Below the pieces are notes generated by a model that saw nothing but the letters and a program-made list of their open reading frames with translations, did no database searches and was not told the DNA's origin. 64,000 nucleotides of DNA from Mesobacterium pallidum. Its GTDB lineage: Bacteria; Pseudomonadota; Alphaproteobacteria; Rhodobacterales; Rhodobacteraceae. Both the position numbers and the translations under genes were made by a program. This document shows, piece by piece, positions 1-64,000 of the stretch. The stretch lies in NCBI RefSeq assembly GCF_019966535.1, contig NZ_JAIMID010000002.1, positions 496,001-560,000 of the forward strand, written 5' to 3'. Numbering within the stretch: the first letter of the stretch is position 1; every line of letters begins with the position of its first letter.

Positions 1-1830
1 CCGACCGAAGCGCCATAGACGCTGTTGCGCCCTGTGGCGCCAAAGGCATCCGCCTCGGCCATGACGGTCGAGGTGACGCCGGTCGCGCCGCTGATCGTGT
101 TGCCATAGATCACCGCTGCCGCGTCGTAATAGAGGCCGATGGACGACCCCGCGATGCGGTTGCCGGTGATCGCGCCGGTCACAGCGGCCTGGATCGACAG
201 GGCGGTCGTGCCGCCAAAATGGTTGCCCTCGATCCAGCCGTCGAGCGCCGCGTCGATCTGGGTCCCGCCCAGCAGCTCGCTTCCGCGCAGGGTCAGGCCG
301 CTCTCGCCGCCTAGCGTGGTGGCGCCGGTGACGGTGACGCGGGTGATGGCGGTGCCGGTATTGCCGCTCAGGTCGAGCCCGCCCAGCTCCAGGTCGCGCA
401 GGACAAGATCGCTGACGCCCGAGGCGGTAACGTCGTTGGCCGCAAAGCCCGACAGGGTGACGCCATTGGCGGTCACGGTGACCGTGCCGGCGATCTCGGT
501 GCCCTGCCCGGCCGCGATCAGCGTGACGCCCGCGGTGCCGATGGTCAGGTTGCCCGCATGGCTGCCCTCGGACAACACCACGACCGTTCCGGCCGAGGCG
601 GTGTTGATCGCCAGCTGCGCCGCCGAGACGGACCCGACGGTGACGATGGCGCCCGGCATCTGCCCCGAAAAGGTCACGAGGCCGCGATGCAGCACGCCTT
701 CCCCGGCCGACTGGCCGGTGCTGAAGCCGACATAGGGCGTGCCGGAATTGCTCAGCGACAGGTCGAGGTCGGTCACGAGGTCGGTCTGCGGCAGGCTTTC
801 GGGGTTCAGTATGCCGCCGGGGATCAGGCTGATCCAGCTGCTGCTCTGAAGCACGCGGTGCTGCAGTTCGACCGAGCTGCCGGCGCCCTCGGTGCGGATG
901 GTCTGCCAGACCAGGTGCGCGGCGCCGTTCTTGGCCGCGATCTGCGGCGTGGCGGCGATGGCGTCGGGCGCCTGGCCGGTAACGGTCTGGGCGGTAAAGC
1001 CGACGCCGGTGTAACGGCTCACGCCGATGGTGTCGGGCACGCCGTCTTCGCCGTTGTCCTCGGTGTAGGCAACCAGGATGTCGCCGTTCAGCCAGGCGAC
1101 GCTTGCCGAATGGGCCGGTGCGTTCAGCACCAGGCCCCGGTTCGACCAGCTGCCGCCAAGGTCGGTGACAAGACGCACCTGGGCGTCATTGCCCAGGCCC
1201 GTCGAGTAGACCAGCGCCAGGTCGCCCGAGCTGTCCACGGCCACGTCGAAGCTGGCCACGCCACCGGGATTCGCGGCCGAAACCGGCCCCGCCGACCAGC
1301 TGCCGGTGAAGACCTGCGACAGCACGCCCGCGCTGGTCGAATAGACCACCAGCGGGTCGTTCGCCCCGTCCACCACGACCTGCAGGTCGCGCACGGCACC
1401 GGCGGTGCCCAGCGTCACGCCGCTGCCCAGCGCATCCCAGCCCGTGCCGTTCCATTCGCGTGCGACCAGCCTGTCGTTGCCGCCCACCGTCTCGATCCAG
1501 GCCAGCACCGGCCGGCCGTTGTTGTTGATGGCCATCGACAGGTTCGACAGCGTGGCATTGCCCGCCACGGCCAGGCCGGCGCCGGTGACCGAGCCGTCCA
1601 TTTCCACCCATGTGTCCCCGAGGAGACGCGCAAGACGGACTCCGCCCCCGTCCCGCGGGTCGAGCCAAGCGGCAAAGCGCCGCCCGTCATTGGCCTGCGC
1701 CGTGGCGGTGCTGCTGTCGGCCAGCGCATTGGCGCCGGTCAGCTCCAGCCCCGGAAGGCCCGACAGGGTCGACCAGCCGCCGCCCTCGACCACGCGGCCT
1801 GGCAGGGCCTGGGCCACGGGGGCCTCCGGC
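1..1830 (-). other. Beta-propeller-like then beta-helix-like C-terminal region of the giant protein
   Basis: From about 1830 down to 640 the translation contains repeats of the kind N(N/G)xGxPVLAWIE, VDGANDPLVVYST, VDSSGDLALVYST and LNGDILVAYTED, spaced about 40-50 residues, as in sialidase or propeller folds. From about 560 to 1 short strands with Val/Thr/Gly turns (VTVTANGVTLSGF, LVLRDLELGGLDLSGN, GWIEGNHFGGTTALSI, GAITGNRIAGSSIGLY) resemble parallel beta-helix coils, as in NosD or pectate-lyase-like folds. The protein continues beyond the window, so its true C terminus and any secretion signal are not visible. Confidence 0.6.
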
Positions 1831-4800
1831 ACCTCGGGCGTCAGCACCGGGTCGGCGCTGCCGGCGCCAAGGCCCGCGCCGTCACCGTTGCCGCCGTAAT
1901 CCACCACGTCGCCCGCGCCGGGGCCCGCGATGATGTCGTCATCCCCGGCCTCGCCGAAGATCAGGTCGTTGCCGGCCCCGCCGAAGAGCTGGTCGTCGCC
2001 GGTGCCGCCGAAGATCCGGTCGACCTCGTCCGTCGCGCCGTCGTTGCCGCTGGTGGTGCCGAAGATCAGGTCGTCATCGGCGCCGCCATCGACGATGTCG
2101 CGGCCAAAGCCGGCCTCGATCTCGTCGTCGCCTTCGCCGCCGTCGATCACGTCGTCGCCGGCGTTGCCCTGGATCGTGTCGTTGCCGCCCAGGCCCTCGA
2201 TCCGGTCCGCATCCGCGCCGCCGATCAGAACGTCATGGCCGTCGTTCGAGCCGATCAGCACGTCTTCGCCGTCGTTGCCCCGGACCGTGTCGCCCGTGCC
2301 GCCGCCCGCGTAGAGGTAATCGTCGCCCGCGTCGCCCTGCACGAGGTCGGCGCCGAGACCGCCATCGGCATGGTCCTCGCCCGCGCCGCCGAAGATCTCG
2401 TCGTCGCCTTCGTTGCCGAACAGGCTGTCGATGCCGTCGCCGCCCGAGAGGCTGTCATCGCCCAACTCGCCATGCAGGCTGTCGCGGCCGGTGAGGCTGG
2501 TGAGGCTGTCGTTACCGCGCCCGCCGTAGCCCAGGTTGTCGCCTTCGCCCAGGTGGATCGTGTCGTCGCCCGCCAGGCCATAGGCGGTGTCGTCGCCCGC
2601 ATCGCCGACGATGGAATCGCCAAGGCCCGTGCCCGCCACCACGTCCGCACCGAACATCAGGTCGCCGCCCGCGCCGCCGATCAGCACGTTCTGCATGCCG
2701 CTGCCCGCGCGCAGCACGTCGTCGCCGTCGTCGCCTTCCAGCCGGTCGGTCCCGGCGCGGCCCAGCAGCGTGTCGTCATCGGCGCCGCCGTAAAGGGAAT
2801 CGTCCCCTTCGGCCCCGTCCAGCACGTCGGCGTCATCGCCGCCGGTCAGGCTGTCGTTGCCCGCCTCGCCCAGCACCAGGTCTTCGCCGGCGCTGCCCGC
2901 GAGCACGTCGTCGCCCGCGCCGCCGCGGATCACGTCGCGGCCATCGTCGCCGATCACCGTGTCGGCGCCCGCCTCGGCGTAGATCACGTCGTCGCCCGCA
3001 TCGCCGTGGATCGCGTCGTCGCCGGTGCCGCCGTAGACCTCGTCCTGGCCCGCGCCGCCCGAGACGCTGTCGTTGTCATCGCCCGCGCGGATCAGGTCGT
3101 CGCCGTCGTTGCCCTGGATCTGGTCCGCCCCGGCTTCGCCGAGGATCGTGTCATGGCCCCGGTCGCCCAGGATCGTGTCGTTGCCGACGCCACCGAAGAT
3201 GTGGTCCTGGTCGTCGCCGCCATGGATCGAATCCGCGCCCGCGTTGCCTTCGATCGAATCGTTGCCGCCGTCGCCCAGGATCGTGTCGCCCTGCGCGCCG
3301 CCGGTGATCGTGTCTGCGCCCGAGCCGCCGCCGATCCGGTCCGCGCCGTCCTCGCCGAAGAGGCTGTCCTCGCCCGAGCCGCCGGTGATCGTGTCGTCCC
3401 CGACATCGCCCCAGACCGTGTCGTTGCCCGCGTCGCCCGCGAGGTTGTCGTTGCCGGCCGCGCCGAGGACCAGGTCCTCGCCCTCCTGCCCGCGCAGGGT
3501 GTCGTTGTCGTCCTCGCCGTAAAGCGTGTCGTTGCCGCGCCCGCCCAGCATGCTATCGGCGCCGAGACCGCCGTACATCGTGTCGTTGTCGTCGCCCCCG
3601 TCCATGGTGTCGTTGCCGTCCTGGCCATACAGCAGGTCAGCCCCCGCGCCGCCGACGATGGTGTCGTTCAGCGCGCCACCCTCGACCAGGTCGTTGCCCG
3701 AGCCCGCGTCGATGCTGTCGGCGCCCGCGGCCCCGCGGATCGTGTCCGCCCCGGCCCCGCCGAGCACCACGTCGTTGCCGCCTTCGCCCAGGATGGAATC
3801 GTTGCCGCCCTGGCCGGCGACATAGTCGTTGCCGACACCGCCGACGATGATGTCAGCGCCGTCCGAGATGCCCGGCAGGGCCGTTTCGAGGAAGGTGTAA
3901 TCGACATCCGGCTGGTAGTTCGCCGCACTCTTGTAGGCCGCGAAGAAATCGTCGTTGAGGTTCTTCTGCCCCTCGCGGAACGGGTTCAGCGCCGCGTCGC
4001 CGACGATGAAGTCGTCGCCATCCGCGCCCTCGGCATCAAGGAAGGACGCCTGCCCCGGCAGCGGCGGGGTCGGCGACACGCCGGCGTCGTAGCCGCCGAT
4101 GATGGTGTCGTTCTCGCTGCCGCCGATCAGGATATCGTCGCCTTCGCCGCCCCAGAGCTTGTCGAGCCCGTCCTCGCCAAAGATCACATCCTCGTCCGCG
4201 CCGCCCAGAAGCTGGTCGTTGCCGGTCTGGCCATACAGCACGTCCCGGCCGCCGCCGCCCCAGATCGTGTCGTTGTCGGCCCCGCCGCGCAGCACGTCGG
4301 CGTTGTTGGCGCCGATGATCAGGTCGTTGCCCGAGCCGCCGTCGATCTCGTTCTCGCCGGCGCCGTTCACGCCGTTGCCCGACAGCGTGTCGTTGCCCGA
4401 CCCGCCGATGATCGTGTCGTTGCCAAGGCCGCCGATGATGGAATCCGCCACTTCGGAGCCGCGCAGGATGTCGTCGCCGTCGCCGCCGTGGATGCTGATC
4501 GCGACCTGGCCGCCGCCCTCGAAGGCAAAATCGCCGATCATCGCCAGCGTGTCGTTTCCGCTGCCGAAATCGCCGATGATGCGGGTGATGTTGGTGCCTT
4601 CTCCGCCGTAGGTCTGGATGATCCCGAAGGCCTCGACCTTGTATTCGCCGCTGGGCAGGGCGGTGACCTTGTATTCCTCTTCGGTGATCCCGGTGAAATC
4701 GCCGCCCCGGTGGGTCTGGCCCCTTGTGCCCACGTTGAGGACAAGGTCAGTGCCCTCGATCGTGGCCAGTTCCGGCGGATCGATCTCGATGCAGGTCGGG

Positions 4801-7800
4801 ATGTCGAAGTCGAGCAGGGTGATGTCCAGCACGTTGATGCTGGAGCTCGAGAAGATGTATTCGAAGACGATGTCGAGGTAGAAGGCGAAGCGCCCCGACA
4901 CATCGAGGAAGCACAGCGGCCCGCCGTGGGCGATGTTGGCCGCGATCTCGCCGAAGCGGACCTTGCCGTCGCCCGTGCCCTCGGGCTGTTCCTGGCCGGG
5001 GTCTAGATGCTTGATCCCGTCGTGCAGGTCGAAGTTGATGGTCGCGCTGACCCCCGCCTCGGCGCCGACGCTGAGGCCGGGGAAGCCGACCGAGGCGCCG
5101 CCGAAGAGCTTGCCCTTGAGCCAGGCCTCGGGCACGTCCTCGGACCCGCCGTTGCGGTCGTCGAAGTAGAAACCCGATGCCAGCAGGTCGAGGTTCTCGA
5201 CCCCGCCCCCGGCCTCGATGAAGCGGCGCGCACCGTAGGTGTCGTAGCCGAACGCGAGGTCCACACCGGCGTAAAGGCCGCCGCCGAACACCAGGTTGAT
5301 GGGCGGCGCGTACCAGACGGGGATCGACTGGCGGTATTCGAAACCGACCGAGAGCGTCGGCATGTTGTAGTGGATCAGCGTGACGTCCTGCCCGAACAGC
5401 AGCCCCAGCGCCGAGGCCGGGTTGTCGAGGATCGGGAAGGACAGCGTGCCGGTCGGGATCTCGTCCGCGCCCTGGAGTTCGCGCGACAGGCCCCCGGCGC
5501 CGGCGCTGCTCATCTGGCTTTGCAGGTTGGCCTTGGACGACAGGATGGCGCCCGCGTCCAGCTTGGTCACGTCGAAATTGTCGCCGGTGAAGAAGCTGCC
5601 GAAGGCGTCCTTGGACGAGCCGGCGTTCATGTTGGCGCCCGACAGGTTGATCGATTCCGCCAGGGTGATGTAGCCCGCATTGGCGATGGACCGCGCCTCG
5701 TTGACGATGTTCAGCACGCGCACGGTCGAGGCGATGAAGTCGACCACCTCGTTGTCGCCGAACAGAATCCCCGCAAGGTCGATCAGCGTGACCGGCCGGC
5801 CGAAGACATCCGACAGCAGCGGCAGCGGCTTGTTCAGGATCTCGAGCAGCGGCTCGATTGGTTCGAGGAAATCCAGCACCGGCTCGAAGATCGGCAGCAG
5901 CGTGTCGCGGATGAAACCGCCGAGGTCGAGCTGGATGTTGTTCAGCGCGATCGAGGCCGGGTCGACATTGGCCGAGCCGATGGACCAGTCGGCCGCCAGC
6001 TCCGCCGTGAGCGACGGGAAGGCCGCGTAATCGCCGAAGCCGACCACGAGGTCGAGGTCGGCATTGGCCGTCAGGTTCCAGATCGGCGTGATCGTGGCCG
6101 AGCCGAAGCTGCTGAGGTTGACCCGCGGAGCCCCGCCGATGTCCAGCCCGATGCTGCCCGAGATGCCGGTCGGGTCCTTGGTGTGGGTCGAGCCGTTGAC
6201 CTCGGTCGTGCCCTCCCCGGTCGAGATCGTCGCCTCGAGGAAGCCAAGCCGCCCCGTCGCCTCGAAATTCTCGGACAGGGTCGCGCTTAGGGTCGCCTCG
6301 AACTCCGGGTCGCCCTCGCCGGCGTCCGAGAGCAGGTAGAAGCCCGAGTTGCGCGACAGGCCAAAGCCGAAGTCGAGCGCCCAGTCGAGGTTGACGTCGA
6401 TGGACGCATCCTCGCCGTTGTCGCCGCCGATCTCGAGCCCCAGCCAATCCATGCCGAGGTCCAGGTCGATCTCGCCCGAGGCGAGGTTTTCGACCCCGGC
6501 CAGGTGCAGCACGAGGTTGACGTCGTTGATGTCCAGCACGTTGCCGGTGAAGGTGTCGCCATAGGTCCAGGCGTGGACGGTCGCGCCCTCGGTGTACTCG
6601 AGGTCGATGGCGGCGGGCGCGATGCCGAAGACGGTGTTCATCGCGTCGATCAGCGCGTCAAAACCCGGATCGGCGCCGTTCGACCCGCCCAGGATCTGGT
6701 TCACATTGGCGCGGAACTGGGCGATGAAATTGGCCGCATCCCCCAGCTGGTCGCCGATCAGCGGCAGGTCGATGCCCAGCAGCTCACCACGCAGGATGTC
6801 CTCGATCGTCTTCAGCGCCAGGTCGATGCCCGCCTGGATGCCCGCGAAGGACCCCAGCAGGTTCATGTTCGCCACTTCGGCGGCAAAGTTCGGCGCAGTG
6901 ATGGTGAAATCGGAGCCGGAAACGTTGGTGCCGGCGGCCAGCTTGCGCAGGATCTCGCCCAGGTCGCCCGTTTCGATGTGGATGGCGCCGATGTTGTTGC
7001 CTTCAAGCGGGAAATCCACTGGAAGATCAACGACAAAGACCACGTCGCTGGTCATCTGCAACGCGTTGCGCAGGGCCGTGCCGCTGGCGATCAGCGTGTC
7101 GATGTAGTGCCGCGTGGTGGCCGGGTTCAGCCCGAATTCCAGCGTGCCGCGATTGGCCGCGTCGCTGGCGCCGGAATCGTAGGCCGCGCGGCTGATCCGC
7201 GCCTCGCCGTCGCGCACGAAGACGCCCAGCGGGCCGATTGCCAGTTCGAAGTCGAGGTTGGTGCCGCCGGCCCAGAGGCCCAGCTCGATCCCCGAGCCGC
7301 CGCCCAGGAAGCTGCGCGGCGTGCCGCCCGAGAGCTCGATGCCGAATTGCAGGTTCGCCTCGGCCACCGCGTCGTAGCTGAGGTCGAGCGAGGCATTGGC
7401 GTCCACGAGGTCGCTGATGTTGTTCAGCCCGCCCAGCGAGCTGACGCCCAGATCGCCCAGGTCCACGCCAAAGGTCGTGCTGGCGGCCGATTGTGCCTGC
7501 AGGGTGATGTCAAAGACCAGCGCCGCGTTCAGGCTGTCCCAGGTCAGGTTCAGCTGCGAGGCATCGGCGAGGATGCCGATCTGGTTGATCAGGATGTCCT
7601 CGAGCTTGGTCTCGAGATCGGCGAGCCCCGCCGCCGGGTCGGCCCGGAACGTCTCGGCCGCGGCCAAGAACTGGTCGGCCAGCGCCACCAGGTCCTTCAG
7701 CGAATCCCCGATCACCGGGATCTTGGCGCCAAAGCCCGAATCCTCGAACCAGGCGACCAGCATCTGGCCCAGCTCGATCAGCGCATCGGCCACGTCGTCG

Positions 7801-10800
7801 GCCGAGAGGTTGCGGATATCGGCCAGGTCCCCGAGGTCGGGGAAGGTCACGTCCCAGTTGCCGGGATCGAAGAGGTCCGGCGCGGTGATCCCGAAGGTTT
7901 CGCTGCCCGAGAGCGAGAACAGCGTCGCCGCCGGTCCCGAAAGTCCCACGTCGGCGGTGAAGGAGCCCGCGACCGAGGTGCTGAGCCCGTCCGATCCGGT
8001 GAACAGCGTGTAAAGCTCGCTGGGGTTGGCGGTGATGTCGCGCAGGTAATGGGTGCCGGACACGAGGTCCAGCGTCACCGCGCCGTCGAAATCGAGCACG
8101 CCGTTGGTCAGCTCGAGGTTGACGATGCCCAGCTCGGCCGCGGCGCTCAGCGCGCCATCCACGGCGATGGTGGCGGTGCCCAGCAGGTCGTCCACGTAGA
8201 GCCCGTCGAGGATGCTCGAGGTGGCGATCTGCAGCGCCTGCGGGGCGCCGACCTCCTGCCGGGTGCCAAAGCCGATCTCGGCGGCGCCGCCGGCGTCCGT
8301 GGGCGCCGGTTCGATGACAAAGAGGTCGATGTCGTCGGTGATCATCAGGCTCAGCACGCCATCGGTGCCGGCATTGGCGATGACGGTCGACAGGCCCGCC
8401 GCCTGGCGCGCCACGTTCATCGGGTGCAGCGCCAGGTTGATGTCGGCGACCAGGTCGCCCCGGTTGAGGTTGGTCGCGGTGCTGGCGGCCGAGACGGTCA
8501 CCGTCTGCGTCGGCCGGTCGCCGATGGTGATACGCAGCACCGCGTCGTTGTCCAGCTGCCCGTCGGCCGGCAACTGGCCGTCGCCCGTCAGGTAGACGGT
8601 CGTGCGGTCGCGCGCGGTGCCGAAGCCCAGCTTGGTATGGGCCGGGTCGGTCGCATCGGTGGCAAAGGCCATGCGGCCGCCCAGGCTTGAATCCATGGTC
8701 ATGCGCAGCAGGCCGCCGGTCACGTCCACGTCGATCGCATCGGGCGACAGCGCGGGGCCGCGCCCGCCCTCTGGCAGGATCGCCCCGGCGCTGAGCGCGG
8801 CCGAGACGGCGACCTGCAGGTCGGCGGCCAGGTCCGCGACCGTCGCGTTGGTCGAGGTGCGGTCGGCGTCCAGCGTGACCTCGAGCCGGCTGTCGTCGGC
8901 CAGCACGAGCGAGAACCGCGCCCGCGTGCCAGGGTCGAGCCGGCCATTGGCGGGCGGCACCGCCAGCGCGGTCAGCGCCGTCGTCACCTTGGTCAGATCA
9001 AAGCCAAAGCTGACCTGCAGCGCCCCGGTGCCGGTCAGCGAGATGCTGCCGTCCGAGGTGAGCGAGGCAAGCCCCGCGAAATCCTGGTCGAAATCGAACC
9101 CGGCATTCACGCCCGCAAAGGTGTGGTTCAGCGTCAGGACGAAATCCAGCCGGTCATTCCAAGAGGTATAGGTCGAGGTCAGCCCGCCCGGCGGCACACC
9201 CGCGCTGGCCGCCAGCTGGCTGACCAGGTCGTCGAGGGATTCAAAGTTGCGGAAGCCGCTGGCGTCTTCGAGCAGCTCGTTCACCTGCTCGTTCAGCGCC
9301 ACGCCCCAGTCGAGCAGGTCGGCCAGCGAGGCATCCGCAAAGGGCACCTTGGCCTGCATGAAATCGGCGCCCGACAGGCTCGAGAGCCAGCCGGCGAAGG
9401 CCTTGAGCGCGCTCAGCAGCGCGTCACCGTCGAGGTCCGAGAAATTGCCGAGCTCGTTGGCCAGCGTTCCGCTCATGACCATCGTGGGCGCCTCGCCCGA
9501 CAGCGGGTTGCCCTGGAAGGTAAAGACGGCGGTGCCCGAACCGATGCCCGACAGCCCCGCGGTGGCGACGATGGCGCCCTGGATCTGCGCCGGACCGGCC
9601 TGGAGGTTCAAGAGCCCCTCGGCCGAAGTGCCCAGCATCTCGGCCAGGGTCAGCGGCGCGGGCAGCGTGCCGTTCGGCTGGGCGACCCCGCCGGTTACCT
9701 CGGCCGCGAGCGACAGGGTCGAGCTGTTGCCGAGCGCCAGGTCCACGACGCCCAGCCGCAGCGAGCTGCCGCCGGTGGTGTCGATCTGGGCGTCGACGCC
9801 CGCGTTGAATTCATCGACCCGCAGGAACACCGCGTCCTCGGCCGCGCGCAGCCCGTCAAGGTCGACGCCGATGGTCAGCCGCATCTGCACGGTCGCATCG
9901 CCGTTCAGCTGCGCATCCATCGAGAAACCGGTGGTGCCGTCGGCAAAGGTGATCGCCTCTCCCGCAAGGTCGCGGCTGAGTTCGAAGCCGATCTGCATGA
10001 CGAAAAGGTCGCGGTTCGTGACCACGCCCAGCAGGTCCGCCGTCTGCTCTTGCGCGGCGGTGATCATCCCGGCGTACATGTTCGCCCGGTCCACCACGAC
10101 CGACAGCGCGCTGGTCGCCAGCGCCTCGAGCGCATCGGCCGCCTGGGTCGCGGCATCCTCGGCCGCGGCGGTCGGGTTCTGGAAGAATTGCGTGATCGCG
10201 GTGGCCGCGCTGCCCAGCCCGTTCTCGAGGTCGAGGATCTCGGCCAGGGTCTTGCCGACCAGCGGCAGCTCGGTCTGCATCAGCGCGGTCTGGCTGGCCG
10301 ATTGCGCGAACTGGTCCAGCCACGGCCCCAGCTGGCGCAGCGCGTCCAGCGGGTTGCCCTGCAACAGGCCGCTGCTGAGCAGCGAGCCGATGTCGCTGGG
10401 CAAGAGGTTCTGCAGGTCGGTCTGGTCAAAGTTGATCGTCGGCGCCGTGGCCGGCTGGTCGATCCGCCAGGCAAAGCTGACGGGCACGGTATCGACGCCG
10501 CCGGTGACGCCGATCTCGGTGCTGGCCTCGATCTTGCCGTTGACCACAGGGGTCGAAAAGACGCTGGTCCCGGAGGCCGCGAGCAGCTGGCGCAGGGTCG
10601 TGCGCCCGTCGATCGTGCCAAGGTCGGCCAGCTGCGTGGTGAAGGTCGCGTCGGTTGCCGGGTCGAGCGTGCCATCGGTGTTGCGCTTGGCGATGTTGAC
10701 TTGCGTGTTGCGCGCCTCGACCCGCAGGGGGCCAAGCGAGGCGCCGGCCGTGAAGGGCGCGGGCGTCGTCACCCGCGCGCCCAGCGCCAGCGAGGTGGCC

Positions 10801-13058
10801 GGGCCGGCCACGAGGTAGAGCCTGTCCTGCAACGCCAGCGTCGGGTCCATCAGGATGCCGAAGCGCAGCGTCAGGTCGCCCTGCCCCTGCACTTGCGCGG
10901 TGCCTGAAAGGTCGATCTCTCCGACGCCGCCAAGGGTTTCCTGGATGCCGACATTCAGCGTCTCGTTGAAGGCCGCGCTGTCGGTCAGCGAAACCTCGAG
11001 CGCGGAACCGTTCAGCTCGACCAGGGCGGAATCGAACAGCGCCTGCAACGCGGCCTGCAGGCTGCCCGGGTCCGAGAAGCTGCTGATCGTGTCGATGGCG
11101 TCCTGAATTTCCTGCGCGAAATCGGCGATGCGCGCCAACTCGTCGCCAAGGACGGGGATGCCCCGGGCAAAGCCGCGCTCGGCCAGCTTGGCCAGCGCCG
11201 AGGGCAGCGCGTTCAGCGCGTCAAGCAGCGTCTGCTCGGACAGCGACTCCCACTGGGTCACGTCAAGGAAGGTGGCCGCGTTGGTGGTGAAGGTGCCGAT
11301 GTCCGACAGGTCCGACCAGGTGGCGGTCAGGTCGCGCGGCAGGCCGGGGATGAAGGCGCTGTCCAGCGGCAGCGTCAGGTCGAGCGAGCCGCCAAGTTCC
11401 GCATAGGCGCCGGCATCGACGATGGAACCATTGAGCGCCAGCAGCGTGATCGTCGGGTCTCCGTCGCCCTGCGCCAGTCGCAGGGTCACGTCGGCATTGG
11501 CCGACCCGCCCGTCACGGTCAGGTCAAGAAAGCCGACCTGCGCCGCCGCGTTGATCCCCGTCAGCGAGGTCTGGATGCGGATCGCCGGCGCGCCGTCGCC
11601 CGCCATCAGGAACAGCGACGGCGTCCCCCCGCGCACGTCCACGCCAAAACCCAGCTGGCCCGACAGGGTCGCGTTGACCCCGGCCACGGTCGCGCTGGCC
11701 TCGAGGTCGATGGCGCCCGACTGCGTCCAGGCCACGTCCACGTCGCCATTGCGCGTGGTCGAAAAGCCGACGTCGAACACCGCCGCGTCATCGCGCCCGT
11801 CGCCGTCGAGGTCGACGCGCCGCAGGCCAAGGTCGGTCAGCGAGGCATGGCTCAGCACCGCCGCGCGCAGCTCGTCGATGTCGGTGAAGCTGCCCAGCCC
11901 GTCCAGCAGCGACTGGATCGAGGCGCCGGGATCGACCATGCCGGCTAGCGAGTCGCCAAAGAACGGCAGGTCGCCCAGCAGGTCGGAGGCGTTGAGGTTG
12001 CCGAGGAACCCGGTCGCCGCGCTGAAGAGGCCGGTGAAATCCCCCTCGGTCACGTCGCCGAAGCCGCCCAGCACGTCCAGCGGGCCCGAGACGTCGGCAT
12101 TGGTCAGGTCGTCCAGCCAGTCCAGCTCGAACAGCTCGGCCGAGCCGAAGCCCGCATCGCCGGTGATGTCGACCGAGGCATCGCCCGACATCTCGACCGA
12201 GGCGCTGAGGCCGATGTCGCCGGTCAGGTCCGCCACGCGCAGGGCCGCGCCCGTGGTGGCGACCGTGGCGGTCGCGTTGACGGACGCGTCCACGTCGGCG
12301 GCAAAGTCCACGAATCCGAAATCGACCGTTGCCGCGAGGTCGGTCATGGTGCCCGTGGCCGAGGCGCTGATCGTGGCCGGCGCCACGTAGAAGCCGGTAC
12401 CGTCGATCCCCAGCTCAAGCTGGATCGTGGCGGAAAACGCCGTACTCACCTGCCCCGTCACGTCAAGGCTGACGCCCAGCCCGCCATCATCGGCCGACAG
12501 GTCCAGCGCCGTGTCGCTGGCCGCGATGGTGCGCGTGATGTCCACGTCAAAGACCGCGTCGGCCCCCGTATGCCCGATCACCACGCTGACGTCGCCAAAG
12601 GCATCGCTGAAGGCGCCGTTCAGCGCCGCCACCAGCTCGTCCCCGGTCGGGTCGATGTCGGTGGCCAGGTAGGTTTCGATCTTGTCGGTCAGGTAGGTTT
12701 GCACCGTGGTCCCGAAATCAACCGCGGTCCCCAGAGTCCGGTTGATGACGGGCACGGATTGCGCCAGCGCCTGGTGGGATTGAAGCGTGCTCGCCCAGGT
12801 CTCGAGCGCCTGCACCCCGGCGGTCAGCGCCGCCGCGTCCCCGGTGAGATCGGCGTTCAGCAGGATGCGCGGCTCCAGCGCCTCCATCTCGGCCTTGCGT
12901 CGCGGCGCGGCCTTTCCGGCCACCGCCTTGCGACGGGGCTTGGACGAATCGGGCAGCGTCAGCCTGATGCCATTCCAGCTTGCCGATGCCTTCGTGAGTG
13001 CTGCGGAGGACGTGCCCCCGAACAATTGGGACCTGCGACCGCTCCAGCGACGTCTCAT
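1..13058 (-). CDS. Giant LEPR-XLL / RTX calcium-binding secreted protein (3' end outside window)
   Basis: The minus-strand frame is open for 4352 codons from ATG 13058 to the window edge. The same frame was checked at both ends (13058 and 2021). AAGGG lies 9 nt before the ATG. Residues 61-67 read LEPRILL followed by NADL, the LEPR-XLL signature found near the N terminus of very large exported bacterial proteins. Residues ~100-2450 are an Asp/Gly/Ala/Leu-rich region of repeated modules. A dense block of GGxGxDxL nonapeptides follows (~2828-3718), which in this family binds calcium and accompanies type I secretion. Next come beta-propeller-like repeats (~3740-4140) and a region resembling a right-handed beta-helix from ~4165. 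A role in adhesion, matrix or surface function is an inference. No type I secretion genes are in the window. Large plus-strand reading frames opposite this gene are compositional shadows. Confidence 0.93.
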   Translation of the reverse strand, partial: MRRRWSGRRSQLFGGTSSAALTKASASWNGIRLTLPDSSKPRRKAVAGKAAPRRKAEMEALEPRILLNADLTGDAAALTAGVQALETWASTLQSHQALAQSVPVINRTLGTAVDFGTTVQTYLTDKIETYLATDIDPTGDELVAALNGAFSDAFGDVSVVIGHTGADAVFDVDITRTIAASDTALDLSADDGGLGVSLDVTGQVSTAFSATIQLELGIDGTGFYVAPATISASATGTMTDLAATVDFGFVDFAADVDASVNATATVATTGAALRVADLTGDIGLSASVEMSGDASVDITGDAGFGSAELFELDWLDDLTNADVSGPLDVLGGFGDVTEGDFTGLFSAATGFLGNLNASDLLGDLPFFGDSLAGMVDPGASIQSLLDGLGSFTDIDELRAAVLSHASLTDLGLRRVDLDGDGRDDAAVFDVGFSTTRNGDVDVAWTQSGAIDLEASATVAGVNATLSGQLGFGVDVRGGTPSLFLMAGDGAPAIRIQTSLTGINAAAQVGFLDLTVTGGSANADVTLRLAQGDGDPTITLLALNGSIVDAGAYAELGGSLDLTLPLDSAFIPGLPRDLTATWSDLSDIGTFTTNAATFLDVTQWESLSEQTLLDALNALPSALAKLAERGFARGIPVLGDELARIADFAQEIQDAIDTISSFSDPGSLQAALQALFDSALVELNGSALEVSLTDSAAFNETLNVGIQETLGGVGEIDLSGTAQVQGQGDLTLRFGILMDPTLALQDRLYLVAGPATSLALGARVTTPAPFTAGASLGPLRVEARNTQVNIAKRNTDGTLDPATDATFTTQLADLGTIDGRTTLRQLLAASGTSVFSTPVVNGKIEASTEIGVTGGVDTVPVSFAWRIDQPATAPTINFDQTDLQNLLPSDIGSLLSSGLLQGNPLDALRQLGPWLDQFAQSASQTALMQTELPLVGKTLAEILDLENGLGSAATAITQFFQNPTAAAEDAATQAADALEALATSALSVVVDRANMYAGMITAAQEQTADLLGVVTNRDLFVMQIGFELSRDLAGEAITFADGTTGFSMDAQLNGDATVQMRLTIGVDLDGLRAAEDAVFLRVDEFNAGVDAQIDTTGGSSLRLGVVDLALGNSSTLSLAAEVTGGVAQPNGTLPAPLTLAEMLGTSAEGLLNLQAGPAQIQGAIVATAGLSGIGSGTAVFTFQGNPLSGEAPTMVMSGTLANELGNFSDLDGDALLSALKAFAGWLSSLSGADFMQAKVPFADASLADLLDWGVALNEQVNELLEDASGFRNFESLDDLVSQLAASAGVPPGGLTSTYTSWNDRLDFVLTLNHTFAGVNAGFDFDQDFAGLASLTSDGSISLTGTGALQVSFGFDLTKVTTALTALAVPPANGRLDPGTRARFSLVLADDSRLEVTLDADRTSTNATVADLAADLQVAVSAALSAGAILPEGGRGPALSPDAIDVDVTGGLLRMTMDSSLGGRMAFATDATDPAHTKLGFGTARDRTTVYLTGDGQLPADGQLDNDAVLRITIGDRPTQTVTVSAASTATNLNRGDLVADINLALHPMNVARQAAGLSTVIANAGTDGVLSLMITDDIDLFVIEPAPTDAGGAAEIGFGTRQEVGAPQALQIATSSILDGLYVDDLLGTATIAVDGALSAAAELGIVNLELTNGVLDFDGAVTLDLVSGTHYLRDITANPSELYTLFTGSDGLSTSVAGSFTADVGLSGPAATLFSLSGSETFGITAPDLFDPGNWDVTFPDLGDLADIRNLSADDVADALIELGQMLVAWFEDSGFGAKIPVIGDSLKDLVALADQFLAAAETFRADPAAGLADLETKLEDILINQIGILADASQLNLTWDSLNAALVFDITLQAQSAASTTFGVDLGDLGVSSLGGLNNISDLVDANASLDLSYDAVAEANLQFGIELSGGTPRSFLGGGSGIELGLWAGGTNLDFELAIGPLGVFVRDGEARISRAAYDSGASDAANRGTLEFGLNPATTRHYIDTLIASGTALRNALQMTSDVVFVVDLPVDFPLEGNNIGAIHIETGDLGEILRKLAAGTNVSGSDFTITAPNFAAEVANMNLLGSFAGIQAGIDLALKTIEDILRGELLGIDLPLIGDQLGDAANFIAQFRANVNQILGGSNGADPGFDALIDAMNTVFGIAPAAIDLEYTEGATVHAWTYGDTFTGNVLDINDVNLVLHLAGVENLASGEIDLDLGMDWLGLEIGGDNGEDASIDVNLDWALDFGFGLSRNSGFYLLSDAGEGDPEFEATLSATLSENFEATGRLGFLEATISTGEGTTEVNGSTHTKDPTGISGSIGLDIGGAPRVNLSSFGSATITPIWNLTANADLDLVVGFGDYAAFPSLTAELAADWSIGSANVDPASIALNNIQLDLGGFIRDTLLPIFEPVLDFLEPIEPLLEILNKPLPLLSDVFGRPVTLIDLAGILFGDNEVVDFIASTVRVLNIVNEARSIANAGYITLAESINLSGANMNAGSSKDAFGSFFTGDNFDVTKLDAGAILSSKANLQSQMSSAGAGGLSRELQGADEIPTGTLSFPILDNPASALGLLFGQDVTLIHYNMPTLSVGFEYRQSIPVWYAPPINLVFGGGLYAGVDLAFGYDTYGARRFIEAGGGVENLDLLASGFYFDDRNGGSEDVPEAWLKGKLFGGASVGFPGLSVGAEAGVSATINFDLHDGIKHLDPGQEQPEGTGDGKVRFGEIAANIAHGGPLCFLDVSGRFAFYLDIVFEYIFSSSSINVLDITLLDFDIPTCIEIDPPELATIEGTDLVLNVGTRGQTHRGGDFTGITEEEYKVTALPSGEYKVEAFGIIQTYGGEGTNITRIIGDFGSGNDTLAMIGDFAFEGGGQVAISIHGGDGDDILRGSEVADSIIGGLGNDTIIGGSGNDTLSGNGVNGAGENEIDGGSGNDLIIGANNADVLRGGADNDTIWGGGGRDVLYGQTGNDQLLGGADEDVIFGEDGLDKLWGGEGDDILIGGSENDTIIGGYDAGVSPTPPLPGQASFLDAEGADGDDFIVGDAALNPFREGQKNLNDDFFAAYKSAANYQPDVDYTFLETALPGISDGADIIVGGVGNDYVAGQGGNDSILGEGGNDVVLGGAGADTIRGAAGADSIDAGSGNDLVEGGALNDTIVGGAGADLLYGQDGNDTMDGGDDNDTMYGGLGADSMLGGRGNDTLYGEDDNDTLRGQEGEDLVLGAAGNDNLAGDAGNDTVWGDVGDDTITGGSGEDSLFGEDGADRIGGGSGADTITGGAQGDTILGDGGNDSIEGNAGADSIHGGDDQDHIFGGVGNDTILGDRGHDTILGEAGADQIQGNDGDDLIRAGDDNDSVSGGAGQDEVYGGTGDDAIHGDAGDDVIYAEAGADTVIGDDGRDVIRGGAGDDVLAGSAGEDLVLGEAGNDSLTGGDDADVLDGAEGDDSLYGGADDDTLLGRAGTDRLEGDDGDDVLRAGSGMQNVLIGGAGGDLMFGADVVAGTGLGDSIVGDAGDDTAYGLAGDDTIHLGEGDNLGYGGRGNDSLTSLTGRDSLHGELGDDSLSGGDGIDSLFGNEGDDEIFGGAGEDHADGGLGADLVQGDAGDDYLYAGGGTGDTVRGNDGEDVLIGSNDGHDVLIGGADADRIEGLGGNDTIQGNAGDDVIDGGEGDDEIEAGFGRDIVDGGADDDLIFGTTSGNDGATDEVDRIFGGTGDDQLFGGAGNDLIFGEAGDDDIIAGPGAGDVVDYGGNGDGAGLGAGSADPVLTPEVPEAPVAQALPGRVVEGGGWSTLSGLPGLELTGANALADSSTATAQANDGRRFAAWLDPRDGGGVRLARLLGDTWVEMDGSVTGAGLAVAGNATLSNLSMAINNNGRPVLAWIETVGGNDRLVAREWNGTGWDALGSGVTLGTAGAVRDLQVVVDGANDPLVVYSTSAGVLSQVFTGSWSAGPVSAANPGGVASFDVAVDSSGDLALVYSTGLGNDAQVRLVTDLGGSWSNRGLVLNAPAHSASVAWLNGDILVAYTEDNGEDGVPDTIGVSRYTGVGFTAQTVTGQAPDAIAATPQIAAKNGAAHLVWQTIRTEGAGSSVELQHRVLQSSSWISLIPGGILNPESLPQTDLVTDLDLSLSNSGTPYVGFSTGQSAGEGVLHRGLVTFSGQMPGAIVTVGSVSAAQLAINTASAGTVVVLSEGSHAGNLTIGTAGVTLIAAGQGTEIAGTVTVTANGVTLSGFAANDVTASGVSDLVLRDLELGGLDLSGNTGTAITRVTVTGATTLGGESGLTLRGSELLGGTQIDAALDGWIEGNHFGGTTALSIQAAVTGAITGNRIAGSSIGLYYDAAAVIYGNTISGATGVTSTVMAEADAFGATGRNSVYGASV
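1905..4577 (-). repeat. RTX (hemolysin-type calcium-binding) nonapeptide array
   Basis: Read on the minus strand, this stretch is an almost unbroken run of nonapeptides such as GGSGNDTLx, GGAGNDLIF and GDAGDDxIx, several dozen copies. About 60 residues of non-repeat sequence interrupt it (about 3880-4085), including a FREGQKNLNDDFFAAYKS segment. In RTX proteins these repeats bind Ca2+ in a parallel beta-roll and fold after export. Confidence 0.93.
6720..11975 (-). repeat. Recurring module with a (I/L)P-x-(I/L/V)-G-(D/K)-x-L hallmark inside the giant protein
   Basis: Six related segments recur at about 11942-11975 (LPFFGDSLAG), 11121-11165 (IPVLGDELARIADF), 10221-10275 (LPLVGKTLAEILDL), 9307-9355 (VPFADASLADLLDW), 7670-7730 (IPVIGDSLKDLVAL) and 6720-6775 (LPLIGDQLGDAANF). 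Each is followed by an amphipathic helix-like stretch and by several hundred residues of Asp/Gly-rich beta-type sequence. A degenerate seventh copy may lie near 5700-5830 (LPLLSDVFGRPVTLIDLAG). Spacing is irregular, from about 0.8 to 1.6 kb, so these look like diverged domains and not exact tandem duplications. Confidence 0.7.
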
Positions 13059-13450
13059 CGTTAAGTACCCTTGCAAAATGGCCTTGCCGGGGAAAAGCGT
13101 TGGGGACCGGTCAAAGCAGCTAAGAATGCAGGTAACCTAGCGGGAACCGACCCGTTCTGGCAAGCCCGCAGGGCCTGTGTCCTATGGGGGAATACCGGTA
13201 TTGGCGTCCCCATGAGGCCCCGCATCGCGCCCGGCCCAGGCTGCCGGTCTGCACAGCTTTTGGCCAGCGCCGGACCCGGCCGCCCGGCCCCCGCACCGGG
13301 CCGCCAGTGCAAAACGCCGCGCGGACAAGGGCTTGCGCAGGCGGGTCAAGAAATCCTCAGCCCGCGGATGCAGGAAGCTTGCTTGTATTCGCCGGCCCGT
13401 TCGGGCGACCTAAGGCCCAAGACAGACCCTTTCGGAAGGACACAGGCACA
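13059..13450. promoter_or_regulatory. Divergent intergenic region with a perfect palindrome
   Basis: This 392-nt gap separates the giant RTX gene (minus) from the flavin reductase (plus). It holds a perfect 12-bp palindrome AATACCGGTATT at 13191-13202, flanked by G-rich and C-rich tracts (GGGG at 13186, CCCC at 13209), and a TTGCGCAG/TCCTCAG direct repeat at 13333-13360. No credible coding sequence is seen here. Confidence 0.6.
13333..13360 (+). promoter_or_regulatory. Candidate LysR-type site upstream of flavin reductase
   Basis: TTGCGCAG (13333-13340) and TCCTCAG (13354-13360) form a direct repeat with a 20-nt period, 91-118 nt upstream of the flavin reductase ATG. Related (T)TCTCAG pairs precede three other units of the island. 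Confidence 0.5.
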
Positions 13451-13942
13451 ATGGGCATCGAGGCAACCGGCGGCGAGATCGACATGGGCAAGTTCTGGCG
13501 CACCCTGGGCGAACGCCCGATCGGCGCCACGCTGGTCACCGCGCAGTCGGCAGATGGCCCCACGGGCTTTCTTGGCCTGTCGGCGGCGCATGTGACGGCG
13601 AACCCGCCGACCATGCTGGTGTCGATCGACAAGAAGACCTCGGCCCTGGCCGGGGTGATCGAGAACGGTCATTTCGCGGTCAACTACCTGCCCGAAGGCT
13701 GCGCCGAGATGGCCAATGCTTTCGGCGGCAAGGGCGAAAAGGTCTTCGAGGACGGCGCCTGGGACACGCTCGCCACCGGCGCGCCGGTCTACACCGAGGC
13801 GCTGGGAGTCTTCGATTGCGAGGTCGAGACGGTCGTGGAACACGGTGACATCTCGATCGTGATCGGCACCGTCAAGGGCATCCGCGCAAAGGGCGAAGGC
13901 GCGCCGTTGATCTTCTTCCGCGGGAAATTCCTGAGCGATTGA
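13451..13942 (+). CDS. Flavin reductase, RutF/HpaC-like (copy 1)
   Basis: A 163-aa protein of the flavin-reductase-like FMN-binding split-barrel family. Family members reduce FMN or FAD with NAD(P)H and pass reduced flavin to a partner monooxygenase. Visible blocks include FWRTLGERPIGATLVTAQ, GLSAAHVTANPPTMLVSIDKKT, NGHFAVNYLPE and the C-terminal FFRGKFLSD. The ATG at 13451 is chosen for the GGAAGGA site 10 nt upstream; an upstream extension to 13184 is Arg/Pro-rich non-coding-like sequence. It faces a minus-strand operon with two RutA-like monooxygenases, the natural users of its product. That it supplies them is inferred. Confidence 0.88.
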   Translation: MGIEATGGEIDMGKFWRTLGERPIGATLVTAQSADGPTGFLGLSAAHVTANPPTMLVSIDKKTSALAGVIENGHFAVNYLPEGCAEMANAFGGKGEKVFEDGAWDTLATGAPVYTEALGVFDCEVETVVEHGDISIVIGTVKGIRAKGEGAPLIFFRGKFLSD

Positions 13943-13992
13943 TTGAGGTTGGCGCAGCGGGGTCGCCCGCCGCGCCGCCGGGGTTGATGAGG

Positions 13993-15255
13993 TTACAGCA
14001 GCGGGGCGACCCGCTGCGCCGCGGCGATCACGCGGCGATCCTCGGCCCGCCGCCCGACCAGCGACACGCCCAACGGCAGATCCTGCCCCGAGACCGGCAG
14101 CGTCATCACCGGCACCTGCAACGCCGTCCACATGGCATTGAAGAGCGGATTGCCCGGCCCCTTCCCCGGCGGTGCAAAGCCTGGGGCCGAGGGGGCGAGG
14201 ATGGCGTCGAACCCCTTCGACATCTCCTCGAACGTCATCCGCAGCCGGGCCAGCGCGTCATAGGCCTCGAACATCTGGCGCGGCGTGTGACCGGCGCGCC
14301 GTTCGACCCGTGCGTGGAAATCGTCGTGCAGCAGCGCGGGCCGCGTCACGGCGAGGTTGAGGAAAGCCGCCGCCCCTTCGGAGTGCATCACGCAGCGGTG
14401 CAGGTCGTCGATGCCGGCAAAGTCCTCGGGCAGATCGAACGGGATCACGTCGGCGACCGGCGCCAGCCGCTCGGCCAGCGTGCCGAACAGCGCCAGCGTC
14501 TCCGGCTCCAGCTTGTCCGCGTAGGGCGTCAGGCACAGGCCCAGCCGCAGCCGCGCACCCGGCGCGGGCGCCTCGGGCAGGCGGTAGACATCGGCGAGCA
14601 GCGCGATGTCCTCCACCGACCGCGCGAAGAGGCCAATGGTGTCGAGGCTGACGGAATAGCGCTTGACCCCCTCGGTCGAGATCAGCCCCCAGCTGGGTTT
14701 CAGCGCCACGTCGCCGCAGAAGGATGCCGGCCGGATGGTCGACCCGCCGGTCTGGGTGCCCAGGCCCAGCGGCACGTGGAAATCCCCCACGGCGGCGGCG
14801 GTGCCCGAGGACGACCCGCCCGGCGTGCGCGTCACGTCATGGGGATTCGCCGTGGCGGCCCAGCGCCCGGCGGCGGCGAATTCGGTCGTGTCGGACTTGC
14901 CCAGCACAATGGCCCCGGCGGCGCGCAGCACCTCGACACAGGGCGCGTCATTGGCGGGGCGGTTGGTGCCATAAAGCGGCGAGTTATGCGTGGTCGGCAG
15001 GTCGCCGGTGTCGATCATGTCCTTGATCGCGATGGGAATTCCGGCCAGCGGACGCGGATCGTCCGGGGCGATGGCGGCGGCCTGCGCCTCCGCCTCGGGG
15101 TTCAGCGTGATCCAGGCGCGCACCTCCTTGTCGCGCGCGGCGATGCGCGCCAGACAGGCTTGCACGAGGTCCAGCGACGTCAGCCGCCCTGCCCGCATCT
15201 CGGCCCGCGCCTCGCTCGCGGTCAGCCGCGCGAGATCGGTCGTCACATCCTTCAT
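13993..15255 (-). CDS. Amidase-signature family hydrolase (copy 1)
   Basis: A 420-aa serine amidase with the Ser-cisSer-Lys triad: Lys78 in IPIAIKDM, cis-Ser in GGSSSG (148-150) and nucleophile Ser172 in TGGSTIRPAS. The family hydrolyses carboxamides, including indole acetamide, allophanate and glutamyl-tRNA. The length fits a stand-alone amidase without the allophanate hydrolase C-terminal domain. It is the last gene of a minus-strand run (MFS, RutA-like, GntR, RutA-like, amidase), 74 nt after the preceding gene. It shares blocks with the amidase at 28925, especially TxTPGGSSSGxAAAV and GLGTQTGGSTIRPASF. Hydrolysis of an amide released by ring cleavage is inferred. Confidence 0.87.
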   Translation of the reverse strand: MKDVTTDLARLTASEARAEMRAGRLTSLDLVQACLARIAARDKEVRAWITLNPEAEAQAAAIAPDDPRPLAGIPIAIKDMIDTGDLPTTHNSPLYGTNRPANDAPCVEVLRAAGAIVLGKSDTTEFAAAGRWAATANPHDVTRTPGGSSSGTAAAVGDFHVPLGLGTQTGGSTIRPASFCGDVALKPSWGLISTEGVKRYSVSLDTIGLFARSVEDIALLADVYRLPEAPAPGARLRLGLCLTPYADKLEPETLALFGTLAERLAPVADVIPFDLPEDFAGIDDLHRCVMHSEGAAAFLNLAVTRPALLHDDFHARVERRAGHTPRQMFEAYDALARLRMTFEEMSKGFDAILAPSAPGFAPPGKGPGNPLFNAMWTALQVPVMTLPVSGQDLPLGVSLVGRRAEDRRVIAAAQRVAPLL

Positions 15256-15329
15256 CGTCCCGTCCTTTCCATGTGCAAACGGGCGGCAAGGGTCCCCGCC
15301 CCGCCGCCCGCCGGGTCAAGCCGTGCTGC

Positions 15330-16412
15330 TCATTCCGCGGCCAGAGCGACCGTTTCGCGCGATTTCATGCGCGGCTGGATTTCCTTGCCGAAGGCGTCGA
15401 GCCCCTCGAGGAAGTCGTCGAAGACCATCATGATGCCCTTGACGCCCGGCACCGCCGCCGCCTCGTCCAGCATCCGGGCGACGCTTTCGTAGGAGCCGAT
15501 GATCGTGCCCATGTTGAAGTTCACCGCGCCTTCCGGAAGGTTGATCGTCGCCGCGGTCGAGTTCGCGCCCGCTGACTGGTCGGCCGCGCCCTGCACGCCC
15601 ATGTAGGCCAGCGCCTCCATGTCCGCGCCCTCGCGGTAGGCGGTCCACTTGGCCTGCGCTTCCTCGTCCGTCTCGCCCGAGATGACCATGAACAGCACGT
15701 AGGCGCCGACGTCTCGCCCGGTCTTGGCGGCGGCGTCCATCAGGCGTTTCGACGTCGGCTCGAACGACGTGGGCGTGTTGACCCCGGTGCCGAGGACGAA
15801 GGAGTAATTCGCGAGGTTCGCGGCGAATTCCATGCCGGTGTCCGACTGGCCGGCGGCCACGATCTCGATCGGGCTCGACGGCGGCGGCGAGAGCTTGCAG
15901 TCTTCCATGGTGAAGTGCTTGCCCTTGAAGTCCGAGGTGCCGGTGTCCCAGAGCTCTTTCATCACGGTGACGTATTCCGTCGCGTACTCATAGCGATAGC
16001 CGAAATACTCGTCGCCCGGCCAGACCCCCATCTGGGTGTATTCGCCCGGCGCCCAGCCGGTCACGATGTTCACGCCGAAGCGGCCCGGCGCCACGCTGTC
16101 GATGGTCGAGGCCATGCGCGCGACGATCGCCGGCGGCAGGGTCAGGATCGCGGTCGAGGCGAAGAGCTTGATCTTGTCCGTCACCGCGGCCAGCGAGGCC
16201 ATCAGCGTGAAGCTTTCCAGGTTGTGATCCCAGAACTCCGTCTCGCCGCCGAAACCGCGCAGCTTGATCATCGAGAGGGCAAAATCCAGCCCGTAACCCT
16301 CGGCCTTCTGCACGATCTGCTTGTTCAGCTCGAAGCTGGGCATGTATTGCGGCGCGGCTTTCGAGATCAGCCAGCCGTTGTTCCCGATCGGGATGAAGAC
16401 ACCCATATCCAT
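15330..16412 (-). CDS. RutA-like flavin-dependent monooxygenase (LLM class), copy 1
   Basis: A 360-aa luciferase-like monooxygenase very close to E. coli RutA. It shares the start [59 protein letters not shown], GRFGVNxVTGW, AGQSDx[10 protein letters not shown] and the end [12 protein letters not shown]. RutA uses FMNH2 and O2 to form a flavin peroxide that opens the uracil ring between N3 and C4. The ATG at 16412 is preferred because GGGGA lies just upstream; an extension to 16466 lacks family similarity. The motif AAGTCCGTACATGT sits about 30 nt upstream. A paralogue lies at 17448-18548 on the other side of the GntR gene. Uracil itself need not be the substrate. Confidence 0.93.
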
Positions 16413-16439
16413 GTCACGATTCCCCGTTGTAACGTGATT

Positions 16440-16453
16440 ACATGTACGGACTT
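16440..16453 (-). promoter_or_regulatory. Candidate GntR operator, AAGTCCGTACATGT
   Basis: This 14-mer (read on the minus strand) lies 28-41 nt before the RutA-like copy 1 start. The identical 14-mer occurs at 23217-23230 upstream of the LysR gene. AAGTCC half-sites also cluster at the GntR promoter. Its position suits control of the RutA-like gene. Confidence 0.55.
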
Positions 16454-16500
16454 TTGCAGTCGCCATTGAGGGAAGCGAGACATTCCGGTCGCACAGTATG

Positions 16501-16526
16501 CAAAACCCGGCGCACTTCGGGTTTTG
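16501..16526 (-). terminator. Hairpin after the GntR gene
   Basis: Arms CAAAACCCG (16501-16509) and CGGGTTTTG (16518-16526) pair perfectly over 9 bp with an 8-nt loop. The hairpin lies between the GntR stop and the next gene. There is no long T-run after it, so it may attenuate and not fully terminate. Confidence 0.5.
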
Positions 16527-16586
16527 CCCGTTTAATGCGCGCCGCAGCGCGGCATTTGCCCCGCTGGAAGCAGGGCGAAAACGCGG

Positions 16587-17342
16587 TCAGGTCGACTGGA
16601 TTCGGGTCTGGTAGGCAAAGGACTCGGCGGGGTAGAACTGCATGGCGAATTCCTGCATCCGCCCGCCCGAGGCGATGTAACGGCGCGACAGGCGCATGCA
16701 GATGTCGCCCTCTTCCCGCCCCAGCGCGCGGGCCACGTGGGCCGGCATGGGGATGGCCCGGATCTCCTGGTGGATCTCGCGGATGCGTTCGCCGGTCGCC
16801 TTCTCGATCAGCATGAACAGCGCAACACGCAACACGTCGATGCTTTCGATCACCGAGCGCAGGCGCGGTTCGAGGTAAACTTCGTTCCAGCACATGGGCT
16901 TGTCCTCTCCGGCGATGAAACGCAGACCGGCCGCATGGTAGTATTTCCGGCCCGGCCGGCAGCCCATCTGCACGGCCAGCTGTCCCCGCGCCTCGATCAC
17001 CTCGCGGTGGCTGAACCGCAGCTCGGTCTCGCGGGCAAAGTCGAACAGGTCGCCCCGCGTCTCGGTGGTGAAGCGGCCGAACATGTCGTCGCGCGCCTGC
17101 TCAACCCGGGTGCCGACGCCCTTGCGGGCCGACACCCGCCCCCGCGCCCGCATCTGCCCGATGGCCTGCCGGACGGTGTGGCGCGAGACCTTGAGCATGG
17201 CCGAAAGGTCCGCCTCGGTCGGCAAGAGCGACCCGACCGGGAAACGCCCCGCGGAAATCTCTTTTTCAAGAAGGGAGGCAACCTGGAGATACAGGGGGGA
17301 GCCGTCGTCCCGGCTTAGGGAAACATCAGAAAAGTCTTCCAT
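16587..17342 (-). CDS. GntR/HutC-family transcriptional regulator with UTRA effector domain
   Basis: A 251-aa regulator. The N-terminal winged helix-turn-helix (residues ~10-75) has the GntR pattern SPLYLQVASLLEKEI, LPTEADLSAMLKVSRHTVRQAIGQM and RKGVGTRV. The C-terminal ~160 residues have UTRA features: YHAAGLRFIAGEDKPMCWNEVYLEP and EIRAIPMPAHVARALGREEGDICMRLSRRYIASGGRMQEF. UTRA domains bind small effectors such as amino-acid or sugar derivatives. The ATG at 17342 is the first ATG in frame; TTG at 17357 is a possible alternative. The gene lies between the two RutA-like genes and its promoter carries repeated AAGTC half-sites, suggesting autoregulation and control of its neighbours. Confidence 0.9.
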   Translation of the reverse strand: MEDFSDVSLSRDDGSPLYLQVASLLEKEISAGRFPVGSLLPTEADLSAMLKVSRHTVRQAIGQMRARGRVSARKGVGTRVEQARDDMFGRFTTETRGDLFDFARETELRFSHREVIEARGQLAVQMGCRPGRKYYHAAGLRFIAGEDKPMCWNEVYLEPRLRSVIESIDVLRVALFMLIEKATGERIREIHQEIRAIPMPAHVARALGREEGDICMRLSRRYIASGGRMQEFAMQFYPAESFAYQTRIQST

Positions 17343-17355
17343 TATCACGCAATTC

Positions 17356-17376
17356 AAGTCTGGACTTATGCAAGTC
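17356..17376. promoter_or_regulatory. Candidate GntR autoregulatory operator
   Basis: AAGTC (17356-17360), GACTT (17363-17367) and AAGTC (17372-17376) form two overlapping inverted repeats, AAGTC-N2-GACTT and GACTT-N4-AAGTC, just upstream of the GntR start. A further AAGTCC lies at 17400-17405. Confidence 0.5.
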
Positions 17377-17416
17377 TAGAGGCGTGATCCGCAGCTGGCA
17401 AGTCCAAGCTGCAAGG

Positions 17417-17440
17417 GGCGCGGACATCCCTGCCCGCGCC
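17417..17440 (-). terminator. Hairpin after RutA-like copy 2
   Basis: GGCGCGG (17417-17423) pairs with CCGCGCC (17434-17440) across a 10-nt loop. It sits between the stop of RutA-like copy 2 and the GntR promoter. No T-run follows on the minus strand. Confidence 0.35.
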
Positions 17441-17447
17441 CGCAAGG

Positions 17448-18548
17448 TCATTCCGCCGCGAGCTTGCCAAGCTCGGGGTTGCGCGACTTCATCAGCGGCT
17501 GGATGTACTGGCCGAACTGCTCGATCCCGATGATGAAATCGTCGAAGGTCAGCATGATGCCCTTGAGGCCCGGCGTCGCGGCGATTTCGTCCAGCATGGC
17601 GGCGACCTGCTCGTAGGACCCGATCAGCTTGAGCATGCCGGTCGGCTGCGGATTCTTGATCGCGCGCACCAGGTTCGCGGCGGTCGAGCCGTCCTTGGCC
17701 ACCTTGTCCTGGCCGGCCTGGGAGGCCTGCCATTCCAGCGCCTCGATGTCGGTGCCCTCCTTGTAGAGGTTCCACTTGTCCCAAGCCATCTGCTCGGTCC
17801 GGTCGGCGATGACCATCAGCAGCAGGAAGGCGCCGGTGTCGCGGCCGTGCTTGTCGGCAAAGCTGTTCACCTTGGCGACCATCTCGCGGCTTTGCTGGGT
17901 TTCGTTGATGTCCCCGCCCGCGCCGACAAAGTTGTAATCGCCGTACTTGGCGACGAATTCCATGCCCTTCTCGGACTGGCCCGCACCGACGATCGGGATG
18001 CGGCCCTTGGCCGGCCCGGGCGAGAGCTTGCAATCGTCCATCTGGAAGAAGTCGCCCTTGAAGTTCGACACGCCGTCGCGCCACAGGTCCTGCATGACCT
18101 GCACGTATTCGGAGGCGTAGTCATAGCGGCGGGCAAAGTGTTCCGGCGTCAGTTCCAGCCCCATCTGCTGGTATTCCTTGGGCTGCCAGCCGGTCACCAT
18201 GTTCACGCCGATCCGGCCGGGGGCGATGGAATCGATGGTCGTGGCCATGCGCGCGGTCAGCGCCGGCGGCAGGGTCAGCATGGCGCAGGAGGCAAACAGC
18301 TTGATCTTCTTGGTGACGGCGGCCAGGCCGGCCATCAGCGTGAAGCTTTCCAGGTTGTGCACCCAGTATTCCGACGGACCGTTGTAGCCGCGCAGCTTGA
18401 TCATCGAGAGGGCGAAATCCAGCCCGTAGCGTTCGGCCTGCTGAACGACGATCTTGTTCAGCTCGAAGCTGGGCATGGTCTTGGGCGAGGTGGTCGAGAT
18501 CAGCCAGCCGCGGCTGCCGATCGGGATGAAGACGCCAATCTCTGTCAT
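17448..18548 (-). CDS. RutA-like flavin-dependent monooxygenase (LLM class), copy 2
   Basis: A 366-aa paralogue of the protein at 15330. It shares [77 protein letters not shown] and FDDFIIGIEQFG. Differences within the RutA core are GSRG for GNNG, YNGPSEYWV for FGGxTEFWD and AGGDINETQQS for [10 protein letters not shown]. These suggest a different substrate, or division of labour between the copies. The ATG at 18548 follows a GGAAAGGA site 7 nt upstream. It sits 55 nt after an MFS transporter gene, probably in one transcript. Reduced flavin would have to come from the RutF-like proteins at 13451 and 30361. Confidence 0.92.
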   Translation of the reverse strand: MTEIGVFIPIGSRGWLISTTSPKTMPSFELNKIVVQQAERYGLDFALSMIKLRGYNGPSEYWVHNLESFTLMAGLAAVTKKIKLFASCAMLTLPPALTARMATTIDSIAPGRIGVNMVTGWQPKEYQQMGLELTPEHFARRYDYASEYVQVMQDLWRDGVSNFKGDFFQMDDCKLSPGPAKGRIPIVGAGQSEKGMEFVAKYGDYNFVGAGGDINETQQSREMVAKVNSFADKHGRDTGAFLLLMVIADRTEQMAWDKWNLYKEGTDIEALEWQASQAGQDKVAKDGSTAANLVRAIKNPQPTGMLKLIGSYEQVAAMLDEIAATPGLKGIMLTFDDFIIGIEQFGQYIQPLMKSRNPELGKLAAE

Positions 18549-18603
18549 GGGTGGTTCCTTTCCTGTTGGTGTCTGGCCCCGGGTGGCGGGGCCGTTACTG
18601 ATG

Positions 18604-20142
18604 TCAGGCAGCGGTGCCCGACACGTCGGTGTTCGCGTCGTGATCAGTCTCCGCTGCAGCGCGGCGTTCGCCAATCGACTTATTTCGGAGAGGGGCTTGA
18701 GTTTTTCTCATCGGCGCGACGGGGGCCGCCGGGGCAACGGGCAAGGTCGCGGGGGCTTCGGCCACGGCGGGCGCCGCGCCCGTGTCGCGGTAACGCCAGA
18801 GCACCGGCAGCGACAGCAGCGGGATCAGCCCCATGGCGGCAAAGGCCCAGTGGAAGTCCGCCTTTTGCAGCGCCCCGCCGGGCGTCTGGATCACCGCAAG
18901 CAGCGCGGCCGAGATCGAGATGCCAAGCCCCATGGTCAATTGCTGGAATACCCCGGCCGAAGACACGGCGCGGCTGAGCTCCCCGTCCTGCAGGTCGGTA
19001 TAGGTCAACGTGTTGGCCGCGTTGAAATACAGCGTCCGGATCGCCCCCGTGATCAGCACCAGCGCGATCAGCAGACCCAGCGGCCAGGCGGTCGAGACCC
19101 CGGCAAAGGCCAGCAGGCTCAGCGTGCCCAGCAGCGTGATCGCGATCAGAACCCGGCGGAAGCCGAACCGTGCCACGCAGCGTTTCAGCAGCGGTTTCGA
19201 GGCAAAGCTGCCCAGCCCCGACAGGGCCGCCAGCAACCCCGCGTGAATCGGCCGGAAGCCAAGCCCGAGTTGCAGGAAGAGCGGCAGCAAGAAGGCCGAG
19301 GAGTTGATCCCGATCCGCCCGATTCCCCCCGCGATGACCCCGGTGCGGTAGGAGGCGTTCGAAAACAGCCGCAGGTCCAGCGCCGGCCGGTCCAGCCCCC
19401 GCGCATGGCGGCGGTAGACCTGGAAGACGGCGAGGCTACCGGCGACCAGCACCACGGCGCCGACCAGGCCGAAGCCGGGATGCGACAGCGCCTCGACCCC
19501 CAGTTGGAACAACACCAGCGACAGGCCGGCCAGGGCGAAGCCGCCCAGGTCAAAGGCCCCTGCCCCCTCGGGCGGAGTTGCGGGTATCAGCCGCAGCGCG
19601 CCGATGATGGCGGCCAGGCAGATCGGCGCGTTGACGAAGAACAGCGTCCTCCACGGCGCGAATTCGATCAGCGTGGCGCCGATCAGCGGGCCGATCAGCG
19701 GCCCGATCAACACCGGGATCGTCAGCCATGTCATCCCGTCCAGCGTCCGCCCCGGCCCGAAGGCGCGCAGCACGATCATCCGGCCGACCGGCGTCATCAG
19801 TGCCCCGCCAAAGCCCTGCAGCATCCGCAAAGGCAGCATCGTCCAGAGCCCCGGCATGGCCGCACAGGCCATCGACGCGGTCATGAACAGCGCCACCGAC
19901 CAGCAGAACACCCGCCGCGCGCCGAAGCGGTCGGCGAACCAGCCCGAGACCGGCATGAAGACCGCGAGGCTCAGCAGGTAGGCGGTGATCAGCAGGTGCA
20001 GCGACAAGGGCGACTGGCCCAGGTCTCTGGCGATCAGCGGAATGGCGATGGTCAGCAGCGTCGTGTCGACGCCCTGCATGAGAAACGCGCAGGCCACGAC
20101 GAACGCGATGGCGATGCGATGGGATTCCTTGGTCGGCGGCAT
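18604..20142 (-). CDS. MFS transporter, DHA2 (EmrB/QacA-like, ~14 TM)
   Basis: A 512-aa major facilitator with about 14 hydrophobic segments, typical of the DHA2 drug/H+ antiporter family. Visible motifs are LTIAIPLIARDLG, WFADRFGARRVF (motif A) and the motif C-like GPLIGPLIGATLIEFAPWRTLFFVNAPI. After the last membrane segment there is an unusual ~60-residue Ala/Pro-rich and then charged tail. ATG 20142 has AAGGG 7 nt upstream; an in-frame ATG at 20175 lacks a good site. As first gene of the minus-strand RutA-like operon it probably exports or imports a pathway compound; direction is not known. Confidence 0.87.
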   Translation of the reverse strand: MPPTKESHRIAIAFVVACAFLMQGVDTTLLTIAIPLIARDLGQSPLSLHLLITAYLLSLAVFMPVSGWFADRFGARRVFCWSVALFMTASMACAAMPGLWTMLPLRMLQGFGGALMTPVGRMIVLRAFGPGRTLDGMTWLTIPVLIGPLIGPLIGATLIEFAPWRTLFFVNAPICLAAIIGALRLIPATPPEGAGAFDLGGFALAGLSLVLFQLGVEALSHPGFGLVGAVVLVAGSLAVFQVYRRHARGLDRPALDLRLFSNASYRTGVIAGGIGRIGINSSAFLLPLFLQLGLGFRPIHAGLLAALSGLGSFASKPLLKRCVARFGFRRVLIAITLLGTLSLLAFAGVSTAWPLGLLIALVLITGAIRTLYFNAANTLTYTDLQDGELSRAVSSAGVFQQLTMGLGISISAALLAVIQTPGGALQKADFHWAFAAMGLIPLLSLPVLWRYRDTGAAPAVAEAPATLPVAPAAPVAPMRKTQAPLRNKSIGERRAAAETDHDANTDVSGTAA

Positions 20143-20209
20143 GTGCGGCCCTTCGTCCTTGTTACCCTCTGGCATCTGCGCTGACCGGCAAACGTTCAAA
20201 CGAGAAAAG

Positions 20210-20236
20210 TTTTCAGAGCGCCCAAGGAATTCTCAG
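20210..20236 (+). promoter_or_regulatory. Candidate LysR site, distal, divergent promoter
   Basis: TTTTCAG (20210-20216) and TTCTCAG (20230-20236) form a direct repeat with a 20-nt period. The region also has GAAAA-G-TTTTC dyad symmetry (20203-20213). It lies 68-94 nt before the MFS start on the minus strand and so could serve both directions. Confidence 0.5.
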
Positions 20237-20284
20237 CCCGGCCCCAAGCGCGTCGCCGCGCGGCCCTGGACCCCGGGCTGAACC

Positions 20285-20315
20285 TTTCTCAGCCCCCTGT
20301 CGCAGATTTTCGCAG
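20285..20315 (+). promoter_or_regulatory. Candidate LysR site, proximal to the cysteine hydrolase gene
   Basis: TTTCTCAG (20285-20292) and TTTTCGCAG (20307-20315) repeat with a period of about 23 nt, 68-98 nt before ATG 20383. The CTCAGCCCCC stretch here closely matches 30256-30285 in front of the second flavin reductase. Confidence 0.6.
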
Positions 20316-20382
20316 TAACGGGCCGCGCGGGGCCGGTCCTATGGTCATCTCAACGCTCACGAGGACCAAAAAGGATCGCGCC

Positions 20383-21069
20383 ATGACCCGCGTATGGGAT
20401 GACTTCCTGACCGAAGACGACAAGAAACTTGTGGCCCGCCGCAACCTGCGAGAGCCGCACGGGCCCGGCAAGGTGAACGCGCTGCTGGTGATCGACATGC
20501 AGGTCACCGCCTGCGGCATCGACGCGCCGATCGTTGACCAGCTGGACGAGTACCCCGGCAGCTGCGGCCCCCATGCGTGGAAATCCATCCCCGTGCAGCA
20601 GCGCCTGCTGGCCGCCGCCCGCACCGCCGGGATGCCGGTGATCTATTCCAAGCACATCTTCCACGGCTATACCGGGATGAAGCAATCGGTGGCCGGCGTC
20701 TTTTCCGCCACCGACCCGCGATCCGAGATCCCCGATTACGTGGCGATGGAAAAAGGCGAGATCCTGGTCGAAAAGCAGACCCCGTCCTGTTTCGCCTTCA
20801 CCAACCTGCACCTGATCGCGCAGCAAAAGGGCATCGACGGCTTCCTCGTCGTCGGCAATTCGACCTCGGGCTGCGTGCGCGCCACCTGCGTGGATGGCGA
20901 GGCGATGGGCTACAAGATGCAGGTGATCGAGGAAGGCGTCTTTGACCGGATCGAGATGAGCCATGCCGCCGCGCTCTTCGACATGCAGTTCAAGATCTGC
21001 GACGTGATCGACGAGGCCCGCGCGTTGGAGATCATCGACGCCCCCGCCGCGCTCAAGAAATCCGCCTGA
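20383..21069 (+). CDS. Isochorismatase-fold cysteine hydrolase (RutB / N-carbamoylsarcosine amidase type)
   Basis: A 228-aa hydrolase with the family Asp-Lys-Cys triad: Asp38 in LLVIDMQ, Lys131 in VEKQTPSCFAFTNL and Cys164 in NSTSGCVRATCVDG. The region NSTSGCVRATCVDGEAMGY followed by QVIEEGVFDR matches N-carbamoylsarcosine amidase-like and RutB-like members, which hydrolyse ureido or carbamoyl groups. ATG 20383 has AAGGA 8 nt upstream. It is followed 11 nt later by a nitrilase-type hydrolase and then an MFS gene, a clear operon. In the Rut pathway RutB removes the carbamoyl group after RutA opens the ring; the same order is inferred here. Confidence 0.9.
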   Translation: MTRVWDDFLTEDDKKLVARRNLREPHGPGKVNALLVIDMQVTACGIDAPIVDQLDEYPGSCGPHAWKSIPVQQRLLAAARTAGMPVIYSKHIFHGYTGMKQSVAGVFSATDPRSEIPDYVAMEKGEILVEKQTPSCFAFTNLHLIAQQKGIDGFLVVGNSTSGCVRATCVDGEAMGYKMQVIEEGVFDRIEMSHAAALFDMQFKICDVIDEARALEIIDAPAALKKSA

Positions 21070-21080
21070 AGGGGGCCGCC

Positions 21081-21968
21081 ATGACCGGGTTCACCGCTGC
21101 CGCCATCCAGCTCGGGCCGGCCTCGGCCACGATTGCCGAGACCACCGACCGGATCGAGATGCTCATGAGCCGCGCCGCGGCCCATGGCGCGAAACTGGCC
21201 GTGCTGCCGGAACTGGCCCTGTCGCCCTATTTCGCGGCCGAGATCCAGGACGTCAGCCAATGGGTCGAGCCCGCCGCCAATCTCGACGCGCTCGAGCGGA
21301 TCGCGGCGCGGGCAGCGGACCTGTCGATGGCGGTGGTCGTGTCCTACGCCGAACACGACAGCCGCGGGCTTTACAATTCGATGGCCTTCTACGACGCGCA
21401 GGGCCAGCGCAAGGGGCTGTTCCGCAAGGTCCACATCCCCGGAACGCACAAACCCGATCCGGCCAAGTCGCTGAACATCCTAGAAAAACACTATTTCACT
21501 CCCGGCGACCTGGGCTTTCCCGCGCATGACCTCGGCATGGTGCGCGTGGGCGGCCTCATCTGCTACGACCGCCGCTTTCCCGAAAGCTACCGGTCCCTCA
21601 TGCTGAACGGGGCAGAGCTGTTTTGCTGTGGCTACAACACGCCGGTGCTGGAAGGCACGACGCTGGACGGCGCCCGCCGCGCGTCGGAACTGGCCATCTG
21701 CGGTGGTGCTTATTCCAACGGCACCTGGGCCATCGCCGCCGGCAAGGCAGGGGTCGAGAACGGGCATACCTACATCGGCGGGTCCTTCATCTGCACCCCC
21801 ACCGGCGAGATCGTCGCGCAATGCCAGTCGATGGAGGACGAGGTGATCGTCGCCCACGTGGACATGGGCCTGCAGGCCAGCATCCGGGGCCGCTGGGCCT
21901 TCGACATCAACCGCATGGAAGACGCCTACACCCTCTCTCCGCCGCAACCGCTGAGCGGCGCGGCCTGA
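21081..21968 (+). CDS. Nitrilase-superfamily carbon-nitrogen hydrolase (carbamoyl-amino-acid hydrolase-like)
   Basis: A 295-aa protein with the Glu-Lys-Cys triad: Glu44 in VLPELALSPYF, Lys116 in LFRKVHIPG and Cys161 in GLICYDRRFPES. The superfamily includes N-carbamoyl-D-amino acid hydrolases, beta-ureidopropionase and amidases. ATG 21081 follows AAGGGGG. It lies between the cysteine hydrolase and an MFS gene, with the next start only 5 nt after its stop. A second decarbamoylation or amide hydrolysis after ring opening is the likely job; the substrate is not determinable from sequence. Confidence 0.9.
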   Translation: MTGFTAAAIQLGPASATIAETTDRIEMLMSRAAAHGAKLAVLPELALSPYFAAEIQDVSQWVEPAANLDALERIAARAADLSMAVVVSYAEHDSRGLYNSMAFYDAQGQRKGLFRKVHIPGTHKPDPAKSLNILEKHYFTPGDLGFPAHDLGMVRVGGLICYDRRFPESYRSLMLNGAELFCCGYNTPVLEGTTLDGARRASELAICGGAYSNGTWAIAAGKAGVENGHTYIGGSFICTPTGEIVAQCQSMEDEVIVAHVDMGLQASIRGRWAFDINRMEDAYTLSPPQPLSGAA

Positions 21969-21973
21969 CAGCC

Positions 21974-23218
21974 ATGGGGCTTTTCGCGGGGAACGGCCAG
22001 GCCTCGGCCCTGGCCCATCCGCCCTTTCGCCGGTTCTTCGCCGCCTCGCTGGTGTCGATGCCGGGCAACTGGATGCAGATCACCGCGCAGGCCTGGCTGG
22101 TTCTGACGGTCCATGACAGCCCGATGGCGCTGGCCTGGATGACGACGCTGCAATTCCTGCCGATATTGCTCTTCACCCTGATGGGCGGCGCGCTGGCTGA
22201 CCGGCTGGCGCGGCGGCCGCTGATGATCGCCACCCAACTGGTGGGTGCCGCCCAGACGCTGGCGCTGGCGCTGCTGGTCGCGACGGGCCATTTCGAGCTA
22301 TGGCATTTGTACGGACTTGCGGTGATCCTGGGCTTTGTCAACGCCATCGACGGGCCGCTGCGGCAGGCGATGATCGCCGACCTCGTACCGCGCGAGGCGC
22401 TGGCCCACGGCATGTCGCTGGGGGCGCTGTCGCAAAACGTCGGCCGGGTGATCGGGCCTGGGTTGGCCGGCCTCGTGATCGCCTGGGCCGGGGTGCCCGC
22501 GGCCTTTGCCATCAACTGCGTGACCTACCTGGTCTGCGCCGCCCTGCTGACCACGATCCGCATGCCGGTCATCGCCGTGCCTGCCGGCGCCCGCGTCAGC
22601 CTGGTCCGCGCCACCCGCGACGGTCTGCGCTACGCGATGACCTCGCACCCGGTGCGTTTCGTGCTGGTCGCCACGGCCTTCATCGGGGTCTTCGGACAGA
22701 ACTTCACCACCATGATCCCGCTGGTCGCCACCTACCTGCTCGACGCCTCCCCCGCCGAATTCGGCCTGCTGAACTCGGCCCTGGGTGGCGGCTCGCTCTG
22801 CGCGATTCTGGTGCTCGCACGCAGCGGCGCGCCCACGGTGCGGCGCATCCTGCTGTCGGGCCTCAGCTTTGGCGTGCTGCTGATGATCATCGCTCAAAGC
22901 GGCGAGATGTGGCTGAGCTGCGCGCTTTTCGCCGTGGTCGGCGCCTCGGCGGTGATCTTCTCGACCTCGGTCCAGACGGCGCTGCAACTCGTCGCCCCGC
23001 CCGACCTGCGCGGCCGGGTGGCGGCGATGGTGACGTTCCTCATCGTCGGCACCTCGCCCATCGGCGCGCTGATGACGGGGGGAATCGCGCAGAACGTGTC
23101 CGTCTCGGCCGCCATCGCCACCAACGGGGTGCTCTGCGTCCTGGGAATCGCCATCGCCCTGTGGATCGGCGCGAAACAGGCCGTGATTTTTGAACCAGAG
23201 CGCGTCTCTGCTGAATAA
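21974..23218 (+). CDS. MFS transporter (EntS/TetR_3-like, ~12 TM)
   Basis: A 414-aa transporter that begins PPFRRFFAASLVSMPGNWMQ and has GGALADRLARRPLMI, FVNAIDGPLRQAMIADLVPRE and LSQNVGRVIGPGLAGLVI, all typical of EntS-like exporters of small molecules. The ATG at 21974 lies 5 nt after the nitrilase stop without a strong ribosome site, suggesting translational coupling. It is the last gene of the cysteine hydrolase operon; the next gene, a LysR regulator, follows after 161 nt. Export of a pathway product or toxic intermediate is possible. Confidence 0.87.
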   Translation: MGLFAGNGQASALAHPPFRRFFAASLVSMPGNWMQITAQAWLVLTVHDSPMALAWMTTLQFLPILLFTLMGGALADRLARRPLMIATQLVGAAQTLALALLVATGHFELWHLYGLAVILGFVNAIDGPLRQAMIADLVPREALAHGMSLGALSQNVGRVIGPGLAGLVIAWAGVPAAFAINCVTYLVCAALLTTIRMPVIAVPAGARVSLVRATRDGLRYAMTSHPVRFVLVATAFIGVFGQNFTTMIPLVATYLLDASPAEFGLLNSALGGGSLCAILVLARSGAPTVRRILLSGLSFGVLLMIIAQSGEMWLSCALFAVVGASAVIFSTSVQTALQLVAPPDLRGRVAAMVTFLIVGTSPIGALMTGGIAQNVSVSAAIATNGVLCVLGIAIALWIGAKQAVIFEPERVSAE

Positions 23219-23230
23219 GTCCGTACATGT
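23217..23230 (+). promoter_or_regulatory. Second copy of AAGTCCGTACATGT
   Basis: Identical in all 14 positions to 16440-16453. It overlaps the MFS stop codon and lies 150-163 nt before the LysR start. It may let the GntR protein control the LysR gene. Confidence 0.5.
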
Positions 23231-23379
23231 TGTGCGCATTCCGCGCCCCCGCTCGCCCAAAAATGCAGCGGGCGTTCAGGTTTTTCCAGTCGTCGCCCAA
23301 AGAACGCGGCACGCCACTTGCGAGGGACCCGCGGCTTGGCTGACATGAGACCCAGAGGGAGACGACATGAGGATTGACC

Positions 23380-24303
23380 ATGCGCAAACGCGTGCCCCTG
23401 AATGCCATTCGCGCCTTCGAAGCCACCGCCCGTAACGCATCCGTCGCCAAGGCCGCCGACGAGCTTTGCGTGACCCCGACCGCCGTCAGCCACCAGATTC
23501 GGCAGCTCGAGGATTTCCTGCAGGTGCAACTGTTCATCCGCAAGAATTCGCGGATCGAGCTGACCACGGACGCCCGCGCCAACGTGGCGCGGATCAGCCA
23601 GGCGCTGGATCTCATCAACGACGCCGTGCTGACGCTGGAAAAGGCCGAAGAGGACGTGCAACGCCGCATGTCCGTCTCGGCCTCGGTCTCGGTCACCTCG
23701 CTCTGGCTGATGCCACGCCTCAGCGATTTCGTGAAGCTTTCACCCAACGTCGACCTGAGCGTGCGCACCTTCCTGACCCGCAAGGAAGCCGAGGCGCAGG
23801 ACAGCGACCTGCGCATCTGCAACTGGCACAGCGACCTCGACTGCCAGATCGAACCGCTGATGGAGGAAGAGATCGTTCCCGTCTGCGCCCCCGCCCTGGC
23901 CGAGCGTTTCGGCGGCGACACGCGCGACATCCTCGCCTCGGCCCCGCTGGTCCACGTGGACCGCGCGCAGGACGCGCTGGACGGCACCTACCCCGACTGG
24001 GCGCGCTACCTGACCGAATACGGCGTCCAGCGCGCCGACCTCAGCCACGGGCTGCGCTTCAACCAGGGCGTCACGGCGATCGAGGCGGCCGAGGCCGGCG
24101 TCGGCGTGATCCTTGGCCGGTCGCTGCTGATCGAACAGTCCCTCGCCCGCGGCACGCTGGTGCAGGTGGCCGAGACCTACCCGATCCGCTCGCCCTATTA
24201 CATGCTCTCGCCCTGGCGGCAGGAGGCCAAGGCGACGATCCAGACCTTCAAGGACTGGCTGGTCGAAAAGGTCCGGACAAACCAGCTGGTCCACGCGGTC
24301 TGA
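23380..24303 (+). CDS. LysR-family regulator, GcvA-like
   Basis: A 307-aa regulator. The N-terminal helix-turn-helix reads LNAIRAFEATARNASVAKAADELCVTPTAVSHQIRQLEDFLQVQLFIR, a GcvA-subgroup pattern. The effector domain (from ~90) includes SVTSLWLMPRLSDF, DLRICNWHSD, CAPALAERFGG and GVTAIEAAEAGVGVILGRSLL. ATG 23380 is preferred with TGAGGA 8 nt upstream; a TTG at 23374 is in frame. It sits inside the catabolic island, and direct repeats of the TTCTCAG type occur upstream of four surrounding units, so it is the best candidate for their regulator. It ends at a strong hairpin terminator. Confidence 0.9.
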   Translation: MRKRVPLNAIRAFEATARNASVAKAADELCVTPTAVSHQIRQLEDFLQVQLFIRKNSRIELTTDARANVARISQALDLINDAVLTLEKAEEDVQRRMSVSASVSVTSLWLMPRLSDFVKLSPNVDLSVRTFLTRKEAEAQDSDLRICNWHSDLDCQIEPLMEEEIVPVCAPALAERFGGDTRDILASAPLVHVDRAQDALDGTYPDWARYLTEYGVQRADLSHGLRFNQGVTAIEAAEAGVGVILGRSLLIEQSLARGTLVQVAETYPIRSPYYMLSPWRQEAKATIQTFKDWLVEKVRTNQLVHAV

Positions 24304-24324
24304 TTTCGCCTTCCCCCAAATGCC

Positions 24325-24350
24325 AAAGGCCGCCTTCAGAGGCGGCCTTT
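24325..24350. terminator. Bidirectional intrinsic terminator after the LysR gene
   Basis: AAAGGCCGCC (24325-24334) and GGCGGCCTTT (24341-24350) form a perfect 10-bp stem with loop TTCAGA. It can stop transcription of the LysR gene and, from the other side, of the ABC transporter operon. Confidence 0.85.
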
Positions 24351-24410
24351 CCAATTGACGCGGATCGGGCACCGAGGATGCCTGATCCCACTTCATCTTG
24401 CCCTTAAACT

Positions 24411-24488
24411 CCAGGGGTCGCCATTGTCGCGCCATTGGTCCGAGAGACAATGGCGACGGGCTGGCCCCTGGCGCGCTCAGCCAGGGGC
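24411..24488. other. Structured non-coding element with competing hairpins
   Basis: GTCGCCATTGTC (24417-24428) pairs with GACAATGGCGAC (24446-24457), a perfect 12-bp stem. CCCCTGG (24465-24471) can pair either with CCAGGGG at 24411-24417, enclosing that stem, or with CCAGGGG at 24481-24487 as part of a 9-bp hairpin (24464-24472/24480-24488). The two are mutually exclusive. It lies at the 3' end of the ABC transporter operon. No open reading frame explains it. Confidence 0.6.
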
Positions 24489-24502
24489 GCAACCGCCTGA
24501 AC

Positions 24503-25551
<1,049 letters not shown>

Positions 25552-25555
<4 letters not shown>

Positions 25556-26385
25556 GCGGCGGTCCTCATGGTGCGACGTTTGGCAAGGCGGCTCAGGGCA
25601 AAGATCGTGAGCCCGACAAGCGTGAAGGAGAAAAGCGTGGTGACGGTGCCGATCGCGAACAGCACCGGCGTGGCCGAGGCGGTCAGCAGGCCCGTCACCT
25701 CCATCGGCATGGTGTTCCCGGTGCCGACGTTCAGCTGGGTGCGGGCGGTTTCCTCGTAGGACGAGGTGAGGGAGGCCATCATGATCCCGATGATCCCGGG
25801 CAGGATGATCGGCACGATCACATCCGTGAACCGCTGGCGGGCATTGGCGCCAAGGTCGGTCGCGGCCTCCTCGTAGCTGGGGTTGAAGCGGCCGAGCACG
25901 ATGAACATGATCAGCAGGCCAAAGGGCAGCGTCCAGGTCAGCTGCGCGCCGATGCCGGAGGTGAACCAGTTCACCCGCCAGCCCAGCAGGTTGAAGGTCA
26001 GCGCGATGCCGAAGCCGACGAAGATCCCCGGCAGCACCATCGAGGTGATGGCCGAGTAGAAGACAAAGTTCGACCCCGGGAACTTGCGCCGGTAGGCCAT
26101 GCCGGCCGAGACGGCGATGATCGCCGAGATGACCGCGACGATCAGCGCCAGGCGGATCGAGCGGCGGAAGGACGCGGCGATGTCGCCCATCCCCTGCCCG
26201 CCGGTGCCGCCGAACAGCACCTCGTACCAATGGGTCGACCAGCCGGTCATCGGGAAGGACATGCCCCCGTTCGGGCCCTGGAACGACAGGATGTAGACGC
26301 AGGCCATGGGCGCGTAGAGAAAGACGATGAAGAGCCCCAGCAGCGTGGCGAGAAAGTAGAAGGATCGGGGACGGCGCGCGGTCAT
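25552..26385 (-). CDS. ABC transporter permease, PotC-like
   Basis: A 277-aa inner-membrane permease with about 6 hydrophobic segments and the EAA-type loop YEEAATDLGANARQRFTDVIVPIILPGI that docks the ATPase. ATG 26385 has AAAGGAGC just upstream. Both gene borders are 4-nt ATGA overlaps, so expression with its partners is coupled. Another conserved stretch is SMVLPGIFVGFGIAL. Confidence 0.93.
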
Positions 26386-27254
26386 CGCTGCAGCTCCTTT
26401 CGGATATCGGCAAAGCGCAGCAGCACGCCCACCAGGGCCAGGACGATCACCAGCATCACCACGGACTTCGCGGCGGCCGGCGGGTACATGAAGGCGTTGA
26501 GCTCGGTCACGATGGCCATGGTGGCCGTGTTGACCTGCCCGCCCGACATCTGCTTGACGATGAAGGCGTCGCCCATGACGGCGGTGACGACAAAGATCGT
26601 GCCGATGGCGATGCCCGGCCGGATCAGCGGCAGGATGATGTCGCGGATGATCTGCCATTCCGAGGCGCCGGCATCCTGCGCCGCCTGGATGACCGAGGGC
26701 GGGATCTTGCCCATCGAGTTCACCATGCAGACGATCATCGGCAGGGTCAGCAGGTGGACATAGGCGATGAGCACCGCGAATTCGGAATACATCAGCCAGC
26801 TCAGCGGCTCGGAGGTGATGCCAAGGCCCATCAGCGCCTGGTTCACCAGCCCCTCGCGGCCCAGAAGCGGCACCCAGCTGACCGCGCGGATCGGGCCCGA
26901 GGTCCAGAACGGGATCGCCACCGTCGCCAGCAGCATCAGCCGGACGGTCATGGTGCGCACATGGAAGGCCAGGAAATAGGCGATGCAGAAGCCCAGGAGC
27001 GCGGTCACCGCCCAGACGATGGCCACGAACTTGAAGGTCTTGGCGTAAAGGTCGCGGGTCAGCTGCGAGGTCAGCACATCCTCCCACGAGCCAAGGTAGA
27101 GCTCGGGGAAGACCCGGGCGAAGTCGTAATCGAGGAAGCTGACGACAAAGATCAGGCCCAGGGGCAAGAGGACCATGGTGGTGAAGATCAGCGCCATCGG
27201 CGCGACCTGGATCATCGACACGATCCTGGGGGGTATCGGGTTGGCGAGGCGCAT
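26382..27254 (-). CDS. ABC transporter permease, PotB-like
   Basis: A 290-aa permease with about 6 membrane segments and the EAA-type loop IQAAQDAGASEWQIIRDIILPLIRPGI. Other family blocks are IPFWTSGPIRAVSWVPLLGREGLVNQAL and YVHLLTLPMIVCMVNSMGKIP. ATG 27254 has AAAGGA 6 nt upstream; a longer frame to 27458 is not supported. It follows the binding-protein gene after a 110-nt gap that contains a stable hairpin, and overlaps the next permease by 4 nt. Confidence 0.93.
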   Translation of the reverse strand: MRLANPIPPRIVSMIQVAPMALIFTTMVLLPLGLIFVVSFLDYDFARVFPELYLGSWEDVLTSQLTRDLYAKTFKFVAIVWAVTALLGFCIAYFLAFHVRTMTVRLMLLATVAIPFWTSGPIRAVSWVPLLGREGLVNQALMGLGITSEPLSWLMYSEFAVLIAYVHLLTLPMIVCMVNSMGKIPPSVIQAAQDAGASEWQIIRDIILPLIRPGIAIGTIFVVTAVMGDAFIVKQMSGGQVNTATMAIVTELNAFMYPPAAAKSVVMLVIVLALVGVLLRFADIRKELQR

Positions 27255-27332
27255 GGGGGTCCTTTGGGCTTCGGGCTTGGGGTCCGGAAAGGCCGCGGCG
27301 GCGAGAGGAGCCACCATCGCGACCGGGCAGGC

Positions 27333-27356
27333 CCGGGCAGGGAAACCCCTGCCCGG
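27333..27356 (-). terminator. Intra-operon hairpin after the binding-protein gene
   Basis: CCGGGCAGGG (27333-27342) and CCCTGCCCGG (27347-27356) form a perfect 10-bp GC stem with loop AAAC and no T-run on the minus strand. It lies 8 nt after the binding-protein stop. Such hairpins commonly stabilise binding-protein mRNA and reduce downstream expression. Confidence 0.65.
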
Positions 27357-27364
27357 ACGCTGGA

Positions 27365-28669
27365 TCAAGCGGCGATGAAATCCTGCCAGCGGCGGACGAG
27401 ATAGCGGTCCTCGTCCATTAGGGTGTTCCAGATGCCGATGTTGCCCATCCGGTCCCAAAGAGAGCCGCCGTCGCGCACGACCCCGGCCTTTTCCATGACC
27501 TTGCCGAAGGGGTTCAGGATGTCTTCGGACGCTTCCTTGCCCTCGTACCAGTAGCCGTATTCGTTCTCGGTCATGTAGCCCTTCACGTTGTCGGGGACCG
27601 AGTTGTAGAAGCCCTGGCGCGAGATGAAGGCGCCGGCCCAGCCCGAGTTGTACCAGTTCATGTATTCGATGGCGCAGTCACGCTGCAGGCCCTCGAGGTG
27701 GTTCATGCCCATCATCATGATGTACCAGCCACGGTAGCCTTCCTTCATGCCGTTGTACTTGCACTCGATCCCGCGGGTGCGAACCTCGGTCACGGCGGGC
27801 GACCACATGGATTGCAGCACCACCTCGCCCGACGCCATCAGCTGCACCGACTGGTCGAAGTTGGCCCAGAAGCTGCGGAAATGGCCGTCGCGCTTGTACT
27901 CGATCAGCTTGTCGACGGTGGCGTCGATCTCGTCCCGGGTCATGTTGCCCTTGTCGACGTAGGACACCTCGCCCATCGCCTCGAGCGCCATGGCCGCGTC
28001 CGGCACGCCCACGTTGACGCCGTCCTGCAGCGCCACGCGGCCCGAGAACTCGGGGTTCAGCAGCTCGGCCCAGCTTTCGATCGGGCGGCCGATCAGGTCG
28101 GGGCGGATGCCCAGCGTGTCGGCGTTGTAATAAAGCGGCACGCCCACCAGCCATTCGGTCGGCTCGAGCGAGTATTCGCTGCCGGTCTCGTCAGTGTAAT
28201 ACTGCGCCTTGATCGGGGCATAGCCCTGCAGCGACGCCTTCTCGCCGCTGGCATATTCGCCCTTGGTGAACAGCGGGACGGTCTTGTCCCAGTACTTGTA
28301 GTCGGCCACGTTCAGCGGCATCAGCACGCCCCGGCCCACGAAATACTTCATGTTGGTGTTCGGCACGTCGGTCACGTCGACCGTCTGCGGCTGGGTCAGC
28401 AGGCGGTTGATATGGGCCGTGTTGTCCGGAACCGTCTGCATGTCGACGGTAAACCCGAGGTCGGCATTCGCTTGCTCGGCGATGTTCGGGATCGTCGAAT
28501 ACGACTGCCCGATATGGGTGATCGTGATGTCCTTGATGTTCTGTGCCCAAAGCATGGGCGCCGGAAAGGCCGAGGCGGCTGCCGCCGCGGCCCCGGTCTT
28601 GAGAAGCGAGCGGCGCGAGAGCTTGGTTGCTCCGGCGGCGCTGGTGGTCTTGCGCTTGATATCTTTCAT
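27365..28669 (-). CDS. Tat-exported substrate-binding protein, PotD/PotF-like
   Basis: A 434-aa periplasmic binding protein. The N terminus has a twin-arginine signal, SRRSLLKTGAAAAAASAFPAP (positions 19-39), with probable cleavage near AQN. The mature part resembles polyamine-type binding proteins: PNTNMKYFVGRGVLMPLN, WLVGVPLYYNADTLG, FSGRVALQDGVNVGVPDAAM and AIEYMNWYNSGWAGAFISRQGFY. ATG 28669 follows GGGGGA. It heads the importer operon and faces an amidase gene across a 255-nt divergent promoter with a TCTCA direct repeat. Uptake of the island's substrate or a related amide is inferred. Confidence 0.92.
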   Translation of the reverse strand: MKDIKRKTTSAAGATKLSRRSLLKTGAAAAAASAFPAPMLWAQNIKDITITHIGQSYSTIPNIAEQANADLGFTVDMQTVPDNTAHINRLLTQPQTVDVTDVPNTNMKYFVGRGVLMPLNVADYKYWDKTVPLFTKGEYASGEKASLQGYAPIKAQYYTDETGSEYSLEPTEWLVGVPLYYNADTLGIRPDLIGRPIESWAELLNPEFSGRVALQDGVNVGVPDAAMALEAMGEVSYVDKGNMTRDEIDATVDKLIEYKRDGHFRSFWANFDQSVQLMASGEVVLQSMWSPAVTEVRTRGIECKYNGMKEGYRGWYIMMMGMNHLEGLQRDCAIEYMNWYNSGWAGAFISRQGFYNSVPDNVKGYMTENEYGYWYEGKEASEDILNPFGKVMEKAGVVRDGGSLWDRMGNIGIWNTLMDEDRYLVRRWQDFIAA

Positions 28670-28802
28670 GTTTCCCCCTGCGGAAAGCAGTTCTGTTGTC
28701 CCTTTCGATCGCGGCGCCAGCCCTGGGAGGCAGGCCGGCACCCCGTCGAAATCGCGGTTTTCGGTAGGGAAAGTGTCATCCCGAGGCGGCCGAAACGGCA
28801 AA

Positions 28803-28833
28803 TGAGAAAAAGTTCCCGAGCGGGTGAGGAAAG
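28803..28833 (-). promoter_or_regulatory. Candidate LysR site in the SBP/amidase divergent promoter
   Basis: On the minus strand TCCTCAC and TTCTCAT repeat with a 22-nt period (TGAGGA at 28825 and TGAGAA at 28803 on plus). Spacing equals that of the site at 30256-30285. It lies 134-164 nt before the binding-protein start. Confidence 0.55.
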
Positions 28834-28924
28834 CTGCGCTGCACTGCGGCAAGGCCTGTGCTTATGCTGGTGCAGATGCGGCGGCGCACCCGCCGACAAG
28901 CCCACAAGACCAAGGAGGACCGCG

Positions 28925-30232
28925 ATGTCCGATGCCCCACTCACCCCCGCCGATTGCCTGACGGCCAGCGCCATCGCGGCCGATGTCATGGCCGGCACCC
29001 GCAGCGCACTCGAGGTGGCCGAGGCCTGCCTCGCCATCACCGCGGCGCGCGAGCCCGAAGTGCAGGCGTTCGAGTACCTCGACCCCGCGCTGGTGCGCGC
29101 CCAGGCCCGCGCCGTGGATGCAGCCCCCAAGGGGCCGCTGGCAGGCGTGACGGTGGCCGTCAAGGACGTGATCGCGACCAAGGACATGCCCACGGGGCAG
29201 AATTCGCCGCGCTACGCGGGCTGCCAGACCGGCGTCGACGCGGCCTGCGTGGACACGCTGCGCCAGGCGGGCGCGATCATGCTGGGCAAGGCGGTGACGA
29301 CGGAATTCGCCGCCACCAACCGGGGCGGCAAGACGCGCAACCCGCTTGATCCGCGCCGCACGCCGGGGGGGTCGTCCTCGGGCTCGGCGGCGGCGGTGGC
29401 GGCAGGCATGGCCTCGATCGGGCTCGGCACGCAGACCGGCGGGTCAACCATCCGGCCCGCGTCCTTCAACGGGATCTGGGGGTGGAAACCGACCTGGAAC
29501 ACGATCTCGCGCGAGGGGCTGAAGCTTTATTCGCTGACCTGCGATACGCTGGGGCTTTATGCCCGGGACGTGGCCGATTTCGACCTGCTGGCGGATGTCT
29601 TCGACCTCGACGACGCGCCCCGTCCGGACACGCTGCGCGGCCTGCGAATCGGGCTCTGCCGCACCCCGGTCTGGGACCGGACCGAGCCGTCGATGCGCGA
29701 CGCGATGGAGCAGGCGGCGATGATCCTGCGCGCCGAGGGGGCCGAGGTGATCACGCTCGACCTGCCCGAGATCTTCAACGGCCTCAAGGATGCCCATTCG
29801 GTGATTCTCGGCCGCGAGGGGCGCACGGCCTTCCTGAACGAAGTACGCAACACCCCCGGTATCCACGACGAATTCGTCGCCCTGGCCGAGAATCGGCGCC
29901 AGATCACCCCCGCCGAGGCCCGCGCCGCCTATGGGCTGGCCGATGCCTGCCGCGCGGCGCTGGATGACGTGATGCGCGGGGTCGACGTGATCATGACGCC
30001 CTCGGCCTGCGGCGAGGCGCCGATGGGGCTCGAGTTGACGGGCGATGCCTCGATGAACTCGCTCTGGACGGTGCTGCAGGTGCCGGTCGTCTCGGCCCCG
30101 GGGCTGCTGGGGCCGGCGGGGATGCCGCTGGGGATTTCCTTCGTCACGCGCCGCTACACCGACCGCACCGCGCTGGCCGTGGCCGGCATGGCGGGCGAGG
30201 CATTTTCGCGCCCCCTCGCGGCGGTCGCCTAA
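28925..30232 (+). CDS. Amidase-signature family hydrolase (copy 2)
   Basis: A 435-aa serine amidase with Lys80 (VTVAVKDV), the cis-Ser motif GGSSSG (148-153) and nucleophile Ser174 (TGGSTIRPASF). It is related over its whole length to the amidase at 13993, more closely around the catalytic core. ATG 28925 has AAGGAGG upstream. It starts divergently from the ABC importer and is followed by the flavin reductase/RibB-like pair on the same strand after 128 nt. Likely hydrolysis of an amide taken up by the importer or formed by ring opening. Confidence 0.88.
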   Translation: MSDAPLTPADCLTASAIAADVMAGTRSALEVAEACLAITAAREPEVQAFEYLDPALVRAQARAVDAAPKGPLAGVTVAVKDVIATKDMPTGQNSPRYAGCQTGVDAACVDTLRQAGAIMLGKAVTTEFAATNRGGKTRNPLDPRRTPGGSSSGSAAAVAAGMASIGLGTQTGGSTIRPASFNGIWGWKPTWNTISREGLKLYSLTCDTLGLYARDVADFDLLADVFDLDDAPRPDTLRGLRIGLCRTPVWDRTEPSMRDAMEQAAMILRAEGAEVITLDLPEIFNGLKDAHSVILGREGRTAFLNEVRNTPGIHDEFVALAENRRQITPAEARAAYGLADACRAALDDVMRGVDVIMTPSACGEAPMGLELTGDASMNSLWTVLQVPVVSAPGLLGPAGMPLGISFVTRRYTDRTALAVAGMAGEAFSRPLAAVA

Positions 30233-30255
30233 GGCCAAGGCAGCGGGCCTGAGAT

Positions 30256-30285
30256 TTGCTCAGCCCCCCTGCCCGGCTTTCTCAC
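30256..30285 (+). promoter_or_regulatory. Candidate LysR site upstream of flavin reductase copy 2
   Basis: TTGCTCAG (30256-30263) and TTTCTCAC (30278-30285) form a direct repeat with a 22-nt period, 76-105 nt before ATG 30361. The sequence CTCAGCCCCCCTG is nearly identical to 20288-20299. Confidence 0.6.
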
Positions 30286-30360
30286 TACGCCGCGCCGCGG
30301 CAAATCCGTAGGCTTTCGACACCGCCCCCGACCCGGGCCCCGAATGAAAAGGACCAAGGC

Positions 30361-30882
30361 ATGTCTGCCCAGACCCTGACCCCGCCCGAGATCGCCGCCG
30401 ATCTCATCGACCAGGCCAGCTTTCGCGACGGCATGGCGCGGCTGGCCGGCGCCGTGAACATCGTGACCACCGACGGGCCCGGCGGGCGTGCGGGCCTGAC
30501 CGCCTCGGCCGTCTGCTCGGTCACCGACACGCCGCCGACGCTGCTGGTCTGCGTCAACCGCGGCTCGTCGGCCGCGCCCGCCTTCCTGGCCAACGACGCG
30601 ATCTGCATCAACACCGTCGGCCCGGCACATCAGGACCTGGCCATGCTGTTCGGCGGCAAGACCCCGATGGACGACCGTTTCGCCCAGGCCGCCTGGACGC
30701 GCGGCGCCTCGGGCGCGCCGGTGCTGGACGGGGCTGTCGTGTCCTTCGACTGCCGGGTCAGCCTGCGCCAGGTCGTCGGCACGCACGAGGTGATCTTTGC
30801 CGAGGTTCTGGGCGTGCAGACCGCCGAGGACTCCCCGGCCTCGGCCTACTGGGGCCGGAAATTTCACGAGCTGCGGGTGTGA
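30361..30882 (+). CDS. Flavin reductase, RutF-like (copy 2)
   Basis: A 173-aa FMN-binding split-barrel reductase: FRDGMARLAGAVNIVTTDGPGGRAG, LTASAVCSVTDTPPTLLVCVN, ICINTVG and the terminal YWGRKFHEL fit RutF. RutF-type enzymes regenerate reduced FMN for RutA. ATG 30361 follows an AAGGACCAAGG stretch. The next gene, a RibB homologue, starts 3 nt after its stop. With the copy at 13451 the island has two reductases for two RutA-like monooxygenases, but they are not adjacent to them. Confidence 0.9.
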   Translation: MSAQTLTPPEIAADLIDQASFRDGMARLAGAVNIVTTDGPGGRAGLTASAVCSVTDTPPTLLVCVNRGSSAAPAFLANDAICINTVGPAHQDLAMLFGGKTPMDDRFAQAAWTRGASGAPVLDGAVVSFDCRVSLRQVVGTHEVIFAEVLGVQTAEDSPASAYWGRKFHELRV

Positions 30883-30885
30883 GTG

Positions 30886-31479
30886 ATGGGCTTCATGACT
30901 GACGAAATCGACGTGCAACCGCTGGACGCCGCCCTCGCCGCGCTGCAAGCCGGCCGCCCCGTGGTGCTGACCGGCGCCAGCGATGGCGGCCCGGTGATGG
31001 TGATGGCGGCCGGGGCGATCACCGCCGACTGGGTCAATCTGCTGGCCACCCATGCGCGGGGCCTGCTGGGCATGGCGATAACCTTCCAGCACGCGGCCAA
31101 GCTGGGCCTGACGCTGCAACAGCGCCGCAACGTGGCCCGCAAGGTGCCGCTCTATACCCTGTCGATCGAGGCGGCGGCGGGCACCACCACCGGCATCTCT
31201 GCCGCCGAACGGGCGGCCACCATCCTCGCCGCCGCAGCGCCGGATGCGGACGACCGCAGCGTCATCACGCCCGGCCACATCTTCCCGCAGGTGGCCGAAC
31301 CGGGCTCGGCCGGCCAGGCCGAGGGCGCGGTCACGCTGCTGCGCCGCGCCGGGCTGCCGCCGGTGGCCGCGATCTGCTCGATGCTGGACGCGGGTGGCAA
31401 TGATGCCGACCTCGCCTGCGCTCGCGCCAAGGCGGCCGAACTTGGCCTCGTCTGTCTCGATATCAGCGCGCTCGGCTGA
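30886..31479 (+). CDS. Degenerate RibB-like (dihydroxybutanone-phosphate synthase fold) protein
   Basis: A 197-aa protein that aligns with RibB from ALAALQAGRPVVL to the C terminus. Conserved parts are ATHARGL (54-60), TTGISAAERA (101-110), TPGHIFPQ (128-135) and AVTLLRRAGLPPVAAIC. The catalytic DDEDRENEGD loop of true RibB is replaced by TGASDGGPV (29-37), and the GHTEA motif becomes GQAEG (143-147). Magnesium and substrate ligands are therefore missing. Synthesis of the riboflavin precursor is unlikely; a flavin-linked or new hydrolytic/binding role is possible. It is coupled to the flavin reductase (3-nt gap). The ATG at 30895 is an alternative start. A strong terminator follows. Confidence 0.8.
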   Translation: MGFMTDEIDVQPLDAALAALQAGRPVVLTGASDGGPVMVMAAGAITADWVNLLATHARGLLGMAITFQHAAKLGLTLQQRRNVARKVPLYTLSIEAAAGTTTGISAAERAATILAAAAPDADDRSVITPGHIFPQVAEPGSAGQAEGAVTLLRRAGLPPVAAICSMLDAGGNDADLACARAKAAELGLVCLDISALG

Positions 31480-31523
31480 GCCCGCACCCTACCGCGCGCT
31501 GCTGGTCCCCTGCGCGTCTCGCG

Positions 31524-31556
31524 AAGCCCCCGCCGGAGACACGCCGGCGGGGGCTT
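31524..31556. terminator. Bidirectional terminator
   Basis: AAGCCCCCGCCGG (31524-31536) and CCGGCGGGGGCTT (31544-31556) form a perfect 13-bp stem with a 7-nt loop, then T. It separates the convergent RibB-like and M20 genes. Confidence 0.85.
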
Positions 31557-31561
31557 TCCGT

Positions 31562-32719
31562 TCAGGCGGCGCCGCGCTGCTCGACCAGGCGGGAAAAGAT
31601 GCTGGCGCCGATGGGCAGCAGCTTGTCGTCGAAGACGTAGCCCGGGTTGTGCAGCGGCACGTCCCCGTCATGGCCCACGGTGAAATAGGCGCCGGGCACC
31701 AGCGCCAGCATGTCGGCCATGTCCTCGCTGCCCATCGCCGGTTCTTTCTTGTCGGCCACATGCTCGGCCCCGACCACGTCGCTTGCCGCGGCCTTGATCA
31801 TCTCGCAATGGGCCGGGTCATTCTCCAGCACGTCGAAGACGTTGCGCAGATCGAGCGTGATCTCGCTGCCATGGGCCAGCGCATAGCCGTCGCAGAGCGC
31901 CTGCATCCGCTCCCCGATCAGCTCCATGTCGGCGCGGTCGAAATAGCGCACGGTGCCGGCCAGCGTCGCCGTGCCCGGGATCACGTTGTAGGCGCTGCCG
32001 GCATGGAACTGCGTGACCGACAGCACCGCCGCATGGGTCGCCGGCACGTTGCGCGAGACGATGGTCTGCAGCTCGCCCACCAGCGAGGCGCCGATGGTGA
32101 CCGGGTCGCGCGACATGTGCGGCGCGGCGCCATGACTGCCCTTGCCCTGCACGGTGATGTCGAAGAAGGAGGCGCCCGCCATGGCCGGCCCGGGCTTCAC
32201 CCGCACCTCGCCCAGGGCATCGAAGGGCGAATTGTGCAACCCGTAGATCTCGTCCACCGGGAAACGGTCGAACAGCCCCTCGGCGATCATCCGGCGCGCG
32301 CCTCCCAACCCTTCTTCGGCCGGTTGGAAGACAAAGACGACGCGGCCGTCGAAATCACGCGTCTCGGCCAGGTAGCGGGCGGCGCCCAGCAGCATGGTGG
32401 TGTGCCCGTCATGGCCGCATCCGTGAAAGACACCGGGTGTGCGCGAGGCGTAGGCCAGGTTGGTCAGCTCGTCCATCGGCAGCGCGTCCATGTCGGCGCG
32501 CAGGCCGATGGTGCGGCCCGGCCCCTTCCCGTCCAGCACGCCGACCACGCCGGTGCCGCCGATGCCGCGGGTGACGGTGATCCCCCAACCTTCGAGCATA
32601 CGGGCCACGAGGTCGGCGGTGCGATGTTCCTCGAAGCCGATCTCGGGGTGGGCATGGATGTCGCGCCGGATCGCGGTGAGCTCTTCGGCATAGCTGTCGA
32701 TCAGGGAAAGCGTGGGCAT
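31562..32719 (-). CDS. M20 metallo-amidohydrolase (hippurate hydrolase / aminoacylase-like)
   Basis: A 385-aa M20D-type enzyme. Metal and catalytic blocks are LRADMDALPM, GCGHDGHTTMLLGAA and VFQPAEEGLGGARRMI, then LHNSPF, GKGSHGAAPHMSRDPV and the late metal His in DVPLHNPGYVFDD. The family hydrolyses N-acyl amino acids and related amides. The start at 32719 has AGGA upstream. It converges on the island across a strong terminator, so it may be independent, but its chemistry would fit amide catabolism. Confidence 0.88.
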   Translation of the reverse strand: MPTLSLIDSYAEELTAIRRDIHAHPEIGFEEHRTADLVARMLEGWGITVTRGIGGTGVVGVLDGKGPGRTIGLRADMDALPMDELTNLAYASRTPGVFHGCGHDGHTTMLLGAARYLAETRDFDGRVVFVFQPAEEGLGGARRMIAEGLFDRFPVDEIYGLHNSPFDALGEVRVKPGPAMAGASFFDITVQGKGSHGAAPHMSRDPVTIGASLVGELQTIVSRNVPATHAAVLSVTQFHAGSAYNVIPGTATLAGTVRYFDRADMELIGERMQALCDGYALAHGSEITLDLRNVFDVLENDPAHCEMIKAAASDVVGAEHVADKKEPAMGSEDMADMLALVPGAYFTVGHDGDVPLHNPGYVFDDKLLPIGASIFSRLVEQRGAA

Positions 32720-32789
32720 GGGGCGTCCTGTGGCTGGGTGCGCCGACAGTTGACCGCGCCTGCCCGGCAGGGTCAAGCGCGGCCCCGGC

Positions 32790-33923
32790 TCAGGGCAGCG
32801 GGAAAGGCACCTCTGTATCCTCGGTCAGCTCGGTCGCGTCCGGCTCGCCCTCGACCGCGCCCATGGGCAGGCGCATGACAAAGGTCGACCCGCCGCAGGG
32901 CGCCGGTTCATGCCAGATCTGCCCGGCATGTCGGCGCACGATCTTGCGGCAGGTCGCCAACCCCAGGCCCGAGCCCGGAAGGTCCCCGGCATTGGCGCCG
33001 CGGGTGAAGGGGGCAAAGATCTTTTCGCGGTACTCCTCGGGTACGCCGATGCCGCTGTCGGTCACGCGAAACGTGGCCTGGCCCGGGATTTCCTCGGTGA
33101 CCCGGACCCGGACCAGCGGGTCCTTGCCGCCATACTTGATGGCATTGGCCAGAAGGTTCTGGATCACTTGCGCCAACGGGGCCGGTTCGCACCAGACCGA
33201 CAGCTCGGCGATATCTGTCTCGAGCCGCCCGCCCGTCAGCTCGAGGTCGCGCGCCACGGCGCGGCGGGCGCGGTCCACCAGCTCGGCCGCGCGGACCAGC
33301 TTGCGGGTTTCGTCCTTTTGCGCGTTCACATGCACCGCGAGGCTTTCGACCAGCTGCGACAGGTCCGCGGCGCTGCGGTCCAGCAGCGCGATGGTGTCCT
33401 GCACTTCGGGGTCGGCATGGTCCAGCAGGTCCTCCTTGAGCGTTTCGGCCAGGAAACGGATGTTGCGGATCGGCGCCTTGACGTCGTGCAGCAGCACATG
33501 GGTGAACATCTCGAGGTCATGGCGCTGTTCCTCGAGCTGGAACTGCATGCGCGCCACCCCGACGGCGGTCTGGATCACGTGCTCGAGCCGCCCCTCGGTC
33601 AGGGCGGACTTGGCCAGGTAGTCGTTGGCGCCGTTCTTGATCGCGGTCTTCGCGATCTCCTCGTTGCCGTGGCCGGTCAGCAGGATGATCCCGGCCTGGG
33701 GCCACTTCGCTCGCAGGGGCTGCAACGCCTCGGTGCCGCTGGCGCCGGGCAGAAGGTGGTCGAGCAGGATGAGATCCATGTGATCCTCGACCAGCGCCAG
33801 GGCCGAGGCCGCATCGGCGCATTCGATCGGATTGCGCGCGATGCCCAGCCGGCGCATGGTCCGGCGTAGCGACATCCGATCGCCGCGGTCATCGTCGATG
33901 ATCAGGGTCGCGAGGGATTTCAT
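32790..33923 (-). CDS. Hybrid response regulator-histidine kinase
   Basis: A 377-aa protein with an N-terminal receiver domain (Asp55 in LILLDHLLPG; Lys105 in YLAKS) followed by a histidine kinase core: phospho-His146 in LLHDVKAPIRNI, N-box NLLANAIKYGG, G1-box DSGIGVPEEYREKIFAPF and G2-box GSGLGLATCRKIV. No membrane segment, so cytoplasmic. Its ATG overlaps the stop of the CheY-like gene in ATGA. It is the last gene of the signalling operon and could act as the phosphate source or final relay partner. Confidence 0.92.
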   Translation of the reverse strand: MKSLATLIIDDDRGDRMSLRRTMRRLGIARNPIECADAASALALVEDHMDLILLDHLLPGASGTEALQPLRAKWPQAGIILLTGHGNEEIAKTAIKNGANDYLAKSALTEGRLEHVIQTAVGVARMQFQLEEQRHDLEMFTHVLLHDVKAPIRNIRFLAETLKEDLLDHADPEVQDTIALLDRSAADLSQLVESLAVHVNAQKDETRKLVRAAELVDRARRAVARDLELTGGRLETDIAELSVWCEPAPLAQVIQNLLANAIKYGGKDPLVRVRVTEEIPGQATFRVTDSGIGVPEEYREKIFAPFTRGANAGDLPGSGLGLATCRKIVRRHAGQIWHEPAPCGGSTFVMRLPMGAVEGEPDATELTEDTEVPFPLP

Positions 33924-34426
33924 GCGTTGGGCGTCTGGCCGGGCAGCAGGTACATGTCGGGCAGGTCGATGACACGCCAGTACCATCCCAGGGTATTGAG
34001 AAGGTTCAGGAAATCAGGGCCGACATTGCGCTTTTGCACGAAGCCGGCAACCTGGTGCTCGTAGGCGGCGGTCAGGTCGCGGTCGTCGTTCGACGTCGTC
34101 AGGACAAAGACGACGGCCCGGCGCAGGATCGGGTCGGCCCGCACTTCGCGCAGGAATTCATGCCCATCCATCAGCGGCATCTTGAGGTCGAGAAGAATGA
34201 CGTAGTGCCGCGGCGCGCCACGGTCACGCAAGAGCGCAAGCGCCTCGATCCCGTTGCGGGCGCGCTGCACCGGGTTGGCGATCCGCGCATTGCGCAGCGC
34301 CCGCCGCACGGCCTTGGCATCGCCGTCATCATCTTCGACCAGGATGATGTTGGCCAGACCGCCGTCCGCCGGGTCACGCAGCAACTTGTCGAGGTTTCCG
34401 GGAGTCATGACGTCGGATCCATTCAT
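33920..34426 (-). CDS. Single-domain response regulator (CheY/Rcp1-like)
   Basis: A 168-aa receiver protein: acidic pocket VEDDDGDAKAV, Asp80 in VILLDLKMPLMDG and Thr/Ser in VFVLTTSNDDRD, with Lys in the later FVQKRN. The C-terminal ~30 residues (GWYWRVIDLPDMYLLPG) match response regulators that pair with phytochrome-like or PAS kinases. It has no output domain. Both ends overlap neighbouring genes by 4 nt, so it is made with the kinases on either side. Confidence 0.92.
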   Translation of the reverse strand: MNGSDVMTPGNLDKLLRDPADGGLANIILVEDDDGDAKAVRRALRNARIANPVQRARNGIEALALLRDRGAPRHYVILLDLKMPLMDGHEFLREVRADPILRRAVVFVLTTSNDDRDLTAAYEHQVAGFVQKRNVGPDFLNLLNTLGWYWRVIDLPDMYLLPGQTPNA

Positions 34427-36702
34427 GCTGCGGCCTGCTTTCCTTCGTTCGGGAGGTTCGTGGGCCAGGCAAGGCGGAACGTCGTTCCGGACTGCCCGTC
34501 CGAAATCACCGTGATCTCGCCGCCGACAAGGTCGAGATGCTTGCGCACCATCGCCAGGCCCATGCCGCTCGTGTCCATCTCGTCCCGCGACTTGAGCGTC
34601 TGGAACATGCCGAAGATCTTGTCGTGGTAGCGCGGATCGATTCCCGGCCCGTCATCGGCCACGGTGAACTCCAGCCCGTCACCCTGCTCGGTCACGCCGA
34701 CGCGCACCTCGCCCGCGGGCTTGTCGTGGTGACGGATGGCATTCGACACCAGGTTGACAAGCACGGTCTGCAGCGGCAGCCGATCGACCGTGATCTTCGA
34801 AAAGGCGGGGTCGAAGCTGACCTCGATGCCGTCGCGTTGCGGCAACAGTTCGATCACGCCCTGGACCAGCTCGTCGCCCGACACGAAATCCTCGGGCAGC
34901 GCGATCCGGCCGATCCGCGAATGGCTCAGCAGGTCGTCCAGCAGACGCTCCATCCGGCGGACGCGGCTGCGCATCAGTTCCATGCTCTCGCGCGTGTCGT
35001 CGTCGAGGTATTGCTCGAGATCCTCCTCGAGCCATCGCGAGGCGTTGTCGATCACCCGCAGCGGCGCCTTGAGGTCGTGCGAGGCGACATAGGCGAACTG
35101 GTCCAGCTCTTCGTTCGAACGGCGCAGCGCGGCGATCAACGCCTCGCGCTGCCGCTCGGCGGCGCGTTCTTCGGTCACGTCGCGGACCACGCCGATGAAA
35201 TGGGTCCGGTCCGCGTAGCGCGCGGCGCTGACCGATATGCCAAGCGGCACGTGTGTTCCGTCCTTGCGGATGCCGTAGATGTCACGGTCGGGTGCCATCA
35301 TGCTCCCGGCGGTGTCAATCTCGGACTTGTCGACGAAACCCTGGTGGAGCACCCCGATCTCGTGCGGCATCAGCATGGCCAGCGGATGCCCCACGAGTTC
35401 CTCGCGCGCATAGCCGAAAATCTCGACAAAGGCGGGATTCACCTCTTCGATCAGGCCTTCCGTGTTGATCGTGACGATCCCGTCCGCAGCGGCGTCGACG
35501 ACAGAACGGGCACGGGCCGAAATGCGCACCAGCTCGTTCGACATGACCGAGAAATTCTGTGCCAGCACCGACACCTCGTCCTGGCCGTTTGTCTTGACGG
35601 TGATCGGCTGCGTCCAGTCCCGGCGCGTGCGGATCGATTCGGTGAGGCCAAGCAGCGGCGCCATCAGCCGCCGCGCCATGGCCCAGGCCATCATGGCCGC
35701 CAGGACGGTCATCACGATGCCGTTCTTGAGGTTGTCCCAGAGCACCGCGTTGGCCTCGGACAAGAGCGCGGCTTCGGGGATCTGGGCCAGCACGTTGACA
35801 CCAAAGGGCACGCCGCGGCCTTCGATCACGGTGGGAACGATGGCAAAGACCATGCCGTCTCGGATGCCGCTCAGCCCCCATTCGATGCCCGTTTCCACGA
35901 GGTCGGCCTGGGGCGGCGGCGTCCAGGCCGGGTCCGTGTGCAGGACCATCTCCTGGTTTTGCATGCCGACGTTCAGGTGCATGACATCCAGGCTGTCTGT
36001 CACGACGAAGAGGTCGTATTTCTCGGCCGCTTCGGGCAGGGAATGACGGATCAGCGCCTCGTAATCGGCGTTGATGATGACCGCGCCCAGCAACACGCCC
36101 TCGCCGTCGCGGATGGGCCGGACATAACGGGTCGTGATGGTGCCATCGGACACGCCGTGGTCGATGTTCTCGCTTATGGCCGAGAAGTATGGCTTGTGGT
36201 TCGGGTTCTCGATGAGCGGCTGGATATAATCGCGGTGGCCCTTGGTCTGCAACCGCTCGAATTCGACCATCTCGACGCCATCGGCCGTCTGGTCGATGCG
36301 CAGGATCTCTTTCCAGTTGCCTTCCCGCGACAGGATCCGCATCTGCGTGTAGGTCGGTCGGCGCGAGATGGCGGCGCGCATGTATTCCGCCAGCTGCGGG
36401 GCGCGCGGCAGGCTCTCTTGGTTTATCGGCATCCCGTCGGCCAGGATCTCTGTGGCCTCGAGCAGGATCCGCTTGACCGGCGGGATGTCGGCCAGAGTGT
36501 TGGCATCGACCACCAGCAGGTTGAAACTGTTGCGGATGTTCTCGGCCGAGACATCCGCCGCAAGGTGCAGACGGTCGAGCAGCGGCGAATATTCACGGTC
36601 CCGCACCTGCAGGTAGTTCGACACGGTAAAGAAGATGGCCGTCACCACGGTCGCCCCGGCGACCACGGCAACGACCTTGGACGTCAGTGAGCGCAACACC
36701 AT
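34423..36702 (-). CDS. Membrane sensor histidine kinase (Cache-like sensor, HAMP, PAS, HisKA, HATPase)
   Basis: A 759-aa kinase. A first membrane helix (~9-27) and a second (~325-345) flank a ~300-residue periplasmic sensor with Cache-like blocks (YFSAISENIDHGVSDGTITTRYVRPI, GVLLGAVIINADY). A HAMP-like segment follows (~345-400), then PAS (VVDAAADGIVTINTEGLIEEVNPAF), HisKA with His542 (YVASHDLKAPLR) and a catalytic domain (NLVSNAIRHH, DDGPGIDPRYHDKIF, SGMGLAM). Phytochrome-type kinases share this HisKA pattern. The ligand is unknown. The start is 15 nt after the preceding response regulator gene. Confidence 0.92.
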   Translation of the reverse strand: MVLRSLTSKVVAVVAGATVVTAIFFTVSNYLQVRDREYSPLLDRLHLAADVSAENIRNSFNLLVVDANTLADIPPVKRILLEATEILADGMPINQESLPRAPQLAEYMRAAISRRPTYTQMRILSREGNWKEILRIDQTADGVEMVEFERLQTKGHRDYIQPLIENPNHKPYFSAISENIDHGVSDGTITTRYVRPIRDGEGVLLGAVIINADYEALIRHSLPEAAEKYDLFVVTDSLDVMHLNVGMQNQEMVLHTDPAWTPPPQADLVETGIEWGLSGIRDGMVFAIVPTVIEGRGVPFGVNVLAQIPEAALLSEANAVLWDNLKNGIVMTVLAAMMAWAMARRLMAPLLGLTESIRTRRDWTQPITVKTNGQDEVSVLAQNFSVMSNELVRISARARSVVDAAADGIVTINTEGLIEEVNPAFVEIFGYAREELVGHPLAMLMPHEIGVLHQGFVDKSEIDTAGSMMAPDRDIYGIRKDGTHVPLGISVSAARYADRTHFIGVVRDVTEERAAERQREALIAALRRSNEELDQFAYVASHDLKAPLRVIDNASRWLEEDLEQYLDDDTRESMELMRSRVRRMERLLDDLLSHSRIGRIALPEDFVSGDELVQGVIELLPQRDGIEVSFDPAFSKITVDRLPLQTVLVNLVSNAIRHHDKPAGEVRVGVTEQGDGLEFTVADDGPGIDPRYHDKIFGMFQTLKSRDEMDTSGMGLAMVRKHLDLVGGEITVISDGQSGTTFRLAWPTNLPNEGKQAAA

Positions 36703-36717
36703 GCCTAAAGCCCGGCC

Positions 36718-37449
36718 CTACTGCGGCCAACGGGGCGCTTCGAGGCGTGCCGTGCCGCTTTTTTCCAGGTCTTCGGCCACCGTCATCAGGTCGTCGAAGA
36801 GCACCGTGAGATCGCCGCAGCCCCGTTCCAGCGCGGTGAGGCTCGACAACATATCCGGATCGTCGGCGGCCCTCTTGCGCAGGTCGCGGGTCGATTTCAG
36901 CACGTGTCCGATGATGCCGCGCATCTCGGGGCCGCAGGAATTCCGGAACCGCAGCATGGCCTTGCGCAGGTTGCCCTGCATCACCTTGGCCTCGCCCAGC
37001 GCCGTCAGAAGGATGCGCCGTTCGAAGGCCGAGGACAGCGACTTGCGCAGCGCGCCGACGCCGAGTTCTTCCTTGATGAGGTAGTCCGCGCAGCCCTCGC
37101 GCATCGCCTCGACCGCGATGTCGTGGCGGGCAAAGCTGGTCACCATGATCGGGATCGCCTGGCTTTGGTCCTCGTGCGCCAGCAGCATGCGTAGGGCGTC
37201 CAGCCCCGTCTCCATCCCCAGGTGGTAATCGATGAAGACGATGTCGAAGGCGTCGTCGTCCATGCGGGCGCGCATTTCGGCCAGGCTGCCCGCCTCGGAG
37301 AAATCGAGGTGCAGCCCCGCCTTGGTGCACAGCCGTCGCAGGCGCTTGCGATCGATCGGGTTGTCGTCGAGCACGAGCGCCCGAAGCATGGCCCCGTCTG
37401 CACCCGGAGCAATCGTCGGAGCATGGTCCTGCGTGGCAACAGAAGTCAT
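36718..37449 (-). CDS. Response regulator with a helical DHp-like C-terminal domain
   Basis: A 243-aa protein. Residues ~22-140 form a receiver domain (VLDDNPIDRKRL, Asp74 in VFIDYHLGMETGLDALRML, MVTSFA and YLIKEELG). The remaining ~100 residues are helical, with NLRKAMLRFRNSCGPEMRGIIGHVLKS resembling a kinase dimerisation domain, but no ATPase domain follows. It may dock to, or be phosphorylated by, the kinases of the operon. ATG 37449 has AAGGG 8 nt upstream. First gene of the operon. Confidence 0.82.
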   Translation of the reverse strand: MTSVATQDHAPTIAPGADGAMLRALVLDDNPIDRKRLRRLCTKAGLHLDFSEAGSLAEMRARMDDDAFDIVFIDYHLGMETGLDALRMLLAHEDQSQAIPIMVTSFARHDIAVEAMREGCADYLIKEELGVGALRKSLSSAFERRILLTALGEAKVMQGNLRKAMLRFRNSCGPEMRGIIGHVLKSTRDLRKRAADDPDMLSSLTALERGCGDLTVLFDDLMTVAEDLEKSGTARLEAPRWPQ

Positions 37450-37780
37450 CGGGTTACCCTTTCCCTCAAAAGGTCCAGCCCACCCGAACGGAGCGGTCCG
37501 ACCCAAGATTACACAACGTCAACTGCAAAACTGCGCGCAGGCGCTGAACAAACTGTTAACGGGACCGACAACAAAGCGGCCAATTCTAGGCAGTTTCGCC
37601 CATAGGTTCCCATTCCGGCCGCCGCACAGCCTGCGGCAGATATGCCCCAACCCCCAGGCGAAGCGGCGCCCGGGCCGGGATGGACTTGCATCGGCGTCCC
37701 GGGTACGGATCATCTGGCGCGGCGATCCGGGCGCGGGTCGCTGCATGGTCGCGGCAGCGCAAAATGGAAGGGGACCACCC
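37450..37780. promoter_or_regulatory. Divergent intergenic region between the signalling operon and ManC
   Basis: 331 nt without a credible gene. It contains the only locally AT-richer stretch (about 37500-37600, with AACTGTTAACGGG), a likely place for promoters, and a GCCGC/GCGGC hairpin near 37620-37636. No clear operator was found. Confidence 0.5.
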
Positions 37781-39214
37781 TTGATCTATCCGGTTATTCT
37801 TTGCGGCGGGTCGGGCACCCGGCTTTGGCCTCTGTCGCGCAAGAGCTTTCCCAAGCAGTTCGTGCAGCTGACGGGGCCCGAGACCCTGTTCCAGGCCTCG
37901 GTCCGGCGTCTCACGGGCGAGGGATTCGCCGCGCCGATCGTGCTGACCAACGCCGACTTCCGCTTCATCGTGGTCGAACAGCTGGCCTCGGCCGGGATCG
38001 AGCCGGGCGCCATCCTGATCGAGCCCGAGGGCCGCAACACCGCGCCCGCCGTTCTGGCCGCCGCGCTGTACATCGCCGCCAAGGACCCCGATGGCCTGCT
38101 GCTGGTCGCGCCTTCGGACCACGTGGTGCCTGACATGCATGCTTTCCACGCCGCGGTCGAGCGCGGGGTCGAGGCGGCCGAGGCCGGGCAGCTGGTCACC
38201 TTCGGCATCCGGCCCACCCATGCCGAGACCGCCTATGGCTACCTCGAGCTCACCGCGGCGCCCGACGGCAGCGGCGCGCCGGTGGCCCTGTCGCGCTTTG
38301 TCGAAAAACCCGATGCCGCGCGGGCCGAGGACATGCTGGCGGCAGGTAATTTCCTGTGGAACGCCGGGATCTTCCTGTTCCGCGCCCGCGACATCCTTGC
38401 GGCCTTCGAGACCCATGCGCCGGGTCTTGTCCGTCCGGTGGGCGACGCGGTCGCGCAGGCCGAGCCCGACCTTGGATTCCTGCGGCTTGCCCCGGGGCCC
38501 TGGGCCCGGGCCGAGGATATCTCGATCGACTACGCCGTGATGGAGCGGGCGGGCAATCTCAGTGTCGTGCCCTTCGACGCCGGCTGGTCGGACCTGGGCG
38601 GCTGGGACGCGGTCTGGCGCGAAAGCGGGCCGGATGCGGACGGGGTCGTGACCGGCGGCGCGGCCACGGCCATCGACTGCGAGGACACGCTGCTGCGGTC
38701 GGACAGCGAGCGGCTCGAACTGGTGGGGATCGGGCTGAAGAACGTCATGGTCATCGCGATGAACGACGCGGTGCTGGTGGCCGACATGGGCTCGGCCCAG
38801 CAAGTCAAGCTGGCGGTCAGCGCCCTCAAGGCAAAGAACGCCTCGCAAGCCACGGAATTCCCGCTGGATCACCGCCCCTGGGGCTGGTTCGAAAGCCTTG
38901 TCGTGGGCGAGCGGTTCCAGGTCAAGCGCATCCACGTGCTGCCCGGCCAGGCGCTGTCGCTGCAAAGCCACGTGCACCGGTCCGAGCACTGGATCGTGGT
39001 CGAGGGCACGGCCCGTGTCACCGTCGACGACAGCGTCACGCTGGTGACCGAGAACCAGTCGGTCTACATTCCGCTGGGCGCAAAGCACCGGCTGGAGAAC
39101 CCCGGCAAGGTGCCGATGGTGCTGATCGAGGTGCAGACCGGGTCCTACCTCGGCGAGGACGACATCACCCGCTATGATGACGTCTACGCCCGCGGCCAGG
39201 GCAGCAAGGGCTGA
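37781..39214 (+). CDS. manC: Mannose-1-phosphate guanylyltransferase / mannose-6-phosphate isomerase
   Basis: A 477-aa bifunctional type II enzyme that makes GDP-mannose for exopolysaccharide or glycans. The nucleotidyltransferase domain has ILCGGSGTRLWPLSRKSFPKQF, LIEPEGRNTAPAVLAAAL, PSDHVV, FVEKPD and NAGIFLFRA. The C-terminal cupin domain has FQVKRIHVLPGQALSLQSHVHRSEHWIVVEGTA. The favoured start is TTG 37781 because AAGGGG lies 8 nt upstream and homology begins at IYPVILCGG; ATG 37745 in the same frame is possible. It diverges from the signalling operon and converges on the diguanylate cyclase. Confidence 0.93.
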   Translation: MIYPVILCGGSGTRLWPLSRKSFPKQFVQLTGPETLFQASVRRLTGEGFAAPIVLTNADFRFIVVEQLASAGIEPGAILIEPEGRNTAPAVLAAALYIAAKDPDGLLLVAPSDHVVPDMHAFHAAVERGVEAAEAGQLVTFGIRPTHAETAYGYLELTAAPDGSGAPVALSRFVEKPDAARAEDMLAAGNFLWNAGIFLFRARDILAAFETHAPGLVRPVGDAVAQAEPDLGFLRLAPGPWARAEDISIDYAVMERAGNLSVVPFDAGWSDLGGWDAVWRESGPDADGVVTGGAATAIDCEDTLLRSDSERLELVGIGLKNVMVIAMNDAVLVADMGSAQQVKLAVSALKAKNASQATEFPLDHRPWGWFESLVVGERFQVKRIHVLPGQALSLQSHVHRSEHWIVVEGTARVTVDDSVTLVTENQSVYIPLGAKHRLENPGKVPMVLIEVQTGSYLGEDDITRYDDVYARGQGSKG

Positions 39215-39221
39215 GGTCGGA

Positions 39222-40226
39222 TCATTCCGCCGCCGTCGTCGATCCATCGCCCAGATCCGGCAGGCCGGGGTCGAAAAAGCAGTGCTGCGCCCGCCCGCGC
39301 CGCTTGGACATGTAAAGCGCCGCATCCGCGTCATCGAGCATCTGCGCCGCATCGGGCACATCGTAGAAGGACGACAGTGCCGTGCCGGCCGAGGCCGAGA
39401 TGCGGCAGATGTTGTCCTGGTAGCGGATCGGTTTCTCGAGCCGGCTGATCATGCGCTGCGCGATCGACTCGAGCCGGCCGCGATCCGCCAGCCGGTCGAA
39501 GATCAGCACGAATTCGTCCCCGCCGACCCGGGCCACGGTGTCGTCGTCGCGCGTCTCGTCCACGAGGATGCGCGCGACCTGTTGCAGCACGTGGTCCCCC
39601 GCCGCGTGGCCAAAGGTGTCGTTGACGGTCTTGAAGTAATCGAGGTCGAGATGCATCACCGCGAATTCGTGCCCCAACCGGATCATCCGGTCGAGCACGT
39701 GATCCATCGCCCGGCGGTTCTTGAGACCGGTCAGCGTGTCGGTATACGCCTGTTCCTCGGCAGCGATCTTGGCGCCCTGCATGCGCAGGGACATGTCGCG
39801 CATCGCCTCCATGGCGGCGGTCTTGGCCTCGATCAGGTAGAGCATCTCGACCGTCAGGTCGGTCGAGGCGAAATCGCCCGAGGTCAGCGAGAACTGCTCG
39901 ACCCCGTCGAGGATGTTGATGCCGAAGGACAGGTTCACCACCAGCTCTTCGCCGGCATGGGCCGCGACGCCCTTGAGCCCGCTGCGCGGCGGGTCGCGGA
40001 ACTCGAGGTGCAGCTTGCTGCCCACGGCGCGGCGCAGCTCCTCGACCGAGGTCAGCACGCGCGGCCGCTCGATGCGGAACACCTCGAGGAACCGCTCGCC
40101 CACCAGCGCGCGGCCCGGGCGCAGCTTGGCCAGGGTCGGACCGACGTGCAGGATGTGACCCGAGGCGGACAGGCGGACATGCATGGGGCATAGGATGTCG
40201 AGGCTGCTGTTGAAGCGTTCAGCCAT
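39222..40226 (-). CDS. Diguanylate cyclase (GGDEF) with H-NOX-associated N-terminal domain
   Basis: A 334-aa cytoplasmic protein. Residues 1-150 resemble the HNOB-associated (HNOBA) domain: FNSSLDILCPMHVRLSASGHILHVGPTLAKL, GERFLEVFRIERPR and LTSGDFASTDLTVEMLYLIEAK. Residues ~160-320 are a GGDEF domain with intact VARVGGDEFVLIF and an RDDD inhibitory I-site ending five residues before it. It should convert two GTP to cyclic di-GMP and be feedback-inhibited. The start overlaps the H-NOX stop by 8 nt, so the two proteins are co-translated; H-NOX proteins control such cyclases in response to NO. Confidence 0.92.
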   Translation of the reverse strand: MAERFNSSLDILCPMHVRLSASGHILHVGPTLAKLRPGRALVGERFLEVFRIERPRVLTSVEELRRAVGSKLHLEFRDPPRSGLKGVAAHAGEELVVNLSFGINILDGVEQFSLTSGDFASTDLTVEMLYLIEAKTAAMEAMRDMSLRMQGAKIAAEEQAYTDTLTGLKNRRAMDHVLDRMIRLGHEFAVMHLDLDYFKTVNDTFGHAAGDHVLQQVARILVDETRDDDTVARVGGDEFVLIFDRLADRGRLESIAQRMISRLEKPIRYQDNICRISASAGTALSSFYDVPDAAQMLDDADAALYMSKRRGRAQHCFFDPGLPDLGDGSTTAAE

Positions 40227-40818
40227 GGCCAGTGTCCCCGCTGCCGGCCAGGCGAAAATCGCGTCCCTCGGCGTAGTCGTGTTCGACCAGCGCGATATCC
40301 ACGATCTCGTCCCCGCGGCGCCGGTCGCGGAATTCCAGCATCACAAGCGCGCCGTAGTCGTCGGCCAGCGCCCGCAGGATGCCGATCATGACATGGCCCC
40401 AGCCCGGCTCTCCGCCCCGGCAGGTGAGCGAGAAGCGGCCGCCGCCATGTTCGCGCAGCTCCATCTCGGGCAGGTCGAGGTCCGAGACGGCCAGCCGCGC
40501 CCGCCCCGGCAGGTCGTCGAGCGAATGCAGGAAGTCGATGAAATCGACCCCGCCGAACCTGAGCAGACGACGCAGCCGTTCCACGTTGGGATGCGACACG
40601 AGGTAGGTGCCGATGTTCTCGAGCACCTCGCCCCGGTCACGCGTCAGCGCGGCCTGAACGGCCTCGAGCAGCGCCCAGGTCACCTCGTCGTCGTAGTCCA
40701 TCATCGCCTCGATATCAGGCGTGTCGATGGCCGCATCGGCCGCGACCCGTTTCCACGTGGCCTCCCCGTAGGTGTCGCGGACAAAGTTCTGTATGGCCCT
40801 GTTGATCAACCCGTGCAT
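40219..40818 (-). CDS. H-NOX family heme nitric-oxide/oxygen sensor
   Basis: A 199-aa protein with the family start MHGLINRAIQNFVRDTYG. The likely axial heme ligand is His98 (FIDFLHSLDDL). The heme-propionate motif YxSxR appears as SLTCR (Ser130, Thr132, Arg134): Arg is kept but Tyr and Ser are changed. The C-terminal part has EPGWGHVMIGILRALADDYG. It overlaps the HNOBA-GGDEF gene, so NO binding probably changes cyclic di-GMP and biofilm behaviour. An AT-rich segment at 40863-40890 is the likely promoter region. The altered motif leaves heme affinity in some doubt. Confidence 0.9.
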   Translation of the reverse strand: MHGLINRAIQNFVRDTYGEATWKRVAADAAIDTPDIEAMMDYDDEVTWALLEAVQAALTRDRGEVLENIGTYLVSHPNVERLRRLLRFGGVDFIDFLHSLDDLPGRARLAVSDLDLPEMELREHGGGRFSLTCRGGEPGWGHVMIGILRALADDYGALVMLEFRDRRRGDEIVDIALVEHDYAEGRDFRLAGSGDTGHG

Positions 40819-40907
40819 GCGTCACTACCCATGATCCCCCGCGATCATCTGGCGCCGCCCGGGTAAATAAAAAACCCTACGCTTAGAATTGTGCCTATTT
40901 CACGGGG

Positions 40908-41645
40908 TCAGGGCAGCACTTCGGCCAGTGCGGACTCGATCAGTGCCAAACATTCGGGCGTCGAAAAGCGGTGATCGGCGCCTTTGACCAGGGTGAGGCG
41001 CACATCGTCGCCGGTGACGTGGTCAAGCAGGCGCAGCGCGGTGGCTCGGCTGACCGCCTCGTCCTCGGTCCCTTGAAGGAAGCGTACGGGGAAGGGCAGC
41101 GGCAGGGGATCGCGCAGCACCAACTGGCTGCGGCCATCCTCGATCAGGCGGCGGGTGATGACGAAGGGGTCGCCGTAGTCCGAGGGCACCTCGACATGGC
41201 CGACCATCTCGATGGCAAGGCGCTGCGCCTCGTCGAAGCTGGCCCAGTAGCCGTCTTCGGTGAAATCGGGGGCGGCGGCGATGCCGACGAGGCCGGCGAT
41301 GCGATCGCCCATGCGTTTCGTGGTCAACAGCGAGATCCAGCCGCCCATGGACGAGCCGACCAGCACCAGCGGGCCCGATGTGGTGGCGCCGATCACCTCG
41401 GCCGCGTCGGTGGCCCAGTCGCCGATGCACCCATCGGTGAAGCGGCCCGAGCTTTCCCCGTGGCCCGAATAGTCGAACCGCAGGAAAGCACGGCCCTGCG
41501 CGCGCGCCCAGGCCTCGAGGTGGACGGCCTTGGTGCCCTCCATGTCGCTGGCGAAACCGCCAAGGAAGACAACCGTGGGCCCCTGCCCTTCGGTCTTGTG
41601 ATAGGCGATGCGCCGGCCCTGCGGCGTCTCGAGGAAATCGGTCAT
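40908..41645 (-). CDS. Alpha/beta hydrolase, ABHD10-like (putative thioesterase)
   Basis: A 245-aa alpha/beta hydrolase. It has an oxyanion-region VVFLGGFASDMEGTKA, YSGHGESSG, nucleophile elbow GSSMGGW (Ser about 102), an Asp in LQGTEDEAV and His in KGADHRFS. The pattern GGFxSDMxGTKA is shared with palmitoyl-thioesterase ABHD10-like proteins. ATG 41645 was chosen because family similarity starts there. It follows an MFS-type gene by 63 nt on the same strand. Confidence 0.85.
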   Translation of the reverse strand: MTDFLETPQGRRIAYHKTEGQGPTVVFLGGFASDMEGTKAVHLEAWARAQGRAFLRFDYSGHGESSGRFTDGCIGDWATDAAEVIGATTSGPLVLVGSSMGGWISLLTTKRMGDRIAGLVGIAAAPDFTEDGYWASFDEAQRLAIEMVGHVEVPSDYGDPFVITRRLIEDGRSQLVLRDPLPLPFPVRFLQGTEDEAVSRATALRLLDHVTGDDVRLTLVKGADHRFSTPECLALIESALAEVLP

Positions 41646-41708
41646 CTGGACCCCCGGGAATTGCGTTGGGCCGAGCCTAGCAGCCCGGCCCCGGGGTGCA
41701 AGCATGCC

Positions 41709-42965
41709 TCAGCGTTCGACCTCGTCGAGGCCAAGTGCTGCCACCGGCGCGAGGGCCGCGAGACCGGCAAACAGCAGCAGCCCGACCTCGGGGCCCAGCA
41801 GCGCGGCCGCCCCGCCCAGCGCGCCGACGGCCAGCAGGATCGACCCGATCACGGTGTTGGCGACGGCCGACCATGCGGCGCGGCGATCCTCGGGGGCCAT
41901 GTCGACCAGGTAGGTCGACCGGCCCTGCCGCACGCCGTGATAGGCGATCATCAGCACGAAAAGCACGGCGGGCATGGCCCAGACGGCCCCCGCCAGCCCC
42001 GCAAGGTCGAGCGCCAGCGCGGCCAGCATGGCCACAGCGCCAACCGCGCCCGACAGCATCAGCACCCGGCGCGAGGAGCGGTCGGCCATCCGCCCCCAGA
42101 TCCAGGACGACACCAGAGAGGCGGCGGCCGAGGCGAGCACCAGCGCGCCCAGTTGGCCGAGCTGGCCGCCCTCACCCCCGCCCAGCAGGACGAGGTACGG
42201 CGGCGCCAGCGCGGTCGAGACCAGCAGGCCCCGGACAAGGATGAAGCGGCGCAGCTGGGGGTTGTCGCGCAGGATCGCCCAGTCGACCCCGCCGCCCTGC
42301 CTATCCGGGTCGCTCGCCAGTTCCTCGAGCGTCGAGAACAGCATGGCGGCGGCCAGCCACAAGAGCGCCGCCAGCCCGATGGCACCGATCACCACGCCTT
42401 GGCTTTGCGCCAGGCCCGAGATCAGCAGCACGGCAAAGGCCAGCACGCCGATGCTCGCGGCCGAGGCGGCAAAGCCGGTCACCCCGCCGCGCCGGGTCTT
42501 CCGCACCGTCTTGCCCAGCACCTCCTTGTAGGACACGGAAGCCATGGCGCGGCTGACCGCCAGCAGCGCCAAGAGCCCTGCGATGGCCCACCCGGCCGCC
42601 GCACCCGTGAGCGTCAGCGCGGCCAGCACGATCAGCGCAGCGGCGATCCCCTGCCCGGCCGAGCCGATCACCCAGGCCCATTTGCGGTGCCGCATCCGCG
42701 CGACCCAGCCGGCCAGGAAGACCTGCGGCAGCAGCGCCCCGGCCTCGCGGATCGGCACCAGCGCGCCCACCAGGTAGGCCGGTGCGCCCAGCGCGGTCAG
42801 CAGCCACGAGAGCACCAGCTTGGGGTTGATCAGCCCGTCCGCGATCTTGGTCATCGACAGGCTGGCGATGTGACGCAGTCCGTTGCGCGCCTCGGTCCGG
42901 CTGTCGGTCGCCTCGGCACCGCTGAGGGTCTCGAACACGGTCTCGCTGGCGTGGCTGTCGGTCAT
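41709..42965 (-). CDS. MFS-like membrane transporter
   Basis: A 418-aa protein with about 10-12 hydrophobic segments. Blocks include GALVPIREAGALLPQVFLAGWVARMRHRKW, SVSYKEVLGKTVRKTRRGGVTGFA, WGRMADRSSRRVLML and IAYHGVRQGRSTYLVDMA. This is an MFS subgroup common in proteobacteria without known substrate. ATG 42965 follows GGAGCC. The start upstream at 43142 is not supported because it would overlap the divergent PfpI-like gene. Confidence 0.8.
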   Translation of the reverse strand: MTDSHASETVFETLSGAEATDSRTEARNGLRHIASLSMTKIADGLINPKLVLSWLLTALGAPAYLVGALVPIREAGALLPQVFLAGWVARMRHRKWAWVIGSAGQGIAAALIVLAALTLTGAAAGWAIAGLLALLAVSRAMASVSYKEVLGKTVRKTRRGGVTGFAASAASIGVLAFAVLLISGLAQSQGVVIGAIGLAALLWLAAAMLFSTLEELASDPDRQGGGVDWAILRDNPQLRRFILVRGLLVSTALAPPYLVLLGGGEGGQLGQLGALVLASAAASLVSSWIWGRMADRSSRRVLMLSGAVGAVAMLAALALDLAGLAGAVWAMPAVLFVLMIAYHGVRQGRSTYLVDMAPEDRRAAWSAVANTVIGSILLAVGALGGAAALLGPEVGLLLFAGLAALAPVAALGLDEVER

Positions 42966-43120
42966 GGGCTGGCTCCGGGCTGGCTGGGACCTTTTGCAAG
43001 ATAGGGCAGCAGGGGAAAAGTCACAGCCCCAGAGACGATGGAACATCGGCCCGCCTGTCCCGTTGGTGAGGCAAGGCGGCGGGACGATCCGGCCGCGACA
43101 CAGAATGTAAGGAGGGCACC

Positions 43121-43681
43121 ATGACTGCCATTGCAGACGCAAAGATCCTGATCATCGCCACCCATGGCTTCGAGCAATCCGAACTGGAATTTCCGCGCGA
43201 CCAGCTGCGCGTCAAGGGCGCGACCGTGCATGTCGCCTCGCTGGACGGAAAGGCGATCAAGGGCTGGGAGGGCTCGGACTGGGGCCGCGAGGCCGAGGCC
43301 GACCTGGCGCTGGCCGATGTGGACATCGCGGGCTACGACGCCGTGGTCCTGCCCGGTGGCCAGATCAACCCCGACCTCTTGCGCGTCGAGGACACGGTGA
43401 TCGAGACCATCCGTGCCGCCCATGACGCGGGCAAGGTCATCGCCGCCGTCTGCCACGCGCCCTGGCTGCTGGTCGAGGCAGGCATCATCAAGGGCCGCGC
43501 CGTGACCTCTTACCCCTCGGTCAAGACCGATGTCGTCAATGCCGGCGGCAAGTGGGAAGACAGTTCAGTCGTGGCCGACCAGGGCATCGTCACCAGCCGC
43601 AATCCGAACGACCTGAAGGATTTCGTCGGCAAGATTGTCGAAGAGATCGAGGAAGGCCGCCATATGCGCGACGCCGCCTAA
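43121..43681 (+). CDS. DJ-1/PfpI family protein (YhbO/deglycase-like)
   Basis: A 186-aa class I glutamine-amidotransferase-fold protein. The catalytic elbow is VCHAPWLLVEAG (Cys111-His112) with the supporting Glu18 in THGFEQSELEFP. The block DAVVLPGGQINPDLLR is family-typical. Members act as stress-related deglycases, chaperones or proteases. ATG 43121 follows AAGGAGG. Monocistronic, ended by a strong terminator. Confidence 0.92.
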   Translation: MTAIADAKILIIATHGFEQSELEFPRDQLRVKGATVHVASLDGKAIKGWEGSDWGREAEADLALADVDIAGYDAVVLPGGQINPDLLRVEDTVIETIRAAHDAGKVIAAVCHAPWLLVEAGIIKGRAVTSYPSVKTDVVNAGGKWEDSSVVADQGIVTSRNPNDLKDFVGKIVEEIEEGRHMRDAA

Positions 43682-43690
43682 GTCCGTGAC

Positions 43691-43723
43691 AAGACGGCCC
43701 CCGGTCTCCCCGGGGGCCGTCTT
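43691..43723. terminator. Bidirectional terminator
   Basis: AAGACGGCCCCCGG (43691-43704) and CCGGGGGCCGTCTT (43710-43723) pair perfectly over 14 bp with loop TCTCC. It lies between the convergent PfpI-like and glycosylase-like genes. Confidence 0.88.
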
Positions 43724-43726
43724 GCG

Positions 43727-44395
43727 TCAATCCACCGTCTTGGCCAGCACCCGGCTGATCGTGGTCAGCGGCAGCCCAGATTGCGCGGCCCAGGTGTTGA
43801 ACGCCGCCTGCACCGCCGCCATGTCGCGCTGCGAGCTGGGCGCCTTGTCCACCACGCCCTCGGCCACCAGGCGCCCGACCACGCTGCCCGACAGGATGTA
43901 GCTGTCCACCCCCAGCCGCCGCAGCGCATAGGCGCCGACCTGCCCGCCCAGGCGCGATCCGTTCTTCTTGAGCCAGAGCAGCAGGCCCGCGAAATCCGTC
44001 GCCGGCCAATCGGCCAGCTTGCGTCCGAAACTGCCGGCCTCGGCCGCAACCTCCTGGATGAAGACCGCGTTCTGCTGGATCGCCCGTACCTTGGGGGCCG
44101 AGCGGATGATCCGCGTGTCGGCCAAGAGCTCGTCGTACCAATCCTCGGACATCATCGCGACCCGGCCCACGTCGAAGTGATGGAACGCCTCGAGAATGCC
44201 CGGCCACTTGTTGCGCACCACGGTCCAGGCGAGGCCGGTCTGAAAGATCCCCTCGGCCATGGTGGCCAGCACCTGGCTGTCGGGCAGCGCGGCGACCTCG
44301 TCCGGGGTCTTGATGGCGGGCACATCGTCCATCACCGCCTCGCGGCTGCCCTTCCGGTCGATGGCAATTTGCAGGATTTCGTCGAAGGAACGCAT
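43727..44395 (-). CDS. DNA-3-methyladenine glycosylase I family protein
   Basis: A 222-aa helix-hairpin-helix type protein of the adenine glycosylase (TAG) family: [71 protein letters not shown] enzymes remove 3-methyladenine from DNA. This member lacks an obvious zinc-binding Cys near the N terminus, so it is a TAG-like branch. ATG 44395 has GGAAG 6 nt upstream. It faces thrS divergently. Confidence 0.83.
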
Positions 44396-44570
44396 GGTGG
44401 CTTCCCGATCAATGGAACATTCACCGAACATATCGCGCCTTTTCCGCCACGCCAACAGCGCCGTGCCGCGACGCTTGACACCCCTGCGCGCGAGGGCCAA
44501 AAAGCCGCGCACGACATATACCCGCAACCGGGCGTTCCGTGGGCGCCAAACCGACGAGGAGAGCCAGATC

Positions 44571-46550
44571 ATGGCCCAGATTTCCCTCACCTTCCCCGAT
44601 GGCAATGCACGTGAGTTCGAGGCCGGCGTCACGCCCGCCGAGGTCGCGGCCTCCATCTCGAAAAGCCTGTCCAAGAAAGCGATCTCGGCCCAAGTCGACG
44701 GCGCGCACTGGGACCTGGCCTGGCCGATCACTGCGGACGCGCAGATCGCCATCAACACCATGCAGGACGAGGATGCCGCGCTCGAGCTGATCCGCCACGA
44801 CCTGGCGCATGTCATGGCCCGCGCGGTGCAGGAGATCTGGCCCGACACGAAAGTGACCATCGGCCCGGTGACCGAGAACGGCTGGTTCTACGATTTCGAC
44901 CGCGCCGAGCCCTTCACGCCCGAGGACCTTGGCCAGATCGAGGCCAAGATGAAGGACATCATCAACGCCCGCGACGAGGTCAGGACCGAAGTCTGGGACC
45001 GCGCCCGCGCGCGCAAGTTCTACGAGGACAGCGGCGAGCCCTACAAGGTCGAGCTGGTGGACCGCATCCCCGAGGGCGCGGACATCCGCATGTACTGGCA
45101 TGGCGATTGGCAGGACCTTTGCCGGGGTCCGCACCTGCAACACACCGGACAGCTGCCCGCCGATGCCTTCAAGCTGATGGGCGTCTCGGGCGCCTATTGG
45201 TTCGGGGACGTCAAGCGCCCGATGCTGCAACGCATCCAGGGCGTGGCCTTCCGCAACCGCGACGACCTGAAGAAATACCTCAATTTCCTCGAGGAGGCCG
45301 CCAAGCGCGACCACCGCAAGCTGGGCCGCGAGATGGACCTGTTCCACATGCAGGAGGAAGCGCCGGGGCAGGTCTTCTGGCACCCGAACGGCTGGACCAT
45401 CTACACCACGCTGCAGGATTACATGCGCCGCAAGCAGCGCGCCGGCGGGTATAACGAGATCAACACGCCGCAGGTCGTCGACCGCAAGCTGTGGGAAGCC
45501 TCGGGGCACTGGGACAAGTACCAGCACCACATGTTCATCGTCGAGGTGGATGAAAGCCGCGACGGCGAGGATGATGACGCAGGGGTCAAGAACAAGGACC
45601 AGACGCGGATCAACGCGCTGAAGCCGATGAACTGCCCCTGCCACGTGCAGGTGTTCAACCAGGGCCTCAAGTCCTACCGCGACCTGCCGCTGCGCCTGGC
45701 CGAATTCGGGTCCTGCGCGCGGTTCGAGCCCTCGGGCGCGCTGCATGGCATCATGCGGGTGCGCGGGTTCACGCAGGACGATGCGCATATCTTTTGCACC
45801 GAGGCGCAGATCCAGGAGGAATGCGCGCGGTTCATCGACTTCCTTGCGGACATCTATCGTGAACTCGGTTTCCCCGAGTTCGAGATCAAGTTCGCCACCC
45901 GGCCCGAAAAGCGTGTCGGCACCGAAGAGGCCTGGGATTACGTCGAGGGCGCGCTGGAGAACGCGATCAAGGCCGTGGGGCGGGACTATACGCTGGAACC
46001 CGGCGATGGTGCCTTCTACGGGCCCAAGCTGGATTTCTATCTGACCGACGCGATCGGCCGGGTCTGGCAATGCGGCACCTTCCAGGTCGACCCCAACCTG
46101 CCCGAGCGGCTGGACGCCAGCTATGTCGACGCCAGCGGCGAGCGCAAGCGGCCCTTCATGCTGCACCGGGCGACGCTGGGGTCCTTCGAGCGCTTCATCG
46201 GCATCCTGATCGAGGAACATGCCGGCAAGCTGCCGTTCTGGCTGGCCCCGCGCCAGGTGGTCGTGGCCGCCATCACGTCCGAGGCGGATGACTATGTGCA
46301 CGAGGTCGTCGCGGCGCTGAAGGCGCAAGGCGTGCGGGCCGAGGCGGATGTGCGCAACGAGAAGATCAACTACAAGGTCCGCGAGCATTCGGTGGGCAAG
46401 GTGCCGGTGATCCTGGCCGTCGGCCACCGCGAGGTCGAGGAGCGGACGGTGACCGTCCGACGCCTGGGCGAGAAGCAGACCCAGGTGGTGACGCTGGACG
46501 ACGTGGTCGGTCAGCTGGCACTCGAGGCAACCCCGCCGGACCTGCGCTGA
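44571..46550 (+). CDS. thrS: Threonyl-tRNA synthetase
   Basis: A 659-aa class II synthetase. N-terminal TGS domain (1-61: [23 protein letters not shown]), editing domain with HxxxH (HDLAH) and CRGPHL, and a catalytic core with zinc ligands at MNCPCH and the class II motifs [28 protein letters not shown] and [21 protein letters not shown]. The anticodon-binding domain is C-terminal. ATG 44571 follows GAGGAG. A hairpin with a T-run lies about 90 nt downstream. Confidence 0.98.
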
Positions 46551-46566
46551 GCGGCCGGCCGGGGAT

Positions 46567-46645
46567 GGGGGGCGCTGCCCCCCACGTCGCCTCTGGCGAC
46601 GCTCCCCCCGAGGTATTTATCAAACAATGAAGCAGGGGCCGGGCG
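46567..46645. repeat. REP-like intergenic palindromic element
   Basis: Two adjacent hairpins, GGGGGGC/GCCCCCC (46567-46573/46577-46583) and CGTCGCC/GGCGACG (46585-46591/46595-46601), are followed by CTCCCCCCGAGGTATTT and, after a few bases, AATGAAG. The same order (GC hairpin, CTCCCCGG-rich stretch, AATGAA) recurs at 54043 and 54164. Confidence 0.65.
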
Positions 46646-46664
46646 CGAAAGCATCCGGCCTTTT
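46637..46664 (+). terminator. Probable thrS terminator
   Basis: GGCCGG (46637-46642) pairs with CCGGCC (46655-46660), followed directly by TTTT. It lies within the REP-like neighbourhood. Confidence 0.65.
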
Positions 46665-46984
46665 CGTTTCTGGGTGGGCGGATGGGCTGTAACGTTGCTC
46701 ACGCGGGCGGCCATGCGGCGGCGCGGCGTGAAACATTGTGACGGATCGCCCGGCGCGAGGCGCGGGCGACGGGAGCGTTTTGTTACAAAAACCTGCTTAA
46801 CCCAGTGATACGGCCCGAGATGGACTTTCCGTCTTCACACCCGATGACAGCGCCGTGATGCACGGGCCTGTGAGTGGCTGATGCCACCTTGCGTTGCCTA
46901 GTCTTGCCTCAGCCACCCGGTTCGGGGGCCACCGCCCGATACCGGGCGGACCCAGACAACAAACTGACTTTGAAGGGAAAATCC

Positions 46985-47293
46985 ATGTCCAAGACGCTCA
47001 AGACCGCTGCCGTTGCCGGCGCCCTCGCCGCCGCGCTGAGCGCCCATGTCACCACCGCATCCGCCCAGGCGCAGGAGAAATGCTTTGGCGTGTCGCTGGC
47101 CGGCGAGAACGATTGCGCCGCCGGCCCCGGCACCACCTGCGCCGGCACCTCGAAGGTCGACTACCAGGGCAACGCCTGGACCCTGGTCGAGTCGGGCACC
47201 TGCGCCGAGATCGAGCTGCCGGCGATGGCCGATGGCACCGCGCGGATGGGCTCGCTCGAGGCGCTCGAGCGCGACCTGCCGATGGACAGCTGA
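46985..47293 (+). CDS. bufA1: Bufferin precursor, DUF2282 family (BufA1-type copper-binding RiPP)
   Basis: A 102-aa exported protein. Residues 1-28 are a Sec signal peptide ([19 protein letters not shown]... ASAQA). The mature part carries four Cys (33, 44, 52, 73) in the bufferin order [27 protein letters not shown] and GTCAEI. Bufferins are ribosomal peptides whose Cys are modified by a DUF692 (MNIO) enzyme and which then bind copper in the periplasm. BufB- and BufC-type genes follow directly. The tail after residue 80 ([22 protein letters not shown]) extends past the conserved core. Confidence 0.93.
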
Positions 47294-47367
47294 TCCATCA
47301 CCCCTTGCCGCGCGCCCTGGCATCCCGGGGCGCGCGTGCGCATCCCTTGCCCCGACGAGGCCCGCCC

Positions 47368-48219
47368 ATGTTCGACCAGCATCGCCCCGCCCTGCCGCCG
47401 CGCCCCGGCGTCGGCTACAAGCCACAGCATTTCGCGGCGCTGATGGACGACCCGGCCCCGGTCGGCTGGCTGGAGATCCATGCCGAGAACTATATGGGCG
47501 GCGGCGGTCGCCCGCTGGCGCAGCTGCGCGCCCTTGCGGAGCGGTTCCCGGTCTCGATCCACGGTGTGGGCCTGTCGATCGGCGGCGAGGGGCCGCTGGA
47601 CGCGGCGCACCTGGCGCGGCTGAAACGCCTGTGCGACACGGTCCAGCCGGCCAGCTTTTCCGAACACCTTGCCTGGTCGACCCATGGCGCCGAGTTCCTG
47701 AACGACCTGCTGCCTTTGCCATACACTTCTACCACGCTGGCTCGCGTCGCGGATCACATCGACCGGGTGCAGGAGGTGCTGGGCCGGCAGATGCTGCTCG
47801 AGAACCCCTCCTCCTACCTCGCCTTTGCGGACAGCACCTGGTCCGAGACCGATTTCCTGGCCGAGCTTGTGCGGCGCACCGGCTGCGGGCTGCTGCTGGA
47901 CGTGAACAACGTCTTCGTCTCGGCCACCAACCTCGGCTACTCGCCGCAAGGCTATATCGACGCCTTCCCGCTGGACGCGGTGGGCGAGATGCACCTGGGC
48001 GGCCACGATGCGGACACCGACGATCACGGCGCGCCGCTGCTGATCGACAGCCACGGGCGCGAGGTTGCGGACCCGGTCTGGGCGCTGCTGGACCACACGC
48101 TGGCGGCCAGCGGGCCGAAGCCGCTGCTGATCGAATGGGACACGGACGTGCCCGATTGGCCCGTGCTGCGGACCGAGGCCCTGCGTGCCGCCGAAGCCCT
48201 GGCCCGGGTGCCCGCATGA
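47368..48219 (+). CDS. bufB: Bufferin-modifying multinuclear iron enzyme, DUF692 (BufB)
   Basis: A 283-aa TIM-barrel enzyme of the MNIO family (related to MbnB, TglH and ChrH), which use an iron cluster and O2 to alter peptide Cys. Candidate metal ligands sit in [63 protein letters not shown] and [11 protein letters not shown] 47368 has GAGG 7-8 nt upstream. The next gene starts in the ATGA overlap at 48216. Its substrate should be the precursor encoded at 46985. Confidence 0.94.
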
Positions 48220-48956
48220 CCGTTGCCCACTTTCGCGCCGCGCTTCTTGCGCCCGACATGGCCCCGCCGCCCGGGTTGACCGATGGCGCGGGCCGTCCCG
48301 CCGGACGCCGGTTCGACGTCTATCGCAACAACGTGGCCGTGGGCCTGGCCGAGGCGCTGGAGACCGGCTTTCCCGTCCTGCGCAAGCTGCTGGGGCCGGA
48401 GACCTTCCGCCAATTCGCCGGGCTGGCCCTGCGCGCCCATCCCCCCCGGTCGCCGCTGATGATGGAGTACGGGCAGGACCTGCCGGACTTCCTGGCGGGT
48501 TTCGCGCCGCTGGCGCACCTGCCCTACCTCGCCGATGTCGCGCGGCTCGAGTTGGCGCTGCGCCGCGCCTACCATGCCGAGGATGCGACACCCGTGGCGC
48601 CCGAAACGCTCGCCGCGCTGCCGCCCGAGCGGCTGATGGCGGCCCGGCTGCGCCTCGCGCCAGCGGTTCAGGTGATCCGCTCGCCCTGGCCGATCCATGC
48701 GATCTGGGCCTTAAACATGGCGGGCGGCCCGAAACCGGTGGCCGGCGCGCAGGACGTGATGATCGGCCGCCCGGACCTGGACCCGGCCCCCTGGCTGCTG
48801 CCCCCGGGCGGGGCCGATGCGATCGCCGCGCTGCGGTCCGGGGCCCGGGTCGAGACGGCCCTGCAAGGGGGCGGCGAGACCGATCTTGCCGGGCTCTTCA
48901 CCTGCCTGCTCGCGGCCGGCGCCATCGTTCACGTGTCAGAGGAGGAATGCCCGTGA
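48216..48956 (+). CDS. bufC: Bufferin maturation partner, DUF2063 (BufC)
   Basis: A 246-aa protein of the HvfC/BufC family (DNA-binding-domain-annotated DUF2063): [54 protein letters not shown] and [22 protein letters not shown]. Family partners deliver the precursor peptide to the DUF692 enzyme. It overlaps bufB by 4 nt and the DoxX gene by 4 nt, indicating coupled synthesis. Confidence 0.92.
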
Positions 48957-49525
48957 CATCCTTGATATCCCTATATGATTTCGCCGTGCGCCAGGTCATA
49001 AAGCTGGACGCGCTTTTGCCCATTGCCGCGCGGTTCCTGTTTGCCGCCGTGCTGCTGGTCTACTTCTGGCGCTCGGGCACGACCAAGCTGGGCGACGGCC
49101 TCTTCGGCTTCCTCTCGCCCTCGACAGGCGCCTATGCGCAGATCTTCCCCAAGACCTTCGAGGCCGTCGGCTACGATGCCTCGCAGCTTGGCCTCTTCCA
49201 CTGGGCGGTGGTCACCGCGGGCACCTGGGCCGAGTTCATCCTGCCGCTGCTGATCGTGCTCGGCCTCTTCACCCGTCTCGCCAGCCTCGGCATGATCGGC
49301 TTTGTCGTGGTGCAAAGCCTCACCGACCTTTACGGTCATGGCGGCATCGAACACGCCGCCACGCTGGGCGCCTGGTTCGACCGCGCACCGGACGGCGTGA
49401 TCCTGGACCAGCGCGCCTTTTGGGTCTTCGGCCTGTCGGTGCTGGTCATCAAGGGCGCGGGTGCGCTGTCAGTCGACCATCTGCTGACCGCCCGCCAGGG
49501 CCGCGCCTTGCCCGCGTCGGCGTGA
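48953..49525 (+). CDS. DoxX-family inner-membrane protein of the bufferin operon
   Basis: A 190-aa protein with about four membrane helices (AARFLFAAVLLVYFW, FILPLLIVLGLFTRLASLGMIGFVVV and others), DoxX-like. GTG 48953 is chosen as start: it overlaps the bufC stop as GTGA and has AGGAGG exactly 7 nt upstream, whereas ATG 48947 would lie too close to that site. DoxX genes are frequent third or fourth partners of DUF692 genes; the role may be redox or metal related at the membrane. Confidence 0.88.
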   Translation: MTSLISLYDFAVRQVIKLDALLPIAARFLFAAVLLVYFWRSGTTKLGDGLFGFLSPSTGAYAQIFPKTFEAVGYDASQLGLFHWAVVTAGTWAEFILPLLIVLGLFTRLASLGMIGFVVVQSLTDLYGHGGIEHAATLGAWFDRAPDGVILDQRAFWVFGLSVLVIKGAGALSVDHLLTARQGRALPASA

Positions 49526-49532
49526 TCCGGGG

Positions 49533-49847
49533 TCAGCCCGCCAGCGCCGCCTGCACGTCCTTGGACCAGCCCAGCCACATGGCGTCGCCGTCCACGATCA
49601 GGGGCCGTTTCATCAGCGTCGGGTGCTCGGCCAGGAGCTCGAGCGCCGGACGCTGCCGCTCGGATTCCGCCAATCCTCTCCAGGTGGTTGATGAACGATT
49701 GAGCAGCTTGTTGCCGAATTCGTGAAAAGCTGCCTGCATGACATCGGCCGGCACACCGTCATTCCTGACATCGCGAAACTCGACATCTTCCAATGACTTC
49801 AATGCCTTGCGGCATGTGTCACAGGTCTTCAGACCAAAAAGTATCAT
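49533..49847 (-). CDS. ArsC/Spx-family glutaredoxin-like protein
   Basis: A 104-aa ArsC-fold protein: LKTCDTCRKALKSL with Cys9-x-x-Cys12, then FHEFGNKLLNRSSTTWRGL, LLAEHPTLMKRPLIVD and GWSKD. The conserved Arg-Pro after LMK is retained. Members include arsenate reductases and YffB-like proteins with glutathione-dependent activity; which applies is open. ATG 49847 follows GGAGGG. Confidence 0.88.
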   Translation of the reverse strand: MILFGLKTCDTCRKALKSLEDVEFRDVRNDGVPADVMQAAFHEFGNKLLNRSSTTWRGLAESERQRPALELLAEHPTLMKRPLIVDGDAMWLGWSKDVQAALAG

Positions 49848-49990
49848 GCGCCCTCCGAAAATCGGCATTTTGTGCTGTCGCTTGATTTTTGCATTCGTCG
49901 TGCAATCCTCTCACATACGACTCAAGGTTATTTTCGCAAGAGCCGGCAAATTTCAACGGCTTAAAGGTCGAGTTTCCGACAGGTCGAGGA

Positions 49991-50005
49991 CCCGCCCTTA
50001 GCGGG
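49991..50005 (+). promoter_or_regulatory. Hairpin in the cold shock gene leader
   Basis: CCCGC-CCTTA-GCGGG forms a 5-bp hairpin 25-39 nt before the cold shock ATG, within a long leader (from about 49910). Leaders of this kind fold in a temperature-dependent way in cspA genes. Confidence 0.4.
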
Positions 50006-50029
50006 AGAAGTCGAAGAAGGAAATCAACG

Positions 50030-50236
50030 ATGCCCAACGGCACCGTCAAGTGGTTCAACACTACCAAGGGCTACGGATTCATCGCGCCGGAAGAGGGTGG
50101 CAAGGATGTTTTCGTGCATATTTCAGCAGTCGAGCGCTCCGGGTTGACCGGGCTGGCGGACAATCAGAAGGTCAGTTACGAGCTGCAGGAAGGCCGCGAT
50201 GGCCGGCAGCTGGCCGGCGACATCAAGCTGCTCTGA
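50030..50236 (+). CDS. Cold shock protein (CspA family)
   Basis: A 68-aa single cold-shock domain: GTVKWFNTTKGYGFIAPEEGG (RNP1) and DVFVHISAVERSGL (RNP2). It binds single-stranded nucleic acids as an RNA chaperone. ATG 50030 has AAGGAA 7 nt upstream. It is monocistronic and converges on metR, whose stop lies 9 nt away. Confidence 0.97.
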   Translation: MPNGTVKWFNTTKGYGFIAPEEGGKDVFVHISAVERSGLTGLADNQKVSYELQEGRDGRQLAGDIKLL

Positions 50237-50244
50237 CCTCTCCC

Positions 50245-51156
50245 TCAGGCCGATTGCAGCCGGCGGGCCTCCTGCCCCGCAAGGCGGATGAGATCGGCCA
50301 TGAAGGGTTTTTCCAGGTCCTCGACCCGGGTCGCGGCATAGAGCCGCCGGGTCAGGCCGCCCTGCGTGAGCGGGCGTGTCACGTAGTCCGAGGAATATTT
50401 GACCTCGCGCACCACCCAGTCCGGCAGCACGCTGACCCCGCGGTTCGACGCGACCAGCAGCAGGATCACCGCCGTCAACTCGGCCTGTCGCAGCGCGGCG
50501 GGCTCGACCTTGGCCGGCATCAGCAACTGGCTGAAGACGTCGAGGCGAGACCGTTCCACCGGGTAGGTGATCAGCGTCTGGTCGCGGAAATCCTCGGCCT
50601 CGATCCAGTCCTTTTCGGCCAGCGGGTTCGATTTCGACGCCACGAACACCGGCTGGTAATCGAAGAGCGGCGAGAAGGCGACGCCCTTCAGCTCTTCGGG
50701 ATCGGACGAGATCACGACGTCCACGTCCTCCTTGACCAACGCCGGCAGCGCGTCGAAGGCGAGGCCAGGGCGGATGTCGACATCCACATCCGGCCAGGAC
50801 TTGCGGAACTGCTCGAGTACCGGGAAGAGCCATTCGAAACAGGCATGGCATTCGATGGCGATGTGCAGCCGGCCCGATGAGCCGTCGCGCAGCCCCATGA
50901 ACTCGGCCTGCAGCGCGTCGATCTCGGGCAGCACCTTTTCGGCCGCGCGCAGCAGGCGCTGGCCGGCGGCCGACAGGCGCATCGGCTTGGATTTGCGTAC
51001 GAAAAGCTCGACGCCCGCCTGGTCCTCGAGCCCCTTGATCTGGTGCGACAGCGCCGATTGCGTGATGTTCAGAAGCTCGGCCGCGCGCGCGAGCCCGCCC
51101 GCCTCGTGGATCGCCCGGACCGTGCGCAGGTGCCGGAACTCGATATGCATCTTCAT
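50245..51156 (-). CDS. metR: LysR-family regulator of methionine synthesis, MetR
   Basis: A 303-aa LysR regulator with a helix-turn-helix FRHLRTVRAIHEAGGLARAAELLNITQSALSHQIKGLED and effector domain IAIECHACFEWLFPVLEQF, VDVVISSDP, and LPDWVVREVKY, all as in MetR, which uses homocysteine as co-effector. It is divergent from metF, a classic target, and the shared region has a TGAG-N5-CTCA site in MetR geometry. The start is 51156 or 51150; neither has a strong ribosome site. Confidence 0.93.
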   Translation of the reverse strand: MKMHIEFRHLRTVRAIHEAGGLARAAELLNITQSALSHQIKGLEDQAGVELFVRKSKPMRLSAAGQRLLRAAEKVLPEIDALQAEFMGLRDGSSGRLHIAIECHACFEWLFPVLEQFRKSWPDVDVDIRPGLAFDALPALVKEDVDVVISSDPEELKGVAFSPLFDYQPVFVASKSNPLAEKDWIEAEDFRDQTLITYPVERSRLDVFSQLLMPAKVEPAALRQAELTAVILLLVASNRGVSVLPDWVVREVKYSSDYVTRPLTQGGLTRRLYAATRVEDLEKPFMADLIRLAGQEARRLQSA

Positions 51157-51161
51157 GTCGG

Positions 51162-51197
51162 ACTCATGATCATTTTGAGAATTATGAGTTTGTCTCA
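51162..51197. promoter_or_regulatory. Probable MetR binding sites between metR and metF
   Basis: TGAG-TTTGT-CTCA (51185-51197) has the spacing of the MetR consensus TGAA-N5-TTCA with two symmetric changes. ACTCAT (51162-51167) and ATGAGT (51184-51189) form a wider inverted repeat, and ATGATCAT (51166-51173) is a perfect palindrome. Confidence 0.6.
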
Positions 51198-51243
51198 CAT
51201 CACCCAGTTTGCCACAAGAGGGCAACAGAGATTGGAGAGTCCC

Positions 51244-52110
51244 ATGTCCGCCCCGCAAATCAGTTTCGAATTCTTCCCGCCGCAAAACCTCGAAGCCTCC
51301 TTCCGCCTGTGGGACACGGTGCAGGTGCTGGCGCCGCTTGATCCGCGGTTCGTATCGGTCACCTATGGCGCTGGCGGCACCACGCGCGACCTGACCCGCG
51401 ACGCGGTCAAGGCGCTGCACCGCGCGGCCGGGCTGAACGTCGCCGCGCACCTGACCTGCGTGAACGCGACCCGCGCAGAAACCCTTGCCGTGGCCGATGA
51501 ATTCGCCGCCGCCGGCGTGACCGAGATCGTCGCGCTGCGGGGCGATCCGCCCAAGGGCAGCGGCGCGTTCCAAGCGCATCCCGAGGGTTTTGCCAATTCG
51601 ATCGAGCTGATCGAGGCGCTGGCCGAGACGGGCAAATTCAACATCCGCGTCGGCGCCTACCCCGACCCGCACCCCGAGGCGGGAAGTGGCCAGGCCGATG
51701 TCGAGTGGCTGAAGCGCAAGATCGACGCCGGCGCGTCCGAGGCGATCACGCAATTCTTCTTCGAAGCCGAGACCTTCTTCCGCTTTCGCGATGCCTGCGA
51801 GAAGGCGGGACTCGACGCGCCGATCGTGCCGGGCATCCTGCCGATCGAGAACTGGGCCGGCGCGCGCAACTTTGCCCAGCGCTGCGGCACCAAGATCCCG
51901 GGCTGGGTCTCGGACGCCTTCGACAAGGCGACCCGCGACGGGCGCGCCGACCTGCTGGCGACGGCGCTTTGCGCCGAGCTCTGCGATGACCTGATCCAGG
52001 GCGGCGTGGACAAACTGCACTTCTACACGCTGAACCGGCCCGAGCTGACCCGCGACGTCTGCCACGCCCTGGGCGTGACCCCGCGCGTGCGGCTGGAAAA
52101 GGTGGCCTGA
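51244..52110 (+). CDS. metF: Methylenetetrahydrofolate reductase
   Basis: A 288-aa FAD-dependent TIM-barrel enzyme that makes 5-methyl-tetrahydrofolate for methionine synthesis. Family blocks are ISFEFFPPQ, FVSVTYGAGGTTRD, AHLTCVNATRAE, IVALRGDPP, VGAYPDPHPEA, AITQFFFEAETFFRF and GILPIENWAGARNFAQRCG. ATG 51244 has GGAGAG upstream. Divergent from metR. Two strong hairpins follow its stop. Confidence 0.97.
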   Translation: MSAPQISFEFFPPQNLEASFRLWDTVQVLAPLDPRFVSVTYGAGGTTRDLTRDAVKALHRAAGLNVAAHLTCVNATRAETLAVADEFAAAGVTEIVALRGDPPKGSGAFQAHPEGFANSIELIEALAETGKFNIRVGAYPDPHPEAGSGQADVEWLKRKIDAGASEAITQFFFEAETFFRFRDACEKAGLDAPIVPGILPIENWAGARNFAQRCGTKIPGWVSDAFDKATRDGRADLLATALCAELCDDLIQGGVDKLHFYTLNRPELTRDVCHALGVTPRVRLEKVA

Positions 52111-52131
52111 GGCTCGGCACCACCCTGTCCC

Positions 52132-52202
52132 GGAAGATCTTTCTCACGAAAGATCTTCCTCCGCGGCGCCGGGGCCCAAGATTATTCGTGAGAATAATCT
52201 TG
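52132..52202. other. Twin hairpins with mutually complementary loops, downstream of metF
   Basis: Hairpin 1 has an 11-bp perfect stem GGAAGATCTTT / AAAGATCTTCC (52132-52142/52149-52159) with loop CTCACG. Hairpin 2 has a 10-bp stem CAAGATTATT / AATAATCTTG (52177-52186/52193-52202) with loop CGTGAG. The loops are exact reverse complements, and the stems are related (AAGATC/AAGATT). They may act as the metF terminator. A REP-like repeat pair or a kissing-loop RNA is possible. Confidence 0.8.
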
Positions 52203-52232
52203 TTCGGCGGGTGCGGTCCGGTCAAACCTTCA

Positions 52233-52246
52233 CTTGGTATACCAAG
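52233..52246. promoter_or_regulatory. Perfect palindrome CTTGGTATACCAAG (UxuR/ExuR-type GntR operator)
   Basis: A perfect 14-bp palindrome ending 12 nt before the SDR start. Its core TTGGTATACCAA equals the core recognised by UxuR/ExuR-type FCD regulators of the GntR family. A regulator gene of that type is not in the window. It overlaps the region where the SDR transcript would begin, which suits repression. Confidence 0.65.
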
Positions 52247-52258
52247 GGGAGAACAAGC

Positions 52259-53008
52259 ATGACCAGGACCGCACTCGTGACCGGGGCCGCCCGGGGCATA
52301 GGACTGGCCACGACGAAGCATTTCCTGGCGCAAGGCTACCGCGTCGCCATGATCGACCGGGACGCCGACGCGCTGCTGGACGAATCCGCCGCGCTCGAGG
52401 GCGCCTTTGCGGTCGTCGCCGATGTCTCGCAGCCCGATCAGGTCGACCGCATGGTCGCCGAGGTGCTGGCCGAAACCGGCCGGATCGACGCCCTCGTCAA
52501 CAACGCCGGCGTCGCCGATTTCGGCCCCATCGAAGACACCGATTTCGCCCGCTGGCGGGTCGTGATGGAGACGAACCTCGACGGTGTCTTCCTGGTCAGC
52601 CAGGCCTGCACGGCGGCGCTGAAGGAAACCCGCGGCGCCATCGTCAACATCGCCTCGATCAGCGGGTTGCGCGCCTCGACCCTGCGGGTGGCCTATGGCA
52701 CCTCAAAGGCGGCCGTCATTCACCTGACCAAGCAGCAGGCGGCCGAGCTGGGCGAACACGGCATCCGCGCCAATTGCGTCGCCCCCGGCCCGGTCAAGAC
52801 CAAGCTGTCGATCGCTGTCCATTCGCCCGAGATCATCGCCGCCTACCACGACGCGATCCCGCTGAACCGCTACGCGTCCGAGGACGAGATGGCCAACGTC
52901 ATCGGTTTCCTGTGCTCCGAGGCCGCCTCCTACGTCACCGGGCAGATCGTGGCGGTCGACGGGGGGTTCGATTCGACCGGCATCGGCCTTCCCGCGCTGC
53001 GCGTCTGA
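52259..53008 (+). CDS. SDR-family oxidoreductase
   Basis: A 249-aa short-chain dehydrogenase. NAD(P)-binding TGAARGIG (8-15), NNAG (VNNAGVADFG), catalytic Ser in NIASISG and YxxxK in AYGTSKAA; the end GQIVAVDGGFDSTG is family-typical. ATG 52259 follows AGGGGAGA. The neighbouring HpsN-like dehydrogenase suggests a role like the SDR partner in C3-sulfonate (DHPS) or polyol oxidation. That link rests on context only. Confidence 0.88.
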   Translation: MTRTALVTGAARGIGLATTKHFLAQGYRVAMIDRDADALLDESAALEGAFAVVADVSQPDQVDRMVAEVLAETGRIDALVNNAGVADFGPIEDTDFARWRVVMETNLDGVFLVSQACTAALKETRGAIVNIASISGLRASTLRVAYGTSKAAVIHLTKQQAAELGEHGIRANCVAPGPVKTKLSIAVHSPEIIAAYHDAIPLNRYASEDEMANVIGFLCSEAASYVTGQIVAVDGGFDSTGIGLPALRV

Positions 53009-53050
53009 CGGGCAACTCCCCCCAAGGGTCGATCGGGGCACGCGACTCCC

Positions 53051-53983
53051 TTGCCCGGCGGGCATTTCCCGCCGGTCGCCTCGGCCCAGATGTCGGTGCT
53101 GACGGCCAAGGTCGCCGGCATGCCCCGCGTCGCCGCTGCCGCCCCGCCGCAGAACGGCGGCCCCCACCCGGCCGTCGTCGCCGCCCAGCACATGGCCGGC
53201 GCGGACGAGATCTACCTGATGGGCTGCATCCAGGCCGTCGGCGCGCTGGCGCTGGGGACCGAGAGCATCGATCCGGTCGGCCCCGGCAACGCCTACGTGG
53301 CCAAGGCAAAGCGCCAACTCTTCGGCCGCGGCGGCATCGACCTCGTTGCCGGGCCGACCAAGACCATGGTGATCGCCGACGAGACGGTGGATGCCGAGCT
53401 TTGCGCGACCGACCTGTTGGGCCAGGCCGAGCACGGCTTTGTCAGCCCGGCCTGTCTTGTCACCAATTCGCGCGCCCTGGCCGAGGCGACGCTGGCCGAG
53501 ATCGACCGGTTGCTGGCGATCCTGCGGACCGCCCGCACCGCGCGGCCCAGCTGGGAGGGTTCCGAAGAGGTGATCCTCTGCGACAGCCACGACGAGATGC
53601 TGGCGGTGGCGGATGACCTGGCCTGCGAGCATGTGCAGGTCATGACCGACCGGGACGATTGGTACCATGACACCCTGCGCAATTACGGCGCGCTGTTCTT
53701 CGGGCCGCGCACCAACGTGGCCTATGGCGACAAGGTGATCGGCACGAACCACATCCTGCCGACCCGGCGCGCAGGGCGCAATACGGGCGGGCTCTGGGTC
53801 GGCAAGTTCCTGAAGACGCACAGCTACCAGCGGATCACCAACGACTCCGCCTCGGCCGCGATCGGCGCCCGCGGCGCGCGCCTGTCGCTGCTGGAAGGCT
53901 TCACGGGCCATGCCGAGCAATGCAACATCCGCGTCCGGCGCTACGGCGGTCGGCACGTGCCCTACGCGGGGGCGGCGGAATAG
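53051..53983 (+). pseudogene. 5'-truncated histidinol-dehydrogenase-like gene (HpsN-like)
   Basis: The remaining ~310 residues match sulfopropanediol/histidinol dehydrogenases of the HpsN type: [90 protein letters not shown] and [14 protein letters not shown]. Full-length proteins have ~110-120 residues before the PGG motif. Here only 14 codons separate it from the SDR stop, in the same frame, with no good ribosome site. A deletion removing the 5' part is the simplest reading. Translation from TTG 53051 or an internal ATG would give a protein without its N-terminal domain. Confidence 0.75.
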
Positions 53984-54323
53984 GAACGCGTGATGCAAAG
54001 GGATTTGCACCTCGCGCCAAAGGTGCGGAACAGGTGAAGGCGAGGGGCGCTGCCCCTAGCGCTCCCCGGGATATGTCTGGAAAAATGAAGGGGTTCAGAG
54101 CGCCCCTTCCTTCATCTTTCCCCAAATATGCCCGCCGGAGGCGTCCGTGGATCGCACAGGCGTGAGGGGCCAGCCCCTCACACTCCCCGGAGTTTAGGGG
54201 CACAATGAAAAGCGGATCGGCGCGCCCGTTCTTTCATTATTCCACAAGTACTCCCGCCGGAGGCATCCCCGGTACCCGTATGCGACCAGGGACGAGGGCA
54301 TGCCAAGCCAGGCCCGCTTGCCC
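53984..54323. other. Intergenic region between convergent genes, filled by REP-like elements
   Basis: 340 nt lying between the 3' ends of the HpsN-like gene and the lipoprotein gene. Most of it is the palindromic doublet described at 54043-54268. Nothing coding is seen. Confidence 0.6.
54043..54268. repeat. Doublet of REP/REPIN-like palindromic elements
   Basis: Unit 1 has a forward arm at 54043-54092 (GAGGGGC-GCT-GCCCCT, then CTCCCCGG, then AATGAAG) and an inverted arm at 54108-54148 (CTTCAT... GCCCGCCGGAG). Unit 2 repeats this with a forward arm at 54164-54213 (GAGGGGC-CA-GCCCCTC, CTCCCCGG, AATGAAA) and an inverted arm at 54229-54268 (TTTCAT... CTCCCGCCGGAG). The forward arms start 121 nt apart. 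The arms share the element at 46567. Confidence 0.7.
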
Positions 54324-54671
54324 TCAGGCGACCTGCTTGCAGGTCTGTTCCACGTCGGCGCCGAAGGCCTTCCACTTGGCCCAGAACGCCTCGTTCCGGG
54401 GATTGTCCGACTGGCGCATGTCCTGCACCCGTTGCGGGTCGCGCCAGAATTTCGTGGCGCGGGATTGCTCGGAGGCGCTGAGGTGGCGGTTCGCCATGGC
54501 CTGGACACAGCCGCAGAGCGCATCGCTGCGCGCCTTTCGGTCGCTGGCCATGCAGGCGCGGCTCATCGGGCCGCTGGCCGAGATCGAGACCACGCGGCCC
54601 GGGCGTGGACCCGACGTGCCGCCGCAACTGGCGAGGACCGCCAGGATCAGAAAAACCGTGAATATCCGCAT
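54324..54671 (-). CDS. Small putative lipoprotein
   Basis: A 115-aa protein. The N terminus MRIFTVFLILAVLASC is a lipoprotein signal with lipobox LASC (Cys16), followed by GGTSGPRPGR. The mature part has four Cys (MSRACMAS, ALCGCVQAM, EQTCKQVA) and many charged residues. I do not recognise a functional domain. ATG 54671 is chosen because the signal peptide begins there. Confidence 0.75.
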   Translation of the reverse strand: MRIFTVFLILAVLASCGGTSGPRPGRVVSISASGPMSRACMASDRKARSDALCGCVQAMANRHLSASEQSRATKFWRDPQRVQDMRQSDNPRNEAFWAKWKAFGADVEQTCKQVA

Positions 54672-54796
54672 CGCCTCGTCCGCCTCCATCTCAGTCGCAG
54701 AGGTCCTTTGTTGCCCACCACCATGCGGGCAACCGCGGCAAAGTTCAACATGTCCCACGCGGGTCGCATGTCACGGATTTGTCAGAACGGGCGCGC

Positions 54797-56677
54797 TCAG
54801 CCCTCGGCCCAGTCCCAGGGGCGGGTGAAGGCGCCGAGGCATTGCGCCACCGCCTCGTCCTCGGCGCGGGGGGCAAGGCGCGCGACGAGGCCGCGCTTCT
54901 TGTCGTCCACCACCTCGGTCACGCGGGGGCTCACGCCCGCCTCTTCCAGCGCGGCGTTGTAGATCCGGGTGATCGCGCGCTTGCGCAGATCGGGCTTGAA
55001 GACCTTGCCCACGGCGGTCTTGGGCAGTTCGTCCAGCACTTCGACATGCTTGGGATGGGCCGCGCGTTCATGGACGTGGCGCTTGGCGTAATCGCGCAGC
55101 TCGTCGCCGGTGACCGTGCCGCCCGAGACCAGTTCGACATAGGCGCAGGGCACCTCGCCCGCATGGGCGTCGGGCTGGCCGATGGCGCCGGCAAAGGCGA
55201 CGTCGGGGTGGGTCAGCAGCGCCTCTTCGATCTCGGCCGGGTCGATGTTGTGCCCACCGCGAATGATGAGGTCTTTCGCGCGCCCGGTGATCCAGAGGTA
55301 GCCATCGGCGTCGATCCGGCCCAGGTCGCCCGTGCGCAGGTATTTCTGGAAATGGTAGAGATCGGCGTTCTTGGCTGCCTCGGTATAGGTGTTGCCGGGC
55401 CAGACGCCGGGGTTCGAGATGCAGATCTCGCCCACCTCGTCAGTGCCGCAGGTGACGGGCGCGCCATCCTTGACCGTCACGATCGAGATGTCGGTATAGG
55501 GGAAGGCGACGCCGACGCTGCCAACCTTTTTCTCGCCGTCCACCGGGTTGCAGGCGACAAGGCAGGTCGCCTCGGTCAGGCCGTAGCCTTCGATGATCTG
55601 CATGCCCGTGGCGGAGGTGAAGCGGTTGAACAGTTCCAGCGGCATGGGCGCCGAGCCCGAGAACGCGTTCTTGACCGTCGAGATATCGGCATCGACCTTG
55701 CGCTGCATCAGCGCAGAGACGGCCGTGGGCACGGTGATGACGAAGGTGGTCTTCCAGCGTTCGCAGAGCTTCCAGAAATTGTCGAAGACGCCGTCGCCGC
55801 GATACCCGGCCGGGGTCGGGAAGACGACATGCGCGCCGGATTTCAGCGCCGCCATCAGGATCACGTGGCAGGCAAAGACGTGGAACAGCGGCAGCGGGCA
55901 CATGATGCTGTCGGTTTCCGAGAACAGCAGCTCGTGCCCGATCCAGCCGTTGTAGACCATGCCGGAATAGCGGTGCTGCGCGACCTTGGGCATGCCCGTG
56001 GTGCCGCCGGTGTGGAAATATGCGCCCACGCGGTCCTGTTTCGGGTCGTCGAAGGTGAGCGTCCTGGGCTGCTTCTTCATCTCGGTACGCAGGGATTTCA
56101 CCTCGGCATGGTGTGTGCCGGGGATCGCGGGGCGGATGAAGGGAACGATCCAGGACTTGGGCGGCGTCAGGTAGCGGTTGAGGTCCACGGTCAGGATCGT
56201 GTGGACCTGCGGCGCGTGGCGCACCGCCTCGGCCGTCTTTTGGGCGATGTCGGTCTTGGGGAAGTTGCGCAGGGTCACGACGACGCGCGCCTCGGTCTCG
56301 CGCAGGATGGCGCCGATCTGTTCGGGTTCGAGCAGCGGGTTGATCGGGTTGGCGATGCCCGCGACCATCGCGGCCAGCGTGACCACAGCCGTCTCGGTGG
56401 TGTTGGGCAGCACCAGCGCCACCACGTCCTTGGGCCCGATCTTGAGCGACCGGAAGAGGTTCGCGGCCTGGTTCACCTGCGAAAGGAACTCGGACCAGGT
56501 CAGCGTCTCGGCGGGGTCATCGACGCCCGATTGCAGCTGGAAGGTCACCGCCGGGCGGTTCGGAAAGGCCGCCGCCGTCTCGGACAGCATCTGGTGAATG
56601 GTCGTTGGCACCGGTCGCTGGTCCCACGGGACCTGGGCGGCAATGGCGATGGCATCCTCGCGGCTGGCGAAAGTCAT
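54797..56677 (-). CDS. Acyl-CoA synthetase (AMP-forming, fatty-acyl/aryl type)
   Basis: A 626-aa ANL-superfamily enzyme that activates a carboxylic acid with ATP and CoA. AMP-binding P-loop is YFHTGGTTGMPKVAQH, A5 is IIEGYGLTEATCLVA, A7 is YLRTGDLGRIDADGYLWITGRAKDLIIRGGHNIDPAEIEE and A10 is LPKTAVGKVFKPDLR with the catalytic Lys. ATG 56677 has GGAGGA upstream. The N-terminal part (DDPAETLTWSEFLSQVNQAAN) is typical of medium/long-chain acyl-CoA synthetases. The substrate is unknown. Confidence 0.93.
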   Translation of the reverse strand: MTFASREDAIAIAAQVPWDQRPVPTTIHQMLSETAAAFPNRPAVTFQLQSGVDDPAETLTWSEFLSQVNQAANLFRSLKIGPKDVVALVLPNTTETAVVTLAAMVAGIANPINPLLEPEQIGAILRETEARVVVTLRNFPKTDIAQKTAEAVRHAPQVHTILTVDLNRYLTPPKSWIVPFIRPAIPGTHHAEVKSLRTEMKKQPRTLTFDDPKQDRVGAYFHTGGTTGMPKVAQHRYSGMVYNGWIGHELLFSETDSIMCPLPLFHVFACHVILMAALKSGAHVVFPTPAGYRGDGVFDNFWKLCERWKTTFVITVPTAVSALMQRKVDADISTVKNAFSGSAPMPLELFNRFTSATGMQIIEGYGLTEATCLVACNPVDGEKKVGSVGVAFPYTDISIVTVKDGAPVTCGTDEVGEICISNPGVWPGNTYTEAAKNADLYHFQKYLRTGDLGRIDADGYLWITGRAKDLIIRGGHNIDPAEIEEALLTHPDVAFAGAIGQPDAHAGEVPCAYVELVSGGTVTGDELRDYAKRHVHERAAHPKHVEVLDELPKTAVGKVFKPDLRKRAITRIYNAALEEAGVSPRVTEVVDDKKRGLVARLAPRAEDEAVAQCLGAFTRPWDWAEG

Positions 56678-56926
56678 GTGGTGTCCTCCCCTTGCGCCGG
56701 TTCTCCGCACGCATCCTTGTCGCGGAGTCTGGGCGCGGAACCGCCCCGGTGCAAGGGGTTTGGCGCAACGTCACGGGGCGCCTGACGTGGGGGCGCCGGA
56801 TCGGCGCGCCGCCGCCCATGCCTGCCGCGCGCCTGCAATAGGGCTTGCCTGAATCGCGCAGATCAGGCGGATTGGAGCGATTACGTTTCAGGACTACCGC
56901 CAGACCTTTTCACCGGAGATCACCCC
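56678..56926. promoter_or_regulatory. Divergent intergenic region, acyl-CoA synthetase / RTX
   Basis: 249 nt without a gene, GC-rich. The stretch 56860-56910, just ahead of the RTX gene, is slightly AT-richer (GGATTGGAGCGATTACG) and probably holds its promoter. No operator was recognised. Confidence 0.4.
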
Positions 56927-58528
56927 ATGGCCGTCATCGTCCATTCAAGCACCACCACCGGCATCCTCGCCACGGCCAGCGGCGACACCTATGTCACGCT
57001 CGTGGATCGTTTCGTGTCGAACACCGTCGACGCGGTCGATTTCCAGGACTTCGACAATATCGAGTATTTCGTCCACGGCGCCGTCATCGCCGGCGACGAC
57101 GGGATCGTGTCCTCGGGGGCTGCGAACAACATCGATGTGGCGATCAGCGCCAGCGGCAGCGTCATGGGCGGCGGCGACGGGATCCAGTTCTTCGGCCCGG
57201 GTAGCGACACCTTCGGCAACTCCGTCATCAACCACGGTTCGATCGTCGGGCAAAGCGGCGAAGGCGTGGATTTCCGGTCCAACGGGTCGATCATCGTCAA
57301 CACCGGCACGATCTGGGGCGACTCCATCGCCATCTTCATGTCCGGCGACAGCAACGAGGCCATGAACGCGGGCATAGTGGCCTCGAATGCCTCGGGGATC
57401 CAGATCACCGGCGACTCGGCGCGGATCACGAACTCGGGCGAGGTGACGGTCCAGGGCTTCCATGGCCTGTTTGTCGTCGGGATCAATGGCATCATCGAAA
57501 ACGACGGCCTTGTCACGGCGCGGGACACCGGGATCGACATGACCGGCGACAACGGGTCGATCACCAATACCGGCAGGATCATCGGCGAAATCGGGATTTC
57601 GGTGATGACCACGACCAACGCTGTGGCCGCGCCGATCGACATTGCCAACCACGGCATTGTGCAGGGCCGGTCCGTCGGCGTTCAGCTCCAGGCAGGCGAG
57701 ACGGGCGACCGGTTGACCCTGACCAACAGCGGCACCATCAGCGTGTCGAACCTGGACGGGCTGGCCATCCAGGGATCGAGCACGACCGACATCATCCGCA
57801 ACACCGGGCTGATCGACGGTGACGTCGACCTCGGCGACGGCAATGACGCGTTCCGCAGCGGCGCGGGGCTGATCAGCGGAACGATCGACGGCGGCACGGG
57901 CAACGACACCATCGGCGGCGGGGCCGAGGACAACCGGATCGAGGGCGGCGGCGGGGCCGACCTGATCTATGGAGGCGCGGGCGATGACAGCCTGTCGTCC
58001 AACTGGGGCGGCGACACGATCTTTGGCGGCGACGGAGATGACACGATCGACGCCGGCAACGGCTACGACCTGGCCTGGGGCGGCGCGGGGCACGACCGGA
58101 TCGACATGGGCAGCGGCCAGGACACTGCCCATGGCGGCGCGGGCGACGACACGATCCGCGCCGGGGGCGACGGCGGCGACGTGCTCTTCGGTGACGCGGG
58201 CGACGACGTGATCGTCTCGACCGGCGCGGGCGGAGACCAGATCCACGGCGGGCTGGGCAATGACACGATGACCGGCGGCGACGGCAAGGACACGTTCCAT
58301 TTCAACAAGGCGGCCGGCCATGACGTCATCACCGATTTCGCCGATGGCGAGGACAGCCTGGACCTGACGGTCTTCGGCACCGGCTTTGCCGCGATGAACG
58401 CCGCCGGGGCGTTTTCCGAAGGGGTCGGCGGCACGGTGATCGACCTTGGCGTGATCGGCGCCGAGGGCTCGATCACGCTGTTGGGCTTTGCGCTGTCCGA
58501 CCTCGGCGGGGCCGATTTCGCCTTCTGA
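56927..58528 (+). CDS. RTX protein with beta-helix-like N-terminal half (paralogue 1)
   Basis: A 533-aa protein without a Sec signal. Residues ~30-300 show beta-helix-like repeats of the type NSGxIxxxxxxGIxxxG (for example RITNSGEVTVQGFHGLFV, SITNTGRIIGEIGISV, LTLTNSGTISVSNLDGLAI). Residues ~310-470 are RTX nonapeptides (GGTGNDTIGGGAEDNRIEGGGGADLIYGG and others), then a C-terminal domain ending ITLLGFALSDLGGADFAF. Such C-terminal ends act as type I secretion signals. ATG 56927 follows GGAGAT. Tandem with the paralogue at 58636. Confidence 0.9.
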   Translation: MAVIVHSSTTTGILATASGDTYVTLVDRFVSNTVDAVDFQDFDNIEYFVHGAVIAGDDGIVSSGAANNIDVAISASGSVMGGGDGIQFFGPGSDTFGNSVINHGSIVGQSGEGVDFRSNGSIIVNTGTIWGDSIAIFMSGDSNEAMNAGIVASNASGIQITGDSARITNSGEVTVQGFHGLFVVGINGIIENDGLVTARDTGIDMTGDNGSITNTGRIIGEIGISVMTTTNAVAAPIDIANHGIVQGRSVGVQLQAGETGDRLTLTNSGTISVSNLDGLAIQGSSTTDIIRNTGLIDGDVDLGDGNDAFRSGAGLISGTIDGGTGNDTIGGGAEDNRIEGGGGADLIYGGAGDDSLSSNWGGDTIFGGDGDDTIDAGNGYDLAWGGAGHDRIDMGSGQDTAHGGAGDDTIRAGGDGGDVLFGDAGDDVIVSTGAGGDQIHGGLGNDTMTGGDGKDTFHFNKAAGHDVITDFADGEDSLDLTVFGTGFAAMNAAGAFSEGVGGTVIDLGVIGAEGSITLLGFALSDLGGADFAF

Positions 58529-58601
58529 CCCCGGGCAACGACCCCGGCGCCGCGCCGCGCCCATCCCTGCCCGGCCCTTGACTGCCGCGTGCGCAGCGCC
58601 G

Positions 58602-58616
58602 TTAACTATTACTAAA
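58602..58616 (+). promoter_or_regulatory. CtrA-like site upstream of RTX paralogue 2
   Basis: TTAA-N7-TAAA differs from the CtrA consensus TTAA-N7-TTAA in one base. It lies 20-34 nt before ATG 58636 in the only AT-rich stretch of that gap. Confidence 0.35.
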
Positions 58617-58635
58617 CATTTCAAGGGATTTTCAC

Positions 58636-59916
58636 ATGACCAATGTCATTCGCGCGCAGGCCCTCAGCGCCCCATTCGCGATCAATTATTCCGGGATCTA
58701 CATCGCGGCGGATGACGCTCAGATCATTGTCGACGGCAATGTATACGCGCTGGAAGGCCCCGCGCTCCACGTCGTGGGCGACCGCGCGGATATCGACCTG
58801 TTTTCAACGGTGTCCAACCTTTATGGCGTAGGCCTTATGGCCGAAGGCGACGATGTCGACATCCGGATCAGAATGGACGGCAGTGCCGAAGGGGAACTGA
58901 TCGGCGTCCACACAACCGGCAAGAACACCACGATCAACTCCGAAGGCGGCATCTTTGGCTTTACCGGCGTCCTTGTCGAAGGGTTGGACGATGGGCAGGC
59001 GGACCGCCTGACCGTGATCAACTCCGGCGTCATATCGGCCCTGGGCACCGGCATCGGCGTGACGTCGGGCGATGGGCTGGACCGGCTGGTCGTGCAGAAT
59101 TCCGGGCACATCCTGATCGAGGAGGACCCGGCCGAAGAACTGGACGGGGATGCCATCGCGGGCTCGTCCGCCGCCGATTTTGTCCGCAACCGGGGCTATA
59201 TCGAAGGCCATGTCTCGCTGGGTGACGGCGACGACATCTATCGCGGCGCAGGAGGGTCCATCGACGGCGTGATCGACGGCGGCCTCGGCAACGACACCAT
59301 CGGCGGCGGGGCCGAGGACAACCGGATCCAAGGCGGCGGCGGGGCCGACGTGATCTACGGCGGCGACGGGGCGGACAGCCTGTCGTCCAGCTGGGGCAAC
59401 GACCGGGTCTTTGGCGGCCTCGGCGGCGACACGATCGATGCCGGCGCTGGCGCGGATGTCGCCTGGGGCGGTTCGGGCTTCGACCTGATCGACATGGGCA
59501 AGGGCGCGGACACGGCCTATGGCGGCGCCGGGGACGACACGATCCTCGCCGGCGGCGACGGTGGTGACAAGCTGTTCGGCGGGGCGGGCGACGACGTGAT
59601 CGTCTCGACCGGCGGCGGCTGGGACAAGATCAGCGGCGGCTTTGGCAACGACACGATGACCGGCGGCGGCGGGCAGGACAGGTTCGATTTCATCCTGTCC
59701 GACGGGGCCGACGTGATCACCGATTTCACCGACGCGGAGGACCTGCTGGACCTCACGGCCTTCGGCACAGATTTCGACACCATGGAGACGGCAGAGGCAT
59801 TTTCGGACACCGGCAGCGATGCGGTGATCGACCTCACGGTCATCGGCGGGACCGGATCGATCACGCTGCTGGGCTTCGACATGGCCAACCTCGACGCGGC
59901 CGACTTCCTGTTCTGA
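58636..59916 (+). CDS. RTX protein with beta-helix-like N-terminal half (paralogue 2)
   Basis: A 426-aa paralogue of the preceding protein. The N-terminal repeats are fewer (~200 residues, with LTVINSGVISALGTGIGV and LVVQNSGHILIEE). The RTX block (~215-360) is nearly the same as in paralogue 1, including IGGGAEDNRI and DDTIxAGGDGGDxLFG. The ending GSITLLGFDMANLDAADFLF matches the secretion-type terminus of paralogue 1. ATG 58636 follows AAGGG. The 107-nt gap suggests a separate promoter or a duplicated transcript unit. Confidence 0.9.
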   Translation: MTNVIRAQALSAPFAINYSGIYIAADDAQIIVDGNVYALEGPALHVVGDRADIDLFSTVSNLYGVGLMAEGDDVDIRIRMDGSAEGELIGVHTTGKNTTINSEGGIFGFTGVLVEGLDDGQADRLTVINSGVISALGTGIGVTSGDGLDRLVVQNSGHILIEEDPAEELDGDAIAGSSAADFVRNRGYIEGHVSLGDGDDIYRGAGGSIDGVIDGGLGNDTIGGGAEDNRIQGGGGADVIYGGDGADSLSSSWGNDRVFGGLGGDTIDAGAGADVAWGGSGFDLIDMGKGADTAYGGAGDDTILAGGDGGDKLFGGAGDDVIVSTGGGWDKISGGFGNDTMTGGGGQDRFDFILSDGADVITDFTDAEDLLDLTAFGTDFDTMETAEAFSDTGSDAVIDLTVIGGTGSITLLGFDMANLDAADFLF

Positions 59917-59980
59917 CGGCCGGTTGACAGATCAACCGCCGCTCTCCACCCTGCCCCGGCGCAGGGAGGAGAGACTGCCC

Positions 59981-61144
59981 ATGTCGGACGCACCCGTCTA
60001 CGAGATCGACCCCAAGAGGTTCTGGGAGGACCCCTACCCCGACCTTGCGCGGATGCGGCGCGAGGTGCCTGTGGCGTTCGTGCCGCAGCTGGGCGCGACC
60101 CTGCTGACCCGGCGCGACGACATCTTCGTCAACGAAAAGAAGATCGAGGTGTTTTCCTCGGACCAGCCCGAGGGGCTGATGACCCGGCTCATGGGCCAGA
60201 ACATGATGCGCAAGGATGGCGCGGCACATATGGCCGAGCGCAAGGCGGTTTTCCCGACGATCTCGCCCCGCACGGTGCGCGACGTGTGGAAGGCGCAGTT
60301 TGTCGAACAGACGCAGGCCGCGCTGGACGAGATCCACCCGCAGGGCCGCGCCGACATGGCCCGCGACATCGCCATGCGCATCTCGGCCGAGGCGCTGAAG
60401 GCGGTCACGGGCCTGACCAACATGCCCTGGCGCGAGATGGACAGGGTGAGCCAGGGGATGATGGACGGTTGCGCGAACTACGCCGGCGACCCGGAGGTGG
60501 AGGCGCGCTGCAACGCCTGCACCGCCGATATCGACCGCTATATCGACGACCGCCTGCCCGAGTTGCAGGCCGCGCCCGACCACTCGCTGCTGTCTGTCCA
60601 CCTGCAAGCTGGAATGAGCGAAGAGCAGTACCGCGCCAACGTCAAGCTCGCCATCTCGGGCGGCCAGAACGAGCCGCGCGACGTGATCGCCGGGCTGACC
60701 TGGGCGCTGCTGACCCACCCGGACCAGCTGGCGCTGATCGAAAGCGGAGAGAAGACCTGGGCCGATGCCTTCGACGAATACACCCGCTGGATGGCGCCGG
60801 TCGCCATGTCCCCCCGCCGCGTGGCGCAGCGGTATGAATTGCACGGCGTGACGCTGGAGCCCGAGGACCGCGTCTTCCTGATGTTCGGCGCCGGCAACCG
60901 GGACGCGGAGGTCTTTGCCCGGCCCGATACCTTCGACATGACGCAGGATGCCTCGGCCTCGCTCGCCTTCGGCGCGGGGCCGCATTTCTGCGCCGGGGCC
61001 TGGATCTCGCGCTGCCTGATCTCCGAAGTTGCGATGCCGATGATCTTCGACCGGCTGCGCGGCCTGCGGCTGGACGGAGAGACCAGGATCGGCGGCTGGG
61101 CCTTCCGCGGCCCGATCACCATGCCGGTGGCCTGGGAGGTGTGA
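59981..61144 (+). CDS. Cytochrome P450
   Basis: A 387-aa bacterial class I-type P450. Heme Cys337 lies in FGAGPHFCAG and the K-helix ExxR is Glu266-Arg269 (EYTRW). In the I-helix the usual acid-threonine pair reads GGQNEPRD (Glu231-Pro232), so the threonine that helps O2 activation is replaced by Pro. That pattern belongs to some P450 subgroups. ATG 59981 follows GGGAGGAG. No ferredoxin or reductase gene is adjacent. The substrate is unknown. Confidence 0.92.
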   Translation: MSDAPVYEIDPKRFWEDPYPDLARMRREVPVAFVPQLGATLLTRRDDIFVNEKKIEVFSSDQPEGLMTRLMGQNMMRKDGAAHMAERKAVFPTISPRTVRDVWKAQFVEQTQAALDEIHPQGRADMARDIAMRISAEALKAVTGLTNMPWREMDRVSQGMMDGCANYAGDPEVEARCNACTADIDRYIDDRLPELQAAPDHSLLSVHLQAGMSEEQYRANVKLAISGGQNEPRDVIAGLTWALLTHPDQLALIESGEKTWADAFDEYTRWMAPVAMSPRRVAQRYELHGVTLEPEDRVFLMFGAGNRDAEVFARPDTFDMTQDASASLAFGAGPHFCAGAWISRCLISEVAMPMIFDRLRGLRLDGETRIGGWAFRGPITMPVAWEV

Positions 61145-61149
61145 GGGGC

Positions 61150-62216
61150 TCAGGCGGGCCGGATGCCGATCCACGGGCGGCCCGGGCGTTCGCGATGGAC
61201 CGCGATCCAGCGATCCGGGTCCGCCTCACACCAGCGCGTTAGCTCCTGGTCGAGCGGTCGGTCCAGATTCCCCAGCACCGCGCCGGAGGCGAGGTCCACC
61301 CGCGCCAGCCGCGTCACGGGCAGGTGGCGATCAACCACCTTGCCGATCCGCTCAAACTGAGCCCGGCGGATAGCGTCGCCTGCGGGAAACGACGCGCGAA
61401 ACGTCATCGCGCTGGCCGCGATGAGATCCTTCTCGGGCGCATCCTTCGTGCCCGCAATCGAGATGGACCGCCCCAGTTGGTCGGTGACCGAGGGCGGCCC
61501 ACCATATGAAATTGAATACAGCGGCTCGGGGTGCTTCCAATGATTGTATGCGACGGATACGGCCATCTGCCGACCAGAACTGACCACGCCATGATCGGCG
61601 GTGAAGGCAACGGATGCCGCGTCCTTCACCCCGAACACAAGCGAAACGAAATGATCGTCCAGCGATTTCGGCGTCACCTCGCGCAGGCCCTGAACGCGGA
61701 AGTTCTCCCCGTGGATCCGCGCAATCAGTAGCAACTCAGGAAATTCGGCCTGGCACCCGGCCAGGATGGCGCGCGATGTCTTGATGGTGATCCGTTCGGC
61801 ACCCAGAACCCAGTGCGTCGTGCCGCCGTTCAGGTCTTTATAGTGCGTCGCGTCGGGGTCTGTTTCCTCGGGCAGCGCGCCGTTGATCGTGACCCCGGCC
61901 AAGCGGCAGAACTGCGCCGGGAGAGCTCGCCGTCCCAAGGCGGGCCATCGTCCCAGTCCAGCACGGTCTCTCCCCGCACCGCGTCTTCGCCCGGCTCGGG
62001 TGCGATCTGCACCGACAGCGCGCCACCCCGATACCGCACGTAGACCGCGCGGCCGTCATGGGTTTCGCCATAGAATTGCGCCGGGTAGGCCCCGCCGCCC
62101 GAGAGGCTGGCGAGGTCCAGGTTCAACGGCGCCGGCGGCCGGGGCGTGAAGAAACGCCCGTCCTGCCCCGTGTCCTCAGACACCGAGACAATGGCGCATG
62201 ATCGCCTTTTGCGCAT
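61150..62216 (-). pseudogene. Unrecognised gene split by a frameshift near 61918
   Basis: Two minus-strand frames join into one plausible protein. The first (62216 down to about 61920) reads GGGAYPAQFYGETHDGRAVYVRYRGGALSVQI and ends WDGELSR. The second (about 61920 to 61150, ~255 residues) continues QFCRLAGVTINGALPEETD and ends RPWIGIRPA. One base appears to be missing in the CCCGGCGC tract at 61911-61924. I do not recognise the family. The start may be ATG 62216 or GTG 62183, both overlapping the 3' end of argF. It could be a true mutation or an assembly error. Confidence 0.7.
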
Positions 62217-63102
62217 GCAGCCGGTTCTCGGCCTCGTCGAAGATGACCGAGGCGGGGCCGTCCATCACCTCGGACGTGGCCTCATCGTCGCGATGCGCGG
62301 GCAGGCAATGCATGAACAGCGCGTTGGGCTTGGCATGGGCCATCAGCGCCGCGTTGACCTGGTAGGGCCGCAGCTGGTTGTGCCGCCGCTCGCGCGCGCT
62401 CTGCGGGTCGTGCATCGACACCCAGGTGTCCGTGACGACGAGGTCGGCGCCGGTGACGGCCGCCACCGGGTCGCGGGTGATCTCGACCTTGACGCCCTTG
62501 GCACGGGCCTCTTCGACAAAGACCATCTCGGGGTCCAGCGTCGGCGGGCCGGCAAAGGTCAGGTCGAACCCGAACTGCCCGGCGGCATGGGCGAAACTGG
62601 CGAACACGTTGTTGCCATCGCCGCACCAGGTCACCTTCTTGCCCGCGATCGGGCCGCGATGTTCCTCGAAGGTCTGGATATCGGCCATGATCTGGCAAGG
62701 ATGCGTCCGGTTCGTGAGCCCGTTGATCACCGGCACATCGGCATATTCCGCCATCTCGAGCAGGGTCTGCTCTTCGAAGGTGCGGATCATGATCAGGTCG
62801 ACATAGCGCGACAGCACGCGGGCGGTGTCGGCGATGGTCTCGCCGTGCCCCAGCTGCATGTCCGCGCCCGAGAGCACCATGGTCTGCCCGCCCATCTGCC
62901 GTACGCCCACGTCGAAGGAAATGCGCGTCCGGGTCGAGGGCTTTTCGAAGATCAGCGCGACCATGCGGCCATCCAGCGGCAGGGTGTCGTCGGGCGCGCC
63001 CTTGGGGCGGCCACCCCGGGCGGCCTTCATCGCCTTGGCGCTGTCGATGATGGCCCGCAGGTCGCCCGCGTCGGTGGCGTTGATGTCAAGGAAGTGCGTC
63101 AT
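62176..63102 (-). CDS. argF: Ornithine carbamoyltransferase
   Basis: A 308-aa enzyme of arginine synthesis that converts ornithine and carbamoyl phosphate to citrulline. Carbamoyl-phosphate motif [16 protein letters not shown] in [10 protein letters not shown], ornithine-loop WVSMHD and the late [15 protein letters not shown] 63102 starts at the conserved MTHFLD. It is downstream of argD with a GNAT gene between, all on the minus strand, so likely co-transcribed. Confidence 0.97.
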
Positions 63103-63157
63103 GTCTATCGTCTTTCGTCTTGTCGGTCGGGCGTCTCTCGGCCCGTAAATCAGGCGC

Positions 63158-63649
63158 TCAGTCCGGGTGGAAGGCCAGGACCAGCACGGGTTTGTCTTCT
63201 TCGCTCTGCCGGATCTCGTCACCCACGAAGCCCGCCGCGCGGTAGGCGCGCACGGCCCCCGCGTTGTCCGGCGACGGGTCCATGACCACGGCCGCCGCGC
63301 CCTGCGCCAGCAGCGCCTTTGCCCGGGCGCGCAGGTAGCGGGCGGCATGGCCCTGCCCCAGCATCGACGGCTCGCCAAGGAAGGTATCCATGGCGCGGGT
63401 GCCTTCGGGGAAGTCCGCGTAATGCGGCATGGGCCAGTGATGGGCCGGGTAGTCCTGCACATAGGCAAAGGGCTGCCCGGCATGGGTCACGATGCGCATG
63501 TCGGTGGGGCCGGTGTCGATGTCGCTGTCGATCATCGCGATCTCGTCGTCCGGATCGCCCCACCAGGCGCGCACATGCGGCTGGGCCAGCCAGCCCCGCA
63601 TCAGCGGGTAATCGGCGCGCGTCAGCGGGGCGAAGCCGTAGTCAGCCAT
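63158..63649 (-). CDS. GNAT acetyltransferase (AAC(6')-like fold) within the arg operon
   Basis: A 163-aa acetyltransferase: [31 protein letters not shown] is the start of AAC(6')-Ib/IucB-type GNAT proteins, and [26 protein letters not shown] is the acetyl-CoA loop, followed by [22 protein letters not shown]. The ATG at 63649 overlaps the argD 3' end by 8 nt, and argF begins 55 nt after the stop. The substrate is not determinable; a role in arginine intermediates is possible but not shown. Confidence 0.87.
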
Positions 63650-64000
63650 CGCCGCCCACCTGCGCGGCGGCCTTGTCCAGCAGCTCGACGGCGGTCGCGA
63701 TATCCTCGTCGCTGATGGTCAGCGGCGGCAGCAGGCGCACCACGTTGTCGGCGGCCGGCACGGTGATGACGCCATTGGCATAGCCGGCGGCGACCACGTC
63801 GGCGGGCGCAACCTTGCACTTGAGGCCCAGCATCAGGCCCTGGCCACGGACGCTTTCAAAGACCTCCGGGTGGCTCGCCACCAGCCCTTCGAGTTTCTGG
63901 CGCAAGAGGCCGCCCTTGCGGTTCACCTCGGCCAGGAAGCCGTGATCGGTGATGTGATCCAGCACCGCCGCGCCCACGGCGCAGCCCAGCGGGTTGCCGC
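63642..64000 (-). CDS. argD: Acetylornithine aminotransferase, C-terminal part (5' end outside window)
   Basis: The last ~119 codons of a PLP-dependent class III aminotransferase. The window edge reads GNPLGCAVGAAVLD, matching the family stretch just before the C-terminal domain; then VRGQGLMLGLKC, VITVPAADNVVRLLPPLTIS and the C terminus. The catalytic Lys lies beyond the window. It overlaps the GNAT gene and precedes argF. Confidence 0.9.
   Translation of the reverse strand, partial: GNPLGCAVGAAVLDHITDHGFLAEVNRKGGLLRQKLEGLVASHPEVFESVRGQGLMLGLKCKVAPADVVAAGYANGVITVPAADNVVRLLPPLTISDEDIATAVELLDKAAAQVGGDG

What the first reader, a model, noticed from the sequence alone, without database searches (positions are those of the whole stretch)
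30886..31479. RibB-fold protein that has lost its catalytic acid loop, coupled to a RutF-like reductase
TTGISAAER and PGHxFP blocks are kept, but the DDEDRENEGD loop (here TGASDGGPV) and GHTEA (here GQAEG) are not. The gene begins 3 nt after the flavin reductase stop. A repurposed RibB-like protein in a flavin-monooxygenase island has no role that I know of; it could bind flavin precursors, stabilise reduced flavin or catalyse a new step on a ring-opened product.
Basis: partly seen in the sequence, partly recalled or inferred. Interest (0 to 1): 0.65.

Follow-up and report, generated by a model that had tools for sequence, protein, structure and literature searches.

The report
Catalytically dead RibB coupled to flavin reductase
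A protein with the shape of the vitamin-B2 enzyme RibB has lost nearly all of the residues that enzyme needs, yet in ten related clusters it always sits directly behind a flavin reductase in a uracil-type (RutA) oxygenase cluster, so it has probably taken on a new, uncharacterised job next to that reductase.

Summary
Window 30886-31479 encodes a full-length RibB-fold protein (PF00926 E=3.5e-40; AlphaFold2 pLDDT 90.8; closest solved structure RibBX 6mnz, Z 28). It lacks nearly all of the RibB catalytic apparatus. The host has a separate intact RibBA.

They form one clade with the window protein (100/99). The acid-loop residues, Cys67, Arg150, Thr154 and Glu174 are gone in all ten, apart from one retained Asp33; the metal His is gone in nine. 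The dimer-lid loop (TGIS..R) and the PGHxFP histidine are kept, and new invariant residues appear (Q78, P88, Y90, Q135).

In 10/10 loci a RutF-type flavin reductase stops -4 to +27 nt upstream, nearly always beside RutA and amidases. Intact RibB controls lack this neighbour. A second lineage (L096) shows the same flavin reductase-dead RibB overlap near another luciferase-like monooxygenase, while intact ribB paralogs sit in similar islands (Pseudosulfitobacter, Azospirillum).

Most likely it is a former flavin-supply RibB that now serves the reductase without RibB catalysis. A new enzymatic step is the main rival. Function is inferred, not shown.

The parts
30886..31479 (+). Degenerate RibB (DHBP synthase)-like protein, 197 aa; acid loop, Cys, Arg-Gly-His-Thr loop and ICE Glu lost; lid loop TTGISAAER (31186-31212) and PGHIFP kept
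30361..30882 (+). RutF-type NAD(P)H:FMN reductase (Flavin_Reduct), 173 aa, 3 nt upstream of the RibB-like gene; the genome's best RutF match
28925..30232 (+). Amidase-family gene at the head of the same-strand run amidase - reductase - RibB-like; a related amidase precedes the pair in Aquimixticola, Thioclava, G1265, G1302 and G1310
15330..16409 (-). RutA (TIGR03612, 622 bits, over cut-off), FMN-dependent amide-cleaving monooxygenase; 74-84% identical orthologs in the other clusters examined
17448..18551 (-). Second RutA-like monooxygenase (493 bits, just under the RutA cut-off), conserved in Aquimixticola (86%)
13484..13942 (+). Second flavin reductase (HsaB/RutF-like, 152 aa), conserved in most of the clusters (76-85%)
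16587..17357 (-). GntR-family regulator, conserved beside RutA
   Evidence: named from the annotated Thioclava orthologs
23374..24303 (+). LysR-family regulator, conserved beside the pair in several clusters
31525..31561 (+). Strong GC-rich hairpin between the convergent RibB-like and M20 peptidase genes, likely bidirectional terminator ending the operon
   Evidence: -32.9 kcal/mol, z -4.5; not picked up by the consensus scan

Best explanation
The protein descends from a RibB paralog of the kind that sits in flavin-monooxygenase islands, presumably to raise FMN supply. It has lost DHBP synthase chemistry and now works without it as a dedicated partner of the RutF-type flavin reductase encoded 3 nt upstream. 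Shown: RibB fold, loss of the metal, phosphate and acid residues, one clade, purifying selection in close pairs, fixed coupling to the reductase. Inferred: it forms the RibB-type dimer, keeps a remodelled pocket (lid loop, His131, Tyr90, Gln135), binds a flavin or flavin-like or ring-opened ligand there, and helps the reductase load or hand over reduced FMN to RutA.
For: E. coli positions D33, R37, E38, E40, D42, C67, R150, H153, T154, E174 are intact in all 14 canonical homologs aligned. In the ten family members they are lost at nearly every position; the two exceptions are one Asp at 33 (G1302) and one His at 153 (G1310). Mutation of the V. cholerae equivalents of E38, E40 and H153 abolishes activity, and loop-4 (T108-D114) lids the partner monomer's site (PMC5228156). 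R37/R150/T154/H136/D42/E38/H153 equivalents contact ligand or metal (PMC12268802). Kept: T(S)GIS...R and PGHxFP; new invariants G62, A70, Q78, P88, Y90, Q135, A145; Y90 corresponds to the ligand-contacting Y92/F position of PMC12268802. Flavin reductase directly upstream in 10/10 loci, gap -4 to +27 nt, but not within 2 kb of 14 intact RibB control loci. Independent degenerate RibBX in L096 with the same 4-nt overlap to a flavin reductase, plus LLM monooxygenase and amidase. Intact ribB paralogs in LLM/reductase islands. Own intact RibBA elsewhere in the genome.
Against: No direct evidence of binding between the two proteins: the read-through fusion fold gave pTM 0.51, i.e. no confident interface. 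Operon partners need not touch each other. A related RutA-reductase cluster in Rhizobium has no RibB-like protein. The protein evolves faster than its reductase (Thioclava pair 5 nonsynonymous codons against 0; dN/dS generally higher). A conserved histidine and a remodelled pocket could equally mean a new enzymatic activity.
Confidence: 0.42

Rival explanations
1. It is an enzyme with a new reaction, acting on the ring-opened product of the RutA-type oxygenase (a ureidoacrylate- or peracid-like amide) or another pathway intermediate, using the retained PGH histidine and a remodelled metal-free pocket.
For: Invariant His131 and lid loop plus new invariant polar residues Q78, Y90, Q135; the cluster has several amidase, isochorismatase and nitrilase-type hydrolases and no RutC/D/E-type genes were recognised beside it, so pathway steps are unassigned.
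Against: All metal, phosphate and acid residues lost, and the GQAEG motif itself is not conserved; the tight coupling is to the reductase rather than to any hydrolase; downstream hydrolases differ between clusters (asparaginase, Asp/Glu racemase, M20) while the RibB-like protein is constant.
Confidence: 0.3
2. It is a ligand-sensing or regulatory subunit (for example controlling reductase activity in response to pathway substrate) rather than a flavin carrier.
For: Loss of catalysis with a retained pocket half-site is typical of sensor pseudoenzymes (inference); reductase coupling.
Against: No direct evidence; the clusters already carry GntR and LysR regulators.
Confidence: 0.13
3. It still makes DHBP (or does so weakly) and simply boosts flavin supply, like the intact ribB paralogs in similar islands or LuxH.
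For: Homology, and island context of intact paralogs.
Against: Residues proven essential in V. cholerae RibB are absent; an intact RibBA exists.
Confidence: 0.03
4. A decaying remnant without function.
For: Faster evolution than its neighbours; 7 synonymous to 5 nonsynonymous codon changes in the Thioclava pair.
Against: Ten intact ORFs at deep divergence with invariant motifs, dN/dS 0.22-0.37 in the closer pairs, preserved coupling in ten loci.
Confidence: 0.05

Closest known systems
RibB / DHBP synthase (PF00926, TIGR00506; E. coli 1g57, V. cholerae 4p8e)
   Same: Whole fold (Z 26-28), loop-4 lid motif TTGIS.A.(D/E)R, PGHxFP
   Different: Lacks D33, R37, E38, E40, D42, C67, R150, H153, T154, E174 equivalents; below all ribB equivalog cut-offs
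RibBX (A. baumannii 6mnz) and island ribB paralogs
   Same: Best structural match (Z 28.2, 35% identity); similar island context with LLM monooxygenase and flavin reductase
   Different: Single domain, no RibX/RibA-like C-terminal half; catalytic residues lost, whereas the island paralogs keep all of them
Rut pyrimidine pathway (RutA-G)
   Same: RutA over cut-off and a RutF-type reductase
   Different: No RutC/D/E recognised beside it; a RibB-like protein is not part of the known operon (PMC7662398)
LuxH (RibB in Vibrio lux operons; own knowledge)
   Same: RibB homolog placed next to a flavin-dependent monooxygenase system
   Different: LuxH is a working DHBP synthase supplying flavin; by its residues this one cannot be

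Membership tests
DHBP synthase (RibB, EC 4.1.99.12) | RibB fold | tested here: met
   AlphaFold2 pLDDT 90.8, pTM 0.87; VIA Z 26-28 to RibB structures
DHBP synthase (RibB, EC 4.1.99.12) | Metal ligands E38 and H153 | tested here: not met
   E38 absent in 10/10 members, H153 absent in 9/10 (Q in the window)
DHBP synthase (RibB, EC 4.1.99.12) | Phosphate ligands R37, R150, T154 | tested here: not met
   R37 deleted, R150 deleted or substituted, T154 is Ala in 10/10
DHBP synthase (RibB, EC 4.1.99.12) | Acid residues D33, E40, E174 | tested here: not met
   G/G/S in the window; E40 and E174 lost in 10/10, D33 in 9/10
DHBP synthase (RibB, EC 4.1.99.12) | Curated equivalog score | tested here: not met
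   TIGR00506 101.3 bits, cut-off 177.45
DHBP synthase (RibB, EC 4.1.99.12) | Enzyme activity / ribB complementation | not testable with these tools
   Needs experiment
RutF-coupled RibB-like family proposed here | Immediately downstream of a RutF-type reductase | tested here: met
   10/10 loci, gap -4 to +27 nt; 0 of 14 intact RibB control loci have one within 2 kb
RutF-coupled RibB-like family proposed here | Single clade apart from intact RibB | tested here: met
   Support 100/99, 99/96 with fewer rows
RutF (TIGR03615) for the partner | Equivalog cut-off 254.75 bits | tested here: not met
   224 bits, best family match; called RutF-type, not RutF
Physical complex of reductase and RibB-like protein | Confident predicted interface | tested here: inconclusive
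   Read-through fusion model pTM 0.51; no multimer tool available

The most novel reading that the evidence does not exclude
RibB proteins have been turned, at least twice independently (this clade and L096), from flavin-supply enzymes of monooxygenase islands into non-catalytic partners of flavin reductases. That would mean RibB-fold proteins have a second, non-biosynthetic role in delivering or protecting reduced flavin for luciferase-like monooxygenases.
Probability: 0.35. Interest if true: 0.78.

Novelty: new variant of a known kind. Interest (0 to 1): 0.62.

Why it matters
These proteins are annotated as DHBP synthase (e.g. in both Thioclava plasmids), which by their residues is very likely wrong. 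A conserved dead RibB locked to a flavin reductase makes a testable case for how two-component flavin monooxygenases obtain reduced FMN, or exposes an unknown step in RutA-type amide degradation. It also gives a set of natural 'before and after' cases (intact against degenerate RibB in similar islands).

Tried and rejected
A single-protein scan of the genome collection found nothing; an alignment with the universal TGISA stretch removed found Aquimixticola, a MAG and Marinibacterium. Low-scoring RibB hits in relatives were checked as possible further degenerate members; most proved to be intact RibB/RibBA, useful as controls, and one (L112) was a third degenerate type. Literature searches for a RibB-flavin reductase pairing, for catalytically inactive RibB and for RutA-amidase clusters gave nothing that describes this; the library holds open-licence papers only. 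A read-through fusion fold to look for an interface was inconclusive. The consensus terminator scan missed the hairpin that folding found. The YrdC/HypF/GdmN matches (Z 7-8) reflect the shared YrdC/RibB fold and were not taken as function.

Full report
OBSERVATION. The reading frame 30886-31479 (+) is real and exactly as described. It matches Pfam DHBP_synthase over its length (138 bits, E=3.5e-40) but falls below every ribB equivalog cut-off. Against E. coli RibB (alignment) the acid loop DDEDRENEGD is replaced by a shortened TGASD-GG segment, four residues are missing before the GHTEA site, and GHTEA reads GQAEG. The flavin reductase stop (TGA 30880-30882) is 3 nt before ATG 30886. A strong hairpin (31525-31561, -32.9 kcal/mol, z -4.5) lies between this gene and the convergent M20 gene, so the RibB-like gene is probably the last gene of an amidase - reductase - RibB-like run.

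THE HOST. The genome carries a separate canonical RibBA (286 bits) with all catalytic residues, so the window protein is not needed for riboflavin synthesis. Clear RutA matches occur only here, in two copies (624 and 493 bits), and the reductase next to the RibB-like gene is the best RutF match in the genome (224 bits).

FAMILY. By profile searches of whole genomes and of the named genome collection I found nine more members: Aquimixticola soesokkakensis (62% identity), Marinibacterium profundimaris, a Rhodobacteraceae MAG, two Thioclava plasmids (annotated as DHBP synthase), and four unnamed same-family genomes. It is rare: 4 of 394 genomes of the family and 5 of 390 of the order had a match at the cut-off, and one match in each search is a different, RibBX-type degenerate protein (L037, L092). 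The members form one clade separate from intact RibB (99/96 with 6 members, 100/99 with 9).

WHAT IS LOST AND KEPT. In E. coli numbering R37, E38, E40, D42, C67, T154 and E174 are lost in all ten members. R150 is deleted or substituted in all. D33 is lost in nine (one Asp in G1302) and H153 in nine (one His in G1310). All are present in the 14 canonical sequences aligned. Published work makes several of these essential or ligand-binding: alanine mutants of V. cholerae E39, E41 and H154 lose activity (PMC5228156), and the fungal enzyme's R34, R147, H150, T151, H133, D39 and E35 contact inhibitor or metal (PMC12268802). Kept are the loop-4 lid T(S)GIS..(D/E)R, which covers the partner monomer's site in RibB, and PGHxFP with its histidine. 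New invariants of the family are G62, A70, Q78, P88, Y90, Q135 and A145. Y90 falls at the ligand-contacting aromatic position of the RibB pocket (Y92 in the fungal enzyme). AlphaFold2 predicts a complete ordered RibB fold (pLDDT 90.8, pTM 0.87), nearest to RibBX 6mnz (Z 28.2, 1.7 A over 185 residues).

SELECTION. Closer pairs have dN/dS 0.22-0.37 and all ten frames are open. Deep pairs (0.4-0.8) are near saturation and should not be over-read. The RibB-like gene is less constrained than its reductase: the two Thioclava strains differ by 7 synonymous and 5 nonsynonymous codons in it, against 7 and 0 in the reductase.

COUPLING. In 10 of 10 loci a RutF-type reductase (55-90% identical among the six members compared) ends between 4 nt inside and 27 nt before the RibB-like start. 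Fourteen loci with intact RibB from relatives had no flavin reductase within 2 kb by the same BLAST test; one had one about 2.1 kb away on the other strand. RutA orthologs (74-84%) were found in the clusters of Aquimixticola, Thioclava, G295, the MAG, Marinibacterium, G1265 and G1310; in G1302 the fetched stretch ended before that position. GntR, LysR, the second reductase and amidases recur, while the gene after the pair varies (asparaginase, Asp/Glu racemase, M20). RutA clusters in Palleronia, Rhizobium rhododendri and Novosphingobium resinovorum lack the RibB-like gene, so it is an addition, not a core Rut part.

A WIDER PATTERN. L096, another genome of the family, has a different degenerate two-domain RibBX (acid loop LDDLSEQPRAHL, GHTEA to ERSEA) overlapping by 4 nt a flavin reductase only 31% identical to the window's, with an amidase and an LLM monooxygenase nearby. 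It does not group with the window clade. Two further degenerate RibBX (L037, L112) lack an adjacent reductase. On plasmids, intact ribB paralogs sit in similar islands: Pseudosulfitobacter LLM - flavin reductase - ribB with a 4-nt overlap, Azospirillum LLM ... ribB - flavin reductase, and two Novosphingobium islands with LLM genes (residues intact). The simplest reading is that ribB was recruited to such islands to raise flavin supply and then, at least twice, lost its chemistry while staying locked to the reductase.

MECHANISM. I favour a non-catalytic partner of the reductase that binds flavin (or a product) in a remodelled dimer pocket and helps deliver reduced FMN to RutA (0.42). A new enzyme acting on a ring-opened product is the main rival (0.30). 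Binding, dimerisation and flavin contact are inference; the only complex test I could run, a read-through fusion model, showed no confident interface.

NOVELTY. The Thioclava members are annotated as DHBP synthase, and no description of such a pairing was found in the searchable literature. I file it as a new variant of a known kind: RibB superfamily by fold, not a DHBP synthase by residue tests.

Noticed in passing
L096:9229-10862 and 15925-17220 (G1257): Independent degenerate RibBX overlapping a flavin reductase by 4 nt, with amidase and luciferase-like monooxygenase nearby.
   Followed up: partly
L112:9101-10282 (G825) and L037:784-1938 (G194): Two more degenerate RibBX proteins (acid loop lost) in other clusters, one beside Rieske and OYE-like genes, one after a thiolase; no flavin reductase adjacent.
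   Followed up: partly
L116, L117, L118, L120 (plasmids): Intact ribB paralogs inside catabolic islands with luciferase-like monooxygenase genes (and, in L116 and L120, a flavin reductase), probably flavin supply.
   Followed up: partly
window 15330-16409 and 17448-18551 (-): Two RutA-type monooxygenases (58% identical) in one cluster, both conserved in Aquimixticola; the second sits just under the RutA cut-off and may have another substrate.
   Followed up: partly
window 20341-23218 and 24398-28852: Conserved with Aquimixticola: isochorismatase-type hydrolase, carbon-nitrogen hydrolase, transporter and a polyamine-type ABC transporter; suggests a cyclic-amide catabolic island whose substrate is unknown.
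   Followed up: no
L067 9966-10466 and L068 7984-8469: Related flavin reductases sit in ring-hydroxylating dioxygenase clusters of Gemmobacter and Thioclava without any RibB-like gene.
   Followed up: no
window 31525-31561: Very stable hairpin between convergent genes, likely bidirectional terminator.
   Followed up: yes
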